DNA from: Botrimarina mediterranea
Lineage (GTDB): Bacteria > Planctomycetota > Planctomycetia > Pirellulales > Lacipirellulaceae
Direction of reading: 5' to 3'
Assembly (NCBI RefSeq): GCF_007753265.1
Contig: NZ_CP036349.1
Coordinates: forward strand, 768,363-832,362
Length of the DNA: 64,000 nt
The first letter of the stretch is position 1; every line of letters starts with the position of its first letter. Under the pieces are notes generated by a model. It was given only the letters and a program-made list of their open reading frames with translations. It was not told the DNA's origin and ran no database searches. Of the stretch, positions 1-64,000 are shown in pieces. The position numbers were made by a program, and so were the translations under genes.

Positions 1-669
1 GGCACGCTGAGCCGACGCTTGCGTAAGCCCGCTTGCGTGCTGCTGCTGACGGCCGTGGAGCAGCGGCTGATCGGGCTGCTGAACCTGGGCCAGGGGATCG
101 TCAAGAAGATCGATGGCAAGGCGCTCGCGGTGAGTCTGGTGAGCAAGGACCCCGACGCGGGCTACGGCCGTGGCGCCGGGGGCAAGCAGCTGGGCTACAA
201 GCTGCATGTGATCTGGGGCGATGGGCCGATGCCGCTGGCCTGGGACCTCTCACCGATGAACGTCAGCGAGAAACGCGTGGCCCGCTGGTTGATCGAAGGG
301 CTTGCCGGCGGCGGTTACCTGCTGGCGGACACCGAGTACGACGCCAACCCGCTCTACGACGCGGCCCAAGCCGAAGGGTTTCAGCTGGTGGCGAAGAAAC
401 GCAAGGGGAAAGGCTTGGGCCACCAACGACATTCGCCCAGTCGGCTGCGGAGCATCGAGCTGTTGGGGACGGCGTTCGGGGCGGCTCTCTACCGCCAGCG
501 GACGGCGATCGAGACCTCCTTCGGGACGCTGGTCACCTTCGGCGGCGGGCTCGCCTCGCTCCCCGCCTGGGTCCGACGCTTCCACCGCGTCCGACACTGG
601 GTCCAGGCCAAGCTCCTTATCGCCGGAACCCGCTCGCTCGCAAAGAACCCTCAGCTACTAGTTGCATAA
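1..669 (+). pseudogene. IS4/IS5-type DDE transposase, 3' part (cut by window edge)
   Basis: The frame is open from base 1, so the gene begins before the window and only its C-terminal part of about 220 residues is visible. It reads as a cut-and-paste DDE transposase: an Asp in KIDGKALAV, a second Asp in LLADTEYDA and a Glu in QRTAIETSFGTL follow the spacing of IS4/IS5-like catalytic cores. The end is Arg-rich, as is usual for these enzymes. No terminal inverted repeat could be located between the stop codon and the tRNA gene at 844, so it is unclear whether the IS is intact. Calling it a fragment rests on the window boundary, not on a visible lesion. Confidence 0.7.
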
Positions 670-843
670 TCCTGGTAAGCGCCCGGGGTCGAAGCGGGTA
701 CCCGGGTTGCCGAGCGCATCCCTGCTTCACCTCGGCGATCGTGTTGAGGGCGCCGAAAAATCTCGCAGTGGGGACGTCCCCATTGCGCCCCCATTGGAAG
801 CCGTGCGACGGCGGTCTACGCTAGAGGGCTGCGACCAATTCGC

Positions 844-919
<76 letters not shown>

Positions 920-994
920 TGGGGCCATTGGCCCCGCGAGTCAGAGGCCAGGAGTCAGCAAGCCCGTAGCCTGAACGGGGAGGTTGGAGGCTTT

Positions 995-1390
995 GTGTTC
1001 CGCCACTTTCGACCTCCGAATTTTGCGTTGGCCTGTTATACGTTGCCGTTCTTAGCGGCATTGTTGGTTGGCCCGTGGCTTATCTACGCCACGGGTGACG
1101 CCCCGTGGTACCTCTTTGCCGCGATGTTGGTCGGAGTTTGCGCGCTCCTGATGTGGTTTGGGTTTCGCCCGGCCGGCTATGTGTTTGGCGCTGCGATGGG
1201 GCTGTTTGCGACGGTCGGGGTGATCGCGTTGCTTTTTGGAGAGGTGGAAATAAGGCTGATCGTCAAGACGCTGCTCTACGCGCATGCCGCCTACGAAGCT
1301 TTCGCATGGGCTAGACGAGCGAACGACACGGTCCAAGAACTGCCGTCGAACGATGGACCGGCTCCCTCGAGCGTCGTTGTCAATCCGTAA
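995..1390 (+). CDS. Small integral membrane protein, unknown function
   Basis: A 131-residue protein starting at GTG, preceded by the strong purine-rich site AGGTTGGAGG. It holds three to four hydrophobic segments (about residues 11-32, 38-56, 59-82 and possibly 88-100), separated by short loops, then a polar C-terminal tail rich in Asp, Pro and Ser. I recognise no family motif. It stands alone between the tRNA-Val gene and the convergent PEP-CTERM gene. The GTG is preferred because no ATG in frame lies near the ribosome site. Confidence 0.6.
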   Translation: MFRHFRPPNFALACYTLPFLAALLVGPWLIYATGDAPWYLFAAMLVGVCALLMWFGFRPAGYVFGAAMGLFATVGVIALLFGEVEIRLIVKTLLYAHAAYEAFAWARRANDTVQELPSNDGPAPSSVVVNP

Positions 1391-1428
1391 GCAGGAGGCC
1401 CTTGCGCTTGGCGGAACTCTTCCGACGC

Positions 1429-2418
1429 TCACGCCCTTCGACGCGTCGCAAGATTGACGGTTATGCCGAGGCCCAGCAGCACCAGCGATGCTGGCTCGGG
1501 CACGCCGAGCGGTCGGACGGTGGCGAAGGTTTCGCCCCAGCGGATTTCGTCGATCGCGCCGGGGACGTGCCCGCTTCCGGAGAAGGTGAAGTTAGTGAAC
1601 GCGCCCTGATGGGTGATGAAGAGGTCCGACGTGGGGACGGCGATCTGGGCGTCGGGAGTCAGTGGCTCGACGTTGCCGGTGGGATCGAGGTAGACGGAGA
1701 CCACGTCGGGAGCAATCGGGTTGAACTCGTATTTCATCACGACGAGGTGGACCCCGTCGTTCGACGCTGCGAGAGCATTGAGGTCCAAGCCCCCGCCGCC
1801 GACCGCCACGGTAGATGCGCCGCTGCCGGTGGTCACGGTGAGCGACAGGTCCTCGACGCCCGAGAAGTGGTTGACGAACAGATCAACTGCTTTGAAGGAG
1901 TCGCCGACACCGCCATTCCATAATTCGTGCCCACGCATGCCGAAGTCCGTAGGGGCGTCGGTCCCCTGGGTCCCGAAGTTGATGAGGAAGCTTTCGTAGA
2001 CCGTCCGAGCGCCGCCACCGCCTAATCCGCCGGCGATCGCGCGGCCACTACGGCCAAACGTGCAGCAGTTGAACTGAACGGTCTCTTCTTGGACGCCACC
2101 GACGCCGAGAGGAAAGTCGGGATAGGCGAGCGACGGGATCGCCTTGACGGCTTGGGAATCTCCCCCGGATTGAATCCAGGGGCCGGTGTAGAAGGCCGTG
2201 GGTCCCACGGTCGGGTTTTGGCCGCCCAAGACATTTACGCCGCTGGCTTCGTCGCCGATTGCATATTGACCTTCGGAAGGGACCGCGACGTCTCCATACT
2301 TGAACGGGTCATAAGCCAGTAGCGTGGCGTGCGATGTGCCGCCGAGCGAGCCGATGCCTGCGATCACTAAGAGGGCGCCCATCAGCCGGGGAAGCTTGTT
2401 GTTTGTCGAGGTCGTCAT
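1429..2418 (-). CDS. PEP-CTERM sorted exported protein
   Basis: A 329-residue protein. Residues 10-31 form a signal peptide ending near SHA. The C-terminus carries the PEP-CTERM signal: VPEPAS, a hydrophobic helix, then TRRRA. In bacteria with exosortase this tail directs cleavage and attachment or export across the outer membrane. The middle (about 35-300) is Gly, Thr and Val rich, with a segment similar in style to LamG/concanavalin-like jelly rolls (VHLVVMKYEFN followed by VSVYLDPTG), suggesting a beta-sandwich adhesin or glycan-binding fold. That fold call is inference. The gene lies alone on the minus strand, with the hairpin at 2614-2646 upstream of its promoter region. Confidence 0.8.
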   Translation of the reverse strand: MTTSTNNKLPRLMGALLVIAGIGSLGGTSHATLLAYDPFKYGDVAVPSEGQYAIGDEASGVNVLGGQNPTVGPTAFYTGPWIQSGGDSQAVKAIPSLAYPDFPLGVGGVQEETVQFNCCTFGRSGRAIAGGLGGGGARTVYESFLINFGTQGTDAPTDFGMRGHELWNGGVGDSFKAVDLFVNHFSGVEDLSLTVTTGSGASTVAVGGGGLDLNALAASNDGVHLVVMKYEFNPIAPDVVSVYLDPTGNVEPLTPDAQIAVPTSDLFITHQGAFTNFTFSGSGHVPGAIDEIRWGETFATVRPLGVPEPASLVLLGLGITVNLATRRRA

Positions 2419-2613
2419 CTGGAAGAACCCTCAATGCAAAGGTGTCACGGCGCCAAGCTCTCTTGGAGTTCGCCCATCGCGTCCTCCCCTCTCACGACGC
2501 GGGGTCGTGGGGCGGCCGACAACTATCGGCCCATCAAGACAACCGACGGGAACCCGACAGCCGGGGGGGAAGAATTCCGCGGAGGGACAAGGGCTCTTGG
2601 CGACCCAACCCCT

Positions 2614-2646
2614 AGGCCGTAACCGCGCTGGCGCTTGTTACGGCCT
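2614..2646 (-). terminator. Hairpin just after the 2653-3072 gene
   Basis: Arms AGGCCGTAAC (2614-2623) and GTTACGGCCT (2637-2646) pair perfectly over 10 bp with a 13-base loop. It sits seven bases beyond the stop of the upstream minus-strand gene. No clear U-run follows, so termination is only likely. Confidence 0.5.
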
Positions 2647-2652
2647 CCGAAG

Positions 2653-3072
2653 CTAAGGGTGATCGACGGTCAGCGCGTACCGGTCCACCATCGAACTGGC
2701 GCGACGGACGACGCCCCTTTCCCAGATTTCACCCGTTTCAACCCACTGAAAGTAGTGAACGATCTCGTGGGAGAGAGAGTTCAAGAACGCCGCCAGTGCG
2801 TTGTCGCGGCCTTCAGATTCCCGAAGTTGCGGGTAGTCGCCGGTGGCGATGCGAATGTAGGGCTCGACTGTCTGGTCCCAGGGTGCGAAGAAGCTGGCCG
2901 AACATCGGTGACCTTGCATGGTCGTGACGAAATCGCCGGGCGACAGATAGGCCGGAACCCGGATTGGGAACTCATAGTTCTGGCGGAGCCACCTCGCATA
3001 ACGGATGTAGGCGCCGCGAACCTCTGGATGTCCCCGACGCCCGCGAATATGTAGCCCTGCACGAATGCTCAT
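2653..3072 (-). CDS. Small HExxH (zincin-like) protein
   Basis: A 139-residue protein without an obvious signal peptide. Residues about 100-110 read LSHEIVHYFQW, which contains the zincin H-E-x-x-H metal site. A downstream Glu (VETGEIWERG) could be the third ligand. This resembles small SprT- or ImmA-like metallopeptidase domains, but I cannot assign a family or substrate. The start ATG is preceded by GGAG at good spacing. It is divergent from the GH25 gene, separated by 240 bp. It could be an inactive zincin fold or a toxin-like peptidase. Confidence 0.6.
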   Translation of the reverse strand: MSIRAGLHIRGRRGHPEVRGAYIRYARWLRQNYEFPIRVPAYLSPGDFVTTMQGHRCSASFFAPWDQTVEPYIRIATGDYPQLRESEGRDNALAAFLNSLSHEIVHYFQWVETGEIWERGVVRRASSMVDRYALTVDHP

Positions 3073-3312
3073 GACGATTCTCCATCAATTGGCAAACGAC
3101 GCGGCGCCAATTGCCAAGACCTGACCTACGACATCTGCCCCGCGCAGCGAACCCTCGCATCTGCGCGATTTTGACGGCTTCTCGCCGGTTTGCGCGGTCT
3201 GTTCGTTGCCGGTTTTGTCCGCACTCTTTATAGGTGGAGTGTGTGGCAATCCGTCCGTCCGGACCGGGCGGGTCGCCTTTTCCCGCCATCTGAGAAGCCA
3301 GGCGAGCCTCGA

Positions 3313-5607
3313 ATGCTGATTGCTGGATGCAAGTTCCCCGTCGTCGTCGCGGCGATCCTGGGTGTTTTCGCTCTCTCTTGCGCCCCGGTGCTTGCGCAGC
3401 GGTCGTACGGGATCGATGTCTCCGCTTGGCAGGGGACGATCACGCAGACCGAGTGGAACAACCTGCGGAACGTTAACGACCAGGAGTTCGTTTTCATCCG
3501 CTCGAGTCGTGGGGGGACCACGGGCTACTACAACCAGAGTGACTCGGACAACTCCGAGGGGCAGAACACCCTCTCGCAGCGATACGACGACCCGTTCTTT
3601 GTCCAGAACATCACCCGCGCCACGAACGCCGGGATGCTTGCCGGGGCGTATCACTTCTCGCGGCCCGATATCGTCGCCTCGACACAGAATTCGGGCGGCA
3701 TCGCCAACAGCGGGACCGACGAGGCCAATCACTTCCTCGAGATGGCCGGCGCTTGGATGCGGCCTGGGTACCTGCTGCCGGTGTTCGACTTGGAAGCGGG
3801 GGACGGCATCCGCAGCGACGCACAGATCACCCAGTTCTCGATCGACTTCTCGAATCGGATCTACGAAGAGATGGGGGTCCGCCCCATCATGTACATCAAC
3901 GGCAACTACTCGGCTTATGTCGTGCAGGCGCCCATCCAGGATTACTTCCCCGTGCTCTGGGTGGCGCGCTATACCGGCGGGACGAACCCCGACCCGAGCA
4001 TTGTGGAGTCGATCCACCCGAAGGACACCTACAGCCCGTTCTACGGCCCGTGGGACGATCCCCCGGCGGCGACGCACCCGTGGTCGTTCTGGCAGTACGC
4101 CAGCACCGGCAGGTTGAGCGGGTACCGCAACGGTTCGGCGGGCATTGATGTGAACGTCGCCCAGGGCGGCACGGAGTTCTTGCGAGACCACTTGGTGCCC
4201 GCGTTGTGGGTGAGCGGGTCCGACGGCAACTGGAGCACGCTCGCCAATTGGAACAGCGGCCAACCGCCGGTCGCGCCGGTGCAGGGGCCCGGTCAAGTTT
4301 CCCGCGTTGGATCGCTGACGCTCCCTTCGGTGCGTTTGCCGGGCTCACTCGACACGGTGATTCTTGAACGCTCGGCGGAGAACGTTACCGTGACGCTCGA
4401 CTCGGGCAACCACAACATCCGCAAGCTCGTCACGCGCGAGGCGCTCAACATCACCGGCGGAACGCTGACGGTGAATTACACGCCCGTCGCGGAATCAACG
4501 CCGTACTCGGTGTTGGTGTCGTCGGCCGTGTCGCTGACGGGCGGAGCGCTCTCGGCGCACACGGTACAGATCGAACCGACCAAGACCTTCACCCTCGGCG
4601 GCGGCGTGCTGACGTTCGATACAATCAACTTGGCGCCCGGCTTCTCAGGTCCCGGGTCGCTATCGCTGGCGGGCGACGTGATCCTGGCGCCGCGGAATGG
4701 CGTGACCGCGCAGGTGCAACGCGGCGCCGGGTCGGGTGCGACCGGCGGCGTGTCGCTGGGCGGCGGGACGCGGACCGTCACCGTTGGCAACGGCGCATCG
4801 GCCGTGGATGTCTCGATCAACGTGCCGATGACGGGGGGGACATTGAACAAGTCGGGCGCCGGCACGCTGCGGCTCACCGGAGGCAACACGCTTGACGGCG
4901 CCGTCGTGTCGCAGGGGACGTTGTTGATCAATCCCAGTGGCGTTGACGAGGGCGTCGGCGGCGACGTTCAGGTCCTAGCGGGGGCGACGTTGGCCGGGAC
5001 CGGGCGTGTGGGGGGCGTTGTCACTACGAACGGCGTGGTTGCGCCTTCGTCGGTTGGTTTGCCGCTGATGATGCCGGCGATCGAGTTCGGTGATGGGTCG
5101 GAGTTGGCTTTGGACATCGCATCGAATGTCGCTTACGACCGCTTGTTGGTAACCGGCGACGCTCTCTCCATCGATGCGGAGGCAACCGTCAAGGTGACTT
5201 TCGGTCCGGGGTATACGCCGACGTTCGGCCAGACATACACCGCCATTACCGGCGCGGGTTCTGTTGAAGGTCTCTTCGGTGAAGTGGTCACCAATGGACC
5301 GGACATGGTTGCGCGCAGCGTTGCGGGCGGGGTGGTGCTCGAGGTTCTTTCTGGATTGGCGGGCGACTTCAACAACGACGGCGCCGTCGATGGAACGGAT
5401 TACAACTTGTGGGCCAGCAACCTCGGCGGTCCCGCGTCGGCGCTGCTCAACGTGGGGGAAGCGGAGACGGTGGACGCGGCCCTGTACACCATCTGGCGTG
5501 ACAACGAGGGCGCGACGCTCCCTGCTATTGCGAGCGCGGTTCCGGAACCGGCCGGCGTGCTGCTGGGGCTGAGCGGTTTGATGGCGCTAGCGAGACGGCG
5601 TCGCTGA
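3313..5607 (+). CDS. Secreted GH25 muramidase with autotransporter-like repeats, dockerin-like motif and PEP-CTERM
   Basis: The ATG at 3313 is chosen because it places a clean signal peptide (about residues 1-28, ending VLAQ) at the N-terminus; an ATG 41 codons upstream would bury it. Residues about 30-300 match family 25 glycoside hydrolases: YGIDVSAWQG at the start of the barrel, AGAYHFSRP, and the acidic pair PVFDLEAGDG that would cleave peptidoglycan beta-1,4 links. The middle (about 310-690) is Gly/Thr-rich beta-solenoid sequence with passenger-associated repeats such as NKSGAGTLRLTGGNT. It ends in a dockerin-like calcium loop (GDFNNDGAVDGTDYN) and VPEPAG, a hydrophobic helix and RRRR. 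It is presumably a surface or secreted wall hydrolase. Confidence 0.85.
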   Translation: MLIAGCKFPVVVAAILGVFALSCAPVLAQRSYGIDVSAWQGTITQTEWNNLRNVNDQEFVFIRSSRGGTTGYYNQSDSDNSEGQNTLSQRYDDPFFVQNITRATNAGMLAGAYHFSRPDIVASTQNSGGIANSGTDEANHFLEMAGAWMRPGYLLPVFDLEAGDGIRSDAQITQFSIDFSNRIYEEMGVRPIMYINGNYSAYVVQAPIQDYFPVLWVARYTGGTNPDPSIVESIHPKDTYSPFYGPWDDPPAATHPWSFWQYASTGRLSGYRNGSAGIDVNVAQGGTEFLRDHLVPALWVSGSDGNWSTLANWNSGQPPVAPVQGPGQVSRVGSLTLPSVRLPGSLDTVILERSAENVTVTLDSGNHNIRKLVTREALNITGGTLTVNYTPVAESTPYSVLVSSAVSLTGGALSAHTVQIEPTKTFTLGGGVLTFDTINLAPGFSGPGSLSLAGDVILAPRNGVTAQVQRGAGSGATGGVSLGGGTRTVTVGNGASAVDVSINVPMTGGTLNKSGAGTLRLTGGNTLDGAVVSQGTLLINPSGVDEGVGGDVQVLAGATLAGTGRVGGVVTTNGVVAPSSVGLPLMMPAIEFGDGSELALDIASNVAYDRLLVTGDALSIDAEATVKVTFGPGYTPTFGQTYTAITGAGSVEGLFGEVVTNGPDMVARSVAGGVVLEVLSGLAGDFNNDGAVDGTDYNLWASNLGGPASALLNVGEAETVDAALYTIWRDNEGATLPAIASAVPEPAGVLLGLSGLMALARRRR

Positions 5608-5614
5608 AATTCTC

Positions 5615-5689
5615 GGCGAGCCCACGATGTGAATCGTGGGTGGGAAGCGGGTTCCGGGTTCCACCCACGATTCATATCGTGGGCTCGCC
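5615..5689. repeat. Large intergenic inverted repeat between GH25 gene and galE
   Basis: Arms of about 30 bases (5615-5644 and 5661-5689) pair with very few mismatches around a 16-base loop, both built from CCCACGAT/ATCGTGGG words. A T-rich run follows the right arm, so it may end transcription of the upstream gene. It belongs to the class of big intergenic palindromes seen several times in the host part of this window. Confidence 0.8.
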
Positions 5690-5801
5690 ATTTTTCGGTG
5701 GTGGATCGACAGCGGAGCCCCCCGCCTTTGTTCAGGGGGCGGGATCGCGGATAATCTCGGAAAGGCATTCCGAAGTCCGCAAACCACCCTCTCCGCATTC
5801 C

Positions 5802-6815
5802 ATGAAGATTCTCGTCACCGGCGGCGCCGGGTACATCGGTTCGCACGCGGTGCGCCGGCTGCTGGCCGCCGGGCACGATGTCTGGGTCATCGACAACCTC
5901 TACCTCGGCCACCGCGCCGCGGCGCCGGCGAGCGGGCTCCCTGCGGATCGTTTCGTCGAAGGCGACCTTGCCGACCGGCCGCTCGTTGAGAAGCTGCTGA
6001 AGGACAACGGCATCGAGTCGGTGATGCACTTCGCCGCGTACGCCTTCGTCAACGAGTCGGTCACCGATCCGGCGAAGTACTACCAGAACAACGTCGGCGG
6101 CACGCTCGCGCTGCTCGACGCGATGCGCGCGGTGGGCGTCAAGCAGATCGTCTTCTCCAGCACTTGCGCGACCTACGGCAACCCCGTGAAGGTGCCGATG
6201 CCGGAGGACCACCCGCAGGCGCCGATCAACCCGTACGGCTTTACGAAGTTGGTGATCGAGCACGCGCTGCACGACTACCACCACGCTTACGGGCTGAGCT
6301 ATGCGGCGCTGCGGTACTTCAACGCGTCGGGCGCGGCGGAGGATGGTTCGATCGGTGAGGACCACCAGCCCGAGACGCACCTGATCCCGATCATCCTGCA
6401 AGTGGCGCTGGGGCAGCGCGAGCACGTGACGATCTTCGGCACAGACTACCCGACGCCCGACGGCTCGTGCATCCGCGACTACATCCACGTCGATGACCTC
6501 GCCGACGCGCACCTGGCGGCGATCGAGAAGCTGGCCGCGTCGAAGAGCGAGCCGCTGGAGGTCCGTTGCAACCTAGGGACGGGCGTTGGTTCGAGTGTCC
6601 GCGAAGTGATCGCCGCCTGCGAGAAGGCGACCGGCAAATCGATCCAAGCGGTTGAAGGCCCGCGCCGTGAAGGGGACCCGCCGGAGCTGGTCGCCGACCC
6701 CGCCGGCGCCGAGCGTCTGCTCGGCTGGCGGGCGAAACGGCGCGACATCAACGCGACTGTTGCGTCGGCGTGGAAGTGGCACAGCGCCAATCCCAACGGC
6801 TACAGCGACAAGTGA
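5802..6815 (+). CDS. galE: UDP-glucose 4-epimerase
   Basis: A 337-residue short-chain dehydrogenase of the extended type that interconverts UDP-glucose and UDP-galactose with bound NAD. The N-terminus gives the Rossmann motif TGGAGYIGSH. HFAAYAFVNESV, the Ser of SSTCATYG, and NPYGFTK (the Y-x-x-x-K dyad has been shortened to Y-G-F-T-K) are the hallmark catalytic features. RYFNASGA and the GDGSCIRDYIHVDDLA-like stretch follow. The ATG at 5802 is chosen because it starts directly at the first beta strand; a longer frame upstream runs through the palindrome. Length is typical (about 330-340). It would supply sugars for LPS or exopolysaccharide. Confidence 0.93.
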   Translation: MKILVTGGAGYIGSHAVRRLLAAGHDVWVIDNLYLGHRAAAPASGLPADRFVEGDLADRPLVEKLLKDNGIESVMHFAAYAFVNESVTDPAKYYQNNVGGTLALLDAMRAVGVKQIVFSSTCATYGNPVKVPMPEDHPQAPINPYGFTKLVIEHALHDYHHAYGLSYAALRYFNASGAAEDGSIGEDHQPETHLIPIILQVALGQREHVTIFGTDYPTPDGSCIRDYIHVDDLADAHLAAIEKLAASKSEPLEVRCNLGTGVGSSVREVIAACEKATGKSIQAVEGPRREGDPPELVADPAGAERLLGWRAKRRDINATVASAWKWHSANPNGYSDK

Positions 6816-6860
6816 TTCCTTCATTTGCTCGCGTATAACAAGACAAGGCGCGAACTAATA

Positions 6861-7412
6861 ATGAGATCCTTCGCGTCGATTCGTGTCACTCGTGGGCTCT
6901 CCAACGCCCTGAGGTTCGGCGTTCTGTTGGTGACGCTCGTGCTGCTGACCAACACGTTCGTCGCGATTGGCTGGTTGCGGCCGGTTGTGGTGGTGGGCGA
7001 TTCGATGGCGCCGACGTTCGAGCCCGGAGAGCGGGTGCTCGTGCGGCGTTGGCGGACGCCACAGCGGTGGGACGTGGTGGTCCTGCAATCGACGACCGGC
7101 GAGGACGCGCTGCTCGTGAAACGCGTCGTCGGCATGCCTGGCGAGACGGTCACGCTGTTGGCGGGCGGCGTGTGGGCCGACAGCCGGCGCGTGCTGCCCG
7201 AGAACCAACACGCCGCCGCTAGCGTCTACTATGGAGCGTTCGGCGCGCCCGAATGGCGGTTGGGCCGTGACGAGTGGTTCGTCGCTGGCGACAACCAGCT
7301 GGAGTCGATCGACAGCCGGAATTGGGCGGCGCCGGCGGGCGTGCCGACGCGGTTGATCGTGGGGGTCGTGGCCGATTTCACTTCGAAATGGCCACCGACT
7401 CCGGTAAAATGA
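6861..7412 (+). CDS. lepB: Signal peptidase I, short form
   Basis: A 183-residue membrane serine protease of family S26. One N-terminal transmembrane helix (about 15-38) leads into VGDSMAPTF, which carries the nucleophile Ser. LLVKRVVGMPGE carries the general-base Lys, and VAGDNQLESIDSRNW is the conserved box E. These are the complete active-site boxes of type I signal peptidases that remove signal peptides at the periplasmic face. The ATG at 6861 is preferred over one 12 codons upstream because the protein begins with a basic segment before the helix. It lies 80 bp before a second, much longer signal peptidase, suggesting one unit. Confidence 0.88.
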   Translation: MRSFASIRVTRGLSNALRFGVLLVTLVLLTNTFVAIGWLRPVVVVGDSMAPTFEPGERVLVRRWRTPQRWDVVVLQSTTGEDALLVKRVVGMPGETVTLLAGGVWADSRRVLPENQHAAASVYYGAFGAPEWRLGRDEWFVAGDNQLESIDSRNWAAPAGVPTRLIVGVVADFTSKWPPTPVK

Positions 7413-7492
7413 GCGTTGCGGAAACACGTTCCGCCCGCATGGTTTTTGGGCTCTTGTCCGCAAGAGCTCGCGAGATCAGGTCACGAGATTGA

Positions 7493-9457
7493 ATGGCTAG
7501 CAAGAACAAACGCACCGGCAGTGACAACCGCGTCCGCACGACGGCTGAATTGAAGGGGGCCGACCGGGGCGACGACGTCCCCAGCGCGGCTGCGCGGAGC
7601 CGGCGCGGCGGTCGCGAGACGGTCGACGCCCTGGTCGTGGCGTTCGTGCTGGCGTTCCTGATCCGCACGTTCCAGGCCGAGGCCTTTGTCATCCCCACCG
7701 GGTCGATGGCGCCGACGCTGATGGGGCGCCACAAGGACGTGTTCTGCGACCAATGCGGCACGCGCTTCAAGGTCAACAGCAGCGACGACGCGGCCGACCA
7801 GGGGCCGCTGATGCAGCGTCTGGTCCGTGAGGGGCGGATGTCGGCCCGGGAGGCTCAAGGCCGCATGCAGGGGCTGTTGTGCGTTGGCGGCGAGTGCCCG
7901 CAGTGCCGCCACTTGATGATGCTCAGCGACGACACGCCCGCCAAGCTCCGCCCCGAGTGGCAGCCCGAAGCCGAGCAGACGGCCAACTACAGCGGCGACC
8001 GCCTGGTGGTCAGCAAGTACGCCTACTCGTTTACCGATCCCGAGAGATGGGACGTTGCGGTCTTCAAGTACCCGGGCGACTCGCAGACGAACTACATCAA
8101 GCGCGTCACGGGCTTGCCCGGCGAGGTGGTCCGTATCTTCCAGGGCGACCTCTTCGTGCGACCGCTAGGTTCAGACGACAACTTTGCGATCGCCAAGAAG
8201 CCGGCGAAGACCGTGCTGGCGATGAAGCAGTTCGTGCACGACACGCACCACGAGGCGGTTAGCTTGATCGACGCGGGTTGGCCGCTCGCCTGGGCGGAGT
8301 CGGAGGGCTGGGTTGTTGAGAAAGAACCGGCCGTCACCGTGCACGACGCACAGGTTTACCAGCCGACGTACCGAGGCGACGCCCCCGCGGGTGAGACGCG
8401 TTGGCTTCGTTACCGCCACACGCCTCCGGGCGAGCCCGTTTGGAGGCGGGTGCTGGGGGACGAGGAGCCGATCGGCGTCGAACCCAAGCCGCAGCTCGTA
8501 ACGGACTTTACCGCCTACAACACGCGGCTGAACCTCGAGCAGGCGGCCGATCTCGGGCAACTGAGCCTTGCTCCGCGGCCCTATCGCGCGGAAGACCTCG
8601 CGCGGTTGGGGGTGCATTGGGTCGGCGACCTCTTGCTTGAAGCGCATGTCGAAGTTGAATCTCCCGAAGGCGAAGTCTCGCTCGATTTGGTCGAAGCCGG
8701 CACGCACTACGGGGTGACGATCGATGTCGCGACGGGAGAGGCCTCGTTGTGGCGGCGGGCGTTTGAGTCGGACGAGCGCGAGGAACTCGCCAGCGTCTCG
8801 ACCAGCGTTCGCGGCGCCGGCAATCACGCCGTGCGGCTGGCGAACTTCGACAACCAACTGATGCTGTGGGTGGACGGTTCGCTCGTCGGCGAGCCCGTCG
8901 ACTACGAGGACGCCGCGAGCGACGCCGAGAGCCCGGCGGCGGTCCCTCGAACGAGCGACGCCGACGAGGGAGACCTCGCCCCGGCTGGCGTCGCCATTTC
9001 AGGGGGCAAGCTCAAAGTCGATCGCCTGCGGTTATGGCGCGATGGTTATTACATCGCGATGAGCCACACCGACCACAGTGACGGGCTTATCACGGATCTG
9101 ACCACAACCGCTTTTGAGGGGCTGACCTCGCTGTCGCCGGGCGATGCTGTGCAAGCACTACCAATTGAGCCCTCTTTGTGGGAGGCTTTCGCCCGCCGCC
9201 ATCACCGCGATTTCGACGTCAAAGAAGGCCAGCTCTTTGTGATGGGCGACAACAGCGGCTGGAGCCTCGATGCCCGCCTCTGGGCCGGTGGAAATAACCG
9301 TAACGGCGGTCATCCGGGCGGCCCCTACCTAGAACGCAAGCAACTCGTGGGCAAGGCGATCTGTGTCTACTGGCCCCACTCATGGTATAGCGTCCCTTTC
9401 ACCCGCCAGATGGTGCCGGCCTGGCCCAACTTCGAGGACATGCGGTTGGTGAGATAG
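7493..9457 (+). CDS. lepB: Signal peptidase I, long form with large insert
   Basis: A 654-residue S26 signal peptidase, about twice the usual size. A basic N-terminus precedes one membrane helix (about 44-60), then PTGSMAPTL with the nucleophile Ser. Two CxxC pairs follow (CDQCG near residue 84 and CPQCR near 138), probably a zinc ribbon. NYIKRVTGLPGE carries the Lys. Between this and the last box (VMGDNSGWSLDARLW, near 583) sits an insert of about 330 residues. Part of it (HAVRLANFDNQLMLWVDG) resembles a LamG/concanavalin-like sheet. All catalytic boxes are present, so it should be active. The insert may act in substrate choice or periplasmic docking; that is inference. Confidence 0.87.
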   Translation: MASKNKRTGSDNRVRTTAELKGADRGDDVPSAAARSRRGGRETVDALVVAFVLAFLIRTFQAEAFVIPTGSMAPTLMGRHKDVFCDQCGTRFKVNSSDDAADQGPLMQRLVREGRMSAREAQGRMQGLLCVGGECPQCRHLMMLSDDTPAKLRPEWQPEAEQTANYSGDRLVVSKYAYSFTDPERWDVAVFKYPGDSQTNYIKRVTGLPGEVVRIFQGDLFVRPLGSDDNFAIAKKPAKTVLAMKQFVHDTHHEAVSLIDAGWPLAWAESEGWVVEKEPAVTVHDAQVYQPTYRGDAPAGETRWLRYRHTPPGEPVWRRVLGDEEPIGVEPKPQLVTDFTAYNTRLNLEQAADLGQLSLAPRPYRAEDLARLGVHWVGDLLLEAHVEVESPEGEVSLDLVEAGTHYGVTIDVATGEASLWRRAFESDEREELASVSTSVRGAGNHAVRLANFDNQLMLWVDGSLVGEPVDYEDAASDAESPAAVPRTSDADEGDLAPAGVAISGGKLKVDRLRLWRDGYYIAMSHTDHSDGLITDLTTTAFEGLTSLSPGDAVQALPIEPSLWEAFARRHHRDFDVKEGQLFVMGDNSGWSLDARLWAGGNNRNGGHPGGPYLERKQLVGKAICVYWPHSWYSVPFTRQMVPAWPNFEDMRLVR

Positions 9458-9554
9458 GGGAGGGGCTAGGAGTTAGGGGCTGAGAGAAAGGGCGGGGAGC
9501 CGGCCACGTTTGTGGTCGGTGGATTTACCAAGCGACTCAAGGACGAGCGCACCG

Positions 9555-10295
9555 ATGTCACTGCTAGAAGCCCGTGGGCTCGTCAAATCGTACGGCCGCC
9601 GCCGCGTTGTGGACGGCGTCGAGTTCGAGGTCCATCCCGGCGAAATCGTCGGCCTTCTCGGCCCCAACGGCGCCGGCAAGACGACCTCGTTCCGCATGAC
9701 CTGCGGCTTGGTCGAGCCCGATGGCGGCACGGTCAAGCTCGCCGACAAGGACGTCACCAACTGGCCGCTGCACAAGCGGAGCCGCGAGGGGGGCATGGGC
9801 TACCTGGCCCAGGAGTCGAGCGTCTTCCGCAAGCTCTCGGTCCAGGACAACCTGCTGGGCGTCATGGAGATGCTCGGCTTCGACCGCCGCACCCGCCGGC
9901 GCCGCTGCGACGAGTTGCTCGAACAGTTCGGCATCACCAAACTGAGGAAGAGCCGGGCGATGAGCCTCTCCGGCGGTGAGCGGCGGCGGCTCGAGATCGC
10001 CCGCTGCCTCGTCTCAAACCCCAAGATCATCCTCCTCGACGAACCGTTCACGGGCATCGATCCGGTGACGATCGACAGCATTCAAGAGATCGTCCGCGAG
10101 CTGCGTTCGTCGGGCATCTCGATCCTGATCACCGACCACCAGGTCCGCGAAACGCTGGAAATCACGGACCGCAGCTATGTAGTGAAGTCGGGCCGCGTCC
10201 TCTGCCACGGCACGCCCCGCGAAGTGCTGGCCCACCCCGAGGCCCGCAAGCACTACTTCGGCGAAGGGATGGGGACAACCCTCGGCGCGGCGTGA
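9555..10295 (+). CDS. lptB: LPS export ABC transporter ATPase LptB
   Basis: A 246-residue ATP-binding cassette protein. Walker A is GPNGAGKTTS (about residue 36), the signature is LSGGERRRLEIARCL, and Walker B is IILLDEPFTGIDP, followed by the H-loop His in LITDHQVRETLEI. FTGIDPVTIDSIQEIV and the DHQVRETL stretch are typical of LptB, the cytoplasmic ATPase that with LptF and LptG drives lipopolysaccharide to the outer membrane. The ATG at 9555 is chosen because the conserved domain starts right there. It lies close to lpxD and lpxI, which fits envelope biogenesis. A branched-chain amino acid transporter LivG-type ATPase is a less likely alternative. Confidence 0.88.
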   Translation: MSLLEARGLVKSYGRRRVVDGVEFEVHPGEIVGLLGPNGAGKTTSFRMTCGLVEPDGGTVKLADKDVTNWPLHKRSREGGMGYLAQESSVFRKLSVQDNLLGVMEMLGFDRRTRRRRCDELLEQFGITKLRKSRAMSLSGGERRRLEIARCLVSNPKIILLDEPFTGIDPVTIDSIQEIVRELRSSGISILITDHQVRETLEITDRSYVVKSGRVLCHGTPREVLAHPEARKHYFGEGMGTTLGAA

Positions 10296-10304
10296 GTAAA
10301 GCAG

Positions 10305-10732
10305 TTGGAACCACAAAGGAACGAAGGAACAAAGAAGGGCGTTAGGTGGGTAGTCCGGTAGACCGCTAGGGTTAGTTGACAAGCCTTTTCCTATCGGACT
10401 GCCGGTCTAACGGACTATGACGCACTTTATTTTGCCGTAGCGTCTCGCGCAGAGACGCGGAGACGCCGCGGGTAGGCAGCGAAGACTCACGCCAAGCCGC
10501 CGAGGCGCAAAGACAAAGTCGTTGAGAAATGAGCGTAGCCGCAAACGATCGCACAGCAACGCGTTCTTTGCGGCTTAGCGCCTTTGCGTGAGTCTTGAAG
10601 GCACCCTACTCTGCGTCTCTGCGCGAGACTTCCCCACGTTGCTCCGTGGATCAGAGCGAGGCTAGAAACGCTACGGCCAAGTGAAGCACGCTCTAATCGC
10701 TCACTTCGTTCCTTCGTTCCTTTGTGGTCAAC
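10305..10732. repeat. Nested multi-arm inverted repeat filling the lptB-dnaJ-like gap
   Basis: This 480-base gap holds no convincing gene. Three pairs of arms are nested around a centre near 10,540. The outer pair is built on CACAAAGGAACGAAGGAAC (10313 region) and its complement near 10,705. A middle pair contains CGCGCAGAGACGC (10445 region) and its complement near 10,615. The inner pair is around CTCACGCCAAGCC and its complement near 10,575. A further small hairpin pairs TAGTCCGGTAGACC (10350) with GGTCTAACGGACTA (10404). It looks like several palindromic intergenic repeats inserted into one another. Confidence 0.75.
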
Positions 10733-10778
10733 TGGCTAGCCCCGCCATCTCGCATCCCAACAGGCCGTTCCAGCGCCC

Positions 10779-11141
10779 GTGTTCGATCCGATCGACGCCG
10801 TCGGTGTTGTTTGGTTTCTGACGCTGTTCTTTGGCGTGCCGCTGCTGGGGTGGTTGGCGATGGTCGCCGATTACCGGGCCTATCTGCGGGGACTGCGGCG
10901 GGCGCTGGTGGTCGTGCGGCACTACGCCCTGGAGGCGCCGCTATGGGCGCTGCGAGACCGGCCGGCGTGCTTGCAGGAACTGGGGCTCGCCCCGGATTGC
11001 ACCCGAGAGGAGGTGATGGCGGCGTACCGGCGGCGTGTGAAGCTCGTCCACCCCGATTACGGCGGCGATCGCCGGAAGTTCGAGCTGTTGCAGCAACGCT
11101 TGCACGAGGCGTTGCGGATGGTGGACGAACGGGATTCGTGA
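10779..11141 (+). CDS. Membrane-anchored J-domain protein
   Basis: A 120-residue protein starting at GTG. An N-terminal hydrophobic helix (about residues 8-29) is followed by a linker and a compact J-domain. That domain has [18 protein letters not shown], then the diagnostic HPD tripeptide in [15 protein letters not shown]-domains stimulate the ATPase of DnaK-type Hsp70 proteins, so this would recruit Hsp70 to the inner face of the membrane. It is far shorter than DnaJ and has no zinc-finger or C-terminal substrate domains. Its genomic place between lptB and lpxD might hint at a role in envelope assembly, which is only inference. Confidence 0.7.
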
Positions 11142-11329
11142 CGCGGCATGGGGGGAAATTGCCAACGCGAAGTCCTTCGTCCATTCGCTATTGCCCCTTC
11201 CGCTCTAATCGGGCTACAAACGACGAATCCCGCTGCGCCGGCCCGGCTGGCCGCGGGGACTCGGTGGCGTATGCGTGGGGCCCAAGGAGGGCGCTCCGGC
11301 GACGTGATCGACGGCCCGGAAGGAACCGC

Positions 11330-12403
11330 ATGGCTGGCTCATTGACCCTGGGGGAACTCGCCGCAATGGTTGGCGGCGAGGTGTATGGCGACCCCGCGAC
11401 GCTCGTCCGAAACGCCTGGCCGCCGCAAGACTGCGACGCCCACTCGATCACCCTCGTCGATTCGGTCGAGAACCTGCCCAAACTCGAAGGCTGCGCCGCT
11501 GCTGCGTTCGTGGCGCCGCTGGGAGTCACTGAGCCCGGCCGCCCCGCGATCCGCGTCGCCAACGTTCACGCGGCGTTCGTGGCGATCGTCACCCACTTCC
11601 GCCCACGTCGCGAGCGCAGCGTCACAGGCGTTCATCCCACCGCGGTGATTGCCCCGTCGGCGGTGATCGGCCGCGACGTTTCGATCGGCGCGGGTGCGGT
11701 TGTAGGTGAAGAAGCCGTCATTGGCGACGGCGCCATGATCGGCGCCAATACGGTTGTCGGCGACGACTGCCGCGTTGGCGCGGGCACGATGCTCGCCCCA
11801 CGCGTGACGCTCTACGAGGGCGCCGTCGTTGGCGAACGCTGCCGGCTGCACAGCGGCGTGGTGCTCGGCGCCGACGGTTTTGGCTATCGCCTCGTCGATG
11901 GACGTCACGCGCCGGTGCCGCAACTCGGTTCGGTCGAAGTCGGCGACGACGTTGAGATCGGCGCGAACACGACGATCGACCGCGGCGTTTATGGCCCAAC
12001 GAAGATCGGCGACGGCACGAAGATCGATAACCTCGTGCAGATCGGGCACAACTGTCGCATCGGCCGCCACAACCTGCTCGCCTCGCAGGTCGGCATCGCC
12101 GGCAGCACCTCGACGGGCGACTACGTCGTCATGGCGGGCCAGGTCGGAGTTCGCGACCACATCCACATCGGCAAGGGCGCGATCATCGCCGCGATGGCGG
12201 GCGTCACGAACGATGTCCCCGAAGGCGAAGTAATGCTCGGCGCCCCCGCAACGCCGGTGCGCGAGCAGAAGCTCAAGATCGCCGCGATCGCAAAGCTGCC
12301 GCAACTGCGGAAAGAGTTCCGCGAACTGTGCCGCGAAGTCAGCGACCTGCAGAGCCGTCTTGCGGAGCGACCCAACAACAGCACGCTCGACCGCGCCGCT
12401 TAG
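11330..12403 (+). CDS. lpxD: UDP-3-O-acylglucosamine N-acyltransferase LpxD
   Basis: A 357-residue enzyme of lipid A synthesis that N-acylates UDP-3-O-acylglucosamine. The N-terminal uridine-binding domain (about 1-105) starts [16 protein letters not shown] and includes [13 protein letters not shown]. It is followed by a left-handed beta-helix of hexapeptide repeats from about [13 protein letters not shown] to [11 protein letters not shown]. The catalytic His region reads [16 protein letters not shown]-terminal helix of about 45 residues contributes to trimer contacts. Length is close to the usual 340. The ATG at 11330 is chosen because the uridine domain starts there; a longer frame upstream crosses the J-domain gene. 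Confidence 0.93.
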
Positions 12404-12418
12404 GTTAGACCACCCATT

Positions 12419-12505
12419 TGTAGGAGGCGTCTCCAGACGCCGATGACGGTGTCCATTCCGAAATGGCATGGCGCGCGTCATCGGGGTCTGGAGACCCCTC
12501 CTACA
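12419..12505. repeat. 29-bp-arm intergenic inverted repeat between lpxD and lpxI
   Basis: Left arm 12419-12447 (TGTAGGAGGCGTCTCCAGAC and on) pairs with right arm 12477-12505, with only a few mismatches and a 29-base spacer. It is another large palindrome of the host part of the window; it leaves room for lpxI to share transcription with lpxD. Confidence 0.8.
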
Positions 12506-12522
12506 GATCCCTCCCATTGCCG

Positions 12523-13407
12523 ATGAACCATCGAGTTGACGATCGACCGGCGGTGGGCGTTCTGGCGGCGTGGGGGCGGTTGCCGATTGTTGTCGCCGAG
12601 TCGATGCGCGACGCCGGTTACCGTGTGGTGTGCCTGGGCGTGCGGCATCATGCCGTGAAGGCCGACTACGACGGGATCGCCGACGCGTTCCACTGGATTG
12701 GACCCAGCCAGCTCGGTACGGCGATTCGATTGTACCGCCGTTACGGCGTCGAACGCGCGACGATGGCGGGCAAGTTCCACAAGGTGACGCTCTATCAGCC
12801 GGGCGCATTGATACGCTACTTGCCCGATTGGACCGGGGCGAAGGCTTTCTACTCACACTTCGTCGGCCACAGCGCCGACCGCAAGGACGACACGTTACTC
12901 GGCCGCATCGTCGAGGTATTCGCCACGGGAGGCGTCACGATGGAACCCGCCACGGATTTCGCCCCGGGACTGCTGGTTGAAGAGGGCCTCGTCGCCGGCC
13001 GGCCGCTCAGCGCCGCGCTGCAGGCCGACGTGGCGTTCGGGTGGGACCTAGCCCGGGAGATGGGCCGCCTCGATGTGGGGCAGAGCGTCTGCGTGAAGGG
13101 CCGTGCGGCCATCGCGATCGAGGCGATCGAGGGGACCGATCTCTGCATCCGCCGGGCCGGCGAGTTGTGCCGCGGCGGCGGCTTCACCGTGGTGAAGGTC
13201 GCTAAGCCCAACCAGGACATGCGGTTCGACGTGCCGACGGTGGGGGTTCAGACGCTTCAGAGCATGAAAGAGGCCGGCGCCAGGGTCCTGGCGATCGAGG
13301 CGGGCCTGACGATCCTCCTCGACCCAGCGGAGTTCCGGGCTTACGCCGACCGCCACCGTCTGACCGTGGTGGCCCAGCGTCGCGGAGCCGCGGCGGCCGC
13401 TGCGTGA
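12523..13407 (+). CDS. lpxI: UDP-2,3-diacylglucosamine pyrophosphatase LpxI
   Basis: A 294-residue protein matching LpxI (DUF1009), which hydrolyses UDP-2,3-diacylglucosamine to lipid X in bacteria lacking LpxH. The N-terminal domain shows GVLAAWGRLPIVVAE and VERATMAGKFHKVTLY. The C-terminal catalytic half shows the family features GRIVEVFATGGVTM, DVGQSVCVKGRAAIAIEAIEGTD, and KVAKPNQDMRFDVPTVGVQT. The ATG at 12523 sits directly after the palindrome and starts the conserved domain; an upstream in-frame start would translate the palindrome. With lpxD before it, this is a small lipid A cluster. Confidence 0.92.
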   Translation: MNHRVDDRPAVGVLAAWGRLPIVVAESMRDAGYRVVCLGVRHHAVKADYDGIADAFHWIGPSQLGTAIRLYRRYGVERATMAGKFHKVTLYQPGALIRYLPDWTGAKAFYSHFVGHSADRKDDTLLGRIVEVFATGGVTMEPATDFAPGLLVEEGLVAGRPLSAALQADVAFGWDLAREMGRLDVGQSVCVKGRAAIAIEAIEGTDLCIRRAGELCRGGGFTVVKVAKPNQDMRFDVPTVGVQTLQSMKEAGARVLAIEAGLTILLDPAEFRAYADRHRLTVVAQRRGAAAAAA

Positions 13408-13934
13408 ATTTGCGCAGCGATCGACGTAATGCGCACACTCCATCCGGCCCAGGCAATAAAATCGCCCCCTCCGGAGCGAATTTGCCCGCACGCTCCGCAC
13501 TGCTAGCACAGGCCGCGTAACCCCTTATGGGGACGCAACTAAACAACATTTCCTAGGCGGATTTGTTGTGGAATTCGCCTGCCGCAACTAGGATGCGAGC
13601 TAGGAGCAGAGCGGATTGAGTCGTGGACGGTCTACGACGACTCCTTCAGCCCGAGCCGTCGAGGCAACGGTCGGGCGGCCAATTGAATCTCATCGGAGTG
13701 CTCGTGACCCTTTAAAGCGCTTTTCCTACCGACGGCAAGGATCGCAGCAACGGGCTGTGGCTGAGGTGGAAAGCGAACGCCGGACGAATCACCCCCGCGC
13801 GGGGCGACGTTTGGTGCACGACAACACTCCCCGATAGCGGACAGGGCGTTCGCTGTAATCGGCCGTTGGACTTACTGGCAGGGCATGAACGTCCTGCCTG
13901 CGAAGGCCGCCGGCGACGGGGCAGAGAAACAGGC
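13408..13934. other. Gene-free stretch upstream of the sigma-54 activator
   Basis: About 530 bases without a supportable gene. Short frames here show host-unlike composition and no ribosome sites. I see no clear hairpin, repeat or canonical promoter. Confidence 0.5.
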
Positions 13935-14915
<981 letters not shown>

Positions 14916-14943
14916 GCACGGCGCTGCTCCTCAATTCACACCA

Positions 14944-14977
14944 AGCCCTCACCGATATGGTGAGGGCTTTTCTATTT
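14944..14977 (+). terminator. Rho-independent terminator after the sigma-54 activator
   Basis: AGCCCTCACC pairs with GGTGAGGGCT around a very short loop, and TTTTCTATTT follows. It lies 29 bases after the stop codon. Confidence 0.9.
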
Positions 14978-15152
14978 AGGCGAGCCGGGATAGTCAGGAA
15001 CCGGACTGAACAGGGCACCCGCCTCAAAACCGGGGGCTAAGGCCCCGCGGCTGATGTAGGTCGACAGAATTAGCCGGCACGCCTTAGCGTCCGGTTCCTT
15101 GGCTTACATCGACCGTCATGTTACTCCGGTCGCTGACGCTCCCGGCTCGCCT
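14978..15152. repeat. Nested intergenic inverted repeat
   Basis: Outer arms AGGCGAGCCGGGA (14978-14990) and its exact complement (15140-15152) enclose inner arms AGGAACCGGAC (14996-15006) and its complement (15089-15099). The word GGTCGCTGACGCTCCCGGC in the right arm is typical of planctomycete intergenic repeats, to my knowledge. No gene is visible from 14978 to 15501. Confidence 0.7.
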
Positions 15153-15378
15153 ATTCCAATGAAATGGCGAGCGTCACCGTCTTGGTGATGATTCCTCATC
15201 TCAGTGAATCCGCAAGAAACGCGGGCAATTCCAGGTAATTCTTCGCGCACTCCTTGATGGCTTCACCACTTCAGTGAAGCCCCTTTCGTAGCGCCATGGG
15301 TGTGGTTCTACCGACGTCTAACGCTAAGTCGTTGGCCCTTCATCGCTTACGAATCCGCCCTTCGGCCATCCGCTCGAT

Positions 15379-15393
15379 TGGCACGAGTCTCGC
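15379..15393 (+). promoter_or_regulatory. Putative sigma-54 (-24/-12) promoter
   Basis: TGGCACGAGTCTCGC matches the consensus TGGCACG-N4-TTGC at all but one informative position, with exactly 10 bases between GG and GC. Transcription would start near 15405 and run into the small gene at 15502. A sigma-54 activator gene lies just upstream. Confidence 0.5.
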
Positions 15394-15501
15394 TTTAGTG
15401 GCATGCGGCGACGCACACGGATCGCCACCCGCGAACCGCTCGTTCGAGCGGCCGGGCGTCACGGACACGCACGTCAAAAGTGCCAACAAGGAGTTAGCTC
15501 A

Positions 15502-15690
15502 ATGAGCACCGACCACAGCTACGAGCACGACGATCAGGAGTACGGCAGCAACTCGTTCCCCCGTGAGCGTCGCGTCGTTCCCGGCGCCACGACGGAACGG
15601 ACCAAGCCTGTCCAGGGCCGCCGCCGCGGGAAAGCCCCGCAGTCGGTCAACGGCATCCACAAGCGGCGTCGCCGCAAGATGTCTTGGTGA
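15502..15690 (+). CDS. Small basic protein, 62 residues
   Basis: The start is decided by a near-perfect ribosome site, AAGGAG, nine bases before ATG. The first 25 residues are acidic and polar. The rest is strongly basic, with a run of Arg and Lys and the ending SVNGIHKRRRRKMSW. I do not recognise the family by function. A second 62-residue protein with the same layout and a related ending (VGGIHRRGSKRR) lies at 16626, so the two are probably paralogues. The charge suggests binding to nucleic acid or ribosomes. It may be driven by the sigma-54-like promoter 110 bases upstream. Confidence 0.7.
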   Translation: MSTDHSYEHDDQEYGSNSFPRERRVVPGATTERTKPVQGRRRGKAPQSVNGIHKRRRRKMSW

Positions 15691-16032
15691 GAGCGAACGC
15701 CCGTCGAGGGCGTTTGCATCTCTGCTTCACGTTGTGCGCGAGCAAGACGCGCCGATGGCCGCCTGAATGCGGCTCCGATCGGCGCTGATAGCGTCGTGCC
15801 CTATCGAACTACCCCGGACCAGACGGCCGGCGCCGCTCGGCGCGCCGCCGTCTCGGTCTGTCGGGCCGCTTGGTTTCTGACCGCGGGGGTTGTCGGTGGT
15901 GAATGGTTTTTGCGTGATCAACTTTTATGGGTCGGTCTGTTGCGCTCTTTGCTGGGCGCCACGTGACGGCTCCTCCATGAGTTCCGGCGCAGCGGGGGAA
16001 GGGCGCCGCCATACCGAAGGCATCCAATCTCT
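15691..16032. other. Gene-free stretch before the receiver-like gene
   Basis: About 340 bases. No frame has both a plausible start and planctomycete-like protein sequence. I see no terminator after the small basic gene and no clear repeat. Confidence 0.45.
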
Positions 16033-16611
16033 ATGGCGACTTTCTCCGCCACTTCGACAAAATCGAACCCGAATCCGGGCCCGCCCGGCTCGCCAAAGCT
16101 CACGACCTTGAGCGTTGCCGCGCCGGCGTTGCCGCGCCCAGCGCGGAAGGCCGCGCCGGCTTGGGCTTGTTTGCTGTTGTCCGACGAAACCAAGCGGCGT
16201 CGCTTGCTCGAACAGGCCGCCGTCGCCGCCGGGTGGGAACCGATCCCTTGCAGCTCGGTCGGCGATGCGATCCAACAGCATAACCGCTGGCGGACGCAGC
16301 TGGCGGTCGTCGATCTCGCGACCATGAACGCCGTCAGCAAGTCGGCTTACCTGCATTTCGCGTCGCGGGTCGCGTCGCGCGAGCGTTTGCTGCTCGTCTG
16401 TGACGAGCCCACCGACGGCCAAGGAGAAATTGCGGCCCGTCAGGTTGGCGCCTGGATGTACCTGCCGTCGCCCGAGTTCGGAGACGGCCTCACCGAGCTT
16501 CTGTCCGACGCCCGCGCTATCGCCGAGAAGATCTCCGGCCCGCGCCGCATCGCTCAGCGAGAGTCGGCTGCCCCTTTGCCCGTAGAAACGGGTTCCGGTG
16601 AAACCCCGTAG
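16033..16611 (+). CDS. Receiver-like (pseudo-REC) protein
   Basis: A 192-residue protein. After a Pro/Ala/Ser-rich leader (about 1-42), residues 44-165 follow the alternating strand-helix pattern of a response-regulator receiver: ACLLLSDETKRRRLLEQAAVAAGWE, then TQLAVVDLATM, LLLVCDEPTD and GAWMYLPSPEFGDGL. The phospho-acceptor position appears to be the Asp of AVVDLAT, but the acidic pair at the first strand is weak (LLLSDET). Phosphorylation is therefore uncertain. There is no output domain. It stands 15 bases before the second small basic gene, so the two are likely co-transcribed. Confidence 0.55.
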   Translation: MATFSATSTKSNPNPGPPGSPKLTTLSVAAPALPRPARKAAPAWACLLLSDETKRRRLLEQAAVAAGWEPIPCSSVGDAIQQHNRWRTQLAVVDLATMNAVSKSAYLHFASRVASRERLLLVCDEPTDGQGEIAARQVGAWMYLPSPEFGDGLTELLSDARAIAEKISGPRRIAQRESAAPLPVETGSGETP

Positions 16612-16625
16612 GGAAGCGTGTCTCG

Positions 16626-16814
16626 ATGTACGCCAACGACCTCGACCCAAGCGACGAACCCCTCGACGTCGTGCGGCAACGCACGCCGATCCGCAAAGCG
16701 AATGGCCCCGGCCGCGACCGCAAGCAAAAGGCTCGCCGCACGTCGCAACGCAAGCAAGGTGGCGCCACCGTGGGTGGCATCCACCGTCGCGGATCCAAAC
16801 GCCGCTCGAATTAG
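16626..16814 (+). CDS. Small basic protein, 62 residues, paralogue of 15502
   Basis: Starts at ATG 15 bases after the receiver-like gene, with GGGAAG about 12 bases upstream. The N-terminal third is acidic (ANDLDPSDEPLD). The remainder is Lys/Arg-rich and ends GGATVGGIHRRGSKRRSN. Length, charge layout and the GIH(K/R)RR ending match the protein at 15502. Function unknown; a nucleic-acid-binding role is inferred from charge only. Confidence 0.6.
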   Translation: MYANDLDPSDEPLDVVRQRTPIRKANGPGRDRKQKARRTSQRKQGGATVGGIHRRGSKRRSN

Positions 16815-17005
16815 CCAGTTCGCCTACGCGCAGAGGATTGCCTCGGGGCCTTTGCACTGGTTCGAGCTAGGAAGGTAAGAACCACGCCGGACTCAACATG
16901 CACGGCGAGAATGACGGAGCGAACGATGAAGTCAGTCCAATTGGCAGCGCCAAGTTGGACCCAACGATAGACCGTTGCGCCCCTCTTGGAACAATGCTTC
17001 GGTCT

Positions 17006-18472
17006 CTACTGCCCCGCCGAGGCGTTGATCGCAGCAGCCTTCTTAACGCCGCGCGTCACCGTCGTCACGCCGACAGCGAGGCCCTCCGGACCTTCGACGC
17101 CAACTCGCAGCGTGCGAGTTCCCGATCGCCATTTGTCGGGGCCGCTCGCGTGAATGTAGAAGGGTTCATTCGCCTGGACTGTCTGCACGGAGAGTAGTTC
17201 CGTCTCGCCCCCTCGTGACGTCTTGTTCAAGAGCTCAATCTTCATGCGACCTGCGATCGGCGCCAGGCCGATCCCCAGGATTGATCCGTCGGGCGTACTA
17301 TCGCAGGAGGCCGATACGCCTATCGGGATGGTTCGATCCAGCGACAGTAGTGGGTCGCCTAACAGGTGATACGCCAAAGCGTGCTCTTGCCGTTCGGCTC
17401 CAAGTGTCTTGATGTCCGCGCCTAAGAGCCCCGCCAGTTGATCGAGACCTTGCAGCTCGGTGGGCATTGAGTCTTCGACGCTGCGTGACTTGGCGCCGGC
17501 GAACAGTCGGCCTAGGGCCGGATGGTCTTCGCCCCGCAGCCCCATCAGCAGCGCGGCGCCCAGCCGCGTGTTTCCGTAGGGCATGGTGACGCGCGTCGCC
17601 CCAACGACCGCTAGCGGCCCGGCTTCCGCGGCGAGCAATCGTTCCGCCACACAGCGTCCCGGCGCCGCGAAGTCGCTCGTGTAGCAGGCGAGCAGCACCG
17701 CGACATCGGCGCCGCCACAAACGGTGTCGAGCGACTGTTCGGCGACTCCGGCCAGTTCATGACGGTGACCGTGACCCATCCAAACCCAGACGCCACCACG
17801 CGTCGGCTGCGCCGTTTCCAAACTGGCGGCAAGCGGTTTGTCTTGAAGCGCTTGCTCGATCCCGTAACGCGTCAGCGACATCGTCGCCTCGAGCGGAGCT
17901 AGCCGATTGAACAAACCCGCCGCGGCCTGTTCGATCGCCGCATCGATCATCGGCGAAAAGCCGCCGACCCCTGCCGCCAGTTGCAGACGCAAGTCGCCCC
18001 ACGTTGCCGGCGACGTTTCGCGCTTCATGACGCGGTTGAGATACTCGCGCAACGCTTCGGGTTCATTGAATGGCAACCGCGCGACCACATCGGCGCCAAC
18101 TAGCTGACCGAGCGGTTCGTCGCTTGCGATACTGGCTTCGGGCCCGTAACGGCGGATCACCGTCGTCGGCGCCGCCACGGGAGGAACGCCCGACCGCTGC
18201 CCGTCGCCCACCAGCAAGAGCACAGCGCATTCGCCCGGCTTGGTCTGTGAATTCAGGTCGCCCATGCGGGCAGGGAAATCGCTCGGCGCCGCAACCTTCA
18301 CCCGATGTCCCTGCCGGCCCCGGAGCGTGATCCAGTCCGCCAGCGCGGGCCGCAACGCGGGCTCGGCAACGACGACCACCAAGTCAGCCCGCGTCGTCCA
18401 GCTCGCCAAGGCGGCGACAACGCCGAGGGCCGACGCCAGCAATCTCAATAGGACCCGCGCGGTGGTGCTCAT
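17006..18472 (-). CDS. C25/gingipain-like cysteine peptidase, exported
   Basis: A 488-residue protein starting at the ATG at 18472, which gives an N-terminal hydrophobic signal segment (about 3-24); three earlier in-frame ATGs would add a basic leader. The core has the caspase/gingipain-type dyad: His in VWMGHGHRHELAG and Cys in VLLACYTSDFA. A strand ending LLLVGD precedes these. HLLGDPLLSLD near the end of the catalytic part is characteristic of C25 peptidases. A short C-terminal beta domain (about 400-488) follows. It is probably a periplasmic or surface cysteine peptidase. It reads away from the tRNA-Gly gene. Confidence 0.7.
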   Translation of the reverse strand: MSTTARVLLRLLASALGVVAALASWTTRADLVVVVAEPALRPALADWITLRGRQGHRVKVAAPSDFPARMGDLNSQTKPGECAVLLLVGDGQRSGVPPVAAPTTVIRRYGPEASIASDEPLGQLVGADVVARLPFNEPEALREYLNRVMKRETSPATWGDLRLQLAAGVGGFSPMIDAAIEQAAAGLFNRLAPLEATMSLTRYGIEQALQDKPLAASLETAQPTRGGVWVWMGHGHRHELAGVAEQSLDTVCGGADVAVLLACYTSDFAAPGRCVAERLLAAEAGPLAVVGATRVTMPYGNTRLGAALLMGLRGEDHPALGRLFAGAKSRSVEDSMPTELQGLDQLAGLLGADIKTLGAERQEHALAYHLLGDPLLSLDRTIPIGVSASCDSTPDGSILGIGLAPIAGRMKIELLNKTSRGGETELLSVQTVQANEPFYIHASGPDKWRSGTRTLRVGVEGPEGLAVGVTTVTRGVKKAAAINASAGQ

Positions 18473-18596
18473 GCCCAGAATCATAGGCGCCATAACCGGA
18501 CCTGTCGGCGCCAATCGAGGCCGGCGCATAGGGTTGTGTGCGGGGGCCGGCGCTTGCCAGCAGAGGCCCCGGCGAGCTAGGCTAGGAAACGCCTCA

Positions 18597-18668
18597 GCGG
18601 GCGTAGCTCAGTGGTAGAGCGCTAGCTTCCCAAGCTGGATGTCGTGAGTTCGATCCTCATCGCCCGCT
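18597..18668 (+). tRNA. tRNA-Gly (anticodon CCC), integration site
   Basis: Acceptor GCGGGCG pairs with CGCCCGC and the discriminator is T, as usual for Gly. The anticodon loop TTCCCAA gives CCC. The T-arm is GTGAG-TTCGATC-CTCAT. Its 3' half is the attachment core for two elements downstream, so the T-arm and acceptor 3' strand were probably supplied by an incoming element. Confidence 0.95.
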
Positions 18669-18670
18669 CT
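18627..18670 (+). other. att site 1 (left end of element 1)
   Basis: These 44 bases, from the anticodon loop to two bases past the tRNA end, recur without a mismatch at 33584-33627. They recur with changes confined mostly to the T-arm at 56108-56151. The integrase gene starts 129 bases further on. Confidence 0.9.
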
Positions 18671-18742
18671 CTCAAAAGCCCTTCAAAACAAGGGGTTTTT
18701 GAATGCGGACCCCGGGGTCCGCAACCGGAAAATCGCGGTTCT

Positions 18743-18766
18743 TGCAGTCAAAAGTGCAGTGAATCC
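18743..18766 (+). promoter_or_regulatory. Repeated motif near att 1, possible integrase arm site
   Basis: TGCAGTCAAAA is followed by GTGCAGTGAATCC. The second word recurs with one change at 33458-33470, near the other end of element 1, and inverted forms lie at 24868-24891 and 33547-33567. Such motifs inside both ends of an element suit integrase arm binding or replication control. Confidence 0.45.
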
Positions 18767-18798
18767 CCAGTGACCTATGGTTCTCTGGAGGATTTGCG

Positions 18799-19809
18799 AT
18801 GGGCAGGAAACGACGTGGGCCTTGGCAACGGTCCCAAGACGGTGCGTGGTACACCACGATAGGCCGCAAGTCAGTCAAGGTTGGTGAAGCCGGCCAACCC
18901 TACGCCGAAGTAGAGAAGGCTTACTTCGCCTTGCTCGCTAAGGGCGAGAAGCCAGCCACCGTTACCGTGGCTTGGATCGTTGGGGCGTTCCTAGACGACA
19001 CAGAGCGAACCAAGGCCCCAGGTACGCTCAAGTGGTATCGAGAGCACCTGGACAAGTGCGTTGCCTACTTCGGCGACAGGCTCAAGCCTGAGAACCTAGC
19101 CGGGGGCATGGTCGATAGGTGGATTGCCCACGACTACGGACACCTTGCCCAGAACACGCAGCACGGGGCCGCCAGAGCCATCGTAAGGGCGATGAACTGG
19201 GCGGTAGGCGAGAGGCATATCGAGCGGTCCCCATTGATTGGCTACACCAAGCCGAGCCCAACCGCACGGGAAGCTTACACCAGCCCAGAGGAATACAAGC
19301 TGGCCTTGGCGTCGGCCAATGGCGGGTTCAAAGACGTTCTTACGTTTCTATGGGAGACGGGTTGCCGTCCGCAGGAGCTACGGGCCATAGAGGCAGCGTG
19401 GCTGGATGGTCCGGCTGTTGTCTTTCCGGTGCTCTTAAGCAAGGGCAAGAAGCGGCGGCGGGTAATCATCTTGAACGACGTAGCCCGGGAAATCGCAGAG
19501 CGACTTGCTAAGGCGAACCCAGAGGGGCCGATATTCAGGAACAACCAAGGCCGGCCCTGGACTAAGGACGCTCTGAATTGTGCGTTCGTTAGGTTACGGA
19601 ATCGAACCGGAATCGAAACGCTCTGTGCCTATACGCTACGGCATGGCTTTGCGACAGAGGCTCTTAAGAGCGGTATTGATACTACTACGGTGGGCGTCTT
19701 GATGGGCCACGCCAATCCCGGAATGGTCGCCACCGTTTATCAGCACTTGGCCCAGGATAGGGGCTACCTGCTTAGCCAGCTTGGAAATCGGCAAGCTGTT
19801 GCTGGGTAA
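18799..19809 (+). CDS. Tyrosine recombinase (integrase) of element 1
   Basis: A 336-residue site-specific recombinase. The N-terminal part is a SAM-like core-binding domain (about 55-160). The catalytic domain shows Arg in ETGCRPQELRAIE, a beta hairpin with the Lys in LSKGKKRRRV, His-x-x-Arg-like YTLRHGFAT, His in LMGHANPGM and the nucleophile Tyr in ATVYQHLAQ. It would recombine the tRNA-Gly att core. It lies at the left end of the element, reading inward. It overlaps by 38 bases the convergent excisionase-like gene. Codon use and GC are less biased than in the host genes to the left. Confidence 0.92.
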   Translation: MGRKRRGPWQRSQDGAWYTTIGRKSVKVGEAGQPYAEVEKAYFALLAKGEKPATVTVAWIVGAFLDDTERTKAPGTLKWYREHLDKCVAYFGDRLKPENLAGGMVDRWIAHDYGHLAQNTQHGAARAIVRAMNWAVGERHIERSPLIGYTKPSPTAREAYTSPEEYKLALASANGGFKDVLTFLWETGCRPQELRAIEAAWLDGPAVVFPVLLSKGKKRRRVIILNDVAREIAERLAKANPEGPIFRNNQGRPWTKDALNCAFVRLRNRTGIETLCAYTLRHGFATEALKSGIDTTTVGVLMGHANPGMVATVYQHLAQDRGYLLSQLGNRQAVAG

Positions 19810-20164
19810 TCGTAATCCGGGCCCCAGTGCGGCTGTGGGCTAGCCGTTGCTCGCTACAGAGCCGATAGACGGTCTCTTTCGATACGCCAAGAATCCCGGC
19901 GACTTCAACCACGCTCATTGCGGGTTGGAGTTCGTCCGGGGCCTGGGGCAGTGCGGCAAGGCAGTCAATCAGCAGGCTGGCCAATTCTTGGGGCGTAGTG
20001 ACGCCGTAGGCACGGTCTAAGTGATTACCAAGGCCCAGGAGTCCAAGCCGCTTAGCGGCCTCTGTGGCTACCCCCTTGGGGTCCGTCAGTTCTGACGGAC
20101 GGTCCAGGGGCTCGGCTTCTTTGAGCCTATCCGTAAGCCAGCGGCGGTAGAGGGCGGCATTCAC
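19772..20164 (-). CDS. Excisionase-like helix-turn-helix protein
   Basis: A 130-residue protein. The C-terminal 55 residues form a MerR/excisionase-type HTH: MSVVEVAGILGVSKETVYRLCSEQRLAHSRTGARITITQQQLADF has the typical helix-turn-helix plus wing ending in a short strand. The N-terminal half is a helical domain of unknown role. Convergent overlap with the integrase gene fits control of integration against excision. The start at 20164 is the most distal ATG; a shorter start at the HTH is possible. Confidence 0.7.
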   Translation of the reverse strand: MNAALYRRWLTDRLKEAEPLDRPSELTDPKGVATEAAKRLGLLGLGNHLDRAYGVTTPQELASLLIDCLAALPQAPDELQPAMSVVEVAGILGVSKETVYRLCSEQRLAHSRTGARITITQQQLADFQAG

Positions 20165-20307
20165 CCTGGAAGCTTAGCTCACTAGAGCCCGCCGGGTGGT
20201 AATCAGGTCGTTTCCACTAGATAGCAGTGACAACTCTCTGACACTCCCCGAGAATGATGGTTGACGGGCTGGGGAAGTCCGGTAGGTTCGGTCTCGGAGA
20301 CAGAGAA

Positions 20308-20853
20308 ATGCGGCTTCTACTCTTGCTGTTAATGGCGGCCCCCTGTGCGGCGGAAGAGATTCCGTTGTCTGAGGTTATCAGCACCAGCCGCCAGACGGGA
20401 TTACAGCCTGTCGCTGAGGCACTCTCACAAATTGACGGGGCAACTGATCTGGAGCCATTCCGCCGCTACCGGAATGGGGCCTCAAACCTGTTTTTCGTCG
20501 AGGCGAAGAAGTTAGATGAGGCCTTGCTTGCAAGCAGAGACCTGATTCTAGGTTCGCGGGGCGCAGGCGTTCCTGTTAGGCACCGGAAAGCAAGCGGTGA
20601 GTTTTGGATAGTCGCCTATCTTGGTGCCGGCCCAAGCAACCCTTGCTGGTGGGTTATAGACGCCTGCGTAATTGAGAATCAAACACTACGCATCTCGTAT
20701 CACTCTGCTGCTCCCAGTGCTGGGACTAAAGACCTACACCAGTATTGGTATTGGGCATCTCTCGGGAAGTTACAACCGGGGGCGTATATCCTTGAGCTAT
20801 ACGACACGAAGGAAGAATGCGAAACACTTACACGCCGGGTAATTGTCCATTGA
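20308..20853 (+). CDS. Secreted protein of unknown function
   Basis: A 181-residue protein. The ATG at 20308, with GGAGA 15 bases before it, gives an N-terminal signal peptide (six Leu, then AAPCAAEE). The mature part has six to eight predicted beta strands, including FWIVAYLGAG and GAYILELYDTKEEC, and four Cys that could form disulfides. I recognise no family. It ends 13 bases before a secreted protease gene, so the two are likely one transcript. A partner such as an inhibitor or propeptide-like chaperone is conceivable but unsupported. Confidence 0.6.
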   Translation: MRLLLLLLMAAPCAAEEIPLSEVISTSRQTGLQPVAEALSQIDGATDLEPFRRYRNGASNLFFVEAKKLDEALLASRDLILGSRGAGVPVRHRKASGEFWIVAYLGAGPSNPCWWVIDACVIENQTLRISYHSAAPSAGTKDLHQYWYWASLGKLQPGAYILELYDTKEECETLTRRVIVH

Positions 20854-20866
20854 AGGGAGTTAGATC

Positions 20867-22814
20867 ATGCTACGGAACCATTGGGTCTTTGTCTCGATAG
20901 CACTCGTAGTTGCATCGGTTACTGACAATTCCCACGCGAGCACTAAATCAATAGGGCCGGATGGCATCAATGCAAACGGATTGATGACCGCCAATGGAAT
21001 GCCGCTAGATGGCAATGGGATTGCAGTCGGTCAAGTTGAGCCCGGTAGGCCTGGAAAGGCTACGGCGGACGGCGGCCCTGATGATGCAATGAACTCTAGC
21101 CCCGATGTTGTACCTGCTGAGGTATACGTTGGCTCAACCAGTGGTGCGTCAATCGCAAACAGCCTGACAGACGACCACGCGGAACAAGTCGCTAGCGTCA
21201 TTATCGGAACGGACACGACCGATCCTGATGGTGCTGGAAGCCGTACTGCCCCAACCGGGGCCGCGACTATGGCCGACTTGTATTCGTCTGCGTTTCCGCT
21301 TACCGCTTCCCCCTACGATGCTGACGCCGTGCAATCGCTTAACTTTCTTGCGACGTACGGCGGGGTTAAGGTGCGGGTCATAAATCTCAGCTTTGGCACC
21401 CCAACTAACTCCGATCCTTTCGACGGAAACAGGCTTATCACTCAGTATATCGACTGGTCAGCACAGACAAGCATTCACGACACGCTTTACATTGTAGCCG
21501 GCAATGAGGGTGCCGGAGGCATCCCGTTCCCAACCGACAATTTCAACGGCATAACGGTTGCGTCTTCAACAATCAATGCTGGGGTCTACCGCGAAGTTTC
21601 GGGGTTCAATAACTACAGTGAAGACGCTGTCAATGAACGCACGTCGATCAGCATAATTGCCCCCAGGAGAGGCTGTAGACGTTACGGGGCTTAGCGCCAC
21701 GTCGTCAGAGAATGGAACAAGTTATGCTGCTCCGCACGCTACAGCGGCAGCAGCCATGTTGCACCAGTACGCCGATGAACGAATCACGGCGAATGTCCCT
21801 CATTGGGACGTTGGGGCGAGACGCCACCAAACAATGAAAGCAGTCTTGCTGAATTCGGCAGACAAGCTCATTGACGATGGAACGGTGGTCGTTAACGGCA
21901 ATGCCGTACAAGCAGGATACTTGCTGGGGATGGACCGAACAGTTGTCATGCAAGATGGTACTTCCACATGGTTGGATTCTATCGCGTACGATGATAGCGT
22001 GTTCGGTGCAGGAGGTTTCTATCCACTGGACGAACAAATGGGCGCTGGCCATCTAAACGTAGGCAGAGCGGTCGAGCAGTTCAGCGGTGGGGAGTGGGAA
22101 GCCAACGCGGGGAGAGTCCCTGTAGTTGGTTGGGACTTCGGTACGGCGTCGTCTACTGGGCCGACGAACAAGTATCTTTTGAATCAAGTTCTACCGGAAA
22201 ACAGCTTCATATCCATTACCGTGGCTTGGGACCGCTTGGTAGAGCTTGACGTTGACGGCGGTACAACGGGTGAGTACGACCCTGGTGATACGTTCGCTAC
22301 ATATGCCGACGGAGCACCCGGGCCCTACGACGACTCCATACTGAACGATCTAAACGTATACCTACTTCCCAAAGGAAGCTTTAATGTAAATCAGGCAGAA
22401 GCATTCTCTTTAGGTGCGGAAGGCAACCTAGAGCATATATTCTTTCAGATACCGGCTACTGGCGAGTACGAGATCTGGGTAGTACAGGGCGACGACGACG
22501 TTGGCGCGACTCAAGACTACGCGATTGCTTGGTGGGCCTACGGTACTGGACCGTTGCTCACAGCAGATTTCAGTGGCGATGGGGTCATCGACGAAGACGA
22601 CTACAACCTCTGGGCATCCTCCTACGGGTCATCCGTTACGCCGTTCACCGGTGCTGACGCTAACGGCGACGGGCTTGTGAACGCAGCCGACTACACCGTC
22701 TGGCGAGACGCCTACAGTGCAGCTTCGGCAACCGCAGCCGTCCCTGAGCCGACCACAGTAGCGATGGCTCTTGCGGGGCTGTTGGCTCTAGGGAGTCGGC
22801 GGCGGGTGGCGTGA
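20867..22814 (+). pseudogene. Subtilisin-like (S8) protease with dockerin-like repeats and PEP-CTERM, frameshifted
   Basis: Two overlapping frames make one protein of about 645 residues. The first (20867-21694) has a signal peptide, GIAVGQVEPGRPG at the usual catalytic-Asp strand, the His in DDHAEQVASVI and IVAGNEGAGG with the oxyanion Asn. It then derails after SIIAP. The second frame (to 22814) resumes with GEAVDVTGLS and the Ser motif NGTSYAAPHATAAAAML. Removing one C from the five-C run at 21660-21664 restores the reading. Two EF-hand-like dockerin loops (DFSGDGVIDEDD, DANGDGLVNAAD) and VPEPTT, a helix and SRRR close it. The Asp position reads Glu. It may be decayed, phase-variable, or carry a sequencing error. 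Confidence 0.75.
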
Positions 22815-22820
22815 GGGGCC

Positions 22821-22857
22821 AAAGAAAAGAGCCGCCCGAAGGCGGCTCGATTCTTTC
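22821..22857. terminator. Bidirectional terminator
   Basis: GAGCCGCC (22829-22836) pairs with GGCGGCTC (22841-22848) around CGAA. AAGAAAA lies on one side and ATTCTTT on the other. It serves the converging protease and HNH genes. Confidence 0.85.
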
Positions 22858-23413
22858 AGTCCCCAATAATCAAGCCCGGCACCGGCGGTATTGGTACCGG
22901 AAACTGAATGCTCGCTATCTTTAGCGGGCTAATCCATTCGACGCCATTAGGTCTTGCGAACTCGCCACGGTGCTCCAGAGTGGCAGCGTCGAAAACTCGC
23001 GACGCCTCTAAGGGGTCGTCATAGACCCCAAGCTGCTTGGTCTGCCCCTGAATCCGTATGCTAGCTCTGTACTTTCTCTGCCGTGGAATCCAGTAGACAC
23101 CTTTTATCCCCAGAGGGTTACTAACATTGGGCCCACGGTTTCTGTTGTTCTCTACCGGTGTACACAACCTGAGATTGCTTCGCCGGTTATTCAGCCTGTT
23201 TCCATCTATATGATCGACTTGCAATCCCTCCGGGGCTTGCATTATCAGGCGGTGCATTAGGACGGCTCGCCACTTGCCATCGGCTCGGCGTTCGTTGCGG
23301 GCGGCATAGCCTTTGGCACCGAAACACCAATTGCCTCTGGCAACCAGAAGCTCATAATCCTCTGAGTCAACAATAACCTTACGGCCCTGGGTAAGTTGGA
23401 TTTCTCTGGCCAT
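22856..23413 (-). CDS. HNH endonuclease with AP2-type DNA-binding domain
   Basis: A 185-residue protein. An N-terminal strand module (AREIQLTQGRKVIVDSEDYE) leads to an HNH nuclease core: MHRLIM, VDHIDGNRLNNRRSNLRLCT. The C-terminal half (GIKGVYWIPRQRKYRASIRI to SRVFDAATLEHRGEFARPN) is an AP2/ERF-like DNA-binding domain, the layout of free-standing homing endonucleases of phages. A paralogue lies at 31393. Its start codon overlaps the stop of the preceding gene (TAATG), so translation is coupled. Confidence 0.85.
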   Translation of the reverse strand: MAREIQLTQGRKVIVDSEDYELLVARGNWCFGAKGYAARNERRADGKWRAVLMHRLIMQAPEGLQVDHIDGNRLNNRRSNLRLCTPVENNRNRGPNVSNPLGIKGVYWIPRQRKYRASIRIQGQTKQLGVYDDPLEASRVFDAATLEHRGEFARPNGVEWISPLKIASIQFPVPIPPVPGLIIGD

Positions 23414-23787
23414 TAGAAATCCCCTCCCAGGTAAGGGGCGATTTCTTCTTCCAGAAGGTAGGCAATGTCAGACCACATATAGCCACGATTCTGGGCGTCG
23501 TTGGTCATGTTGGTTAGAGGTTGATTCTCTTCAATCTCCCAGCCATACAGCAGGGCCTCTTTGAAGGCCATCAGGTTATCAATGCAGAAGGCTTCAAGCG
23601 GCTCCCCGTCGCAAATGTAGGTACATCCCTGGGACACCTTGTGGTTGTATACGCGAACCAAGTATCCAGCCCAGAACGTAGCCCAGCCCTCTGGGGTACT
23701 GCCTCTGTCCGTTTGCAGGTAGTCGTCGATTAACTGTCCAGGCGTGGGTAACGGTCGCAGCCTAGCGAGAGTGAGTGTTTGTTCCAT
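23413..23787 (-). CDS. Unknown acidic protein coupled to the HNH gene
   Basis: A 124-residue protein from the ATG at 23787; an ATG 12 codons earlier is also possible. It is acidic, rich in Trp and Tyr (WATFWAGYLVRVYNHK, YMWSDIAYLLEEEIAPYLGG) and looks soluble and helical. No family is recognised. Its stop overlaps the HNH start by one base. Its promoter must lie in the non-coding stretch to the right. Confidence 0.55.
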   Translation of the reverse strand: MEQTLTLARLRPLPTPGQLIDDYLQTDRGSTPEGWATFWAGYLVRVYNHKVSQGCTYICDGEPLEAFCIDNLMAFKEALLYGWEIEENQPLTNMTNDAQNRGYMWSDIAYLLEEEIAPYLGGDF

Positions 23788-24867
23788 AGATGAGGTTCCA
23801 AAGAAGAGAGGGCGGCGTAGCACCGAATGGCTGCCGCGTCAACCCAAGTATAGCACATATTTTGCAAAAGTCAATGATTTACAGTTGTATATACCGGATA
23901 TACGCACTGTAACGATTGCAGGGACCCTGTGTGTAAAGGGCTCGGAACCCCTCCCAGCCAAACACAGCACGTTGTCTCTGTGAAGGGCTCTGTGGCGTCC
24001 AGGCATCCCATGTCTCATCATCGGTGCTTTCAACCCCACCCTCCGTTTAGCATCGACCCGCACAACCGCCACAGTCGATACAACCGGAAAACCAGTGTTT
24101 CAAAATATCAACACAGCCAGGGCAACCCGCTAAACAATTACCTTGCAGTAAATTTTTTCGTAGATTCGAGATTTTCAGGACCATTCCGCACGCAGTTCAC
24201 AACCACCAACCACGTTACAATTACACCCCAACTACACACGGGTCACACACCGCGAACCACCAAACAGCCAACACCCCAAGAAACACACGACGCGGCACCC
24301 CACAGCATTACGGGAGTACACGACTCAGGCCCCGAATCCCACACTTCGCCAGAGGCTCTAGGAGCCTATTTCAGGGGCCCTCACCCCAGGCCATCCCCCA
24401 GGCCACCAAGGCCCGCAAACCGCCCTTACGGGGCATCCTAGAGGCTCTCAGGGATATGTAGTGGCCTCTGTCCTGGGGCTATGGCCAACAGCCGCCCAGG
24501 GCCACAGATACACACCAGCCACCCCGGACCAAAGAACCCAGGAACCTACACAGGTTCGCAGGTTCAAGGGTTTGGGGTGGTCCGTATCCAAGCCACATTG
24601 GCTCAAGAGCCCCGTAGGATCGACCCAGGGGGTCGGCTTTGGGTTTCCACGGGAGTTACAGCCCCAGGGCTCTAATGGCCTCTACAGCCCAGCCACGGGC
24701 CTCTGGTGGCCCTGTACGCCCTACAACCAACGCCACTGGGTTCCTGAGGGGCTGTGCGGCTGGGTTTGCCAGAACCCCCGTAATGTCACCAGAAACGGCC
24801 TAATGCCGCTCGAAATGCCGTAATCCCGACTGGATCAACCCACCCGCCACTTTGGACCCCTCCCCGG

Positions 24868-24891
24868 GGTTCACTGCGGGATTTACTGCAC
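24868..24891 (-). repeat. Inverted copy of the att-proximal motif
   Basis: Read on the minus strand it is GTGCAGTAAATCCCGCAGTG plus a few bases, related to 18754 and 33458, where GTGCAGT(G/C)AATCC is followed by CAGT and ACC. It suggests a protein that binds both ends and the middle of element 1. Confidence 0.45.
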
Positions 24892-25114
24892 AGGTGGCAG
24901 GGAATGCTTGTAATCCCCGTGGTTTTGGGTCTGCGTTATCCAGCTTATTAGGCCAGCGGTTTCGGGGCAGGGGCAATTCAGAGGTGGGGTTTTAATGGCT
25001 GTGCGGGTTTTGGCGGTTGTAACAGGGTTCTCGGCTCGGGCGGGGCCAGTCGTGCCGGTGTTTCAAACCCTAACTAACGAGCCAGATTCGGGGAGTAGCC
25101 GCGAAAAGTGGCAG

Positions 25115-25400
25115 AGCTTGCCAGCCTATGCCAGCCTTTTGCCACCCCGCAAATTGAAAAAACACCTATAAATATAGTGGTTTCTGTGTTTGCCTGCCAG
25201 AAGTGACACTTTTCGGTCGCCTATATACCCCTTACACACCCACCCCTCTCCCTACGTATACACCAACTGCAATACCCTAATTAATAGAGAATAAGTGTCA
25301 CAAGTGTCACTCAATGAGTTTTAGCCTATAAAAAATAGGGTTTTTTGAGTTTTCAGGGTTGGCAAAAGGCTGGCAAGAGGTGTCACTTTCTGCCACTTTT
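25115..25400. other. AT-rich core with repeated GTGTCAC and paired arms, candidate oriV
   Basis: An AT-rich block (25145-25350) is flanked by inverted words: TGCCAGCCTTTTGCCA near 25130 and TGGCAAAAGGCTGGCA near 25362. Between and around them AGTGTCAC-type words recur (25203, 25294, 25303, 25379) along with CCACTTTT/AAAAGTGG pairs. This is the iteron-plus-AT-rich layout of plasmid and phage origins. The primase gene lies 1.3 kb downstream. Confidence 0.45.
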
Positions 25401-25442
25401 GGACCCAGCCGGCCCGCCTAGCAGAGGCCGCCGCGACAACCG

Positions 25443-25540
25443 GCAATTTTGTTACCACCAGCCGCCGTTATATTAAGTAGGGAAACACTTACGGCCCGCA
25501 ATTTCGTCACCACTGCCCGCCGTTATATATGTAGGGGAAC
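25443..25540 (+). repeat. Two 44-bp direct repeats upstream of the sigma-like gene
   Basis: Units 25443-25486 and 25498-25540 both read GCAATTT(T/C)GT(T/C)ACCAC, then CCGCCGTTATAT and GTAGGG(G)AAC, 55 bases apart. Their closeness to the promoter at 25612 suits an operator or further iterons. Confidence 0.7.
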
Positions 25541-25611
25541 CTCACAACCCCTCTAATCCCTACCACCGACCGCCCTACCTCACTATTCCCGGTTTGTCAA
25601 GCCCAAAACGC

Positions 25612-25639
25612 TTGACTTTCTGGATATTTGTGGTATGAT
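25612..25639 (+). promoter_or_regulatory. Sigma-70-type promoter for the sigma-like gene
   Basis: TTGACT, 16 bases, TATGAT. It is the best vegetative promoter match I saw in the window, 130 bases before the ATG at 25770. Confidence 0.6.
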
Positions 25640-25769
25640 ATTAGCAGGGCCCGAAAAGCCCTCCCCCACCTCAAGGCCCCGTTCGCGGGCCACCCTCTTC
25701 GGCTCTGCGTCCCCGCCCCGTTTGCCTTGGAGGTTCTAAACCTCATCCCAGGCGGACGGAGCAGTTCTA

Positions 25770-26630
25770 ATGATTTCGGACGCATTACTGGCGGTTGCCC
25801 ACCAAGCGGCAGCCAAGCAAGCCCAACACTACGGCCTAAGGGCTCAGGAGCGTGAAGACCTTGTACAGGTCGCACTGCATTCTATTTGTCGCATTGAGGA
25901 TAAGCGGGGCCCTCAGACACCGGGCTACCACCGCAACGCCGCTAACAACGCAATACATGATTATATCGCCACCTTACCGCTGGTGCGGGTTCCCCGCAAA
26001 ACGGCTAGCGGCATGATTAAACGTGGGGAAACGCCACCCAAGTTCAAGTTCTTTCGTCCCCAAGCGGGTGAAGATGGCTTTGACCCGTTCGTGTCCCGCC
26101 CCTTGGGCCACGCCTGGAACGAAATCCTCGACTTGTATGAGTATCTGTACGGACTCACCAACAACGACGACGAAAGAACCATCCTGGAAGCCACTTGGGA
26201 CGATGGCCGCTGTATCTATGAAGGCCCAATCGACCGCGAGTTAATCGTATTCCAAACTGGTTTTCCCCTTGGGATCGTCAACGCCACGCTGGATAACCTA
26301 CAACGTCGCTACCACAAAGAAACGGGTAAGAACCCGTGGTGTGACTTCGATACGTTCTGCCGTGTGCGGCAAGTCCCCAGGGCTCTGCGGTCGCGAATTG
26401 CGAGCCTTGCCCCTGAGGTCAAAAACTGGGGTCGGTTCCTGAAAGCACCTCGCACTTGGGACAACGTCCCGCAAGAGCAAGTACCACTTTACTTTCTGGC
26501 GTTGGTTCGTTCCGACCACGCAGCCGCATTGGACTTGCTGGTAGAGATCACCCCGCGTCTTGTGCGAGCCCACCGGCCTTTCGGCTACGCCAAAACGGCT
26601 ATCGCCAACCTGCACAAATGCGTTGCCTAA
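25770..26630 (+). CDS. Sigma-70-like factor encoded by element 1
   Basis: A 286-residue protein. The first half resembles sigma-70 region 2 and the start of region 3: AQEREDLVQVALHSICRIED (the family's D-L-x-Q-E-like helix), then YHRNAANNAIHDYIATLPLVRVPR, where a conserved Arg-Asn/Asp helix is followed by V-R-V-P-R. The C-terminal half is helical but shows no clear region 4. It may be an unusual sigma factor, an anti-host transcription regulator, or only a structural relative. It is preceded by a strong promoter and followed 45 bases later by the primase gene, so it could switch on replication genes. Confidence 0.5.
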   Translation: MISDALLAVAHQAAAKQAQHYGLRAQEREDLVQVALHSICRIEDKRGPQTPGYHRNAANNAIHDYIATLPLVRVPRKTASGMIKRGETPPKFKFFRPQAGEDGFDPFVSRPLGHAWNEILDLYEYLYGLTNNDDERTILEATWDDGRCIYEGPIDRELIVFQTGFPLGIVNATLDNLQRRYHKETGKNPWCDFDTFCRVRQVPRALRSRIASLAPEVKNWGRFLKAPRTWDNVPQEQVPLYFLALVRSDHAAALDLLVEITPRLVRAHRPFGYAKTAIANLHKCVA

Positions 26631-26674
26631 CGAGGGCGACGCGACACTTTTCCTTTATCTAATCGAGAAACAAA

Positions 26675-28840
26675 ATGATCCGAACAAACACAGACCGCCA
26701 ACGATTCTTGCTGCAAGCAGCCGCCGACGAATACCGAGACCTTGGGCTCTCGCCGATCCCATTGGACGGGAAGGTTCCGAACGTCGTGGGCTGGCCAATC
26801 ACCGATTACACAGACGCCGAGCTGGGCCAGCACCTACAAAGGGCAAATGATCCTGGAATCGGGGTCAAAATGGGACCCATCATCGACGTTGAATGGGACA
26901 CCGAATCCCAGAGAGAGAAGGCTATCGAACTGTTTGGCGGAGAGTTGCCAAAGACACCCTGCTTCAAGAGTCGCAAAGGCTCTCACTACCTGTTCAAAGG
27001 CGACTCACGACTAATCGGCAGCACGTCAAGCATCCCGTGCGACGACGGTACCAATCTACTGATCCGTATTGGTCCAGGGGCCCAGAGTGCTTTTCCGCCT
27101 AGTAGGGACAAGGAATGGATTCTACCGCCAGTTGGCTGTGACCCAGAGAGCAGCGGTTTTGAGTTCGCACCGATCCCGGAACCGCTAATGGCTGCCTTGT
27201 TGGCTAAGCAATCGCTACCAGCAACCACACGCACCACCAACGCTCGCCCCGTTGCCGGGGAAGGTGTAGACCCGCAGATCGTCAACGCCCTCAAGTTCGT
27301 TTCAGCAGAGACGATGGATATTTGGTCCAAAGTCGGCTTGATCCTGAAAGGTTTGGGCGAGCACTACTGGCCAGTCTTTGAGGCTTGGTCTCTTTCCCAT
27401 CCGAAGGGCAAAGAAGCCAACCTTGAGTACGCCTGGGATCACTTCGCACCGAACGGCAGTCTCGCGGTAGGAACTATTTTCCACCACGCGAAGGAAGGCG
27501 GCTTTGCACCCAAGCTGACCAACAGCGGCGACGATGGCCCGCTCGGTATGCGTGAGATTCTGTCGAATCTCAAGGCCACTGGCGTCCAGGTCCAACAGTG
27601 CGACGGTGTTCTATTTGTTCACGATCCGCAGCGGGGGGTTTGCTGGCTGAAAAACACAGCCGCGTTGTTCGGCTACCTTGCCGGTCAGACCACGACTGTC
27701 TGGTCCCGTGGGGGAGTCACTAAGGATGAGTTCTTTGCGGAATTATGCCGGGTCGCCCCGGCATACGATGCTATCTCAGACTTCCCACACTACCCAACGA
27801 TTCCCGGGGTGTTCTACACCTGTTCTACAGAGGTTCCGGCATACACAGGGGCTCTGGACAAGTACGTAGACTTCTTTTGTCCAGCATTCCGAGAAGATAG
27901 GGAGTTGTTGAAGTCGATTCCGCTGACCCTCTGTTTCGGTCAGCAGACCGACCGCACAAATTACGCCATTACTTGCGAGCGTCACCACGCCCAGGGTGAC
28001 GGCAAGAACGCGGCGGTTCGTTACCCTACCGACTTGGTCGGTGGTTGTATCGCTGTGACCAATAAGGACGCCAGCGGGTTGATAACACGGATGCTCAGCC
28101 CCGACGCAGCCGGCAAGCGAGCCGTGCTAATCGGTAATGCAACCGGGGTGACAGAGAATCCAGACTTCGCTGAGTTGATGACTAGCCGAGTCATCAGTGG
28201 TAGACGGTTGTATCACGGCGACGGTTCGATTCCAAATCTCTTCACTTGGTTTTTGACAGGCAACAACATCCGGCTAGACCGCGACTTAGCCCAGCGTGTC
28301 GCAATCATCTACTTGGCTCAGCCGAAGTATGACCCCACCTGGGAAACGAGAATAACCGCCTTCATGGAAGAGAACAGAGACGCAATCATCGGCGATTGCC
28401 TGGCGTTGTTGGCCGGCCCGAAGAAAGAGTTGCTTTCCTACAGCCGCCGGGCCGTCTGGGATGCAAACGTCTTGGCTTGTCTGGATAACCCTGACGACTT
28501 GCTGGCGATTATCAACGAACGTGCGAACCGCCACAGCGTGGAGCACCAAGAGTCTGACGACTTGGAGCAAGCAATCTGCGAGCATTTGGAGGCCGCCGGG
28601 TTCGACCCGTTAGGATCGTACTTCATTCCGAACCCGACCTTCCGAAAGCTGTTCAATCAGATTCACGGAGCCAACCACAGTCAAAAGATAGTCACGCAGA
28701 CCGTTAATACCCTTACTGGGCTGGGTAACTCGCGGCTGGCGGTGGACCGATTCAACAACGCCCGCGGTGTGCTGTTTGCGGGACGTGGCGAAAAGGTTCG
28801 TCTTGAAGAAACAGACTTGCAATTTCAAAGGAGCATCTAA
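26675..28840 (+). CDS. Primase-polymerase/helicase replication protein
   Basis: A 721-residue protein with the plan of phage and plasmid prim-pol replicases. Residues about 10-190 form the prim-pol domain: YRDLGLSPIPLDGKVPNVVGW, the acidic metal site IIDVEWDT and FKSRKGSHYLFKG. A PriCT-like helical stretch follows (WSKVGLILKGLGEHYWPVFEAWS). Residues about 420-580 are a D5/SF3-like helicase with degenerate Walker A (QGDGKNAAV), TSRVISGRRLYH and FLTGNNIRLDRDLAQRV. A C-terminal helical domain is last. It would start replication at an origin nearby, most likely the AT-rich region upstream. The frame downstream of the stop remains open (see findings). Confidence 0.8.
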   Translation: MIRTNTDRQRFLLQAAADEYRDLGLSPIPLDGKVPNVVGWPITDYTDAELGQHLQRANDPGIGVKMGPIIDVEWDTESQREKAIELFGGELPKTPCFKSRKGSHYLFKGDSRLIGSTSSIPCDDGTNLLIRIGPGAQSAFPPSRDKEWILPPVGCDPESSGFEFAPIPEPLMAALLAKQSLPATTRTTNARPVAGEGVDPQIVNALKFVSAETMDIWSKVGLILKGLGEHYWPVFEAWSLSHPKGKEANLEYAWDHFAPNGSLAVGTIFHHAKEGGFAPKLTNSGDDGPLGMREILSNLKATGVQVQQCDGVLFVHDPQRGVCWLKNTAALFGYLAGQTTTVWSRGGVTKDEFFAELCRVAPAYDAISDFPHYPTIPGVFYTCSTEVPAYTGALDKYVDFFCPAFREDRELLKSIPLTLCFGQQTDRTNYAITCERHHAQGDGKNAAVRYPTDLVGGCIAVTNKDASGLITRMLSPDAAGKRAVLIGNATGVTENPDFAELMTSRVISGRRLYHGDGSIPNLFTWFLTGNNIRLDRDLAQRVAIIYLAQPKYDPTWETRITAFMEENRDAIIGDCLALLAGPKKELLSYSRRAVWDANVLACLDNPDDLLAIINERANRHSVEHQESDDLEQAICEHLEAAGFDPLGSYFIPNPTFRKLFNQIHGANHSQKIVTQTVNTLTGLGNSRLAVDRFNNARGVLFAGRGEKVRLEETDLQFQRSI

Positions 28841-28880
28841 TGCCCAACTTTCGATGACCAACTGAGCAATGACCATTGGG

Positions 28881-28916
28881 AACAAAGAACCGGTACCACG
28901 CCGGTTCTTTGTTTTC
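28881..28916 (+). terminator. Probable terminator after the primase gene
   Basis: AACAAAGAACCGG pairs with CCGGTTCTTTGTT around a seven-base loop; TTTTCC follows. It lies 40 bases after the stop codon. Confidence 0.6.
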
Positions 28917-29005
28917 CATCGCTCATCACTGACGGAGCCCGCGAGTTCCTAGAACTTCTTTGGGCCGGCAAGCTCGACTTCTATCGTCGATTCGACGATT
29001 GGGGT

Positions 29006-29299
29006 TTGTTCGTTTGGCTTCTGCGTTCGGGCTACCCCAGAGACCTTGCATTGGAACTGGTGTGGACTCGCAATCCGATTGAAGCATCGTGGGACGATCC
29101 AGAGGTTCGGGACACGATGCTTGAGAGAGCCAAAGCGGCTGGCTTGCCGGCAAGTTATTTGGCTGTCTACTTCCAGGTTCGCGGAGGCACTACCGCAAAA
29201 GAGCGGTGGTCACGGTATCAACGCAGCCCGGAATCATTAGAGAAAAAGAGAGCTAGAGACCGTGAGCGTATGCGACGCTTGCGGGACAAGAACAAATGA
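29006..29299 (+). CDS. Small basic protein, unknown
   Basis: A 97-residue reading frame, shown from TTG. The N-terminal half is hydrophobic and Trp-rich (FVWLLRSGYPRDLALELVW). The C-terminus is a charged helix (KKRARDRERMRRLRDKNK) of the kind that binds DNA or RNA. The frame is open further upstream to the stop of the primase gene without an ATG. The true start is therefore uncertain and could lie near 28920, adding about 28 residues. No family recognised. Confidence 0.4.
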   Translation: MFVWLLRSGYPRDLALELVWTRNPIEASWDDPEVRDTMLERAKAAGLPASYLAVYFQVRGGTTAKERWSRYQRSPESLEKKRARDRERMRRLRDKNK

Positions 29300-29663
29300 G
29301 ACCCCGTTTTATTCCGACGGGATGCAGATAGGACGTGGGCCGGTCACGGATGACCATTTAACACAAGCCCGGACCATAGTTGTCCGTGGCGGTTCGCCAA
29401 CGCGATGCGGTCTGTAGCACGAGCGGTGTAGCTCGATTGCTGTTCCCACCTGATTCGTAGGTGAGCCGGCCGGCCCTTCGGGGTCGGCACCTTCTTACCG
29501 CTGTAGCTGCGGTATCCACCCCACCGCCGGTGCTTCTCCAACGGTGGTGGGGCTTCTTAATCCGGGTGTTGCTTCGGCAACGCTTCGCCGCACAGCAGCC
29601 ACGTTGGACTTGAGAATCCCACGGCGTGGCTGTTGTGCGGCTCTTTAACAACAAGGAAACAAC
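29300..29663 (+). promoter_or_regulatory. Leader with two strong hairpins before the 29664 gene
   Basis: No gene is visible in this 364-base gap. Hairpin one pairs CCCCACCG (29519-29526) with CGGTGGTGGGG (29542-29552). Hairpin two pairs the 16-base arms 29588-29603 and 29625-29640 (CCGCACAGCAGCCACG with its near complement) and is followed by CTCTTTAAC. They may terminate read-through or form an attenuator in the leader of the gene starting at 29664. Confidence 0.5.
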
Positions 29664-30431
29664 ATGCAACGAGATTTCAATATTTTCGGCCTCAATGGCA
29701 ACTATGAGTTCGCAGGCAAGCCTTTTCCCTCAAGGGAGGCAGCCGAAGCCGCACAAGATGCGTTTCTTGAAGAAACTACAGCCAAGCTTGGCAGAGCACC
29801 CAGCCGCATTGAACGCCAGAGCGGGCAGGTAAAGGCCACCCGAGATTCTCGCCCTGTAGAGCAACAGCACTTGGACAGCTACTGGAAGCCGAAGGCCAAG
29901 GCAAAGCTTCCGCCCACTCGGGAGGAAATCGCTCTGCAAATTGCTATCGAGAAACGCGACGCCGAGCGGCTTCGGAAGATGGATCAATTTGACCGGGACG
30001 TTTACTTGGCAGAGCAAGCGATTCTGGCGAAGCAAGACAAGCAGTTGGCGAAGGAAGCCACGGCCCGTCACTTGGAGAAGGTAGCCCCTCAGTTGACGAA
30101 GCTTGAAGCCCTCTACGATTCGGAAAGATGGTCCTCCAACGCCGATGCAGGCTATCGGCAGTTGCTTGAAATGGCACACGCTCAACTGTCACTTGTTGAT
30201 GGCTGCCCACTTGAATCGAAAAGGCTCTTGGCCCGTATCGACGAAGTACGGGAGGCTCGGCAGGTTCAAAGTCTCTTTGAGACCCGGCAGCAATTGGAAC
30301 AACTGGCAGCTAAGGAAGCCGCTTTGAGTAGCGGGCGAGTTTCTTTAGCGGCTGGGTTTGAGGTTAGCGAGACAGACGAACAGCGTGAGGCGTTGGGCGA
30401 TCAAATCTTTGATGAAGGGGAAGCGGAATGA
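29664..30431 (+). CDS. Charged helical protein, unknown
   Basis: A 255-residue protein beginning after AAGGAAAC. From about residue 75 to 220 it is a long run of Ala, Glu, Lys, Gln and Arg, predicted to be alpha-helical with possible coiled coil (EIALQIAIEKRDAERLRKMDQFDRDVYLAEQAILAK is the style, shown here in pieces). The N-terminal 60 residues are more globular (FNIFGLNGNYEFAGKPFPS). A scaffold or structural role is conceivable from position and composition, but no family is recognised. Confidence 0.55.
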   Translation: MQRDFNIFGLNGNYEFAGKPFPSREAAEAAQDAFLEETTAKLGRAPSRIERQSGQVKATRDSRPVEQQHLDSYWKPKAKAKLPPTREEIALQIAIEKRDAERLRKMDQFDRDVYLAEQAILAKQDKQLAKEATARHLEKVAPQLTKLEALYDSERWSSNADAGYRQLLEMAHAQLSLVDGCPLESKRLLARIDEVREARQVQSLFETRQQLEQLAAKEAALSSGRVSLAAGFEVSETDEQREALGDQIFDEGEAE

Positions 30432-30486
30432 CCCCGCGACAACATAAGAATCAAATCAAATCACACATACCTAAGGGAAAGAAATC

Positions 30487-30690
30487 ATGGCCAGTCAAAC
30501 CTGGAAGGAAATCCAAGGCCGAACAATCGAACAACAAATCCACGACCTGGACGAAGCGGTAGCCGAAGCCTACGGCTGGGTCTTCCACCATCGCGACCAT
30601 GAGGCCGCCCCGTTGATGCGTAAGTTCGCTCTTGAATGGGATATCGAGCTACAGAACCTCAAAGCAGAGGTGGGCCGTTTTGACTATTGA
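30487..30690 (+). CDS. Small protein, unknown (67 residues)
   Basis: Starts at ATG after AAGGGAAAG. It is acidic and helical, with Trp residues (WKEIQGRTIEQQ, VAEAYGWVFHH). Interestingly, DDLDTAVAEAYGW also occurs near the C-terminus of the MmeI-type protein of element 2 in the form DLDEAVAEAYGW here. That similarity is short and may be only a helix motif. It overlaps the next short frame. Confidence 0.5.
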   Translation: MASQTWKEIQGRTIEQQIHDLDEAVAEAYGWVFHHRDHEAAPLMRKFALEWDIELQNLKAEVGRFDY

Positions 30691-30843
30691 ACTGATTCGT
30701 AGCCTTGACGAACTGATTGACAGATTCAAGCGGGCCAAGGTCTCGAAAGAGGCCCAGCCCGTTTTGATTTTTACCATGACAAACTTTTAGACTTGTCCGA
30801 AGCCTTGGAAAGAGACTTGCGGCGGGTGGGGGTGATTCGATGA
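30680..30843 (+). CDS. Possible small gene needing a -1 frameshift
   Basis: A frame starting TTG at 30680, overlapping the previous stop, reads LTIELIRSLDELIDRFKR and continues to a TAG at 30788-30790. The -1 frame then reads FDFYHDKLLDLSEALERDL to a TGA at 30841-30843, overlapping the next ATG. Both halves look like one helical protein. The junction lies in a T-rich stretch near 30763-30773. It may be a frameshifted gene, a broken gene, or two unrelated short frames. Confidence 0.25.
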
Positions 30844-30947
30844 ATGAGAAGACGACAATCTGGCAACGTATTGGCGGCAATAGTCGCCTACTGTTTGGTT
30901 CTTTGTACCGCCGGGTTATGGAGGTGGTGCAATGCAAGATTTCGTAA
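30840..30947 (+). CDS. Very small protein (35 residues)
   Basis: ATG at 30840 overlaps a TGA in the classic ATGA form, and the frame ends at 30947 inside the next gene. It reads MNEKTTIWQRIGGNSRLLFG and on, basic and without a membrane segment. The support is the overlap pattern and the filling of the gap between genes. Confidence 0.35.
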   Translation: MNEKTTIWQRIGGNSRLLFGSLYRRVMEVVQCKIS

Positions 30948-31390
30948 GTAGGAAGATTGCAGGCGTTGGTTGGATCGCTCTTGATTCAAGCCGCATTATT
31001 GCTTGTGGCACAGAAGAATCTGAAATCTGCGATGCTCTCGAATCATATCTGGGCTACCCAGTGGCTCGGTTGGAGGAATCAAGTGTCGAAGCATTCGAGA
31101 GCACTTTATGTTTGGCGGTTGCAAACACTTTGACCCAGGATCGGGGGTTGTTTGAGTCACTGACTCAGCAGGTGGCCAGCGGTCAGACCGACGCTATCGC
31201 ATTGGCTGACGTGGTGGGGTTGCTCACTAATGAAGTGCGTTCTCTCAGTGAGAAGAACGCCCAGCTTGAGAAGCAACAACGCTACGCGAGACGCCGAGCG
31301 GAAGTAGAAGAGTACCTAAGGGCGATGAACACTGCTCCCCAAGATATGACACTAATGACGAACCTAATACTGCAACAAGAGGGCTTTTAG
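30932..31390 (+). CDS. Unknown protein with C-terminal coiled coil
   Basis: A 152-residue protein beginning after GGAGGTGG, an excellent ribosome site. Residues about 1-50 form strands (IAGVGWIALDSSRIIACG). Residues 85-140 are helical with a heptad-like stretch (NEVRSLSEKNAQLEKQQRYA). No family is recognised. It is followed two bases later by the second HNH gene. Confidence 0.55.
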   Translation: MQDFVSRKIAGVGWIALDSSRIIACGTEESEICDALESYLGYPVARLEESSVEAFESTLCLAVANTLTQDRGLFESLTQQVASGQTDAIALADVVGLLTNEVRSLSEKNAQLEKQQRYARRRAEVEEYLRAMNTAPQDMTLMTNLILQQEGF

Positions 31391-31392
31391 GT

Positions 31393-31992
31393 ATGAGAGA
31401 GATTCCTTTGACACAGGGCAAGTTTGCTCTTGTGGACGATGAAGATTACGACCGTTTGGTTTCTCGTGGCAGTTGGTTCTTTCAAGCCGAAGGCTACGCC
31501 GTACGCAATGAACGCCGCCCCGGTGGCGGCCAGCAAATGGTGAAGATGCATCGCCTGATTATGAACGCCCCGGACGGTTTCGACGTTGACCACATCAATA
31601 ACGATAAACTTGACAACCGCCGAGTAAACTTGCGTCTCTGCTCTCGGGCCCAAAACTGTAGGAACCGAGGCCCACAAGCCAACAACCCCAGCGGCCTTAA
31701 GGGGGTTTTCTTCGACCGCCAGCACCGCCGGTGGACAGCACAGATTCGATTCGACCAACGCAGATACTTCCTTGGTCGGTTCACCAACCCCTTCGACGCT
31801 GCCGCAGCGTATGACCGTGCCGCCAAACAACACTTTGGCGAGTTTGCGTGGTTAAACGGCTCAACTTTCGTCTGCCCGGTGCGTTTAGCCAGTCTGGCAT
31901 TCCCCACAATCATTCAACCACCGCAGACGCAAAGACTCGCAGCGGTTGCCGAACCTATTCCCCTGGAGGAAATCCTATGTTGCCCCGTGTAG
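31393..31992 (+). CDS. HNH endonuclease with AP2-type domain, second copy
   Basis: A 199-residue paralogue of the protein at 22856-23413, on the opposite strand. It shares the N-terminal module (REIPLTQGKFALVDDEDYD), the HNH core (MHRLIMNAPDGFDVDHINN, NRRVNLRLCS) and the AP2-like half (GLKGVFFDRQHRRWTAQIRF to AKQHFGEFAWLNG), plus an extra tail of about 25 residues. It probably nicks or cuts DNA like phage homing enzymes. Its end overlaps the collagen-like gene by 16 bases. Confidence 0.85.
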   Translation: MREIPLTQGKFALVDDEDYDRLVSRGSWFFQAEGYAVRNERRPGGGQQMVKMHRLIMNAPDGFDVDHINNDKLDNRRVNLRLCSRAQNCRNRGPQANNPSGLKGVFFDRQHRRWTAQIRFDQRRYFLGRFTNPFDAAAAYDRAAKQHFGEFAWLNGSTFVCPVRLASLAFPTIIQPPQTQRLAAVAEPIPLEEILCCPV

Positions 31993-32714
31993 TTTCAGAC
32001 CCGATTTATGCCCTACCAAAGAACGGCAGAGACGGAGCCCCCGGGCCACCGGGGCGAGACGGGGCGAAGGGCGAGCAAGGCCCACCTGGGGCCAATGGCA
32101 CCGATGGCCAGTCAATCAAACCTGTAGGGCACTGGCACGCCAGAGAAACCTTTTACCCCGGTGAAGTCGTTACCTATAACGGCAGTTCATACGTTGCCAA
32201 GAAAGAGACACAGGGTGAACGCCCTGGGGTTATGACAAGCAATATCTGGCAGCTACTCGCAGCCAAGGGCGACACCGGAGACAGAGGCGAACGCGGGCTT
32301 GAAGGCTTGCGGGGCGTACAGGGTCCAAAAGGTAGGGGGGTAGTAACCGATAACGCGGGAGGCTTGTCGCCAATTAAGTTCGGCACCCTCCCTCAGCCGG
32401 GCGGCCCGTGCTATGTCGATGCCCAGGGTATTGCCCATCCCGCTAGTGCCACTACGGAAGAGACTTCGATTGTGGTGGGCTTTAGAGAGGGCGATAAGCT
32501 AAGAGTCTCTGGAATCATCACTCAGAAAGACTGGGCGGCGGTAGCCGGTACACCGGCCTTGGACGCTGGCTCAACTTACTACCTGGGCAATGTCCCCGGC
32601 ACTATCAGCCTGGAATCTGGCAGCCCCTACAGCGTGGTAGTCGGTTCGGCTATTAGCCCTTGGGCCTTGGTGGTGAATACCCAAAGACTCGTACAGCTAC
32701 GAATCGAAGAATAA
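31977..32714 (+). CDS. Collagen-like fibre protein with carbohydrate-binding module
   Basis: A 245-residue protein whose ATG follows CTGGAGGAAATCCT. It has two Gly-x-Y collagen stretches (about residues 17-44: DGAPGPPGRDGAKGEQGPPG; and about 97-122: KGDTGDRGERGLEGLRGVQG). Between them lies a CBM5/12-like module with the typical spaced aromatic residues (WHARETFYPGEVVTYNGSSY). The C-terminal half is beta-rich and ends in a possible trimerisation domain. This is the layout of phage tail fibres and of cell-surface spikes. No other tail genes are seen. Confidence 0.75.
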   Translation: MLPRVVSDPIYALPKNGRDGAPGPPGRDGAKGEQGPPGANGTDGQSIKPVGHWHARETFYPGEVVTYNGSSYVAKKETQGERPGVMTSNIWQLLAAKGDTGDRGERGLEGLRGVQGPKGRGVVTDNAGGLSPIKFGTLPQPGGPCYVDAQGIAHPASATTEETSIVVGFREGDKLRVSGIITQKDWAAVAGTPALDAGSTYYLGNVPGTISLESGSPYSVVVGSAISPWALVVNTQRLVQLRIEE

Positions 32715-32833
32715 GCCCCCGGCGGTGTAGCTGGGGCAAAGCTGCCCCTCGGTCAATGCGGGGTAGTGGCGGTGGTGGGAGTCAGTCCCCGCGTGACCGC
32801 CAATCTTTTCAATCATCTAATCTAAGGAACCAA

Positions 32834-33073
32834 ATGAACCCATTCACAAAAATCCTAGGCGGCTACGTCGCCATTCCCAGCGATCCTGCCCAGATGATGC
32901 TTTACAGCATGTTGGGCATTCTCTCCGATTACTGGGAGGAAGATAACTCGATTATCACGCCAACAGAGAACCAATATCGTGATGCCGCAAACTACTTGAC
33001 CGCCAAGTTCGGCGAACGTCATCCGGTGGTGAGTTACTTCAAGACTCTGTTTGCCGGGAGGCTGAGCCGATGA
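32834..33073 (+). CDS. Small protein, unknown (79 residues)
   Basis: ATG follows AAGGAACC. It is mostly helical, with a hydrophobic stretch DPAQMMLYSMLGILSDYW and a polar C-terminal half (YFKTLFAGRLSR end). No family recognised. It overlaps the next gene by four bases (ATGA). Confidence 0.55.
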   Translation: MNPFTKILGGYVAIPSDPAQMMLYSMLGILSDYWEEDNSIITPTENQYRDAANYLTAKFGERHPVVSYFKTLFAGRLSR

Positions 33074-33339
33074 GCATTGAACGAATCGAAGCCCCACGCC
33101 ACGTTTGCGGGTATTTGCAAATCACTGATCTAAGCACAGCCCAGCCCCTGCCTGGGAACGTGATCGACCTACAGGCAGAAGACGGAACCATCCGCTTTAG
33201 GCTCGATGGCGTAGCCCCCACGGCAACCGTTGGAATGCTGATTCCCGAAGGGGAGACCCGTAGGATTCTTGTGGGCGAGAACACGCTACAGATTATTTCG
33301 GGGGACGGGGCCACGGCTTCGGTCCACCGCTACCGCTAA
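33070..33339 (+). CDS. Small beta-rich protein, unknown (89 residues)
   Basis: Translation is coupled to the previous gene through ATGA. The sequence alternates polar and hydrophobic residues (CGYLQITDLSTAQPLPGNVI, IRFRLDGVAPTATVGMLIPE), suggesting a small beta barrel or sandwich. It is the last gene of element 1 and is followed by a strong terminator. Confidence 0.55.
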   Translation: MSIERIEAPRHVCGYLQITDLSTAQPLPGNVIDLQAEDGTIRFRLDGVAPTATVGMLIPEGETRRILVGENTLQIISGDGATASVHRYR

Positions 33340-33374
33340 CCCTGGGTGGGTTGATTAGGCAGACAGATAGGCAC

Positions 33375-33423
33375 AAAGCCCCGCTTCCCCGGTTTAAGAG
33401 CCACGGGGAGACGGGGCTTTTTT
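33375..33423 (+). terminator. Rho-independent terminator at the end of element 1 genes
   Basis: AAAGCCCCG and CCCCGG on the left pair with CCACGGGGA and CGGGGCTTT on the right, followed by a T-run (TTTTTTC). Confidence 0.9.
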
Positions 33424-33457
33424 CGTTATCTGGCAGGGTTGGCCAGCGGTCTTTTGT

Positions 33458-33470
33458 GTGCAGTCAATCC
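33458..33470 (+). promoter_or_regulatory. Copy of att-proximal motif, right end of element 1
   Basis: GTGCAGTCAATCC, one base different from 18754-18766. An inverted relative (GCGGGATTTGTTGCACTGC) lies at 33547, close to the att core. Confidence 0.4.
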
Positions 33471-33583
33471 GCAGTAAACCCCTGACAAATCCTTTCTATT
33501 GCGTGCCTACTGGAGGCAGATTACCCTGGAATCATCGGTGTTTTTCGCGGGATTTGTTGCACTGCTGACAATGATACGGTGAT

Positions 33584-33627
33584 TTCCCAAGCTGGATGTC
33601 GTGAGTTCGATCCTCATCGCCCGCTCT
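33584..33627 (+). other. att site 2 (right end of element 1, left end of element 2)
   Basis: Exact 44-base copy of the tRNA-Gly 3' end (18627-18670), beginning TTCCCAAGCTGGATGTCG. No 5' tRNA half is present, so it is not a tRNA gene. To its right, TTGTTG also follows att site 3. Confidence 0.92.
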
Positions 33628-33700
33628 TGTTGGAAGTCCTTGCTGAATCGCGACTTGCGATACCTGCCGACGGTCGGCAGTGCGGCGTTTTCTCGGGAGC

Positions 33701-33722
33701 CAAAACGGTACGTACCGTTTTG
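33701..33722. promoter_or_regulatory. Perfect 22-bp palindrome upstream of integrase 2
   Basis: CAAAACGGTAC followed by its exact reverse complement, with no spacer. It lies 25 bases before the integrase start. A second perfect hairpin, CTGCCGAC/GTCGGCAG, is at 33664-33680. It looks like an operator for a dimeric regulator. Confidence 0.6.
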
Positions 33723-33746
33723 CGCCCTTCGCAGGAGACCCGCACG

Positions 33747-34976
33747 ATGCCCACCCTCTCTAAGTCGCTCCCTAAGTACCGCAAGCACCGGGCCTCGGGG
33801 CAAGCCGTCGTGACGATCGCCGGAGTCGATCACTATCTCGGCCCCCATCGCTCGGTGACGAGCCGCCGGGAGTACGACCGCCTCGTCGCCGAGTGGCTCG
33901 CCCGCGGCCGACAGCCGGCCCCCAGCGCCGAGACCGGGCCGAAGGTCGTCGAGGTCCTCGCCGCTTACTGGCGGTTCGCCAAGAGCTACTATCCGACCCC
34001 GGGCGGCAAGTTGGGCGGAGAGCTGTGGAGCATCCGGGGCGCCCTGCGGTTTGTCCGCGAGCTGTACGCCGACCGGCCGGCCGAGGAGTTCGGGCCGCTG
34101 GCGCTGAAGGTCGTCCGCGAGCGGATGGTCGATGCCGGGTTCGCCCGCTCGACCGTCAATCAGAACGTCGGCCGCATCCGCCGCGCCTTCCGATGGGCCG
34201 CCTCGGAACAACTGATCCCGGCGACCGTTTCCCAAGCCCTCGCCACGGTGGACGGACTCCGCACGGGTAAGACGGCGGCCCGCGACCCCGAGCCGATCCG
34301 GCCCGTCGAGGACGCGGCCGTCGAGGCGACCCTCCCCAATGTCTCGCCGGTCGTCGCGGCGATGATCCGTTTGCAGCGGCTCACCGGCATGCGACCGGGC
34401 GAGGTCTGCCTCGTGCGGCCGTGCGACGTGGACCGTACGGGCGACGTTTGGCACTACCGGCCCGCGACACACAAGACACAGCACCGCGGCCGCGAGCGGG
34501 TCGTCTTTCTCGGTCCGCAGGCGCAGGAGATTCTCCGGCCGTTCCTGTTACGTGAGGCGACCGCCTATTGCTTCTCGCCGGCCGAGTCGGAGTCGCGACG
34601 CCGCGCGGACCTCCACGCCGAGCGCAAAACGCCGCTCTCGAGCGGCAACCGGCCGGGCACCAACCGCCGCCGCAAACCGGCCCGGTCCGTCGGCGACAAG
34701 TACACCACGACCAGCTACGCCCGCGCCATCGCCCGCGGCTGCGAGCTGACGTGGCCGGCCCCGGAAGGGACCGAGGGTGCGGCGCTCCGCGCCTGGAACT
34801 CGGAGTACCGCTGGACGCCGAACCAACTGCGGCACACAGCGGCGACGGCGATCCGTCGGGAGTTTGGACTAGAGGCGGCACAGATTGCCCTCGGCCACGC
34901 CGGGGCGGACGTGACGCAGGTTTACGCTGAGCGCGATTTGGCGAAGGGCGCCGAGGTGGCACGGAGAATTGGATGA
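33747..34976 (+). CDS. Tyrosine recombinase (integrase) of element 2
   Basis: A 409-residue recombinase unrelated in detail to integrase 1. An N-terminal arm-binding part (LPKYRKHRASGQAVVTIAGVD) is followed by a core-binding domain and a catalytic domain. That domain has Arg in LTGMRPGEVCLVRPCDVD, LRHTAATAIRREFG, His in ALGHAGADVTQ and the nucleophile Tyr in QVYAERD. An Arg/Ala-rich insert of about 60 residues (about 265-340) sits before the LRHT box, a feature I associate with planctomycete integrases. The ATG at 33747 follows GGAGACC. It overlaps the next gene in ATGA form. It should act at the same tRNA-Gly core. Confidence 0.92.
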   Translation: MPTLSKSLPKYRKHRASGQAVVTIAGVDHYLGPHRSVTSRREYDRLVAEWLARGRQPAPSAETGPKVVEVLAAYWRFAKSYYPTPGGKLGGELWSIRGALRFVRELYADRPAEEFGPLALKVVRERMVDAGFARSTVNQNVGRIRRAFRWAASEQLIPATVSQALATVDGLRTGKTAARDPEPIRPVEDAAVEATLPNVSPVVAAMIRLQRLTGMRPGEVCLVRPCDVDRTGDVWHYRPATHKTQHRGRERVVFLGPQAQEILRPFLLREATAYCFSPAESESRRRADLHAERKTPLSSGNRPGTNRRRKPARSVGDKYTTTSYARAIARGCELTWPAPEGTEGAALRAWNSEYRWTPNQLRHTAATAIRREFGLEAAQIALGHAGADVTQVYAERDLAKGAEVARRIG

Positions 34977-35800
34977 CGGATGCGAACAAGGCTGGGGCCC
35001 GAAAGCTGTCAGCAAAGCAAATCGTGCTTTTGCAGAACGCCTGCGAAGCGGCGATCAAGCTGGTGCGATCTGGGGAGGCCTTCTATTCGAGCGCAGCGGA
35101 TTGGTACGGCCACGAGGTCGAGGGCTACAACCCTCGCTTGTACAGTCGTGGAGAGTCAATACTTACGGACTGGTATGTGGAGTGCGTATTCGAGGAGATG
35201 AAAGCAGCATGGAACGCATTTGTCCACGTTAGAAGCTTTTACCAATCGGAGCATGGCGCCATAAGGACACTTCGGCTCGCAACTCCGATGCCTGTTGGGA
35301 TCGACTTCGGCTTACACGTCGAATACAGCCAAAGTTGTTTTGAGTCGGCATACCGCTTCGGGATTACGGCTTGTCAGTTCATGCCCGACTGTGGATCTAC
35401 CAACGGTGGCTTTTGGGATGAATACCAGGGACCTAGATTGCCATTCACAATTGAAGGGGTGCGCCAGCGGTGCGCGGAAATGCTTCGAGGATATGTCGAG
35501 TTCTATGGGATTCCGCACAACCTCAGAAGCCTAATGGACAAACGCGTGCCACCATGGTTGGAGATTGCAAAGGAAGCTCAGCGCGCTACGGGTCAACTGC
35601 TCCCTTCAATGATGCGTGTGTATGGTCCTTTGGAGGTAGATCGCGAGCGGCTAGGCCGGCTCAGTCCCTCGACTCAAACAGCGATCAAGAGTTTTCGCGA
35701 AGGGCTCTCCGTTGAGGCTGTCTGTGAGCGCCTTCGTATTTCGGCGGACAATGCGCGGACGATTAAGTCGCGATACAGTGATCTGATCGGCGAAACGTGA
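34973..35800 (+). CDS. Unknown protein coupled to integrase 2
   Basis: A 275-residue protein starting four bases before the integrase stop (ATGA). It is mixed alpha/beta with many aromatic residues (FYSSAADWYGHEVEGYNPR). The last 45 residues (TQTAIKSFREGLSVEAVCERLRISADNARTIKSR, in pieces) resemble a helix-turn-helix of sigma region 4 or LuxR type. GC is lower than in its neighbours, hinting at a separate origin. Function unknown; directionality control of the integrase is possible. Confidence 0.6.
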   Translation: MTDANKAGARKLSAKQIVLLQNACEAAIKLVRSGEAFYSSAADWYGHEVEGYNPRLYSRGESILTDWYVECVFEEMKAAWNAFVHVRSFYQSEHGAIRTLRLATPMPVGIDFGLHVEYSQSCFESAYRFGITACQFMPDCGSTNGGFWDEYQGPRLPFTIEGVRQRCAEMLRGYVEFYGIPHNLRSLMDKRVPPWLEIAKEAQRATGQLLPSMMRVYGPLEVDRERLGRLSPSTQTAIKSFREGLSVEAVCERLRISADNARTIKSRYSDLIGET

Positions 35801-35958
35801 CACCGCGCATTTGTCACGCTGTCACAGGGAGTGGCAGGGCACGTATTTTTTCCGCTATGTCCGAGATTTCGGACGCACGTTTACCAAGTGTCACGTCGCA
35901 CCGCTTCAATTACTCGTAGTAATGAACGCCCACGGGCGAACCTATCTGCGAGGGACCG

Positions 35959-36273
35959 ATGCGAAGCGAAACGATTGAGACACCGTCAGAGGACGACGAG
36001 CACCTCACCCTAGCCCAAGCGGCCGCAACCCTGCCCGGGCGGCCCCATCTTTCGACGCTCCACCGCTGGCGCTTGCGTGGCGTTCGTGGGGTGCGTCTGC
36101 GGACGTGCCTCGTCGGCGGTCGCCGGTTCACCACGCGCCGCTGGCTCCGCGAGTTCTGCGCGGCTTCTACGGCTGCGGGCGACGAGCTGATCGCGCCGAC
36201 GACCAAGCCGTCGGCCGAACGCGAGCGGGCGATCCGCGCCGCCAAGGCCGAACTCGACGCGGCTGGTATCTAG
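35959..36273 (+). CDS. DUF1580-like helix-turn-helix protein
   Basis: A 104-residue protein with a winged HTH at residues 18-65: HLTLAQAAATLPGRPHLSTL, HRWRLRGVRGVRLRT and VGGRRFTTRRWLREF. This matches the planctomycete family DUF1580, related to excisionase/MerR-type HTHs and often found beside integrases. The C-terminal 35 residues are a charged helix. A role as excisionase or repressor of element 2 is likely by context. Confidence 0.7.
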   Translation: MRSETIETPSEDDEHLTLAQAAATLPGRPHLSTLHRWRLRGVRGVRLRTCLVGGRRFTTRRWLREFCAASTAAGDELIAPTTKPSAERERAIRAAKAELDAAGI

Positions 36274-36310
36274 GCGCGCCCCCGGTCCCCCAACACTCGT
36301 TGCCGAGTAA

Positions 36311-36379
36311 GGGGCGCGTCGCGGTCGCCGGTAGGGGCTAGTCACCTCCCGCCGCCGGGTTCAACTCCCGGGCGCTCCA
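36311..36379 (+). other. tRNA-like sequence (acceptor plus T-arm)
   Basis: GGGGCGC (36311-36317) pairs with GCGCTCC (36372-36378), followed by A. A perfect T-arm, CCGGG-TTCAACT-CCCGG (36355-36371), directly abuts the 3' acceptor strand, as in real tRNAs. A four-pair anticodon-like stem around CTAGTCA can be drawn, but the D-arm is abnormal and the total is only 69 bases. It may be a decayed or unusual tRNA. Confidence 0.35.
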
Positions 36380-36440
36380 GCCTCGGCCTTTCCATTCCAA
36401 GGGAAACGCCCGACCGTCGGGAAGACGGCCGGGCGCTTGC

Positions 36441-36459
36441 GCCGGTAGAGGCTAGTCAC
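36441..36459 (+). repeat. Direct repeat of 19 bp (partner at 36327-36345)
   Basis: GCCGGTAGAGGCTAGTCAC, with one mismatch to 36327-36345. The first copy lies inside the tRNA-like sequence; this copy ends three bases before the start codon of the replication gene. Confidence 0.7.
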
Positions 36460-36461
36460 GG

Positions 36462-38909
36462 ATGAGTATAAGCGATGGCGCCGCTTGGCGCGAGGTTAGT
36501 AAGCAAGAAATCTGCCCCGTCTGCGAGCGGCCCGACTGGTGCGCCGTTACCGGCCCCGAGGGCAATCCGGACGCCGCCTACTGCATGCGGGAATCTTCGG
36601 ACCTCCCGAAAGGGGACGGCTGGATTCACCGCCTGAAGGATCACGGCCTCGAAGCGACGCCGCGTCGCAAGTTGCCTACCTCTAAAGTGCAGAGCACGGC
36701 GAAGGCGCCACTAAAGGCCAAGCCGAGCGACAACGGCGACGAGCCGAAGGACGCGGCCGTCTACCCGACAGCCGAGGCCTCGGTCGCCAGCTACGCCCAA
36801 CAACTCGGCAAGCCCGATCGCCAGTGGCCCTACCGCGACGCCGACGGTGAGACGGTCCTCGTCGTGGCGCGGTGGGACGCGACGGGCGAGCGTAAGAAGA
36901 CGATTCGCCCCGTGAGCCGCACGGCGGGCGGCTGGATCAAGGCGCAGGCGCCCGCGGGCCGTCCGCTCTATCGCTTGCCAGAGTTACTCGCCAGCGAGGG
37001 AACGGTCTACGTCACCGAAGGCGAGCCCGCGGCCGACGCGTTGGTCGCGCTCGGCCTCACGGCGACGACCTCCTCGACGGGTTCAACCGCGGCCGTTAAG
37101 TCGGACTGGTCCCCGCTCGCCGGTCGCGACGTGGTAATCGTCCCCGACAATGACGAGCCCGGCGCGAAGTACCGCGACGCTGTCCTCGCGCTGCTCGGCC
37201 GTCTGTCGAATCGGCCGATGGCGCGCGTCGTCGAGTTGCCGGGGCTGCCCGCCAAGGGAGACGCCGTCGATTGGCTCGCGGCTGGTCACACGGCCGACGA
37301 GCTGGCGCGGGTCGTCGAGGCGACCGAGCCCGCCGAGCTGCCCACGCCCGAGCGGCCCCTCGTCTATCGGCCGTTCCCGACCCACACGCTCCCGCCGACG
37401 ATGGCCCGCTTTGTCACCGAGGCGGCCCGCGCCGTCGGCTGCGACGAGGCGATCGTCGCCATGCCGGCGCTTGCGGTCGCCGCCGGAGCGATCGGCGCCA
37501 CGCGGACGCTGCGGCTCAAGCGGACGTGGTACGAGCCGGCCGTTCTGTGGTGCGTCGTGGTGAGCCCCTCGGGCGCGATGAAATCGCAAGGCCGCAAACT
37601 GGTCCTCGCGCCGATCCTCCGTCGCCAGAAGAAAGAGCTAGCCGCCCACCGGGAGGCGCTGCGGGCCTTCGGTCCGCTACAAGCGATCTACGAAAAGGAC
37701 CTCGCCGCGTGGAAGAAATCCAAATCGAGCGAGCCGCCGCCCGAGGCCCCCGAGGCGCCCCAGCTCCGCGAGCTGCTCTTGAGCGACACAACGGTCGAGG
37801 CGGTCGCCAAGGCCCTCTACGCGAACCCTAGAGGCGTTCTGCTGGACCGTGACGAACTCGCCGCGTGGTTCGGCTCTTTCGATGCCTACAAGAGCGGCAA
37901 AGGGAGCGACGCCCAAAACTGGATGAATACCCACGGCGCCGGTTACGTGAAAGTCAACCGATCGTCGGCGGCCGGCGCGCCGCTGTTTGTGGAGCGCGCT
38001 TGTGTGAGTGTCTGCGGAACAATCCAGCCGTCGATTTTCACGCGGGCGCTGTCGGGTGAGCACCGCGAGTCGGGCTTTGCGGCGCGGCTGCTCGTCGCCA
38101 ACCCGCCGCGGCGGGCGAAGCGCTGGACCGACGACGAGGTGAGCGAGACGACCGAGGCCGCGTTCACGTCGGGCTTGCTCGCGCTGCTCGACTTAGAGTT
38201 CGGCGCCGACGATAGCGAGGAGGGGGAGGGCGACCCGATCCCGCGCGTCCTACGCTTGTCGCCGGTCGCGCAGCGGCGTTTTGTGGCGTTCGTCAACCAC
38301 CACGGCGCCGCGGGATTAGAACGCGACGGCGACGAGGCGGCCGCGTGGAGCAAGCTCGAAGGCTACGCCGCGCGGCTGGCGCTCGTGTTCGCGCTCTTCG
38401 AGGACCCCGACGCCGTCGAGGTGAGCGACGACCAGCTCGCCCGGGCGATCACGCTCGTCGAGTGGTTCGCCCACGAGGCGGCCCGCTTCTACCGCGGCGC
38501 CCGCGAGACGGACGACGAGCGGCGTCTCCGCGAGCTGGCGGACTGGATCGACACCAAGCACGGCGGCGCCATATCGCCCCGCAAGCTGGCGCAGGGCCGC
38601 CGCGACCTCAAGACCGTCGAGAAGGCCGAGGCGGCGATCGCCGAGCTAATCGGCGCCGGTTACGGCGAGTGGCGGATCAAGCGGACCGCCACCAAGTCGG
38701 GGCGCGAGTTCGTCCTCGCGAGTTTTGCCGCGTCGGCGCCGTCTACGTCTACGGATTCGACCAAATCCCCAGCGCCACGCGAAAGCGTAGACGTAGACGC
38801 GCCCCTGGTGGCGGAAATCGAGCCGGCGCCGCCATTCGAGCCAGCAGGCGAACCGCCCCCACTACCCGCCGAGGGGGTGGGTGATGCCGACGATTGGGAG
38901 GCCGCCTAA
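36462..38909 (+). CDS. TOPRIM/DUF3987 replication protein of element 2
   Basis: An 815-residue protein. An N-terminal zinc-binding part (CPVCERPDWCAV, AAYCMRESS) resembles primase zinc fingers. Residues about 180-250 give a TOPRIM fold: VYVTEGEPAADAL with the catalytic Glu and DVVIVPDNDEPG with the Asp pair. Residues about 300-680 match DUF3987, a RecA-like ATPase common in planctomycete mobile elements, with a P-loop-like VVSPSGAMKSQ and LLDRDELAAWFG. A Pro-rich tail ends it. It is probably a fused primase-helicase that starts element replication. There is no Shine-Dalgarno site; a 19-bp repeat lies directly before ATG. Confidence 0.8.
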   Translation: MSISDGAAWREVSKQEICPVCERPDWCAVTGPEGNPDAAYCMRESSDLPKGDGWIHRLKDHGLEATPRRKLPTSKVQSTAKAPLKAKPSDNGDEPKDAAVYPTAEASVASYAQQLGKPDRQWPYRDADGETVLVVARWDATGERKKTIRPVSRTAGGWIKAQAPAGRPLYRLPELLASEGTVYVTEGEPAADALVALGLTATTSSTGSTAAVKSDWSPLAGRDVVIVPDNDEPGAKYRDAVLALLGRLSNRPMARVVELPGLPAKGDAVDWLAAGHTADELARVVEATEPAELPTPERPLVYRPFPTHTLPPTMARFVTEAARAVGCDEAIVAMPALAVAAGAIGATRTLRLKRTWYEPAVLWCVVVSPSGAMKSQGRKLVLAPILRRQKKELAAHREALRAFGPLQAIYEKDLAAWKKSKSSEPPPEAPEAPQLRELLLSDTTVEAVAKALYANPRGVLLDRDELAAWFGSFDAYKSGKGSDAQNWMNTHGAGYVKVNRSSAAGAPLFVERACVSVCGTIQPSIFTRALSGEHRESGFAARLLVANPPRRAKRWTDDEVSETTEAAFTSGLLALLDLEFGADDSEEGEGDPIPRVLRLSPVAQRRFVAFVNHHGAAGLERDGDEAAAWSKLEGYAARLALVFALFEDPDAVEVSDDQLARAITLVEWFAHEAARFYRGARETDDERRLRELADWIDTKHGGAISPRKLAQGRRDLKTVEKAEAAIAELIGAGYGEWRIKRTATKSGREFVLASFAASAPSTSTDSTKSPAPRESVDVDAPLVAEIEPAPPFEPAGEPPPLPAEGVGDADDWEAA

Positions 38910-39355
38910 TGGACGGCGCCGACCCGATCCCCGGAACGGCCTACCCGCCGGCCACACCCGCGGCGATGGCCGACCTCGTGCAACTCCTCGCCGAGCGCGG
39001 CGTCGCCCTACGCGTTTCGCCGGGGGGCGAGCTGCTGATCCGCGACCGTGACAAACGGCTGTCACCGGCCGACCGCGCCGCGGTTCACCACTACCGCCAC
39101 GACCTCGCCGACTGGCTCGCGGCTCCGGGCGCTGCGGCCCCCGAATGCGGCGCTTTTCAACACCCTAAAAGGGACGAATCGGACGAAACTGCGCGCCCTA
39201 GGAGCGAAGGATCGCCCGCCGGCCCCCGGTGCGACCGTTGCGGCGGCGTGGAGTTCGTCGAGGTCCCGACCCACGGCGGCGCTTCGGTCCGCCGCGACTG
39301 CGGCCGCTGCGGGCGGACGTGGGGGTTTCCGGTCTGGCGCGGCGCGGTCGAGTAG
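38909..39355 (+). CDS. Zinc-ribbon protein following the replication gene
   Basis: A 148-residue protein. Its ATG overlaps the previous stop (TAATG), so translation is coupled. Residues about 15-70 look like a small TubC-type N-terminal docking fold (MADLVQLLAERGVALRVSPG, LSPADRAAVHHYRHDLADWL), which is common in planctomycete and proteobacterial mobile elements. The C-terminus is a zinc ribbon with two C-x-x-C pairs (CDRCGG and CGRCGR). It probably works with the upstream replication protein. Confidence 0.6.
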   Translation: MDGADPIPGTAYPPATPAAMADLVQLLAERGVALRVSPGGELLIRDRDKRLSPADRAAVHHYRHDLADWLAAPGAAAPECGAFQHPKRDESDETARPRSEGSPAGPRCDRCGGVEFVEVPTHGGASVRRDCGRCGRTWGFPVWRGAVE

Positions 39356-39362
39356 CCCCTCG

Positions 39363-40292
39363 CTACTCCGGCCACTTCCCGCGCCGCTGGTACGACCGCG
39401 GCACGTCACGCGTCATGCGGTCGAGCTGGTAGGCGAGCTGGCCCATCCGCTCGGCGTCGAGGATCGTCCGTGGGAGGATAAAGAACTTGCTCGGCGTCTT
39501 GGGGTTGAAGACAAAGACGCCCGTCGAGGCGCCCTTTCTCTCGACGAACCAGCCCGGCAAGGCGAGCATCGGCTCGACGCGCACCGTGAACCCAGTGGCG
39601 CTGGTCAACTCGCGCGAGAGCCAGCCGGCCTCTTTCTTCAGACGGCCGCTCGGGAGGGGCGCCACGCGGTCGGGAAAAACCATCTTCTCTTGGTCGTAGT
39701 CAACCGTCATCCGCGCTTCCTTGAAGCGCTCCGCGAGCCGGCCGAGAGTCTTGGTGTTCACGGAGAAGACGCCGCTCGGGCTGACGACGACGTGGTCGAT
39801 ATTGCTACCGTCGTCCATTTGCACGTCATGGAAGACGTAGCAGCCCTCTCGCATGAGGGTATTCAACTCCTCGCCGACAAAGCGCTCCCCCTCCAGCCCG
39901 ACGATCAAGTTGCGACGTTTGGTCAACTGCCCCCAAAGCCTTCGCGCGACAAAGACGTACGCGACCGCAGCGACAATCAGCAGCGCGCCGACCTGAGTCC
40001 TCCAGTCGGCGGCGCCGCCCGATTGCCGCCATAGGAGCATGGTGGCCACCAACGCCGCCGGAGTCGCTAGCAGCATCGCGACCATAGCGTCGAGGTCGGT
40101 ATCCAGTTCGCCGAGGCTTTGCGTGAGCGAGTAGCCCGGCGGTCGGCGCAAGTCGCTTGTCAAAGGCGAGTGGCGGCGCGTCCCGACACTCCGTCGCCAG
40201 ACACACACGACAAGCGCCGCGGGCGCCGCACCGGCGAATAGGACGGCAAGCAGCACGACCACCGGCGCCAGAATTGCCCACACAAAGTCCAT
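39363..40292 (-). CDS. Membrane-anchored NERD-domain nuclease-like protein
   Basis: A 309-residue protein. Two hydrophobic segments (about 5-32 and 68-108, the latter double) anchor it. The NERD (nuclease-related) domain begins at about residue 125: GLEGERFVGEELNTL, VFHDVQMDDGSNIDHVVVSP and GVFSVNTKTLGR. That is the G-E-..-D-G-..-D-H-..-.-.-.-.-V-x-T-K pattern of PD-(D/E)xK-like folds. A C-terminal domain follows (VFVFNPKTPSKFFILPR). It is divergent from the restriction-modification gene, 240 bp apart. Context suggests defence or DNA processing at the membrane; the enzymatic activity of NERD proteins is largely untested. Confidence 0.8.
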   Translation of the reverse strand: MDFVWAILAPVVVLLAVLFAGAAPAALVVCVWRRSVGTRRHSPLTSDLRRPPGYSLTQSLGELDTDLDAMVAMLLATPAALVATMLLWRQSGGAADWRTQVGALLIVAAVAYVFVARRLWGQLTKRRNLIVGLEGERFVGEELNTLMREGCYVFHDVQMDDGSNIDHVVVSPSGVFSVNTKTLGRLAERFKEARMTVDYDQEKMVFPDRVAPLPSGRLKKEAGWLSRELTSATGFTVRVEPMLALPGWFVERKGASTGVFVFNPKTPSKFFILPRTILDAERMGQLAYQLDRMTRDVPRSYQRRGKWPE

Positions 40293-40532
40293 ACCGAGAG
40301 CCCGCCTAAGGGAGTGAGACCGCCATCGACAGCCCGACCTCGGGCCACTCCGATCGTAACCAGCCCGCTTGGCCCCGGGCCCCGCAACCCGCCGACACTG
40401 CCCCCTCTGTGACAGCCTTCTGTCACCCCATCCGGTGATACCCTCACAATCCCGCCGCCCCGCTGTGCGACCCGTGCGGGGAGGTTACGCTAGCCGCTCG
40501 CCACGCCCCCTTTTCGAGCCGATAGCTACCGC

Positions 40533-43500
40533 ATGGAAGCCGCCGAGTTTGTCCAGCGTTGGAGTACGTCCGGGGGATCGGAGCGGGCGAACTACGCGCT
40601 GTTCCTTACCGAGCTGTGCGACCTCCTCGGCGTCGCGCATCCCGAGCCCTCGCTCCCCGAGAACGCCCGCAACGCCTACGTCTTCGACCGGGCCGTGACG
40701 TTCACCAACGGCGACGGCACGACCAGCACCGGGTTCGCCGACCTCTACAAGCGCGGGCACTTTGTTTGCGAGACCAAGCAAGGCGTCGAGAAGGAAGACG
40801 AGGCCGAGCTGTTCAGCGAGAAGGCCCAAACGGCTACCAAGAAACGCCGCGCCGGCCACGGCAAGCGCGGGACCAAGGCCTACGACACCACGATGCTCCG
40901 CGCCCTCGGGCAGGCGACGCAGTACGCCCGGGCCCTCGACCCGGCCGAGGAGGGGCGGCCGCCGTTTATCCTCGTCGTTGACGTGGGCTACCGCATCGAA
41001 CTCTATAGTGAGTTCTCCCGCACGGGCGGCGCCTACGTCCCCTTCCCCGACGCGCGGTCGCACCGTATCCAGCTCGCCGACCTCGCCGACCCGAAGCGCG
41101 GCCCCGAACTCCTCGACACGCTGCGCCACGTCTGGACCGATCCCGACGCCCTCGACCCGTCGCGCCGCAGCGCCAAGGTCACGCGCGACATCGCGGCCTC
41201 GCTCGCTAAGCTGGCCCGCGCCCTCGAAGCGGACGGCCACCCGGCCGAGGACGTGGCGCATTTCTTGATGCGCTGTCTGTTCACCATGTTCGCCGAGGAC
41301 GTGGGGCTGTTGCGTGAGAACGCTTTCCTCGACCTCCTCAAATCGATCGACGACCCGGCGCACTTCGCGCCCGTCATGGAGTCGCTGTGGCGGACGATGG
41401 ACACGGGCGGGTTCTCGACCGACCTCCGCCAAACGCTGAAGCGTTTCAACGGCGGCTTGTTCGCCGACAATAAGGCAATCCCGCTCTCGCGCGACCAGCT
41501 CGACTTGATGATTGAGGCCGCGTCGCAGAAGTGGAACGACGTGGAGCCCGCCATCTTCGGGACGCTGCTAGAGCGGGCCCTCGACCCGGTCGAGCGGCAC
41601 AAGCTGGGCGCCCACTACACGCCGAGAGCGTACGTCGAGCGGCTCGTCGTGCCGACCGTGGTCGAGCCCCTGCGCGAAGAGTGGGACGCGGCCCGCGTCG
41701 CCGCCATCACGCTTGCCGAGGAGGGGAACGCCAAGGGCGCGGCCGCCGAGCTGACGGCGTTCCACGATCGGCTGTGCGACGTGCGCGTCCTCGACCCCGC
41801 GTGCGGTTCGGGCAACTTCCTTTACGTCGTGCTAGAGCATCTGAAGCGCATCGAGGGCGAAGTCTTTGACGCTTACGACCAACTCGTCGGCGACCGGCAA
41901 ATCGCGTTTGACCTCTCGCACACGGTGAACCCCGAGCAACTCCTCGGGATCGAACTCAATCCCCGCGCCGCGGCAATCGCCGAGCTGGTCCTCTGGATCG
42001 GCTACCTCCAGTGGCACTACCGGACGCGCGGCAAGGTCGATCCGCCGGAACCGGTGATTCGTGACTTGCACAATATCGAGAACCGCGACGCGGTCCTCGA
42101 CTACGACGCCCGCGAGGAGGTCCTCGACGCCGATGGCGAGCCGGTGACGATATGGGACGGCCGCACGACCAAGCCGCACCCGGTGACGGGGCTAGAGGTC
42201 CCCGACGAGACGGCCCGCGTGCCGATGTACCGCTACGTCAACCCGCGCAAGGCGGAGTGGCCGAAGGCGGATTTCGTGGTGGGGAACCCGCCGTTTATCG
42301 GTGGCTGGATGATGCGTCAGTCGATTGGCGACGGATATGTCGAAGCGCTCTGGAAGGTCCACGACCTTCCAGAGAAGGCGGATTTTGTCATGTACTGGTG
42401 GGATAAAGCCGCACGATTAACGAGGGCGGGAGAGGTTAGGCAGTTCGGTCTAATTACCACAAATAGCATTCGCCAAATCTTCCAGCGGAGGGTTTTGGAA
42501 ACGCATATTCAGGCGAAGGAATCGCCACTCACACTTCGATTTGCAGTGGCGGATCATCCCTGGGTGGACACGGCTACCGCTGCGGCAGTTAGGATCGCGA
42601 TGACAGTTGGCGCGACTACCAGCGGACCGGCGCTAATCGGCGAGCCAATCGAGCCTATTGGTAATGAGGAAGCGGGCCTCGCTACCCGGGAAGTGGCTTG
42701 TATCAACCATCAACTAAGCGCAGGCATCGACCTCGATAGCGCTAGACCATTGCGCGCAAACGACGGTGTTTGTGTTCCAGGCGTCCAGCTCTACGGAAGC
42801 GGCTTTGTTGTCGATTCCGATACAGCGAACAAAATACGCCCGCAAACTAGGTCCGAGCATCGTGTCGTACGCAGCTACTTGAATGGCCGCGACTTTATGC
42901 AGAATCCGAGAGGCATGTACGTCATCGACTTTTTTGAGATGACTGCGGAAGAAGCGAAGGCAGCGAATCCCGCCGCCTTCCAACGCGTAATCGACTACGT
43001 CAAACCCGAGCGAGATCAGAATCGAAGGGCGTCCATCCGCGACAAGTGGTGGCGATTTGGATGGGAACGTCCAGTGCTGCGACAAGCGAGCGCGGGGCTT
43101 TCCAGGATCATTGCAACTCCGGAGACAGCAAAGCACCGGGTATTTGCATTCATCGACGAGGAGACGCTTCCCGACAACATGCTGACCAACATTGCGTCAG
43201 ACGATGCATTTATTCTGGGAGTTCTTTCGTCTCGCGTTCACGTTGTATGGACGCTGGCATCGGGCGGAACGCTGGAGGATCGTCCACGCTACACAAAGTC
43301 CGTTTGCTTTGAACCCTTTCCTATTCCCGTTTGTGAGGGGGACCAGAAGCAACGCATCCGCGACCTTGGCGAACAACTCGACGCGCACCGCAAGGCGCGG
43401 CAGGCCGAGCATCCGGAGCTGACGATGACCGGCATGTACAACGTGCTGGAAAAACTCCGCAGCGGCGAAACGCTCACCGCCAAAGAGAAGACGATCCACG

Positions 43501-44030
43501 AGCAAGGCCTCGTCAGCGTGCTGCGGCAGATTCACGATGACCTCGACACGGCGGTCGCCGAGGCCTACGGCTGGCCCGTGGACCTTACCGACGAGCAAAT
43601 CCTCGAACGCCTCGTCGCGCTCAACTACGAGCGGGCCGAGGAGGAGAGCCGCGGCCTCGTCCGCTGGCTCCGCCCCGACTACCAGAACCCCACCGGCAAA
43701 CAGCAACGCGGCGTCGAGCTGGTCGATGACGACGAGGCCGAGGACACGCCGAAGAAAGGCGCGAAGGGTAAGAAGGCCGCCAAGGGCGCCGCCGGAAAGA
43801 AGGGGGCGAAGGCGCCCAAACTGGCAAAGCGGCCGTGGCCCAAGACGCTCGCCGAGCAAGCCGCCGCCGTCGGCGCCGTCCTCTCCGCCTCGGGCGAGCC
43901 CGCCGACGAGAAGACAATCGCCAGCGCGTTCACCCGCGCCGACAAAGCCCGCCTCGCCGAGCTACTGGCAACCCTCGCCGCGATCGGCAAGGCGCGGCAG
44001 TTGGAGGACGGGCGCTACGTCGCGGCGTGA
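40533..44030 (+). CDS. MmeI-type (Type IIL) restriction-modification enzyme
   Basis: An 1165-residue single-chain enzyme. The nuclease site reads FADLYKRGHFVCETK: Asp70, Glu80 and Lys82, the same numbering as the D70/E80/K82 site known for MmeI. A helical spacer follows (about 190-350, EDVAHFLMRCLFTMFAEDVG). Then come GALFAD-like NGGLFADN and the methylase with LDPACGSGNFLY (near 420), ELNPRAAAIAELVLWIGYL and the N6-adenine motif FVVGNPPFIGG (near 582). Residues about 600-900 form the target recognition domain and are visibly less GC-rich than the rest, as if exchanged. A Lys/Ala-rich linker and short C-terminal domain end it. One protein would both methylate and cut. Confidence 0.88.
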   Translation: MEAAEFVQRWSTSGGSERANYALFLTELCDLLGVAHPEPSLPENARNAYVFDRAVTFTNGDGTTSTGFADLYKRGHFVCETKQGVEKEDEAELFSEKAQTATKKRRAGHGKRGTKAYDTTMLRALGQATQYARALDPAEEGRPPFILVVDVGYRIELYSEFSRTGGAYVPFPDARSHRIQLADLADPKRGPELLDTLRHVWTDPDALDPSRRSAKVTRDIAASLAKLARALEADGHPAEDVAHFLMRCLFTMFAEDVGLLRENAFLDLLKSIDDPAHFAPVMESLWRTMDTGGFSTDLRQTLKRFNGGLFADNKAIPLSRDQLDLMIEAASQKWNDVEPAIFGTLLERALDPVERHKLGAHYTPRAYVERLVVPTVVEPLREEWDAARVAAITLAEEGNAKGAAAELTAFHDRLCDVRVLDPACGSGNFLYVVLEHLKRIEGEVFDAYDQLVGDRQIAFDLSHTVNPEQLLGIELNPRAAAIAELVLWIGYLQWHYRTRGKVDPPEPVIRDLHNIENRDAVLDYDAREEVLDADGEPVTIWDGRTTKPHPVTGLEVPDETARVPMYRYVNPRKAEWPKADFVVGNPPFIGGWMMRQSIGDGYVEALWKVHDLPEKADFVMYWWDKAARLTRAGEVRQFGLITTNSIRQIFQRRVLETHIQAKESPLTLRFAVADHPWVDTATAAAVRIAMTVGATTSGPALIGEPIEPIGNEEAGLATREVACINHQLSAGIDLDSARPLRANDGVCVPGVQLYGSGFVVDSDTANKIRPQTRSEHRVVRSYLNGRDFMQNPRGMYVIDFFEMTAEEAKAANPAAFQRVIDYVKPERDQNRRASIRDKWWRFGWERPVLRQASAGLSRIIATPETAKHRVFAFIDEETLPDNMLTNIASDDAFILGVLSSRVHVVWTLASGGTLEDRPRYTKSVCFEPFPIPVCEGDQKQRIRDLGEQLDAHRKARQAEHPELTMTGMYNVLEKLRSGETLTAKEKTIHEQGLVSVLRQIHDDLDTAVAEAYGWPVDLTDEQILERLVALNYERAEEESRGLVRWLRPDYQNPTGKQQRGVELVDDDEAEDTPKKGAKGKKAAKGAAGKKGAKAPKLAKRPWPKTLAEQAAAVGAVLSASGEPADEKTIASAFTRADKARLAELLATLAAIGKARQLEDGRYVAA

Positions 44031-44231
44031 GGCTTCTTCAGCAACCCGCAGCCCCGCGCAGGGTTGGCTCTTTGACAACTTGAAGCAGACCTCGGCTGTC
44101 CCAACGAGCCGATCGAGGACCGGCTTTGAATCTAGTCAACGGCTTGCGCGTGGTGCCGTTTGTATGAAGCGGCGGCGCGGCTAATTCTCGTGGAGTTGCC
44201 GGGGGACATAGTCGTCTATTCGCAACATCCA
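44031..44231. other. Short gene-free gap after the restriction-modification gene
   Basis: About 200 bases between converging genes. No clear terminator with T-run is present; no other feature seen. Confidence 0.4.
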
Positions 44232-44810
44232 CTACGTGGCATGCCTAGATTCGATCTGAAAGTGTTGGTCATAACCGTCGAGAATCAGCCTCAAGTGGTT
44301 TTCGGTAATGCATCCAAGTCCGATCAAAGGCAGTGGAATATCTCGACCGGGCTTAGCGATGCCTATTTTCACTGCTAGCGCATTGGGAAGCGGTGGCTTC
44401 GGCTTAATTGCTAGTCCCCGTTTGAGTTTCAGCTTGATCGGCGAGATAGTCCCGTGCTTATTCGGAGCACCATTTGCAAGCTCTTGGCGGTAAAGGAAGG
44501 CTTGCCCTTGGAGACAATAGAACTTCTCTCCGTTTACGCGACACTCGCCGCCGTCTGATGCGTAACCTGGATCGTCGCGGTGTGACCACTTATCGAAGTG
44601 GATTTCCGACATGACAAGATCAGCATTGAATCCCGTGTCGAGAATGGCCGGGAAAATCGCGCAGTCCCTTCGCGGAACTTTCTGGCTGTATCCACCGTCG
44701 ATACTCAACCAGACGATTGCTTGGTTCTCTTTCAATTTGTGACTCTGCCCGCCCGGCAACGCGAGCGTTGTACCCTTTTTCAGGTACCGAGATTGGACGA
44801 TCCTCTCCAT
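44232..44810 (-). CDS. Retropepsin-like aspartic protease domain protein
   Basis: A 192-residue protein. FPAILDTGFNADLVMSE carries the D-T-G triad with the hydrophobic flank of retroviral-type aspartic proteases. About 115 residues later, IPLPLIGLGCITENHLRLILDG gives the closing G-hydrophobic-hydrophobic strand and helix. There is no signal peptide. Such single-domain proteins act as dimers. Low GC relative to neighbours suggests separate acquisition. A similar-sized gene follows in the same direction. Substrate unknown. Confidence 0.65.
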   Translation of the reverse strand: MERIVQSRYLKKGTTLALPGGQSHKLKENQAIVWLSIDGGYSQKVPRRDCAIFPAILDTGFNADLVMSEIHFDKWSHRDDPGYASDGGECRVNGEKFYCLQGQAFLYRQELANGAPNKHGTISPIKLKLKRGLAIKPKPPLPNALAVKIGIAKPGRDIPLPLIGLGCITENHLRLILDGYDQHFQIESRHAT

Positions 44811-44898
44811 CTACGCACAGAGTCCAAGCTGACAGCCGACATTTGCCAGTAGGCCTTAAAGCGGCGGGGCGACTTCCCTGCAGATTGCAGTGAGTTGA

Positions 44899-45378
44899 TC
44901 AGGCGGCGGCGCCCGTTTCGCCACCATCGGCAGGCTCGATGAAGGTGACGAACAGCCTTCTAGCGTTCACAGCCTTTGGGTCTACCTCGTTCCGCAAAGT
45001 CGCGTCGTCCTCCCCAGCGCCGACGAATTCTGAGCCCAAATAGGCTACCCAACGGCCGGCATGATTGCTTTGCAACCAATCGTGCTGCCGCTCAACCGCC
45101 TTGCGGGCTGCGACGATGTCAGCAGGCACATGTCGCCGAGGGTGAGGAGCCAGGCCGGCAGAGTATAGAATGCGCCAGACGAGAGACTGAAATCCCGTGC
45201 AGCGGCTAGTGTGCGTAGAAGTCGGCATGTCCTCGCCCTTCGCAATTACTTTAGCGGGCGTAGCGGTGCCAATTCGTGCCATGTTGGACGACGTCACTGC
45301 CACACGGTCTGCGTCATGCAGCCGAGTTGCCTTTACTGGCTTTGCGGCAGGTGAATCAACAGCAATTGCTTGTGGCAT
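44899..45378 (-). CDS. Unknown protein preceding the retropepsin-like gene
   Basis: A 159-residue protein. The first 60 residues are low-complexity (Ala, Thr, Ser). The second half reads DWLQSNHAGRWVAYLGSEFVG and AGEDDATLRNEVDPKAVNARRLFVTFIEP. This resembles the short DUF5678-type fold, with a G-x-W-V-A-Y/V core, and such genes often neighbour retropepsin-like proteins. Both the family match and the partnership are tentative. The true start may be a later ATG (MPTSTHTSRC) near 45228, which would shorten the protein to about 109 residues. Confidence 0.5.
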   Translation of the reverse strand: MPQAIAVDSPAAKPVKATRLHDADRVAVTSSNMARIGTATPAKVIAKGEDMPTSTHTSRCTGFQSLVWRILYSAGLAPHPRRHVPADIVAARKAVERQHDWLQSNHAGRWVAYLGSEFVGAGEDDATLRNEVDPKAVNARRLFVTFIEPADGGETGAAA

Positions 45379-45832
45379 TCAGTGAGCTCCGTCTCTTCTA
45401 GACGAAAATCCGATCGAGGCCGAATTAGCCCCCCTCTTGGATGGTAAGTATCTGCGAACCCCCGTCAACGCCGTGCCAGGGGAAATACCGCAAAAAGCCT
45501 ATGGAGCTAAAACGATGCCAATTGTGCATTTTTTCAGCTGCGGACCGAGCAGGCGCCGCTAGCCTCCCGTCAGCCACTCCCTCCAAACGGCTGCCAACCA
45601 CCACCCCGCCTGACTAGCCCGAAGCTAAGGCATCCGCCCGGCCGCTTCAAGGTACTCCGGCGACAGCCTGATTTCCGGCACGGTCTCTGTCTTCCTTTCG
45701 GCGACGGCCAGGATCGGTGCCAGTACCTCGAACGTGAAAACCGTCTTCACCGACGCGGGCCGACTTCCATCCAGCCTGGCCAGCCTTCGGCTGTTCACGG
45801 CCAGATTGGAGCCAATCGCCTAGAATGCCGCT
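45379..45832. other. Gap with one possible short gene
   Basis: 454 bases. The left half shows no gene, repeat or hairpin. The right half contains the short minus-strand frame listed separately, which would be divergent from the gene at 45833. Confidence 0.4.
45625..45798 (-). CDS. Possible 57-residue protein
   Basis: A frame from GTG at 45798 reads VNSRRLARLDGSRPASVKTV and later RKTETVPEIRLSPEYLEAAG, ending at TAG. The sequence has ordinary protein composition with a short hydrophobic stretch (FTFEVLAPILAVA). It is too short for firm support and has no strong ribosome site. A GTG 17 codons in could also start it. Confidence 0.35.
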   Translation of the reverse strand: MNSRRLARLDGSRPASVKTVFTFEVLAPILAVAERKTETVPEIRLSPEYLEAAGRMP

Positions 45833-46315
45833 ATGCCCACCAATGCCAATCCTCCAACGGCCTTGAGCGTCAAGCAACGCCGTTTCCTCGCCGCCTACCG
45901 CGAGACGGCGACGATCACCGCCGCGGCCCGCGACTCGGGCGTCGATCACAAGTCGCACTACCGCTGGCGCCGCGAATGCCCGGCCTACGCCGAGGCGTTT
46001 GAGCGGACGCAGCACATAGCGGCCGATGTGCTAGAGGACGAAGCCCGCCGCCGCGCCGTCGAGGGCGTCCGCACAATCCGCTACGGCCGCGACGGCGAGC
46101 CGCTAATCGATCCCGCGACCGGCGAGCCGTACGTCGAGGTGCGTTACTCCGACCGGCTGCTGATGGCGCTCCTACGGGCAAACGCCCCCGAGAAGTTTGG
46201 CGGCCGCGTCATGACGATCCAGCAGGCCACCCGCTCGCCGCAGGTGATGCTATACCAGCTTCCCGAGAACTACGACGCCGCCGGCGACGATAGCCGTTGT
46301 ACGACGGCGAGATAA
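45833..46315 (+). CDS. Helix-turn-helix protein of terminase-small-subunit type
   Basis: A 160-residue protein. Residues about 12-50 (LSVKQRRFLAAYRETATITA, AARDSGVDHKSHYRWRRECP) form the N-terminal HTH found in phage small terminases and related transposition or regulatory proteins. Then comes AFERTQHIAADVLEDEARRR, VEGVRTIRYGRDGEPL and YSDRLLMALLRANAPEKFGG. All are usual in the phBC6A51-like family. No large terminase, portal or capsid gene is next to it, so it may be a relic of a phage or a stand-alone DNA-binding protein. Confidence 0.65.
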   Translation: MPTNANPPTALSVKQRRFLAAYRETATITAAARDSGVDHKSHYRWRRECPAYAEAFERTQHIAADVLEDEARRRAVEGVRTIRYGRDGEPLIDPATGEPYVEVRYSDRLLMALLRANAPEKFGGRVMTIQQATRSPQVMLYQLPENYDAAGDDSRCTTAR

Positions 46316-46421
46316 CGGGGGGCGTCCAATTTCTGACGCAGTCCAGGCGCAGACCGTAACGGCTACCCCGCATATTTTCGTGAGGGTTTTAGGGGAGGGG
46401 GGTATTCAAGCTGGGCAAGAT

Positions 46422-46529
46422 GCCGGCCCCGACCGAACCAGCCCCTTCACGCAAAAAACGCCAGCAAAAGCATGTTTTGCCCGGGGGGGGCGTATGGTTG
46501 GCGTTCTGTAGCAAACCGACGCAAATGCT
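46422..46529 (+). repeat. Direct repeat, copy A (partner 47864-48065)
   Basis: Bases 46422-46493 (GCCGGCCCCGACCGAACCAG and on, with GCAAAAAACGCCAGCAAAAG) match 47864-47936 almost exactly. Bases 46498-46529 (TGGCGTTCTGTAGCAAACCG and on) match 48034-48065 with few changes. In copy B the two parts are separated by an extra 97 bases. The copies bracket the PEP-CTERM gene at 46750. Confidence 0.85.
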
Positions 46530-46559
46530 TTAGAAGACGGCGGCTACGTCGCGGTGTGA
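46528..46559 (+). pseudogene. Relic of the 3' end of an MmeI-type gene
   Basis: The frame EDGGYVAV-stop at the DNA level matches the last codons of the restriction-modification gene (LEDGRYVAA-stop, 44003-44030), with about 25 of 29 bases equal, running through the stop codon. It suggests a second such gene was lost or a partial duplication occurred. Confidence 0.4.
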
Positions 46560-46749
46560 GGGGGGCAAGTGGTCAGTACTGCGGCGACATGCACCTAGGT
46601 GCCTAGGCGAAAAAATTGTCGGAAATTTTATGGCGACGCGATAGACACGGGGGGGCACGCAGCAGGTAGTATACGAGCCGAAAACTATCGGGAAGGGTTC
46701 CCGACTGGTCCATCTGGAAGTATCCGAATTCCACCTGGAGGCTGCGTCG

Positions 46750-47652
46750 ATGAAGCGATGCCAAATATTTCTTTCGTTGGCGACTCTGCTGAGCTGCACT
46801 CTGGCAACCAGCACGCAGGCAGCCATCGAGGTCTACGCTGAAAACGCCGCGCCGGGCGACTCGTTCTCGAATGCCGGCGGCACAAACACCGGTCACGATT
46901 TCGACGGCTCCGGCTCCGGCTGGCTCTACAACAACGTCCGGGTCAACGGTGTCGTTGGGATCAACACCACCTACGCGAAAGACGGCAACGGTTCGGTCTA
47001 CTTCTCGACACCGCCGGTCGCTTCGCCGGGCACGACGAATGGCAAAGCGGATATCGAGTTCTATTCGGCTCCCGTAGCCAATGTTGCGGGTAACTTTGGC
47101 CCGGCGGCTAACCCGTCCTCTATTCTCGGATCGCTCGCCACCCTGACCTCGTTGAGTTACGAGTGGTATCGCGACGCTACTTCCACCAACAGCGCCGCTC
47201 AGCATCCGTCGCTGAGATTGCTGGTGTCCAATGGCGCGTCCACCGGCTATTTGGTATACGAAGGCGCCTACAACGGTCAGCCGACCGCTGCAACCGACAC
47301 CTGGGTCGGCGCTGATATCGTGGGTAGCAACTTCAATTTGTGGTCGACTGGGTCGCTCCCGAGTAATGCTCCGGGCAAGGGGCTTTATACGACGACGTTG
47401 TCAGACTGGCAGAGCTTCCTCACGGACTTCAGCGTGATCGGAGTAAGTTCCGGAGTCGGCTCCGGTTGGGGTCAGTTCGTTGGAGCCGTCGATAACATCA
47501 CCTTCGGCTTCAGCGGTTCGGAAACGACCTACAACTTCGAGGTCCGTGATGACGGCGTCGTCCCCGAACCGGGCACCTTGGCCGTTTGGTCGGCCTTGGG
47601 CCTCTGTGGCTCGGTCGTCGCTTGGCCCACCCGCCGCCGCGTGAACGGCTGA
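46750..47652 (+). CDS. PEP-CTERM sorted exported protein in element 2
   Basis: A 300-residue protein. A signal peptide (about 1-25, ending TQAA) precedes a mature domain of beta-rich, Gly/Ser/Asn-rich sequence (ENAAPGDSFSNAGGTNTGHD; LTSLSYEWYRDATSTNSAAQ). It ends in VPEPGT, a hydrophobic helix and TRRR. This is an exosortase substrate; the exosortase must be encoded elsewhere. Its start follows CACCTGGAGG at suitable spacing. It lies between the two copies of a direct repeat, so it may have been inserted as a unit. A perfect terminator follows. Confidence 0.8.
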   Translation: MKRCQIFLSLATLLSCTLATSTQAAIEVYAENAAPGDSFSNAGGTNTGHDFDGSGSGWLYNNVRVNGVVGINTTYAKDGNGSVYFSTPPVASPGTTNGKADIEFYSAPVANVAGNFGPAANPSSILGSLATLTSLSYEWYRDATSTNSAAQHPSLRLLVSNGASTGYLVYEGAYNGQPTAATDTWVGADIVGSNFNLWSTGSLPSNAPGKGLYTTTLSDWQSFLTDFSVIGVSSGVGSGWGQFVGAVDNITFGFSGSETTYNFEVRDDGVVPEPGTLAVWSALGLCGSVVAWPTRRRVNG

Positions 47653-47696
47653 TCGCGTCGCTTTACGGCGCACGGGCAAGCCCCGTCGATCAACAG

Positions 47697-47731
47697 ACAG
47701 GCAGTCGGCCTTGGCCGACTGCCTGTTTTTA
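47697..47731 (+). terminator. Rho-independent terminator of the PEP-CTERM gene
   Basis: ACAGGCAGTCGGCC and GGCCGACTGCCTGT form an unbroken stem with a minimal TT loop, followed by TTTTA. It is among the strongest terminators in the window. Confidence 0.95.
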
Positions 47732-47863
47732 TTGGCATAGTCTACCCGCTGCGGGCGGGGTGGTGCGCTCCACGTTCTGTGGCCCACGATCACCATAAGG
47801 AAAGTGCTACTCCGCGCACTTTCGCAGCGGTTTAGGGTAAGGGGTATCCCGTTCTAGCGACCC

Positions 47864-48065
47864 GCCGGCCCCGACCGAACCAGCCCCTTCACGCAAAAAA
47901 CGCCAGCAAAAGCATGTTTTTGCCCTCGGGGGGCGTCGCAATCTGGCGCGGGCGAGCGCCAGACCGAAGCGGGCGCCTCAAGCGTTTTTTGGCGAATTAA
48001 GGGGGTTTTGCCCTCGCCGTCTGTGCCTGCGACGTGGCGTTCCGTAGCAAACCGAAGCAAACGCT
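47864..48065 (+). repeat. Direct repeat, copy B (partner 46422-46529)
   Basis: Two parts, 47864-47936 and 48034-48065, match copy A. The intervening 97 bases contain a GC-rich hairpin (TCTGGCGC...GCGCCAGA). Copy B forms the leader of the imu operon. Confidence 0.85.
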
Positions 48066-48102
48066 ATTGAATGTACGCAAGTTCACTAGTAGGGTTGTCG
48101 GC

Positions 48103-48861
48103 ATGCCGTACCCGCCTGCTAGCACCGAACCGCGACTGAGCCCCGACGACCCGCGCCTCCAGCGGCTCCGCGGCCTGATCGGTGACAAGCCTTCGCACCC
48201 GGCCGACGACGGATCGCGACAACTGCCCACCCCCTTCGACGACCTCCTCGGGGGCGTCACCCCGCGCCGGCTGGTGGACTTGTTGGCGGGCGGACTTGGC
48301 TGCGGGGCGTCGCTGGTGGGGCTGTGGCTCGCCTCTAGGGCCTGTCGGCTGCGTGGCGAGCTGGTCGTCGTCGATGGGCCGGGGGCGTTCTACCCGCCCG
48401 CCGCGATCGCGTGGGGGGTCAAGGCGCGGCGGCTGTTGTGGGTTCGGCCCACGTCGGCAAAGGACGCCCTCGCCGCGACAGAGATAGCGCTGCGGTCCCC
48501 AGCGGTTGGCGCCGTGTGGGCGTCGCTGGACCGGATCGACGGCCGGGCGTTCCGCCGGCTGCTACTCGCCGCCGAGGCCGGCGCCGCTTTCGGCGTGCTG
48601 GTTCGCCCGGCGCGGCACGAGCCCGACCCGAGTTGGGCCGACGTGCAACTCCGCATTGATCCGATCCCCGCGCCCGGCGATCCCGACGCGCCGCTCGGCG
48701 TGCGGGTGACGCGCCGCCGCAATCGGCACGGCCCCGCGCGGGGCGAGGCGACGCTCACCCTGGATTGGCGAACCGGCGACATTAACGACGTGACCAGCCG
48801 CGATGCGGACCACCTCCCGAACGCTCTGTCTGTGGCTCCCCGACTGGCCCGTCCAGCGTAG
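48103..48861 (+). CDS. imuA: ImuA, RecA-like accessory protein of the SOS mutasome
   Basis: A 252-residue protein starting at ATG 48103; a GTG 23 codons upstream lies inside the repeat. It has the RecA/SulA-like fold of ImuA: GGVTPRRLVDLLAGGLGCGASLV, with a degenerate P-loop, then LVVVDGPGAFYPPAAIAWGV and LLWVRPTSAKDALAATEIAL. RSPAVGAVWASLDRIDGRAF matches the family's walker-B-like strand. ImuA works with ImuB and DnaE2 in damage-induced mutagenesis. It overlaps imuB by 59 bases, so the pair is translated together. Confidence 0.85.
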   Translation: MPYPPASTEPRLSPDDPRLQRLRGLIGDKPSHPADDGSRQLPTPFDDLLGGVTPRRLVDLLAGGLGCGASLVGLWLASRACRLRGELVVVDGPGAFYPPAAIAWGVKARRLLWVRPTSAKDALAATEIALRSPAVGAVWASLDRIDGRAFRRLLLAAEAGAAFGVLVRPARHEPDPSWADVQLRIDPIPAPGDPDAPLGVRVTRRRNRHGPARGEATLTLDWRTGDINDVTSRDADHLPNALSVAPRLARPA

Positions 48862-50341
48862 CCGCCGTGAACGGCCCGAACTGGTCGGCAAGCCGCTCGC
48901 GCTATGCGTCGGCGACGCCCGCACCGAACGCGTCGCCGCATGCTCGGTCGAAGCGCGGCGACTCGGTATCGCCGTCGGCATGAAGACGCCCGACGCGCAA
49001 GGGTTAGCAGGGCCGGGGCGGCTGTTGCTGCTACCTCACCGCGCCGGCGCGGATCGCCGAGCGCTTGAACGGCTAGCGGTGGAGTGCGAACGGTTTAGTC
49101 CGGTCGTCTCGCTAGAGGACGCCGAGGAGCCCGAGGGGCTGCTATTCGACGTGACCGGCCTCGCGCCGCTGTGGGGCGACGACGGCGAGAAGCGACTCGC
49201 CGAGGCGGTCGCGCAGTGGGCCGGCGCCGATCGGCTCGAGGCCGTTGTCGCCGTGGCGCCGACGGTGGGGCTCGCGCTGGCTGCGGCGCGGTTTGTATCG
49301 CGTGACGCGGGACCGCCGATCGTCGAGCAGCGACAAGCCCGGGCGTTTGCCGAGCGGCTCCCCGTTGAAGCCCTGCGCGTCGAGGCGGCGATCATCGAAG
49401 GGCTGCAACGCCTCGGCATCGAATCGATCGGCCAACTGCTCGACCTACCGCGGGCGAGTTTGCCGTCGCGGTTCGGCGCCGAACTGGCGCGACGCCTCGA
49501 CCAGTTGCTCGGCGACGCGCCCGAGCCGGTCGAGTCGTTCCGTGGCGAGCCGCCCCTCGTCGCCGTATGGGACTTCGAATCGGCGGTCGCTTGCGCCGCG
49601 ACCTTACAGCACGTCCGCCACGAGCTGTTGTGCCGCGTCGCCGAGCAAATGAAACGCCGCCGCTGCGGCGCCCTGCGCGTGCTGATCGACCATCGGCTCG
49701 ACGCGGCCGACGCGGCGCCGGTGCGGGTCGTGCTGCGGCTCTTCCGGCCGACGGCGTCCGCGCGGGAACTCGAAGAGCTAGCGACCTTGCACCTCGACAG
49801 CGTGCGATTTCCTTGCGCGGTGCGAGCGGTGCGCGTGCTAGTGGGGGCGACGGCGCCGATCGATAGCCGGCAACGGACGCTCTTCGACAGCGACCAGCGC
49901 GAAGACCCGCACGCCCTCGCGCTGTTGATTAACCGGCTGGCAAGCCGCGTCGGCGGGGACCACGTGCTACGGATCGCCAAGCGGTCGAGCATCGACCCCC
50001 GCCGCGCCTATGCCACGACGCCCGCGACCGACGCCCCAGCCGAAGCGTTTGCGCTAACGACGCGACAAGCCGCGAAGGCCCGGCGGTTGCCAGTAACGAT
50101 GCCGAGCGACGCCCCGCCCGTCGGGGTCGAGACCAATCAGCACGGCGAGCCGGTGGCGATGCAATGGCGAGGCCGTTGCGCTGTCGTGCGTTACTGGGGT
50201 CCCGAACGGATCGAGACGGGCTGGTGGCGCGGCCGCAGTGTGCGGCGCGATGCGTGGTGGGTTGAACTCGACAACGGCGCGCGGCTGTGGCTGCATTGCG
50301 ACCTCCGCCGCCGACAGTGGCGCGTGGCGGGGGAGTTCTGA
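48803..50341 (+). CDS. imuB: ImuB, Y-family polymerase-like adaptor
   Basis: A 512-residue protein opening with the ImuB hallmark LCLWLPDWPVQR. ACSVEARRLGIAVGM and LLFDVTGLAPLWGDDGEK are Y-family palm features. The acidic residues required for catalysis in Pol IV are not intact (no DxD...DE set visible), as known for ImuB. The protein is thought to link DnaE2 to the sliding clamp. Helix-hairpin-helix LQRLGIESIGQLLDLPRASL and a little-finger-like domain follow. The C-terminus (VRYWGPERIETGWWRGRSVRRDAWWVELDNG in pieces) is typical. It ends three bases before dnaE2. Confidence 0.92.
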   Translation: MRTTSRTLCLWLPDWPVQRSRRERPELVGKPLALCVGDARTERVAACSVEARRLGIAVGMKTPDAQGLAGPGRLLLLPHRAGADRRALERLAVECERFSPVVSLEDAEEPEGLLFDVTGLAPLWGDDGEKRLAEAVAQWAGADRLEAVVAVAPTVGLALAAARFVSRDAGPPIVEQRQARAFAERLPVEALRVEAAIIEGLQRLGIESIGQLLDLPRASLPSRFGAELARRLDQLLGDAPEPVESFRGEPPLVAVWDFESAVACAATLQHVRHELLCRVAEQMKRRRCGALRVLIDHRLDAADAAPVRVVLRLFRPTASARELEELATLHLDSVRFPCAVRAVRVLVGATAPIDSRQRTLFDSDQREDPHALALLINRLASRVGGDHVLRIAKRSSIDPRRAYATTPATDAPAEAFALTTRQAAKARRLPVTMPSDAPPVGVETNQHGEPVAMQWRGRCAVVRYWGPERIETGWWRGRSVRRDAWWVELDNGARLWLHCDLRRRQWRVAGEF

Positions 50342-50344
50342 GCC

Positions 50345-53300
50345 ATGCCCGACAAGCCGCCGCTCGCCAAGCGTGAGCCGATCCCGACGCCGCCGACCGT
50401 CACGACAAGCAGCGGCCCACCATACGCCGAGCTGCGTTGCCGCACGAACTTCTCGTTCCTCCGCGGGGCGTCGCACGCCGACGAGCTGGTCGGACGAGCG
50501 GCCGAACTCGGTTACGCAGCCCTCGCCGTCACCGATCGCAACAGCCTCGCCGGCGTCGTGCGGGCGTACGTCGCGGCGAAGGAAGCCGGCTTGCCGCTGA
50601 TTATCGGCGCCGAGCTGACGCTCACCGATGCGCCGACGGTCGTTGTCTGGGCGACGGACCGGGCGTCGTATGGTCGGCTCTGCCGACTGCTGACAACGGG
50701 ACTCCGCCGCGCCGAGAAAGGGTCGTGCGAGTTGCGGCTCGACGACTTGGCGGAGCATGCCGCGGGGCTGATGGTCGGCGTCGCCTTAGAGGAGCCCGAG
50801 GCGGACCTTAACAAGTTGGGCGCCATTCGCGACCTATTCGGCGACCGGGGCTATCTACTGGCGGACGCTCACCGCGGGGGCGACGACCGGGCGCGGCTTG
50901 CCGCGTACGCGACGTTATCGCAGCACAGCGGCCTGCCTTTAGTCGCGTCGGGGGACGTTCACTATCACGCGCCCGAGCGACGCCTCTTGCACGACGTGCT
51001 CACCGCGATCCGCCTCGGCGAGACCATCGAAGCGGCCGACGGGGCCGAGCTATTGCCCAACGGCGAGCGCTGCTTGCGATCGCGTGAAGACCTTGCCCGA
51101 CTCTACCGCGACTGGCCCGACGCGCTGGATCGTACCGTCGAGGTCGCCGAGCGTTGCCGCTTCTCACTCGACGAGCTGCGTTTCGAGTATCCCGAAGAAC
51201 TCGCGCCCGCCGGCAAGACCGAGCTGGCGTGGCTTACCGAGCTGACGCAACAGGGCGCCGAGGGCCGTTATCCCCAGGGCGTCCCCGAGAAGGTTCGCCA
51301 GCAAATCGACCACGAGCTGCGGCTGATCGCCAAGCTGCGTTACGAAGCCTACTTCCTGACGGTGTGGGACCTGGTGCGATTCGCCCGCTCGCGCGGCATC
51401 CTCTGCCAAGGGCGCGGCTCGGCCGCCAACTCGGCCGTCTGCTACTGCCTCGGCGTTACGTCGGTCGATCCGTCGCAGAGCGACCTCTTGTTCGAGCGGT
51501 TCATCTCCGAAGAACGCGGCGAGCCGCCAGACATCGACATCGACTTCGAGCACGAACGCCGCGAGGAGGTTTTGCAGTACCTCTACCAGCAGTACGGCCG
51601 CAACCGCGCCGGCCTCGCCGCCACGGTGATTACCTACCGCCTACGCTCGGCGATCCGCGACGCGGGGAAGGCGCTTGGGCTGTCGCTCGACCGCGTCGAT
51701 GCGCTCGCCAAGCAAGTGGATGGCTGGAAGAACGACCCCAAGCTGCCCGAGCGATTCCGCGAGGCAGGGCTCGACCCGCGGTCGCCGGTCGGTCGCCGGC
51801 TGCTGGTCGTTGTGGATCAGCTGATGGGCTTCCCGCGGCACTTGTCGCAGCACGTCGGCGGGATGGTGATGACGCGCGGGCCGCTGTGCGAGATGGTCCC
51901 GATCGAAAACGCGGCAATGGCCGACCGTACCGTCGTGCAATGGGATAAGGACGACCTCGAAGCGCTGGGGATTCTCAAGGTCGATTGCCTCGCGCTGGGG
52001 ATGCTCACCGCCATCCGCAAATGCTTCGACCTCCTCGCCGAGCACACGGGCAAACGTTGGGAGCTGGCGACGCTGCCGGCCGAGGACCGGGACGTTTACG
52101 ATATGATTTGCCGCGCCGACACGCTCGGCGTGTTTCAGATTGAGAGCCGCGCCCAAATGTCGATGCTGCCGCGGCTGCGGCCGCAATGCTTTTACGACCT
52201 GGTTATCGAGGTCGCGATCGTCCGCCCGGGTCCGATCCAGGGCGACATGGTTCACCCCTACTTGAAGCGGCGCCGTGGCGAGGAGGCCGAGTCGTATCCG
52301 AGCGCCGCCATCGAGGGCGTGCTAAAACGGACGCTCGGCGTCCCCATCTTTCAAGAGCAAGCGATGAAGCTGGCGCAAGTCGCCGCGGGCTTCACCGCCG
52401 GCGAGGCCGACCAGCTCCGCCGCGCCATGGCGGCATGGCGGACGCCCGGCAAGATTGAGCACTACCGCCAAAAGCTGCTCGACGGCATGCGAGCCAATGG
52501 TCTCGACGAGGAGTTCGCCGAGCGGTGTTATCGGCAGCTGCAAGGGTTCGGCGAGTACGGCTTCCCCGAGTCGCACGCCGCAAGCTTCGCGCTGTTGGTC
52601 TATGCGTCTTGCTGGCTCAAACACCACCACCCGGCCGCGTTCTGCGCGGCGATGCTCAACAGCCAACCGCTCGGGTTCTATGCGCCGGCGCAGCTGGTGA
52701 GGGACGCCCGCGATCACGGCGTCGAGGTGCGCGGCGTGGACGTGAACCGTAGCGAAGTCGATTGCACGCTCGAAGTCGGCGCGGACGGTTTCGCCTTGCG
52801 GCTCGGCCTCCGCATGGTCGGCTCGCTGGGCAGCGCCGCCGCCGAACGGGTCATCGAGCGGCGCGGCGCCAAGCCTTACCAATCGCTCGACGACTTCCAT
52901 CATCGCACGGGTCTGGCCCGCGGCGACGCCGAGGCGCTCGCCCAAGCCGACGTCTTCGGTTCGCTCGGCGCCGATCGTCGGCAATCGCTCTGGCAAGCGA
53001 TGGGGCGCGAACGCCGCGCCGTCGATCAGCCTTTGTTGGCCGACCTCGTGGACGACGAGCCGCTCGCCAACGCGCTCCCCGCGACGCCGGCCGAGGATGA
53101 GGTGTTCGCCGACTATCGGTCGTTGGGGTTGTCGCTCCGCGGCCACCCCGTGGCGTTCCACCGCGAGCAGCTCGGGCGGCGCGGAGTGCTCACCGCCCGC
53201 GAGCTGCAAACCCATCCCAACGGCGCCCACGTCGCCGTGGCGGGTGTTGTGCTCTTGCGCCAGCGGCCCGGCACGGCCAAGGGGATTACCTTTGTGACGC

Positions 53301-53515
53301 TTGAAGACGAGACCGGCGCCACGAACCTGATCGTCCACCCGCGGACGTGGGAACGCTACTACCGCACGGCCAAGCGATCCCCGGCGTGGGTCGTGCGGGG
53401 TGAGCTGCAACACTCGCCCGAGGGCATTTTGCACGTCGTCGTGGCCCGGATCGAGCCCATCTGCGACATGGCCGGCGCTGGTACGATGCGGAGCGTCTCC
53501 CGTGACTTCCGCTAG
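50345..53515 (+). CDS. dnaE2: Error-prone DNA polymerase DnaE2 (ImuC)
   Basis: A 1056-residue C-family polymerase. The N-terminal PHP domain reads AELRCRTNFSFLRGASHADE and LAVTDRNSLAGVVRAY. The palm has CQGRGSAANSAVCYCLGVTS and the catalytic acid triad within PPDIDIDFEHERREEVLQY. Later fingers (IVRPGPIQGDMVHPYLKRR, FQEQAMKLAQVAAGF), a helix-hairpin-helix and an OB fold (VAVAGVVLLRQRPGTAKGIT) follow. Length is right for DnaE2 (about 1040-1080), shorter than replicative DnaE. It performs error-prone synthesis across lesions. Here the whole imuA-imuB-dnaE2 set lies inside an att-bounded island. Confidence 0.95.
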   Translation: MPDKPPLAKREPIPTPPTVTTSSGPPYAELRCRTNFSFLRGASHADELVGRAAELGYAALAVTDRNSLAGVVRAYVAAKEAGLPLIIGAELTLTDAPTVVVWATDRASYGRLCRLLTTGLRRAEKGSCELRLDDLAEHAAGLMVGVALEEPEADLNKLGAIRDLFGDRGYLLADAHRGGDDRARLAAYATLSQHSGLPLVASGDVHYHAPERRLLHDVLTAIRLGETIEAADGAELLPNGERCLRSREDLARLYRDWPDALDRTVEVAERCRFSLDELRFEYPEELAPAGKTELAWLTELTQQGAEGRYPQGVPEKVRQQIDHELRLIAKLRYEAYFLTVWDLVRFARSRGILCQGRGSAANSAVCYCLGVTSVDPSQSDLLFERFISEERGEPPDIDIDFEHERREEVLQYLYQQYGRNRAGLAATVITYRLRSAIRDAGKALGLSLDRVDALAKQVDGWKNDPKLPERFREAGLDPRSPVGRRLLVVVDQLMGFPRHLSQHVGGMVMTRGPLCEMVPIENAAMADRTVVQWDKDDLEALGILKVDCLALGMLTAIRKCFDLLAEHTGKRWELATLPAEDRDVYDMICRADTLGVFQIESRAQMSMLPRLRPQCFYDLVIEVAIVRPGPIQGDMVHPYLKRRRGEEAESYPSAAIEGVLKRTLGVPIFQEQAMKLAQVAAGFTAGEADQLRRAMAAWRTPGKIEHYRQKLLDGMRANGLDEEFAERCYRQLQGFGEYGFPESHAASFALLVYASCWLKHHHPAAFCAAMLNSQPLGFYAPAQLVRDARDHGVEVRGVDVNRSEVDCTLEVGADGFALRLGLRMVGSLGSAAAERVIERRGAKPYQSLDDFHHRTGLARGDAEALAQADVFGSLGADRRQSLWQAMGRERRAVDQPLLADLVDDEPLANALPATPAEDEVFADYRSLGLSLRGHPVAFHREQLGRRGVLTARELQTHPNGAHVAVAGVVLLRQRPGTAKGITFVTLEDETGATNLIVHPRTWERYYRTAKRSPAWVVRGELQHSPEGILHVVVARIEPICDMAGAGTMRSVSRDFR

Positions 53516-53530
53516 CCGCTCGCCCTCGCC

Positions 53531-54172
53531 GTGTGTCACCACTACAAATCCGCCAAGCACCTCCCCGAGCACTTCGTCGAGGAGTACCACCTGCGCCCCG
53601 ACCAGCGGACGCTCTTCGACAAGCTGGCGGACGAACTGAAGGACGGCGGCGCGTGGCCCCTGAAATCGGTCCCCGCGCTGCGGATCGACGACGCGGGCGA
53701 GCTAGAGGCGTTCGGCGCCGAGTGGGGCCTCTTGCCGCGCTGGTGGAAGCCATCGGACAAGTCGCCGAAGCGGGAGAAGTTCCAGCGTGGGACGTTCAAC
53801 GCCCGCAGCGAGACGGCCGCCACCAAACCAACCTTTCGCGACGCCTTCAAGCGGCGCCGCTGCCTCGTGCCGTTTGTCGAGTTCCACGAGCGCGACCACT
53901 ATTTCGGCGTCCGGCGCGGCGACGAGTTCGAGCCGCTTGCGTTTGCGGGCCTCTGGGAATCGTGGCAAGGCGCCGAGGCCGACGTCCTTAGTGTGACGTT
54001 CCTCACGACGGAGCCGAACGCCGAGGTCCGTAGCGTTGGCCACGACCGCATGCCCGTGCTGCTGGCGACGCCCGCCGACCGGCGCCGCTGGTTAGTCGAG
54101 GGCGCCGATGGCGCCGACGACCCGCTCCTCCAGCCGTTCGCCGACGGCGCGTTGTCGATCCGCCCAAAGTAG
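53531..54172 (+). CDS. SOS response-associated peptidase (SRAP/YedK-HMCES)
   Basis: A 213-residue protein starting at GTG so that Cys is residue 2 (MCHHYKSAKHL), exposed after Met removal. That Cys forms the covalent link to abasic sites in single-stranded DNA. NARSETAATKPTFRDAFKRRRCLVPFVEFHE supplies the Asn, Arg and Glu. SVGHDRMPVLL supplies the His. All active-site elements of the family are visible. It starts 15 bases after dnaE2, making a four-gene damage-tolerance operon. Confidence 0.93.
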   Translation: MCHHYKSAKHLPEHFVEEYHLRPDQRTLFDKLADELKDGGAWPLKSVPALRIDDAGELEAFGAEWGLLPRWWKPSDKSPKREKFQRGTFNARSETAATKPTFRDAFKRRRCLVPFVEFHERDHYFGVRRGDEFEPLAFAGLWESWQGAEADVLSVTFLTTEPNAEVRSVGHDRMPVLLATPADRRRWLVEGADGADDPLLQPFADGALSIRPK

Positions 54173-54700
54173 TCGTAGGGAGAGAGAGGCCTCGAAAAAT
54201 TTGGCGCCAACGAGGCGCCTCGCTCCGCAAGAATCGGACGCAGTCGCCAGGACGAAGGTTGCGAAACCGAAAACAAAGCGCAAGGCGGATCATCGGGCGC
54301 TCACCCTCTTGTAGAGTCACGACGTTGAGCTCACCGCCGACCATGCGAACTCGGACGCGTAGCACCCAACTCGATCCGACGTTGAATTCCTATGAACTCC
54401 TATCGCTGAGGCCTCCTATGTCACCAAGTGAGCGCGGTGCGGCACGGCGTTCTTGGTTTGCACTCAACCACTTTGCTCAGAATGCGTTCACTCGTCGCAA
54501 TCACCTCAATGAGGCCTCCCAATCGCTACAACCAAGTGTGGCCGGAGCAAGACTGCGGCACTACGCATGCGCTTTGCGCACAATTTCTCAGATGAGCCAA
54601 GAGAATGGGTCCCAACCTTGAAGCACATGTGAACCGTCGACACACCGGATTCAAGGTCGCGTCCGCGACGCAAGTTACCGCCGACACTTAGATAGAGAAC
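54173..54700. other. Gap after the SOS operon
   Basis: 530 bases. It begins with AGAGAGAGGCCTCGA and a palindromic tail (54181-54225) that recurs in related form at 55401-55440. A frame at 54259-54621 has no ribosome site and shows no family; I do not call it. Confidence 0.5.
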
Positions 54701-55363
54701 ATGAGTACATCCGCCCCCGAGATGGAAAGCCTGATTGCGCAGTTCGAGAGCGAGTTCGATCGTCTGTGCAGCATAGGAACCACCACGCACGCGCCATGGA
54801 TGGAGACCGAGTCGCATGAGATCGAGTGCTGCGAGAAATGCGACCGCAATCTGTCGTGGCCGACGCCCCGCCCTGAAATGTGGGCGGCGCCCGTGCCGTG
54901 CCCGCAGTGCGATCACGTTTACTTTACGCTGGCGCGAAACCATGCCCGTGTCAGCTTGGCGGTCGACGATTCCGAAGACGTTGACGCAGCGCCGCTTGAA
55001 CCTGAACGGCACAACGCCACGCTTCCGGCCGCGAAGAAATTGTTCTCGGCCTTCCTCGGTGGCGATTACGCCGTCCAAGAGCGCCGGCAGTCGGTGCGTT
55101 ACCCCATGTCGGCGCCGGTCGTTGTTGTGCCGCTCGGGGGAGATGGCGCCCCGATCGCCGAAGCTTATAGCATGACGCTGTTGGATATTTCTTCAGGGGG
55201 GTTGGGCCTGATGAAAACCGGTGAGGCGGTCGGCGACTACCTGCTGGTGGACTTTGCCGTCGCGGGTTCGCCCGGCACACAGTGCTTCGCCAAGGTCTGC
55301 TGGCGGAAGGAATCGCACGGAATCACCAAGCTCGGCGTGAAGTTCGTGACGCCTCAAGAATAA
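54701..55363 (+). CDS. Zinc-ribbon PilZ protein, copy 1
   Basis: A 220-residue protein. A helical start (MESLIAQFESEFDRLCSIG) is followed by a zinc ribbon: CCEKCDRNLSW and later CPQCDHVYF. The C-terminal half is a PilZ domain, with the c-di-GMP-binding RQSVRYPMSAPV (R-x-x-x-R) and MTLLDISSGGLGLM (D/N-x-S-x-x-G). HGITKLGVKF closes the barrel. It should bind cyclic di-GMP in the cytoplasm. A paralogue with the same domain order lies at 59568, outside the island. Confidence 0.85.
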   Translation: MSTSAPEMESLIAQFESEFDRLCSIGTTTHAPWMETESHEIECCEKCDRNLSWPTPRPEMWAAPVPCPQCDHVYFTLARNHARVSLAVDDSEDVDAAPLEPERHNATLPAAKKLFSAFLGGDYAVQERRQSVRYPMSAPVVVVPLGGDGAPIAEAYSMTLLDISSGGLGLMKTGEAVGDYLLVDFAVAGSPGTQCFAKVCWRKESHGITKLGVKFVTPQE

Positions 55364-56107
55364 GGGCCGCGCCGCCTGCCGTTTGACTGCGCGTCGAGAG
55401 AGAGAGAGGCCTCGAATATTCCGACACGAACGAGGCGTTCGATGCCGGTGCTACCTGAAGTACCCCCGGGCCCCCGGAAGGGACCCGACCGCCCCACCGG
55501 GTTGTTGTTGTCCTCCCGGTTTGCAGCGCCGCGCGAACAAAGTTCGGCCGACGCGGGGCTACGCCTACCCCAAGGCGCCCGTCGCCGGAGAACCTAAGCC
55601 CGGGAGGGAGTGTAGCTGCGGCCCCCTCGGCGACGGTGGGAACGGTCGCGAGCGACTTGCCGGAAGGACCCGCCACGGTGCTGTAAATGTAAAGCTGAAT
55701 CCCGCGCACAGCATCCAGCCGAACGGCGCACTCGACGGGAATGGCGCGGCGCCGAGTTGATGGGAGGACCCCCCGGGGGGCTTTGGGTCCTCGGCGAGGC
55801 GCCCCCGTGGGTAGGCGAAGCCCCCGATCCAGAGACCTTTGCGCCCGCAACGTCGCCGAGGGTAGGTAAGTAAGTAAACGCGCCGCGGGTCCTTTCCAGC
55901 CGTCGAGGACCGCGAGCGAGGGGAACTGGCGAGACTCACTACTCCCTTTATTGACCCGGTACAGAACGGGAGTAGTCACTACTCCTGTTTGGGCACAAAT
56001 CCACCATTCGACGTGCAAACAAAGACGTAGCTTTAAGGCGTCGCTCCTACTATTGTAGAAGCGTTTTGACTCCCGTTCCTTCGCACGGGTTTGTACGCCG
56101 GGGCAGT
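55364..56107. other. Decayed stretch before the right att site
   Basis: About 740 bases without an intact gene. It holds a repeat of AGAGAGAGGCCTCGAA (55401), very GC-rich DNA, tandem ACTACTCC/GGAGTAGT words near 55940-55985, and the possible protein relic listed separately. Confidence 0.5.
55549..55770 (-). pseudogene. Possible relic of a planctomycete secreted protein
   Basis: Read on the minus strand, this piece gives IPVECAVRLDAVRGIQLYIY, then SLATVPTVAEG and FSGDGRLGVGVAPRRP. That pattern (a strand, an L-Y-V/I-S-T turn, A-T-V-P, then G-D-G-x-x-x-x-V-A) is typical of a beta-sandwich domain in large secreted planctomycete proteins. Flanking sequence is not protein-like, so a decayed fragment is likelier than a gene. 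Confidence 0.3.
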
Positions 56108-56151
56108 TTCCCAAGCTGGATGTCGAGGGTTCGAACCCCTTCGCCCGCTCT
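56108..56151 (+). other. att site 3 (right end of element 2)
   Basis: 44 bases aligned with att 1 and att 2. The first 18 (TTCCCAAGCTGGATGTCG) and the last 12 are the same. The T-arm reads GAGGG-TTCGAAC-CCCTT instead of GTGAG-TTCGATC-CTCAT, and still pairs. TTGTTG follows, as at att 2. It is likely the displaced original 3' end of tRNA-Gly. Confidence 0.8.
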
Positions 56152-56192
56152 TGTTGTGGAACCTTCTCGATGGCGGCCGCCGCTTGCGGCCA

Positions 56193-56217
56193 TGAGCCGT
56201 CGGCGCTAGCCGCGGGT
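56193..56217 (-). repeat. 25-bp palindromic repeat, copy 1
   Basis: TGAGCCGTCGGCGCTAGCCG followed by CGGGT; first of six copies between 56 and 64 kb. Confidence 0.85.
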
Positions 56218-56244
56218 AGCCCCGCTATTCATCGCTAGCACGGA

Positions 56245-57477
56245 TCAATCGGCGACGCCTGAACCGTCGTCCCGCGCCCGAACGGCCTGCTTGCGCCCTA
56301 GCCACGCCCCCAGGGCCATCCACACGCCGACGAGCGGCAGGATCGCCAGCGCGGCGGCGCTTGTCGAGAACCGTCCCAACGCGTCGCAGACGTTCGCCGC
56401 GGCCACGTCGCTGCCGCGGAACACGACGGTGTCGACGAACGCCTTCGACTCGTACTTCTCGGCTCGGCTCACCACGGTGAACAGCACGTGCTGCGCGGGG
56501 ACGAGCAGGCCGTAGCCGACGATCTCTTGGACGACCTTTGCGACCATCAACGGCCACAACCCCGCATCGACCGACAGCCAAGCGAAGAGGCCGAAGATCA
56601 CGCCGCAAGCGGTCGCCAATGCCGCGCCGACGCCGGCGAGCCGCATTAGCGTGGCGGCCAGGACGGCTTGGAAGGCGAGCGTGCCGGTCTGGGAATAGAA
56701 GTTCATCGTCGCGAACAGTTCGGTTCGCTCGGCGACCGCTAGCCCTTCGGCGCGCAGCGTGTGCTGGAAGTTGTTGTAGACGAAGGTCGAGGCGAACTTC
56801 CCGATGGCGGTGAATGCGCAGATCATTAACAAGTAGCGCGACGCGAACACGGTGCGCAGGCCGGCGAGGAGCGAACCGCTGGTGTGGGGCGTCTCGGCGG
56901 CGTCGCTCGCATCGCCAGGGCCGCGCGCCTCGAAGCGCAGGGCCAGCCACGCCGTCACGATCGCGAGCTCGAGGGTGATGATCGCGACCGCCATCAGCCA
57001 CGCGACGCCCAAACGCTGCGTAGCGAACTGACCGAAGAGCGACGCGGCGATCGAGCCGGTCGTCCCCGCCGCCGCCAACGCGCCGAACCAGGTCTTGCCC
57101 TCCTCGGCGGAGAAGAGGTCCGCCATCACGCTCCAGAATACGGCGACGACGTACAGGTTGAAAACGCTCACCCACACGAAGAACGCGCTGCGCAGCCACG
57201 CCGCGTCGTCATGCCCGCGCGCGACGAGCACGCCGAACGCCACCAGGCACGCCACGAAGAACTGGTAGACGCCGAACACCAACCGCCGCCGCGACGTCCG
57301 CGCGACGATCCGCCAGTAGAGCGGCAGCGCCGCGCAGACGGTAAGAAAGGTCGCCAGGTACAGCGGCCCAAAGAGCTGCGTCTCGGTCGCGAGCGCGTCC
57401 CGGACGGGTTTGAGGACGTAGTAGGAGAAGAGGACGAGGAAGAACCAAGTGCAGCAGATGAGGAGGCGGTTTCGCAT
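56245..57477 (-). CDS. ADP/ATP-carrier-like (TlcC-related) major facilitator transporter
   Basis: A 410-residue protein with about 12 hydrophobic helices. The start LLICCTWFFLVLFSYYVLKPVRDAL, with the Y-Y-x-L-K-P-x-R-D motif (written here in pieces YYVLKPVRDAL), is distinctive of bacterial relatives of the nucleotide translocase family (ATP:ADP antiporter-like MFS proteins). YVVAVFWSVMADLFSAEEGK and the loop LGRFSTSAAALAILP fit the same group. Most free-living members have unknown substrates, so nucleotide transport is not implied. It is the first host gene right of the island and reads toward it. Confidence 0.8.
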   Translation of the reverse strand: MRNRLLICCTWFFLVLFSYYVLKPVRDALATETQLFGPLYLATFLTVCAALPLYWRIVARTSRRRLVFGVYQFFVACLVAFGVLVARGHDDAAWLRSAFFVWVSVFNLYVVAVFWSVMADLFSAEEGKTWFGALAAAGTTGSIAASLFGQFATQRLGVAWLMAVAIITLELAIVTAWLALRFEARGPGDASDAAETPHTSGSLLAGLRTVFASRYLLMICAFTAIGKFASTFVYNNFQHTLRAEGLAVAERTELFATMNFYSQTGTLAFQAVLAATLMRLAGVGAALATACGVIFGLFAWLSVDAGLWPLMVAKVVQEIVGYGLLVPAQHVLFTVVSRAEKYESKAFVDTVVFRGSDVAAANVCDALGRFSTSAAALAILPLVGVWMALGAWLGRKQAVRARDDGSGVAD

Positions 57478-57500
57478 AGGCGCTCATGGTATCGCCAAGG

Positions 57501-57525
57501 TGAGCCGTCGGCGCTAGCCGCGGGT
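57501..57525 (-). repeat. 25-bp palindromic repeat, copy 2
   Basis: Same 25 bases as copy 1, upstream of the transporter gene and 49 bases before the RAYT inverted repeat. Confidence 0.85.
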
Positions 57526-57573
57526 GGCCTCGGTGTCCTGGGCCGCGTCACGAGGGCGGCATCCGGGGTGGCT

Positions 57574-57609
57574 GGGTGCCATGCCCACACGCGAAGCGGA
57601 TGGGCATGC
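57574..57609 (+). repeat. Left 36-bp inverted repeat of the RAYT unit
   Basis: GGGTGCCATGCCCACACGCG and on; its exact reverse complement is at 58291-58326. Each arm also contains an inner palindrome (ATGCCCA...TGGGCAT), the shape of a REP. Confidence 0.92.
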
Positions 57610-57676
57610 GGCCCCGCGATACGCTTTAAGTGCGCATTCGCTGGCAATTCCGTACTACGCCAGCAATACTCCCCCA

Positions 57677-58285
57677 ATGCCGCCTAATCGGAAGACCTGC
57701 CGCCGCTACGATGTCCCAGGCGACGCCCATTTCCTGACCTTTTCATGCTACCGTCGCCTCGCCTTGCTAGATCGCGACCGTTCGCGGCAGTGGTTTATCG
57801 ACGCCGTCCGACTCGGTCAGCAAAAAGCGTTGTTCGACCTTTGGGCCTACGTCATCATGCCCGAGCATGTCCACTTGATCGTGCTGCCGCTTGGGCCGGC
57901 GAAGATGGCCTCGATCCTCACGGTGTTGAAGCAGTCCACCTCCAGCCGCGCGCTGGTGTGGCTGAAGAACAACTCGCCCGACTATCTGCCCAACTTGCTC
58001 GACCGACAGCCCAATGGAAAAGCAAGTTACCGCTTCTGGCAACGCGGTGGCGGGTACGACAGGAACCTGAGGTCGGTCCGCGACATCCACGAGAAGATCG
58101 CGTACATTCACGACAATCCAGTGCGCCGCGGCCTCGTCGCGAAGCCGTCGGACTGGCGTTGGTCGAGCGCCGCGGCGTGGAATACCGGCATTGACTTACC
58201 GCTTGGAATCGATCGCGATCGCGTGCCGACGTTGACTCTTCTCGACGATGCTGTTGACGGAGCGTGCTGGCGACGCAACTCGTGA
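57677..58285 (+). CDS. REP-associated tyrosine transposase (RAYT)
   Basis: A 202-residue Y1-type single-strand DNA transposase related to IS200/IS605 TnpA. GDAHFLTFSCYRRLALL opens the fold. VIMPEHVHLIVLP is the H-u-H metal site. IAYIHDNPVRRGLV carries the nucleophile Tyr, and the C-terminal WRWSSAAAW is typical of the RAYT branch. The ATG at 57677 begins the conserved domain. It is framed by a perfect 36-bp inverted repeat with REP shape, the expected substrate. Confidence 0.92.
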   Translation: MPPNRKTCRRYDVPGDAHFLTFSCYRRLALLDRDRSRQWFIDAVRLGQQKALFDLWAYVIMPEHVHLIVLPLGPAKMASILTVLKQSTSSRALVWLKNNSPDYLPNLLDRQPNGKASYRFWQRGGGYDRNLRSVRDIHEKIAYIHDNPVRRGLVAKPSDWRWSSAAAWNTGIDLPLGIDRDRVPTLTLLDDAVDGACWRRNS

Positions 58286-58290
58286 CTTCA

Positions 58291-58326
58291 GCATGCCCAT
58301 CCGCTTCGCGTGTGGGCATGGCACCC
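58291..58326 (-). repeat. Right 36-bp inverted repeat of the RAYT unit
   Basis: Exact reverse complement of 57574-57609, five bases after the RAYT stop codon. Confidence 0.92.
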
Positions 58327-58348
58327 GGCTTAACACCAATGCACTGTA

Positions 58349-59044
58349 TCAAAGATTAATCTCCAAGTACCCGCGCTCCTCGAATCGTGTTAACAAGCGC
58401 GCGAGATCGACGACCTTATCAATTCCAAGGAGTTCAAGGCACTTCTTTCGCCGGAGATCAACGTTCCTGCTCGTCATCTGAAGCTGTTCGCCAATCTCGC
58501 TACTATTGAAGCCTAACGCAAAGAGACGACAGAGTTCTCTGTCACGATCATCGAATGTCGCGAACAGAGAGGCGAGACGCGCCATCTCAAATTCAGGATC
58601 CTCTTCGTCCGTCGCAATCGGTCGGAGCGGACGCGTCACGCCAAGTATCGCGTATCCGGATTTCTGCAAATGACGGAGGCTTTGCTTGTAGGTTCGTAAT
58701 AGGTGCTTCGTCCCGTCGCCGCTGACTCCGATGTGGTCGCAGTACAGCCGCTCACATCCGCTAAGAATCAGAGCGTCGGTATGCTTGGCAACGGTAAGCA
58801 CGATGGGGGCGAGAAACGTCTTGGCGTGGCGGCCGTGTGGCTTACTCGCCCTGGAGTAAAAGGCTTGGTATGCCTGATTGGCCCAGGTCACGACACCGGT
58901 CGTACCCTTCAGGTACACAAAGTCTTCGATCTCGTTGAGTCGTTCTAAGCCTTCCCCATTCGTGGTGAGTGCCTCTTCGACTAGCGAGCGTGCCTTCTCG
59001 ATCGCTTCCTCAAAACCGCTCTGGTCAACCGGAATTAACGCCAT
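58349..59044 (-). CDS. LuxR-type transcription regulator with PAS-like sensor part
   Basis: A 231-residue protein from the ATG at 59044; longer starts at 59086 or 59182 add residues of no clear family. Residues about 30-80 (LERLNEIEDFVYLKGTTGVV, TWANQAYQAFYSRASKPH) look like a PAS sensor core. The C-terminal 65 residues form a LuxR helix-turn-helix: DDRDRELCRLFALGFNSSEI, GEQLQMTSRNVDLRRKKCLE, LLGIDKVVDLARLL. Similar PAS-LuxR proteins are abundant in Pirellulales. Signal and targets unknown. Confidence 0.8.
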   Translation of the reverse strand: MALIPVDQSGFEEAIEKARSLVEEALTTNGEGLERLNEIEDFVYLKGTTGVVTWANQAYQAFYSRASKPHGRHAKTFLAPIVLTVAKHTDALILSGCERLYCDHIGVSGDGTKHLLRTYKQSLRHLQKSGYAILGVTRPLRPIATDEEDPEFEMARLASLFATFDDRDRELCRLFALGFNSSEIGEQLQMTSRNVDLRRKKCLELLGIDKVVDLARLLTRFEERGYLEINL

Positions 59045-59567
59045 CACACTCTCGGATACGATCAACGCGTTACGAATTACGCGCATCGTAATCGAAAGGC
59101 GCCGCTCGACGAGGGGGGCCGAGTGCGAACGTCGCGGGTTCACAACAGTTGGTTGGATCCCCGGGCAGGGACGAATCCGCACTTAGCCCCTCTCGTCAAA
59201 CGGCGCCCGAGAGCGTGACTTGAGGTGCTGTTTACCTTATCGAGCTTACTGGGACCGGACTTCCGTTTAGGGAAATAGAATTCCTAAAATAGTATTTGGC
59301 GGCTGGCCCTGCAGAATGCATCCTTCCCAATCTTCCTCTGCGGTCGCTGGCGCGTCTTGCCCATTCGTCGCAACCTTTCTTTTCGTGCCAACCCTGCCGT
59401 TCTGCAGACAGTGCGATTTTGGGAATTAATTTTCCAAATCCAGTAGTCTAAGACGATCTGCAAGCATCGCTTGGTTACGCAAGCCAAGTCAGAGGGTCGT
59501 AAGGCCGTGAGGGGCTACGCTCACGGCTGCGTAGCTTGGCATTCCGCACTGCGAGGGGTTGGAAATC
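59045..59567. other. Gene-free stretch between LuxR and PilZ genes
   Basis: About 520 bases (or 380 if the longest LuxR start is used). I see no repeat, terminator or convincing short gene; a small minus-strand frame at 59284-59487 lacks a ribosome site. Confidence 0.4.
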
Positions 59568-60260
59568 GTGCATGACGACATGAGCGCACTGCTAGCTAGC
59601 TGGGACAAGGAGATCGACTTTCTATGTGGAGTCGGTCCTACCACGGACCCCCGACCTGAATTGACACCCACCTGCATGCTGAGTGCGTGTCTAACCTGCC
59701 ATTGCGACCTTTCTGAGTTGCCAGCCCCCAAAGGAGGCGAATGGGCCAGCGATACGTCGTGTCCCGGGTGCGGACGTTGGTACTTCGTGATGGGTCGACC
59801 CCAACCTTCTTCTTTGGATTGCCACGCAGGAAGTGGCTCCGAAGCCGATCGGGAGCCTAGCGGTTCGAAGAAGAACTCCCTCCGCAACTTCGGTCGGGAA
59901 GTATTGGAGGAGCTACTCGGACCTGCGTGCGTCAAGAGAGAGCGTCGCGAGTGGGCTCGCTATCCGATGTCTGCGCCCGTCGTTGGAGTTCCCCTGGACG
60001 CCGACGGCCGACCCATTTGTGAAGCTATCGCACTGACACTGCTGAACATCTCTGAAGGCGGCCTCAGTGCTATGGCGCGTCAAGCCATCCCAGGAAATGC
60101 GATCGTCATTGACTTTGCATCTGCAGGTTGTCCGAGCTTCCAGAAAATCGGTCGTATCTGCTGGTGTGAAACGGCCCACGGCATTACGAAGTTTGGATGC
60201 GAGTTCAGGGACCCCAGTTCCCTAACCGAAACGCGAACCGGGGTCGATTCGACTCCATAA
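59568..60260 (+). CDS. Zinc-ribbon PilZ protein, copy 2
   Basis: A 230-residue paralogue of the island protein at 54701. GTG at 59568 is chosen because GAGGGG lies nine bases upstream; ATG at 59580 is the alternative. The helical start SALLASWDKEIDFLCGVG, the zinc ribbon (CLTCHCDLSE, then CPGCGRWYF) and the PilZ domain (RREWARYPMSAPVVGV; LLNISEGGLSAM; HGITKFGCEF) appear in the same order. It should bind cyclic di-GMP. A GGDEF-EAL protein is encoded 1.8 kb away. Confidence 0.85.
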   Translation: MHDDMSALLASWDKEIDFLCGVGPTTDPRPELTPTCMLSACLTCHCDLSELPAPKGGEWASDTSCPGCGRWYFVMGRPQPSSLDCHAGSGSEADREPSGSKKNSLRNFGREVLEELLGPACVKRERREWARYPMSAPVVGVPLDADGRPICEAIALTLLNISEGGLSAMARQAIPGNAIVIDFASAGCPSFQKIGRICWCETAHGITKFGCEFRDPSSLTETRTGVDSTP

Positions 60261-60409
60261 CGGCGGGTGGCTGGGGTCGCAGCGTAGCGAAGCCCCCAGT
60301 GAATCACCAGCACGTCGCCCACTCGACTGCCGCAGGGGGCTCCGGCTAGCGCCTATAAGCGCAGCCACCCTAGATGCCACCCTCAATTGGCGGGCTGTGT
60401 TCCGGCGCC

Positions 60410-60434
60410 ACCCGCGGCTAGCGCCGACGGCTCA
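60410..60434 (+). repeat. 25-bp palindromic repeat, copy 3
   Basis: ACCCGCGGCTAGCGCCGACG then GCTCA; its end overlaps the last codon of the oxidoreductase gene by three bases. Confidence 0.8.
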
Positions 60435-61403
60435 TGGGGCCGCTGGCGCAACAGCAATCGCGATTTTTCCTCGGACGCCGTTGTTGGGCGTCTCCAACTG
60501 GGTGTGGGCGAGCGGGATGTCGGCGAGGGGATAGACGGCGCCGACGTGGGGCCGCAGCTGACCGCGTTCTACCAGCGTGCTCAACTCATCGAGCTTGCCG
60601 CGGTTTTGTCTTGTGAAGACGAAGTGATAACTCGCGTTCTTGCCCCAGGCTTGGATGACGTTCTGTGGCTGGGCGATGTCCACGATCGTGACGACGCGGC
60701 CGAGCTGGGCGAGCGCGTCGGGGCTGCGGGACAAGGCGTCGCCGCCGATGGTGTCGAACACGACGTCCACTCCGCGGCCGCCCGTTTCGCGGAGGATGGC
60801 GTCGACGTAGTCCTCCTTTCGGTAGTCGATGACCCCATCGGCGCCTAAGCTTTGTGCGAACTCAAAGTTGGCTTCGCGGACGGTCGTGTACACCCTGGCG
60901 CCGATGGCTTTTGCGAGCTGGATCGCGACATGCCCGACGCCTCCCGCGCCGCCGTGGATAAGAACGCTCTCCCCCACTCTCAATCCGGCACGCACCACCA
61001 ACGCTTCCCACGCCGTCCCGCCCACCAAGGGCACGCATGCCGCCTCGAGGTGGCTGAGCGTGGGCGGCTTCTTGCCGACGATGCTCTCGGCAGCCACGTG
61101 GTACTCGGCGTAACTTCCCGGCCCGGCAAAGATTTGCGGCGTGTACCAGACTTCATCTCCGGGAGAGAACGTTGTCACCCCCGGCCCGACGGCTTCGACA
61201 ACGCCCGAGACGTCGTGTCCGGTGATGGCCGGCAGCGGCACGAAGTCGGCGTAGTCCCCACGTCGGACTTGGTAGTCCAACGGGTTGATGGAGGTTGCGT
61301 GGACGCGGACCAAGACTTCTCCCGCGGCCGGCGAAGGCTGGGGCGCGTCGCAGAGCTCGAACGACTCGGGGCCGCCGAAGGATCGGAGCATCATCGCTTT
61401 CAT
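60432..61403 (-). CDS. Quinone-oxidoreductase-like MDR enzyme (zinc-free alcohol dehydrogenase family)
   Basis: A 323-residue medium-chain dehydrogenase/reductase. The ATG at 61403 starts the GroES-like domain ([53 protein letters not shown]). The Rossmann domain reads [21 protein letters not shown], whose A-G-G-V-G binds NADPH. Structural-zinc cysteines are absent, as in QOR proteins. [17 protein letters not shown]-like sequence (here [17 protein letters not shown]) follows. It probably reduces quinones or enones. The palindromic repeat copy 3 starts at its 3' end. Confidence 0.88.
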
Positions 61404-61532
61404 CGCGGGTCCTCGTTTCGATGGAAATTCGATACGAAGGATTATAGAGAATCGATGCCGATCGGATTCGTACGAAGCCGACGCCGGGCGCTGCACGCGC
61501 CGCCCTTGCTAGGCGGCCCGTGTGCCGGGTTC

Positions 61533-61557
61533 ACCCGCGGCTAGCGCCGACGGCTCA
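61533..61557 (+). repeat. 25-bp palindromic repeat, copy 4
   Basis: Same 25 bases; preceded by GGCGGCCCGTGTGCCGGGTT, a flank shared with copy 5. Confidence 0.85.
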
Positions 61558-61579
61558 ATGGGGCGTTGCCCCTCGCTTC

Positions 61580-62029
61580 TTAGGCCCGCGTGGTCGCTAG
61601 TGTCGGGGCGAGCTCTTCTACTAGCTGCTTGTCGAAGCACGCCAGTAGAAAGGCGAGCGTTTGATCCGCGCCAAATCGCTCGATTGGGAGGCCAGGCTCG
61701 TAGCCGTGGGCGGAAAGGACCTCGGGTTCGACGTCGTCGATTCCCCGTAACGCCATCCAGTCGTCGGCGAAGAGCGGCTCGCTGACGCGTTCGTCACGCC
61801 GCGTCACGATTTCGGCGTGTCGCGGGTCTCGGCTGATACGCGATAGGCAAGTCTCGACGGCGCCGCCGACGCCTTCCAGCACTTGATAGAAGTACCCGTC
61901 GAGGAATAGCAGCCCGCCCGTCAGGCCCGCTTGGCTATTGCGGTTGTACGAGACGCGGATGATGTCGAGGGCGTCGCGCATGCCGAGGCCGGCGGTCGCC
62001 TTGCTGCTATAAAGAACTCGTCGCAACAT
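61580..62029 (-). CDS. BLUF-domain blue-light sensor
   Basis: A 149-residue protein. It starts MLRRVLYSSKATAGLG, with Tyr7 and the strand typical of BLUF proteins. The FAD-binding helix follows with DIIRVSYNRNSQAGLTGGLL (conserved Asn residues). FLDGYFYQVLEGVGGAVETC carries the conserved Gln that flips its hydrogen bond on blue light. DWMALRG, near 95, ends the core (Trp and Met). It has no output domain. Its ATG lies 23 bases inside the end of the GGDEF-EAL gene, so the two are co-translated, and light control of the partner is the obvious guess. Confidence 0.9.
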   Translation of the reverse strand: MLRRVLYSSKATAGLGMRDALDIIRVSYNRNSQAGLTGGLLFLDGYFYQVLEGVGGAVETCLSRISRDPRHAEIVTRRDERVSEPLFADDWMALRGIDDVEPEVLSAHGYEPGLPIERFGADQTLAFLLACFDKQLVEELAPTLATTRA

Positions 62030-63389
62030 GGTCGGCCCTCCGAGACTGATCGTGTGCTTGTGCCAATGAAGGGTCGCCGATGAGTTCGAGCAGGGCGTCG
62101 ACCTCCAGCGGTTTGCTGAGGTAATAGCCCTGGATCTGGGTGCAGCCGGCGTCGCGCACCGCATTGAGTTCTTCGATGGTCTCGACGCCCTCGGCCGTGG
62201 TCGAGACGTCGAGGCTGACCCCGAGCGCCGCGATCATCTTCACGAGCGCTTGCCCCTCGGGATTCGCCTGCGCGCCACTGACGAACGAGCGGTCGATCTT
62301 GATCTTGTCGAACGGGAAACGCCGCAGGTAGTTGATCGACGAATAGCCGGTGCCGAAGTCGTCCAGCGCGATCGTGACGCCCTGCGAGCGGACCTCTTGG
62401 AGCATCGCCAGGGCGAGGTCGCCGTTGGAGAGCAGCACACTCTCGGTGATCTCGAGCTCGAGGCGTGAGGGCGACAGTCCGCTCTCTTGCAGCGCGGACT
62501 GCACGACGCCGACGAAGTCGCGCGACTTGAGCTGCAGTGGCGAGACGTTCACCGCGACACGGAGTGGTTCCGACCACGAGGCGGCGTCGAGACACGCGCG
62601 ATGCAGCGCCCATTGGCCGATCGCCCCGATCAGGCCGGCTTCTTCGGCGACCGGGATGAAGTCGGCCGGAGAGACACGCCCCAACTTGGGATGACGCCAG
62701 CGGATCAACGCTTCAACGGCAATGATCCGCCCCGTCTCGATCTGGAGAACGGGCTGGTAGAGCAATTGAAACTCGTCACGCACCAGCGCCCGGCGTAGGT
62801 CCTTTTCGAGCTCGCGGCGTGAGTCGATGACGGCAAGCATCGTCGGCTCGAAGTATCGCACCACATTCCCGCCGTCTCGCCGGGCGTGCTGCGCCGCGAG
62901 CTGTGAGTAGCGGGTCAGTTGAGTTGCTTCCGAGGCGTCGTATGGCGAAAGCGCGACGCCGACGCTGACGCCCAGGTGGATCACCTGCGAATCGATCAAG
63001 TAGGGCTCGGTTAACGAGCTGATGATGCGGCGGGCAAGACCGCGCGAACCGCTGGGCTGCGGCCCGCTGTATTGGAAAACGCCAAACTCGTCGCCGCTGA
63101 GCCGCCCGACTAGCTCGCCGCGGTCGGCCAGCGCCGTGAGCCGTTTCGCCACTTGGGCCAAGACCCGGTCACCGACTTCGAGACCGAATGCCTCATTGAC
63201 GGCGCGGAACGCGTTGAGTCCGAGCGTGAGCAGTCCGCACTCGGTCTCGGTCATCGAATTCGCGTGGACGAGCTCGTTGAACTCGTTGCGGTTGACGAGC
63301 CCCGTTAAAGAATCGACGCCGTGCGTCGCGCCGGAGCTAGGGATGACGCCCGACGGGGACGGAGTTATCGCAGCGAAATCTGCAGGCAT
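62007..63389 (-). CDS. GGDEF-EAL cyclic di-GMP turnover protein
   Basis: Shown from the ATG at 63389 (460 residues), since 40 further residues from an ATG at 63509 are Ser/Arg-rich and unlike a domain. GGDEF part: DSLTGLVNRNEFNELV and the signature RLSGDEFGVFQ, in which the first Gly is Ser. EAL part: AVEALIRWRHP, LELEITESVLL, ALDDFGTGYSS and DRSFVSG, with the acidic and Lys residues needed for phosphodiesterase activity present. The degenerate G suggests weak or regulatory cyclase activity. No membrane segment or sensor is in the protein itself; the overlapping BLUF gene may supply the input. Confidence 0.92.
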   Translation of the reverse strand: MPADFAAITPSPSGVIPSSGATHGVDSLTGLVNRNEFNELVHANSMTETECGLLTLGLNAFRAVNEAFGLEVGDRVLAQVAKRLTALADRGELVGRLSGDEFGVFQYSGPQPSGSRGLARRIISSLTEPYLIDSQVIHLGVSVGVALSPYDASEATQLTRYSQLAAQHARRDGGNVVRYFEPTMLAVIDSRRELEKDLRRALVRDEFQLLYQPVLQIETGRIIAVEALIRWRHPKLGRVSPADFIPVAEEAGLIGAIGQWALHRACLDAASWSEPLRVAVNVSPLQLKSRDFVGVVQSALQESGLSPSRLELEITESVLLSNGDLALAMLQEVRSQGVTIALDDFGTGYSSINYLRRFPFDKIKIDRSFVSGAQANPEGQALVKMIAALGVSLDVSTTAEGVETIEELNAVRDAGCTQIQGYYLSKPLEVDALLELIGDPSLAQAHDQSRRADHVATSSL

Positions 63390-63611
63390 CGACAAAGGCG
63401 GTCGCAAGCGGAGAGTTGTGCAGGGGGCGAATGACGACACGCTTTCGCCGCACAAGCTTAGTTCCGCCCGCGGCGGAAGCCTCTGAGAATCGGCAACCCG
63501 CAAGGCCATTCAACGGGGGCGACTCTGATGGGAGCGACCCCGCCGCTACCGCCGATCGTTCCCGCCACGCGGTGTGCCCGCTCTCGTTAGGCGGACCGTG
63601 TTGCCGGGGTC

Positions 63612-63636
63612 ACCCGCGGCTAGCGCCGTCGGCTCA
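63612..63636 (+). repeat. 25-bp palindromic repeat, copy 5
   Basis: One mismatch to copy 4 (GCCGTCGG for GCCGACGG). The 20 bases before it resemble those before copy 4. Confidence 0.85.
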
Positions 63637-63947
63637 CTTTTTTAGCCTCATGCTACCCCGTCGGCTGCCAGCTCCGGCGGGACTGGAAAACAAGGGGTTT
63701 TCTGGGATGTCCTCTGTGGGCCCCAAAAAGGGGCCTTTAGCGGGTTTTCTCGGCGAGGTGGGCAAGCAGTCGAGGGGAGGCGCAAGGCGAGCCAGAAGGG
63801 CCCGTTTTGGCGATCTGAACGCATGTCCATGGCGACCGCCTCGGTCGGTCGCCGTCAGAGCGCGATTCGGGGACTTCGGCGCGCGGGCGACAGCACGGTT
63901 GGCCGGACCGCCAAACTCCCCTCAACCCCTGGCCCCTCGCTTACGCC

Positions 63948-63972
63948 GCCCGCGGCTAGCGCCGACGGCTCA
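63948..63972 (+). repeat. 25-bp palindromic repeat, copy 6
   Basis: GCCCGCGGCTAGCGCCGACG then GCTCA; differs from copy 3 only at the first base. Confidence 0.85.
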
Positions 63973-64000
63973 CGGCGAACGCGGCTGCGATAAGCGCGGT

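Follow-up and report, generated by a model that had tools for sequence, protein, structure and literature searches.

A stand-alone BLUF gene paired with a GGDEF-EAL gene in Botrimarina mediterranea: a candidate two-protein blue-light switch for c-di-GMP breakdown

Introduction

Can a short blue-light sensor control a separate cyclic di-GMP (c-di-GMP) enzyme that is encoded next to it? The planctomycete Botrimarina mediterranea raises this question, since a stand-alone BLUF gene lies directly behind a GGDEF-EAL gene, both on the - strand. The pair is part of a stretch of 64,000 nucleotides (contig NZ_CP036349.1, positions 768,363 to 832,362), which is termed the window throughout. An earlier note, made from the sequence alone, had described the two genes as a split module with a possible link to a nearby PilZ receptor gene. 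By analogy with characterised systems, we consider it probable that they form a translationally coupled photosensor-effector unit, in which the BLUF protein would bind the GGDEF-EAL phosphodiesterase and regulate it by light in trans. Three other readings are weighed below where the relevant evidence is presented.

Results

Layout of the gene pair

The coordinates of all features are collected in Table 1. The two frames overlap by 23 bp, as the earlier note had pointed out; this was confirmed on the - strand. The ATG at 62029 is likely the start codon of the BLUF gene, because Met1 is aligned in all eight relatives described below and a GGAGGG is found 6 nt upstream. The start codon of the GGDEF-EAL gene is less certain than that of BLUF, as its frame is open to 63509. 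A promoter scan yielded no sigma-70-like promoter, and a terminator scan gave one terminator-like site compared with 2.0 expected by chance, i.e. fewer than chance; scans of both kinds are uninformative in this planctomycete lineage. A foreign origin was also considered on the basis of base composition, but the GC content of 0.63-0.64 compared with 0.63 for the window gave no signal.

Table 1. Features of the BLUF/GGDEF-EAL locus and its surroundings (window coordinates)
Feature	Position	Strand	Basis or remark
Stand-alone (short) BLUF blue-light sensor, 149 aa	61580..62029	-	Pfam BLUF, AlphaFold2 model, key residues
GGDEF-EAL protein, 460 aa	62007..63389	-	Pfam EAL and GGDEF
Overlap of both reading frames, 23 bp	62007..62029	-	Frame coordinates
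Shine-Dalgarno-like GGAGGG, within the upstream GGDEF-EAL gene	62036..62041	-	Sequence read directly
EAL phosphodiesterase domain, full catalytic set	62109..62804	-	Pfam and motif reading
GGDEF domain, degenerate	62865..63317	-	Pfam and motif reading
SGDEF motif	63084-63098	-	Within the GGDEF domain
BLUF Asp90-Trp91	61757..61762	-	Residues common to all 8 EAL-paired BLUFs
PilZ protein	~59559-60260	+	23.4 bits (weak), cut-off 22.5; RxxxR and NxSxxG intact
Alcohol-dehydrogenase-like gene, between PilZ and BLUF	60432 to ~61404	-	Intervening gene

Conservation of the pairing

The BLUF search covered the window genome, 59 relatives (5 with BLUF) and 392 genomes from the phylum (32 positive); for 396 genomes of the order, the window BLUF served as the query. 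Home-made profiles for BLUF, GGDEF, EAL and PilZ were run over flanking sequence of about 6 kb wherever the contigs extended far enough. Among the sampled genomes, BLUF proteins of the window type (49-55% identity) were found only in G389, G505 and G726 (loci L081, L115 and L116), and in 3/3 the gene immediately upstream, in the same orientation, encodes a GGDEF-EAL protein. Four further cases came from scanning public genomes: Aporhodopirellula aestuarii (L135), Neorhodopirellula pilleata (L136), a metagenome-assembled genome from Pseudomonadota (L137) and Azohydromonas sediminis (L138). Each of them shows the gene order of the window pair. Hence, a same-strand GGDEF-EAL gene directly precedes BLUF in 8/8 members of this clade from Planctomycetota and Pseudomonadota, the latter being sampled through one pattern scan only. 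In the eight pairs, the intergenic distance is at most about 20 bp, or the genes overlap by 4, 8 or 23 bp; the L135 locus is situated at the end of a contig.

At about 60 other planctomycete BLUF loci, by contrast, no GGDEF or EAL gene was detected within about 6 kb, with the single exception of L057. This number counts loci, several of which come from close relatives and some of which lie on short contigs, and it includes the second BLUF gene present in each of G389 and G726. A model built from the eight BLUF sequences also separates the clade sharply, giving 218-235 bits for its members and at most 90 for every other BLUF in the phylum sample. Adjacency in 8/8 clade members compared with 1 of about 60 other loci rules out chance, and the link between BLUF and GGDEF-EAL is more than coincidental. 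Conserved adjacency, which the earlier note had named as a check, is thus found across two phyla, and together with the gene order it supports the split co-directional module proposed there. It shows functional linkage, which does not imply binding. The clade is rare, with only eight members found in a small sample, and the plasmid-borne BLUF relatives are all distant (below 60% identity).

Several other BLUF arrangements were encountered. L057 (~5998-7238), from the distant planctomycete G212, consists of a short BLUF gene and, about 33 bp behind it, a solo EAL gene; this is apparently a second split BLUF/EAL pair of independent origin outside the eight-member clade. One planctomycete genome contains a tandem pair of short BLUF genes (L046, 6745-7651). 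Within the order of the window genome, G736 encodes a 1004-aa chemoreceptor with Cache, HAMP and MCP domains and a C-terminal BLUF (L133, 2992-6006), possibly a direct blue-light input to chemotaxis. In a further planctomycete BLUF protein (L072, 451-1575), an adenylate/guanylate cyclase domain scoring 30.1 bits is found at the C-terminus; the protein resembles photoactivated adenylate cyclases.

Common descent of sensor and enzyme

In a tree of 70 BLUF sequences the eight paired proteins form one clade (support 100/98), and the EAL domains of their partners likewise form one group in the EAL tree (support 92/96). Both trees have their main forks in common: the window protein with L081 and L115, then L116 with L135 and L136, and the two proteobacterial proteins outside. 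This agreement is consistent with co-inheritance of the two genes. In three genomes of the window's genus BLUF is absent and the best GGDEF-EAL match reaches only 34%; as both BLUF and a close GGDEF-EAL relative are missing there, the pair appears to come and go together.

A linked pair could nevertheless be merely co-expressed, with BLUF acting on some other target such as a transcription regulator. Operon mates need not bind one another, and some short BLUFs, BlsA among them, have targets other than EAL proteins (PMC5955987). However, the GGDEF-EAL gene is common to 8/8 loci while no other common neighbour was identified among neighbours that were not systematically clustered, and the agreement of the BLUF and EAL trees also argues for the enzyme as the target.

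The BLUF protein and its clade-specific residues

The BLUF gene is the only one detected in the window genome by the BLUF search, and its product clearly belongs to the family (70.3 bits for Pfam BLUF, cut-off 25). Tyr7, Asn31, Gln49 and Met92 are present and, in the alignment, invariant in 8/8 paired BLUFs. Photochemistry and signalling of BLUF domains depend on the residues at these positions (e.g. PMC6695109). Judged by its residues, the window BLUF is a predicted photoreceptor domain with the photoactive Tyr/Gln, the conserved Asn and the β5 Met. An AlphaFold2 model built from 22 sequences (pLDDT 87.6) has its best structural matches in Tll0078/PixD (Z ~21 over 134 residues), and BlrP1-type structures ranked below these.

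The eight proteins differ from other BLUFs around strand β5. In 58/62 other BLUFs a Trp is located two residues before the β5 Met, whereas Asp or Glu occupies this position in 8/8 paired BLUFs. Instead, these proteins have a Trp one residue further on (8/8, compared with 0/62 other BLUFs). No gap is involved, since the spacing from Phe87 to Met92 is unchanged. Further clade-specific positions are Arg25, Asn29, Ser32, Asp44, Arg77, Tyr110, Gly113, Pro115, Phe119 and Cys131. Of these, Arg77 is located in β4 and Tyr110, Gly113, Pro115 and Phe119 lie between and in the capping helices, while Trp91 of the shifted Trp position adjoins the β5 Met. In BlrP1, the light signal reaches the EAL domain by a relay through β4, β5 and the α3/α4 capping helices (PMC3989770). 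Arg77, Trp91 and the stretch from Tyr110 to Phe119 thus fall in, or next to, elements of the BLUF model that match this relay, and these residues may touch the GGDEF-EAL partner. Their location in the EAL-signalling elements of BlrP1 adds to the evidence against a different BLUF target, which we regard as improbable.

The acidic residue at the Trp position of the whole clade could alter the photocycle. It also raises the question of whether these BLUFs have drifted away from light sensing and serve the enzyme as flavin-loading, redox or temperature sensors. We consider such a drift very improbable, because Tyr7, Asn31, Gln49 and Met92 are all retained in 8/8. In addition, the semi-conserved Trp is missing in the alignment from BlrP1 (Thr), the phosphodiesterase activity of which is light-regulated, and from a fused relative in Pantoea (Ala). 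Absence of the Trp therefore does not preclude light control. The β5 Trp is dispensable in some BLUF proteins, and the role of the β5 Trp/Met pair in signalling is still debated (PMC4630285).

More tentatively, the eight proteins may represent a distinct photosensor class adapted to act on GGDEF-EAL enzymes in trans. The β5 Trp would have shifted from the flavin-facing to the neighbouring, probably cap-facing site with an acid taking its place, the signal would leave the flavin pocket by a different route, and the cassette would have been transferred whole between planctomycetes and proteobacteria. A natural clade that combines a one-residue Trp shift with a known kind of enzyme offers a test of which side of β5 carries the signal.

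The GGDEF-EAL partner

Pfam profiles assign an EAL domain (253.7 bits) and a GGDEF domain (89.2 bits) to the partner. Only about 24 residues precede the GGDEF domain, and the protein is without a sensor domain of its own. Its closest solved structures are 5m3c, named a diguanylate cyclase, and 4rnh, a motility regulator. The catalytic set of the EAL domain is complete (Glu226, Asn281, ExxxTE, DDFGTGYSS in loop 6, Lys364, EGVE and Gln420), and the intact EAL motifs and the SGDEF motif of the earlier note were both recovered.

The GGDEF half reads LGLNAFR in place of lDlDxFK. Besides SGDEF, the metal-binding Asp is thus replaced by Gly, the second Asp by Asn and the Lys of FK by Arg, and motif reading of the domain revealed no RxxD inhibitory site. 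The earlier note had derived the degeneracy of the domain from SGDEF. The degeneracy holds up, but SGDEF is no proof of it, since this change by itself does not abolish GGDEF activity in ECA3270 and MbaA (PMC3974145; PMC8079147). Active diguanylate cyclases combine a (G/S/A)G(D/E)EF motif with the metal Asp of DxD; the window protein lacks this combination, in which SGDEF itself could be tolerated. From its motifs, the GGDEF half appears degenerate chiefly by loss of the metal-binding Asp. As the EAL set is complete and this Asp is lost, c-di-GMP breakdown is the expected output, and the protein probably destroys c-di-GMP. Of the three EAL proteins in the window genome, it alone has all catalytic residues, whereas L083 (FHA-EAL-like) and L084 (a partial EAL) look degenerate. 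HD_5-type phosphodiesterase candidates are also encoded in this genome.

The partners differ within the clade. Those of L136-L138 carry PAS_7 at the N-terminus and their GGDEF motifs are canonical; that of L116 is without PAS and likewise retains canonical DLDxFK and GGDEF. The L081, L115 and window partners have neither PAS nor the first metal Asp. On one reading, the enzyme lost its own sensor together with its ability to make c-di-GMP but retained the EAL site and the BLUF partner.

The canonical motifs of L116 and L136-L138, and the fact that SGDEF proteins can be active, would also fit a bifunctional switch, in which BLUF toggles its partner between making and breaking c-di-GMP, as NspS-MbaA does with polyamines. 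For the window protein this is unlikely, given the exchange of both Asp residues and of the FK Lys in addition to SGDEF, and the first Asp is missing in L081 and L115 as well. We assign little probability to such a switch overall, although it may apply to other members.

The PilZ gene and other surroundings

In the earlier note the PilZ gene was presented as a possible output of the module. Its presence and its distance of 1.3 kb were borne out, but the link was not. The gene is on the opposite strand, another gene intervenes, and the profile scan found no PilZ gene beside the module within the fetched flanks of the relatives examined. In G389 and G505 PilZ genes lie on other contigs, G726 has none, and relatives of the window PilZ occur in sister genomes without the module. 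The PilZ protein was thus rejected as an output partner; it is one of four in the window genome and may react to the c-di-GMP pool on which the module would act, although no evidence connects the two.

A PilZ paralogue with 36% identity is encoded 4 kb away at 54701-55363. Both paralogues are among the four PilZ genes mentioned above. In each protein, a zinc-ribbon-like part with four Cys residues precedes the PilZ domain, which is C-terminal; the genome encodes a third relative at another site.

A 24-bp repeat, CCCGCGGCTAGCGCCG[A/T]CGGCTCA, occurs at 56193, 57501, 60411, 61534, 63613 and 63949. All six copies are in the last 8 kb and none elsewhere in the window (0 expected); they lie near gene boundaries and flank the BLUF module on both sides. 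An IS200-like (Y1) transposase-like gene at 57674-58285 scored 20.1 bits, just below the cut-off. Repeat and transposase-like gene suggest a REP/RAYT-type system.

Discussion

Established for the proposed unit are the gene structure, the intact photosensor and EAL residues, the lost metal site of the diguanylate cyclase, the co-inherited adjacency and the clade-specific BLUF residues. On this basis, we propose that both genes are co-translated and that the BLUF protein would bind FAD and switch under blue light. It would dock on the GGDEF-EAL protein through its β4/β5 edge and the C-terminal helical cap. By analogy with BlrP1 and PapB, docking would change, and most likely raise, the c-di-GMP phosphodiesterase activity. 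The unit would thus be a two-protein counterpart of BlrP1. The GGDEF half would no longer make c-di-GMP and could at most mediate dimerisation or docking or provide GTP-responsive regulation. A cellular output of the unit is likewise proposed. It speaks for this mechanism that the window protein and its closest partners are without the PAS domain of L136-L138. As the latter combine PAS with canonical GGDEF motifs, inputs and outputs may have been different in the ancestral system.

Among the papers listed in our literature search on BLUF in planctomycetes, none dealt with this system. If the proposal is correct, trans control by BLUF extends from solo EAL proteins to GGDEF-EAL enzymes, and the separable sensor/enzyme pair could be useful in optogenetics.

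Comparison with known systems

Of the solved structures, those of the short BLUFs PixD and Tll0078 come closest to the window BLUF along its entire length, C-terminal cap included, at only about 29% identity. The known partner of PixD, PixE, is not known to be an EAL protein. NspS-MbaA from Vibrio cholerae resembles the window pair in that neighbouring genes encode a separate sensor and the SGDEF-containing GGDEF-EAL enzyme that it controls, but it consists of a periplasmic polyamine sensor and a membrane enzyme without any BLUF.

BlrP1 from Klebsiella pneumoniae likewise combines BLUF sensing with an EAL domain containing the catalytic residues, and in both systems the semi-conserved Trp is missing from its usual place. 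Unlike the window pair, BlrP1 is one fused chain without GGDEF, and in sequence it is only weakly similar to the window BLUF. YcgF/BluF from Escherichia coli also joins BLUF and EAL. This fused protein has a degenerate EAL domain, is not a c-di-GMP phosphodiesterase and antagonises the repressor BluR (PMC3509220). The comparison with YcgF drawn in the earlier note is to be corrected accordingly.

A precedent is PapB-PapA from Rhodopseudomonas palustris, a biochemically characterised heterotetramer of a BLUF and an EAL protein in which blue light raises c-di-GMP breakdown (PMC8846402; cited in PMC3989770). As in the window pair, which is encoded by adjacent genes, the short BLUF and the EAL protein are separate. 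The contrast with fused proteins drawn in the earlier note is correct as to the split arrangement, but splitting BLUF from EAL is an already known principle. PapA, however, is a solo EAL protein, whereas the window partner is GGDEF-EAL (PAS-GGDEF-EAL in L136-L138), and the enzyme gene of the window pair is upstream of BLUF, a comparison drawn from descriptions of PapB and PapA. With BLUF followed by a solo EAL, the L057 pair is more PapA-like than the window pair. New here are the GGDEF-EAL partner, the wide conservation of the pair as a cassette and the BLUF signature.
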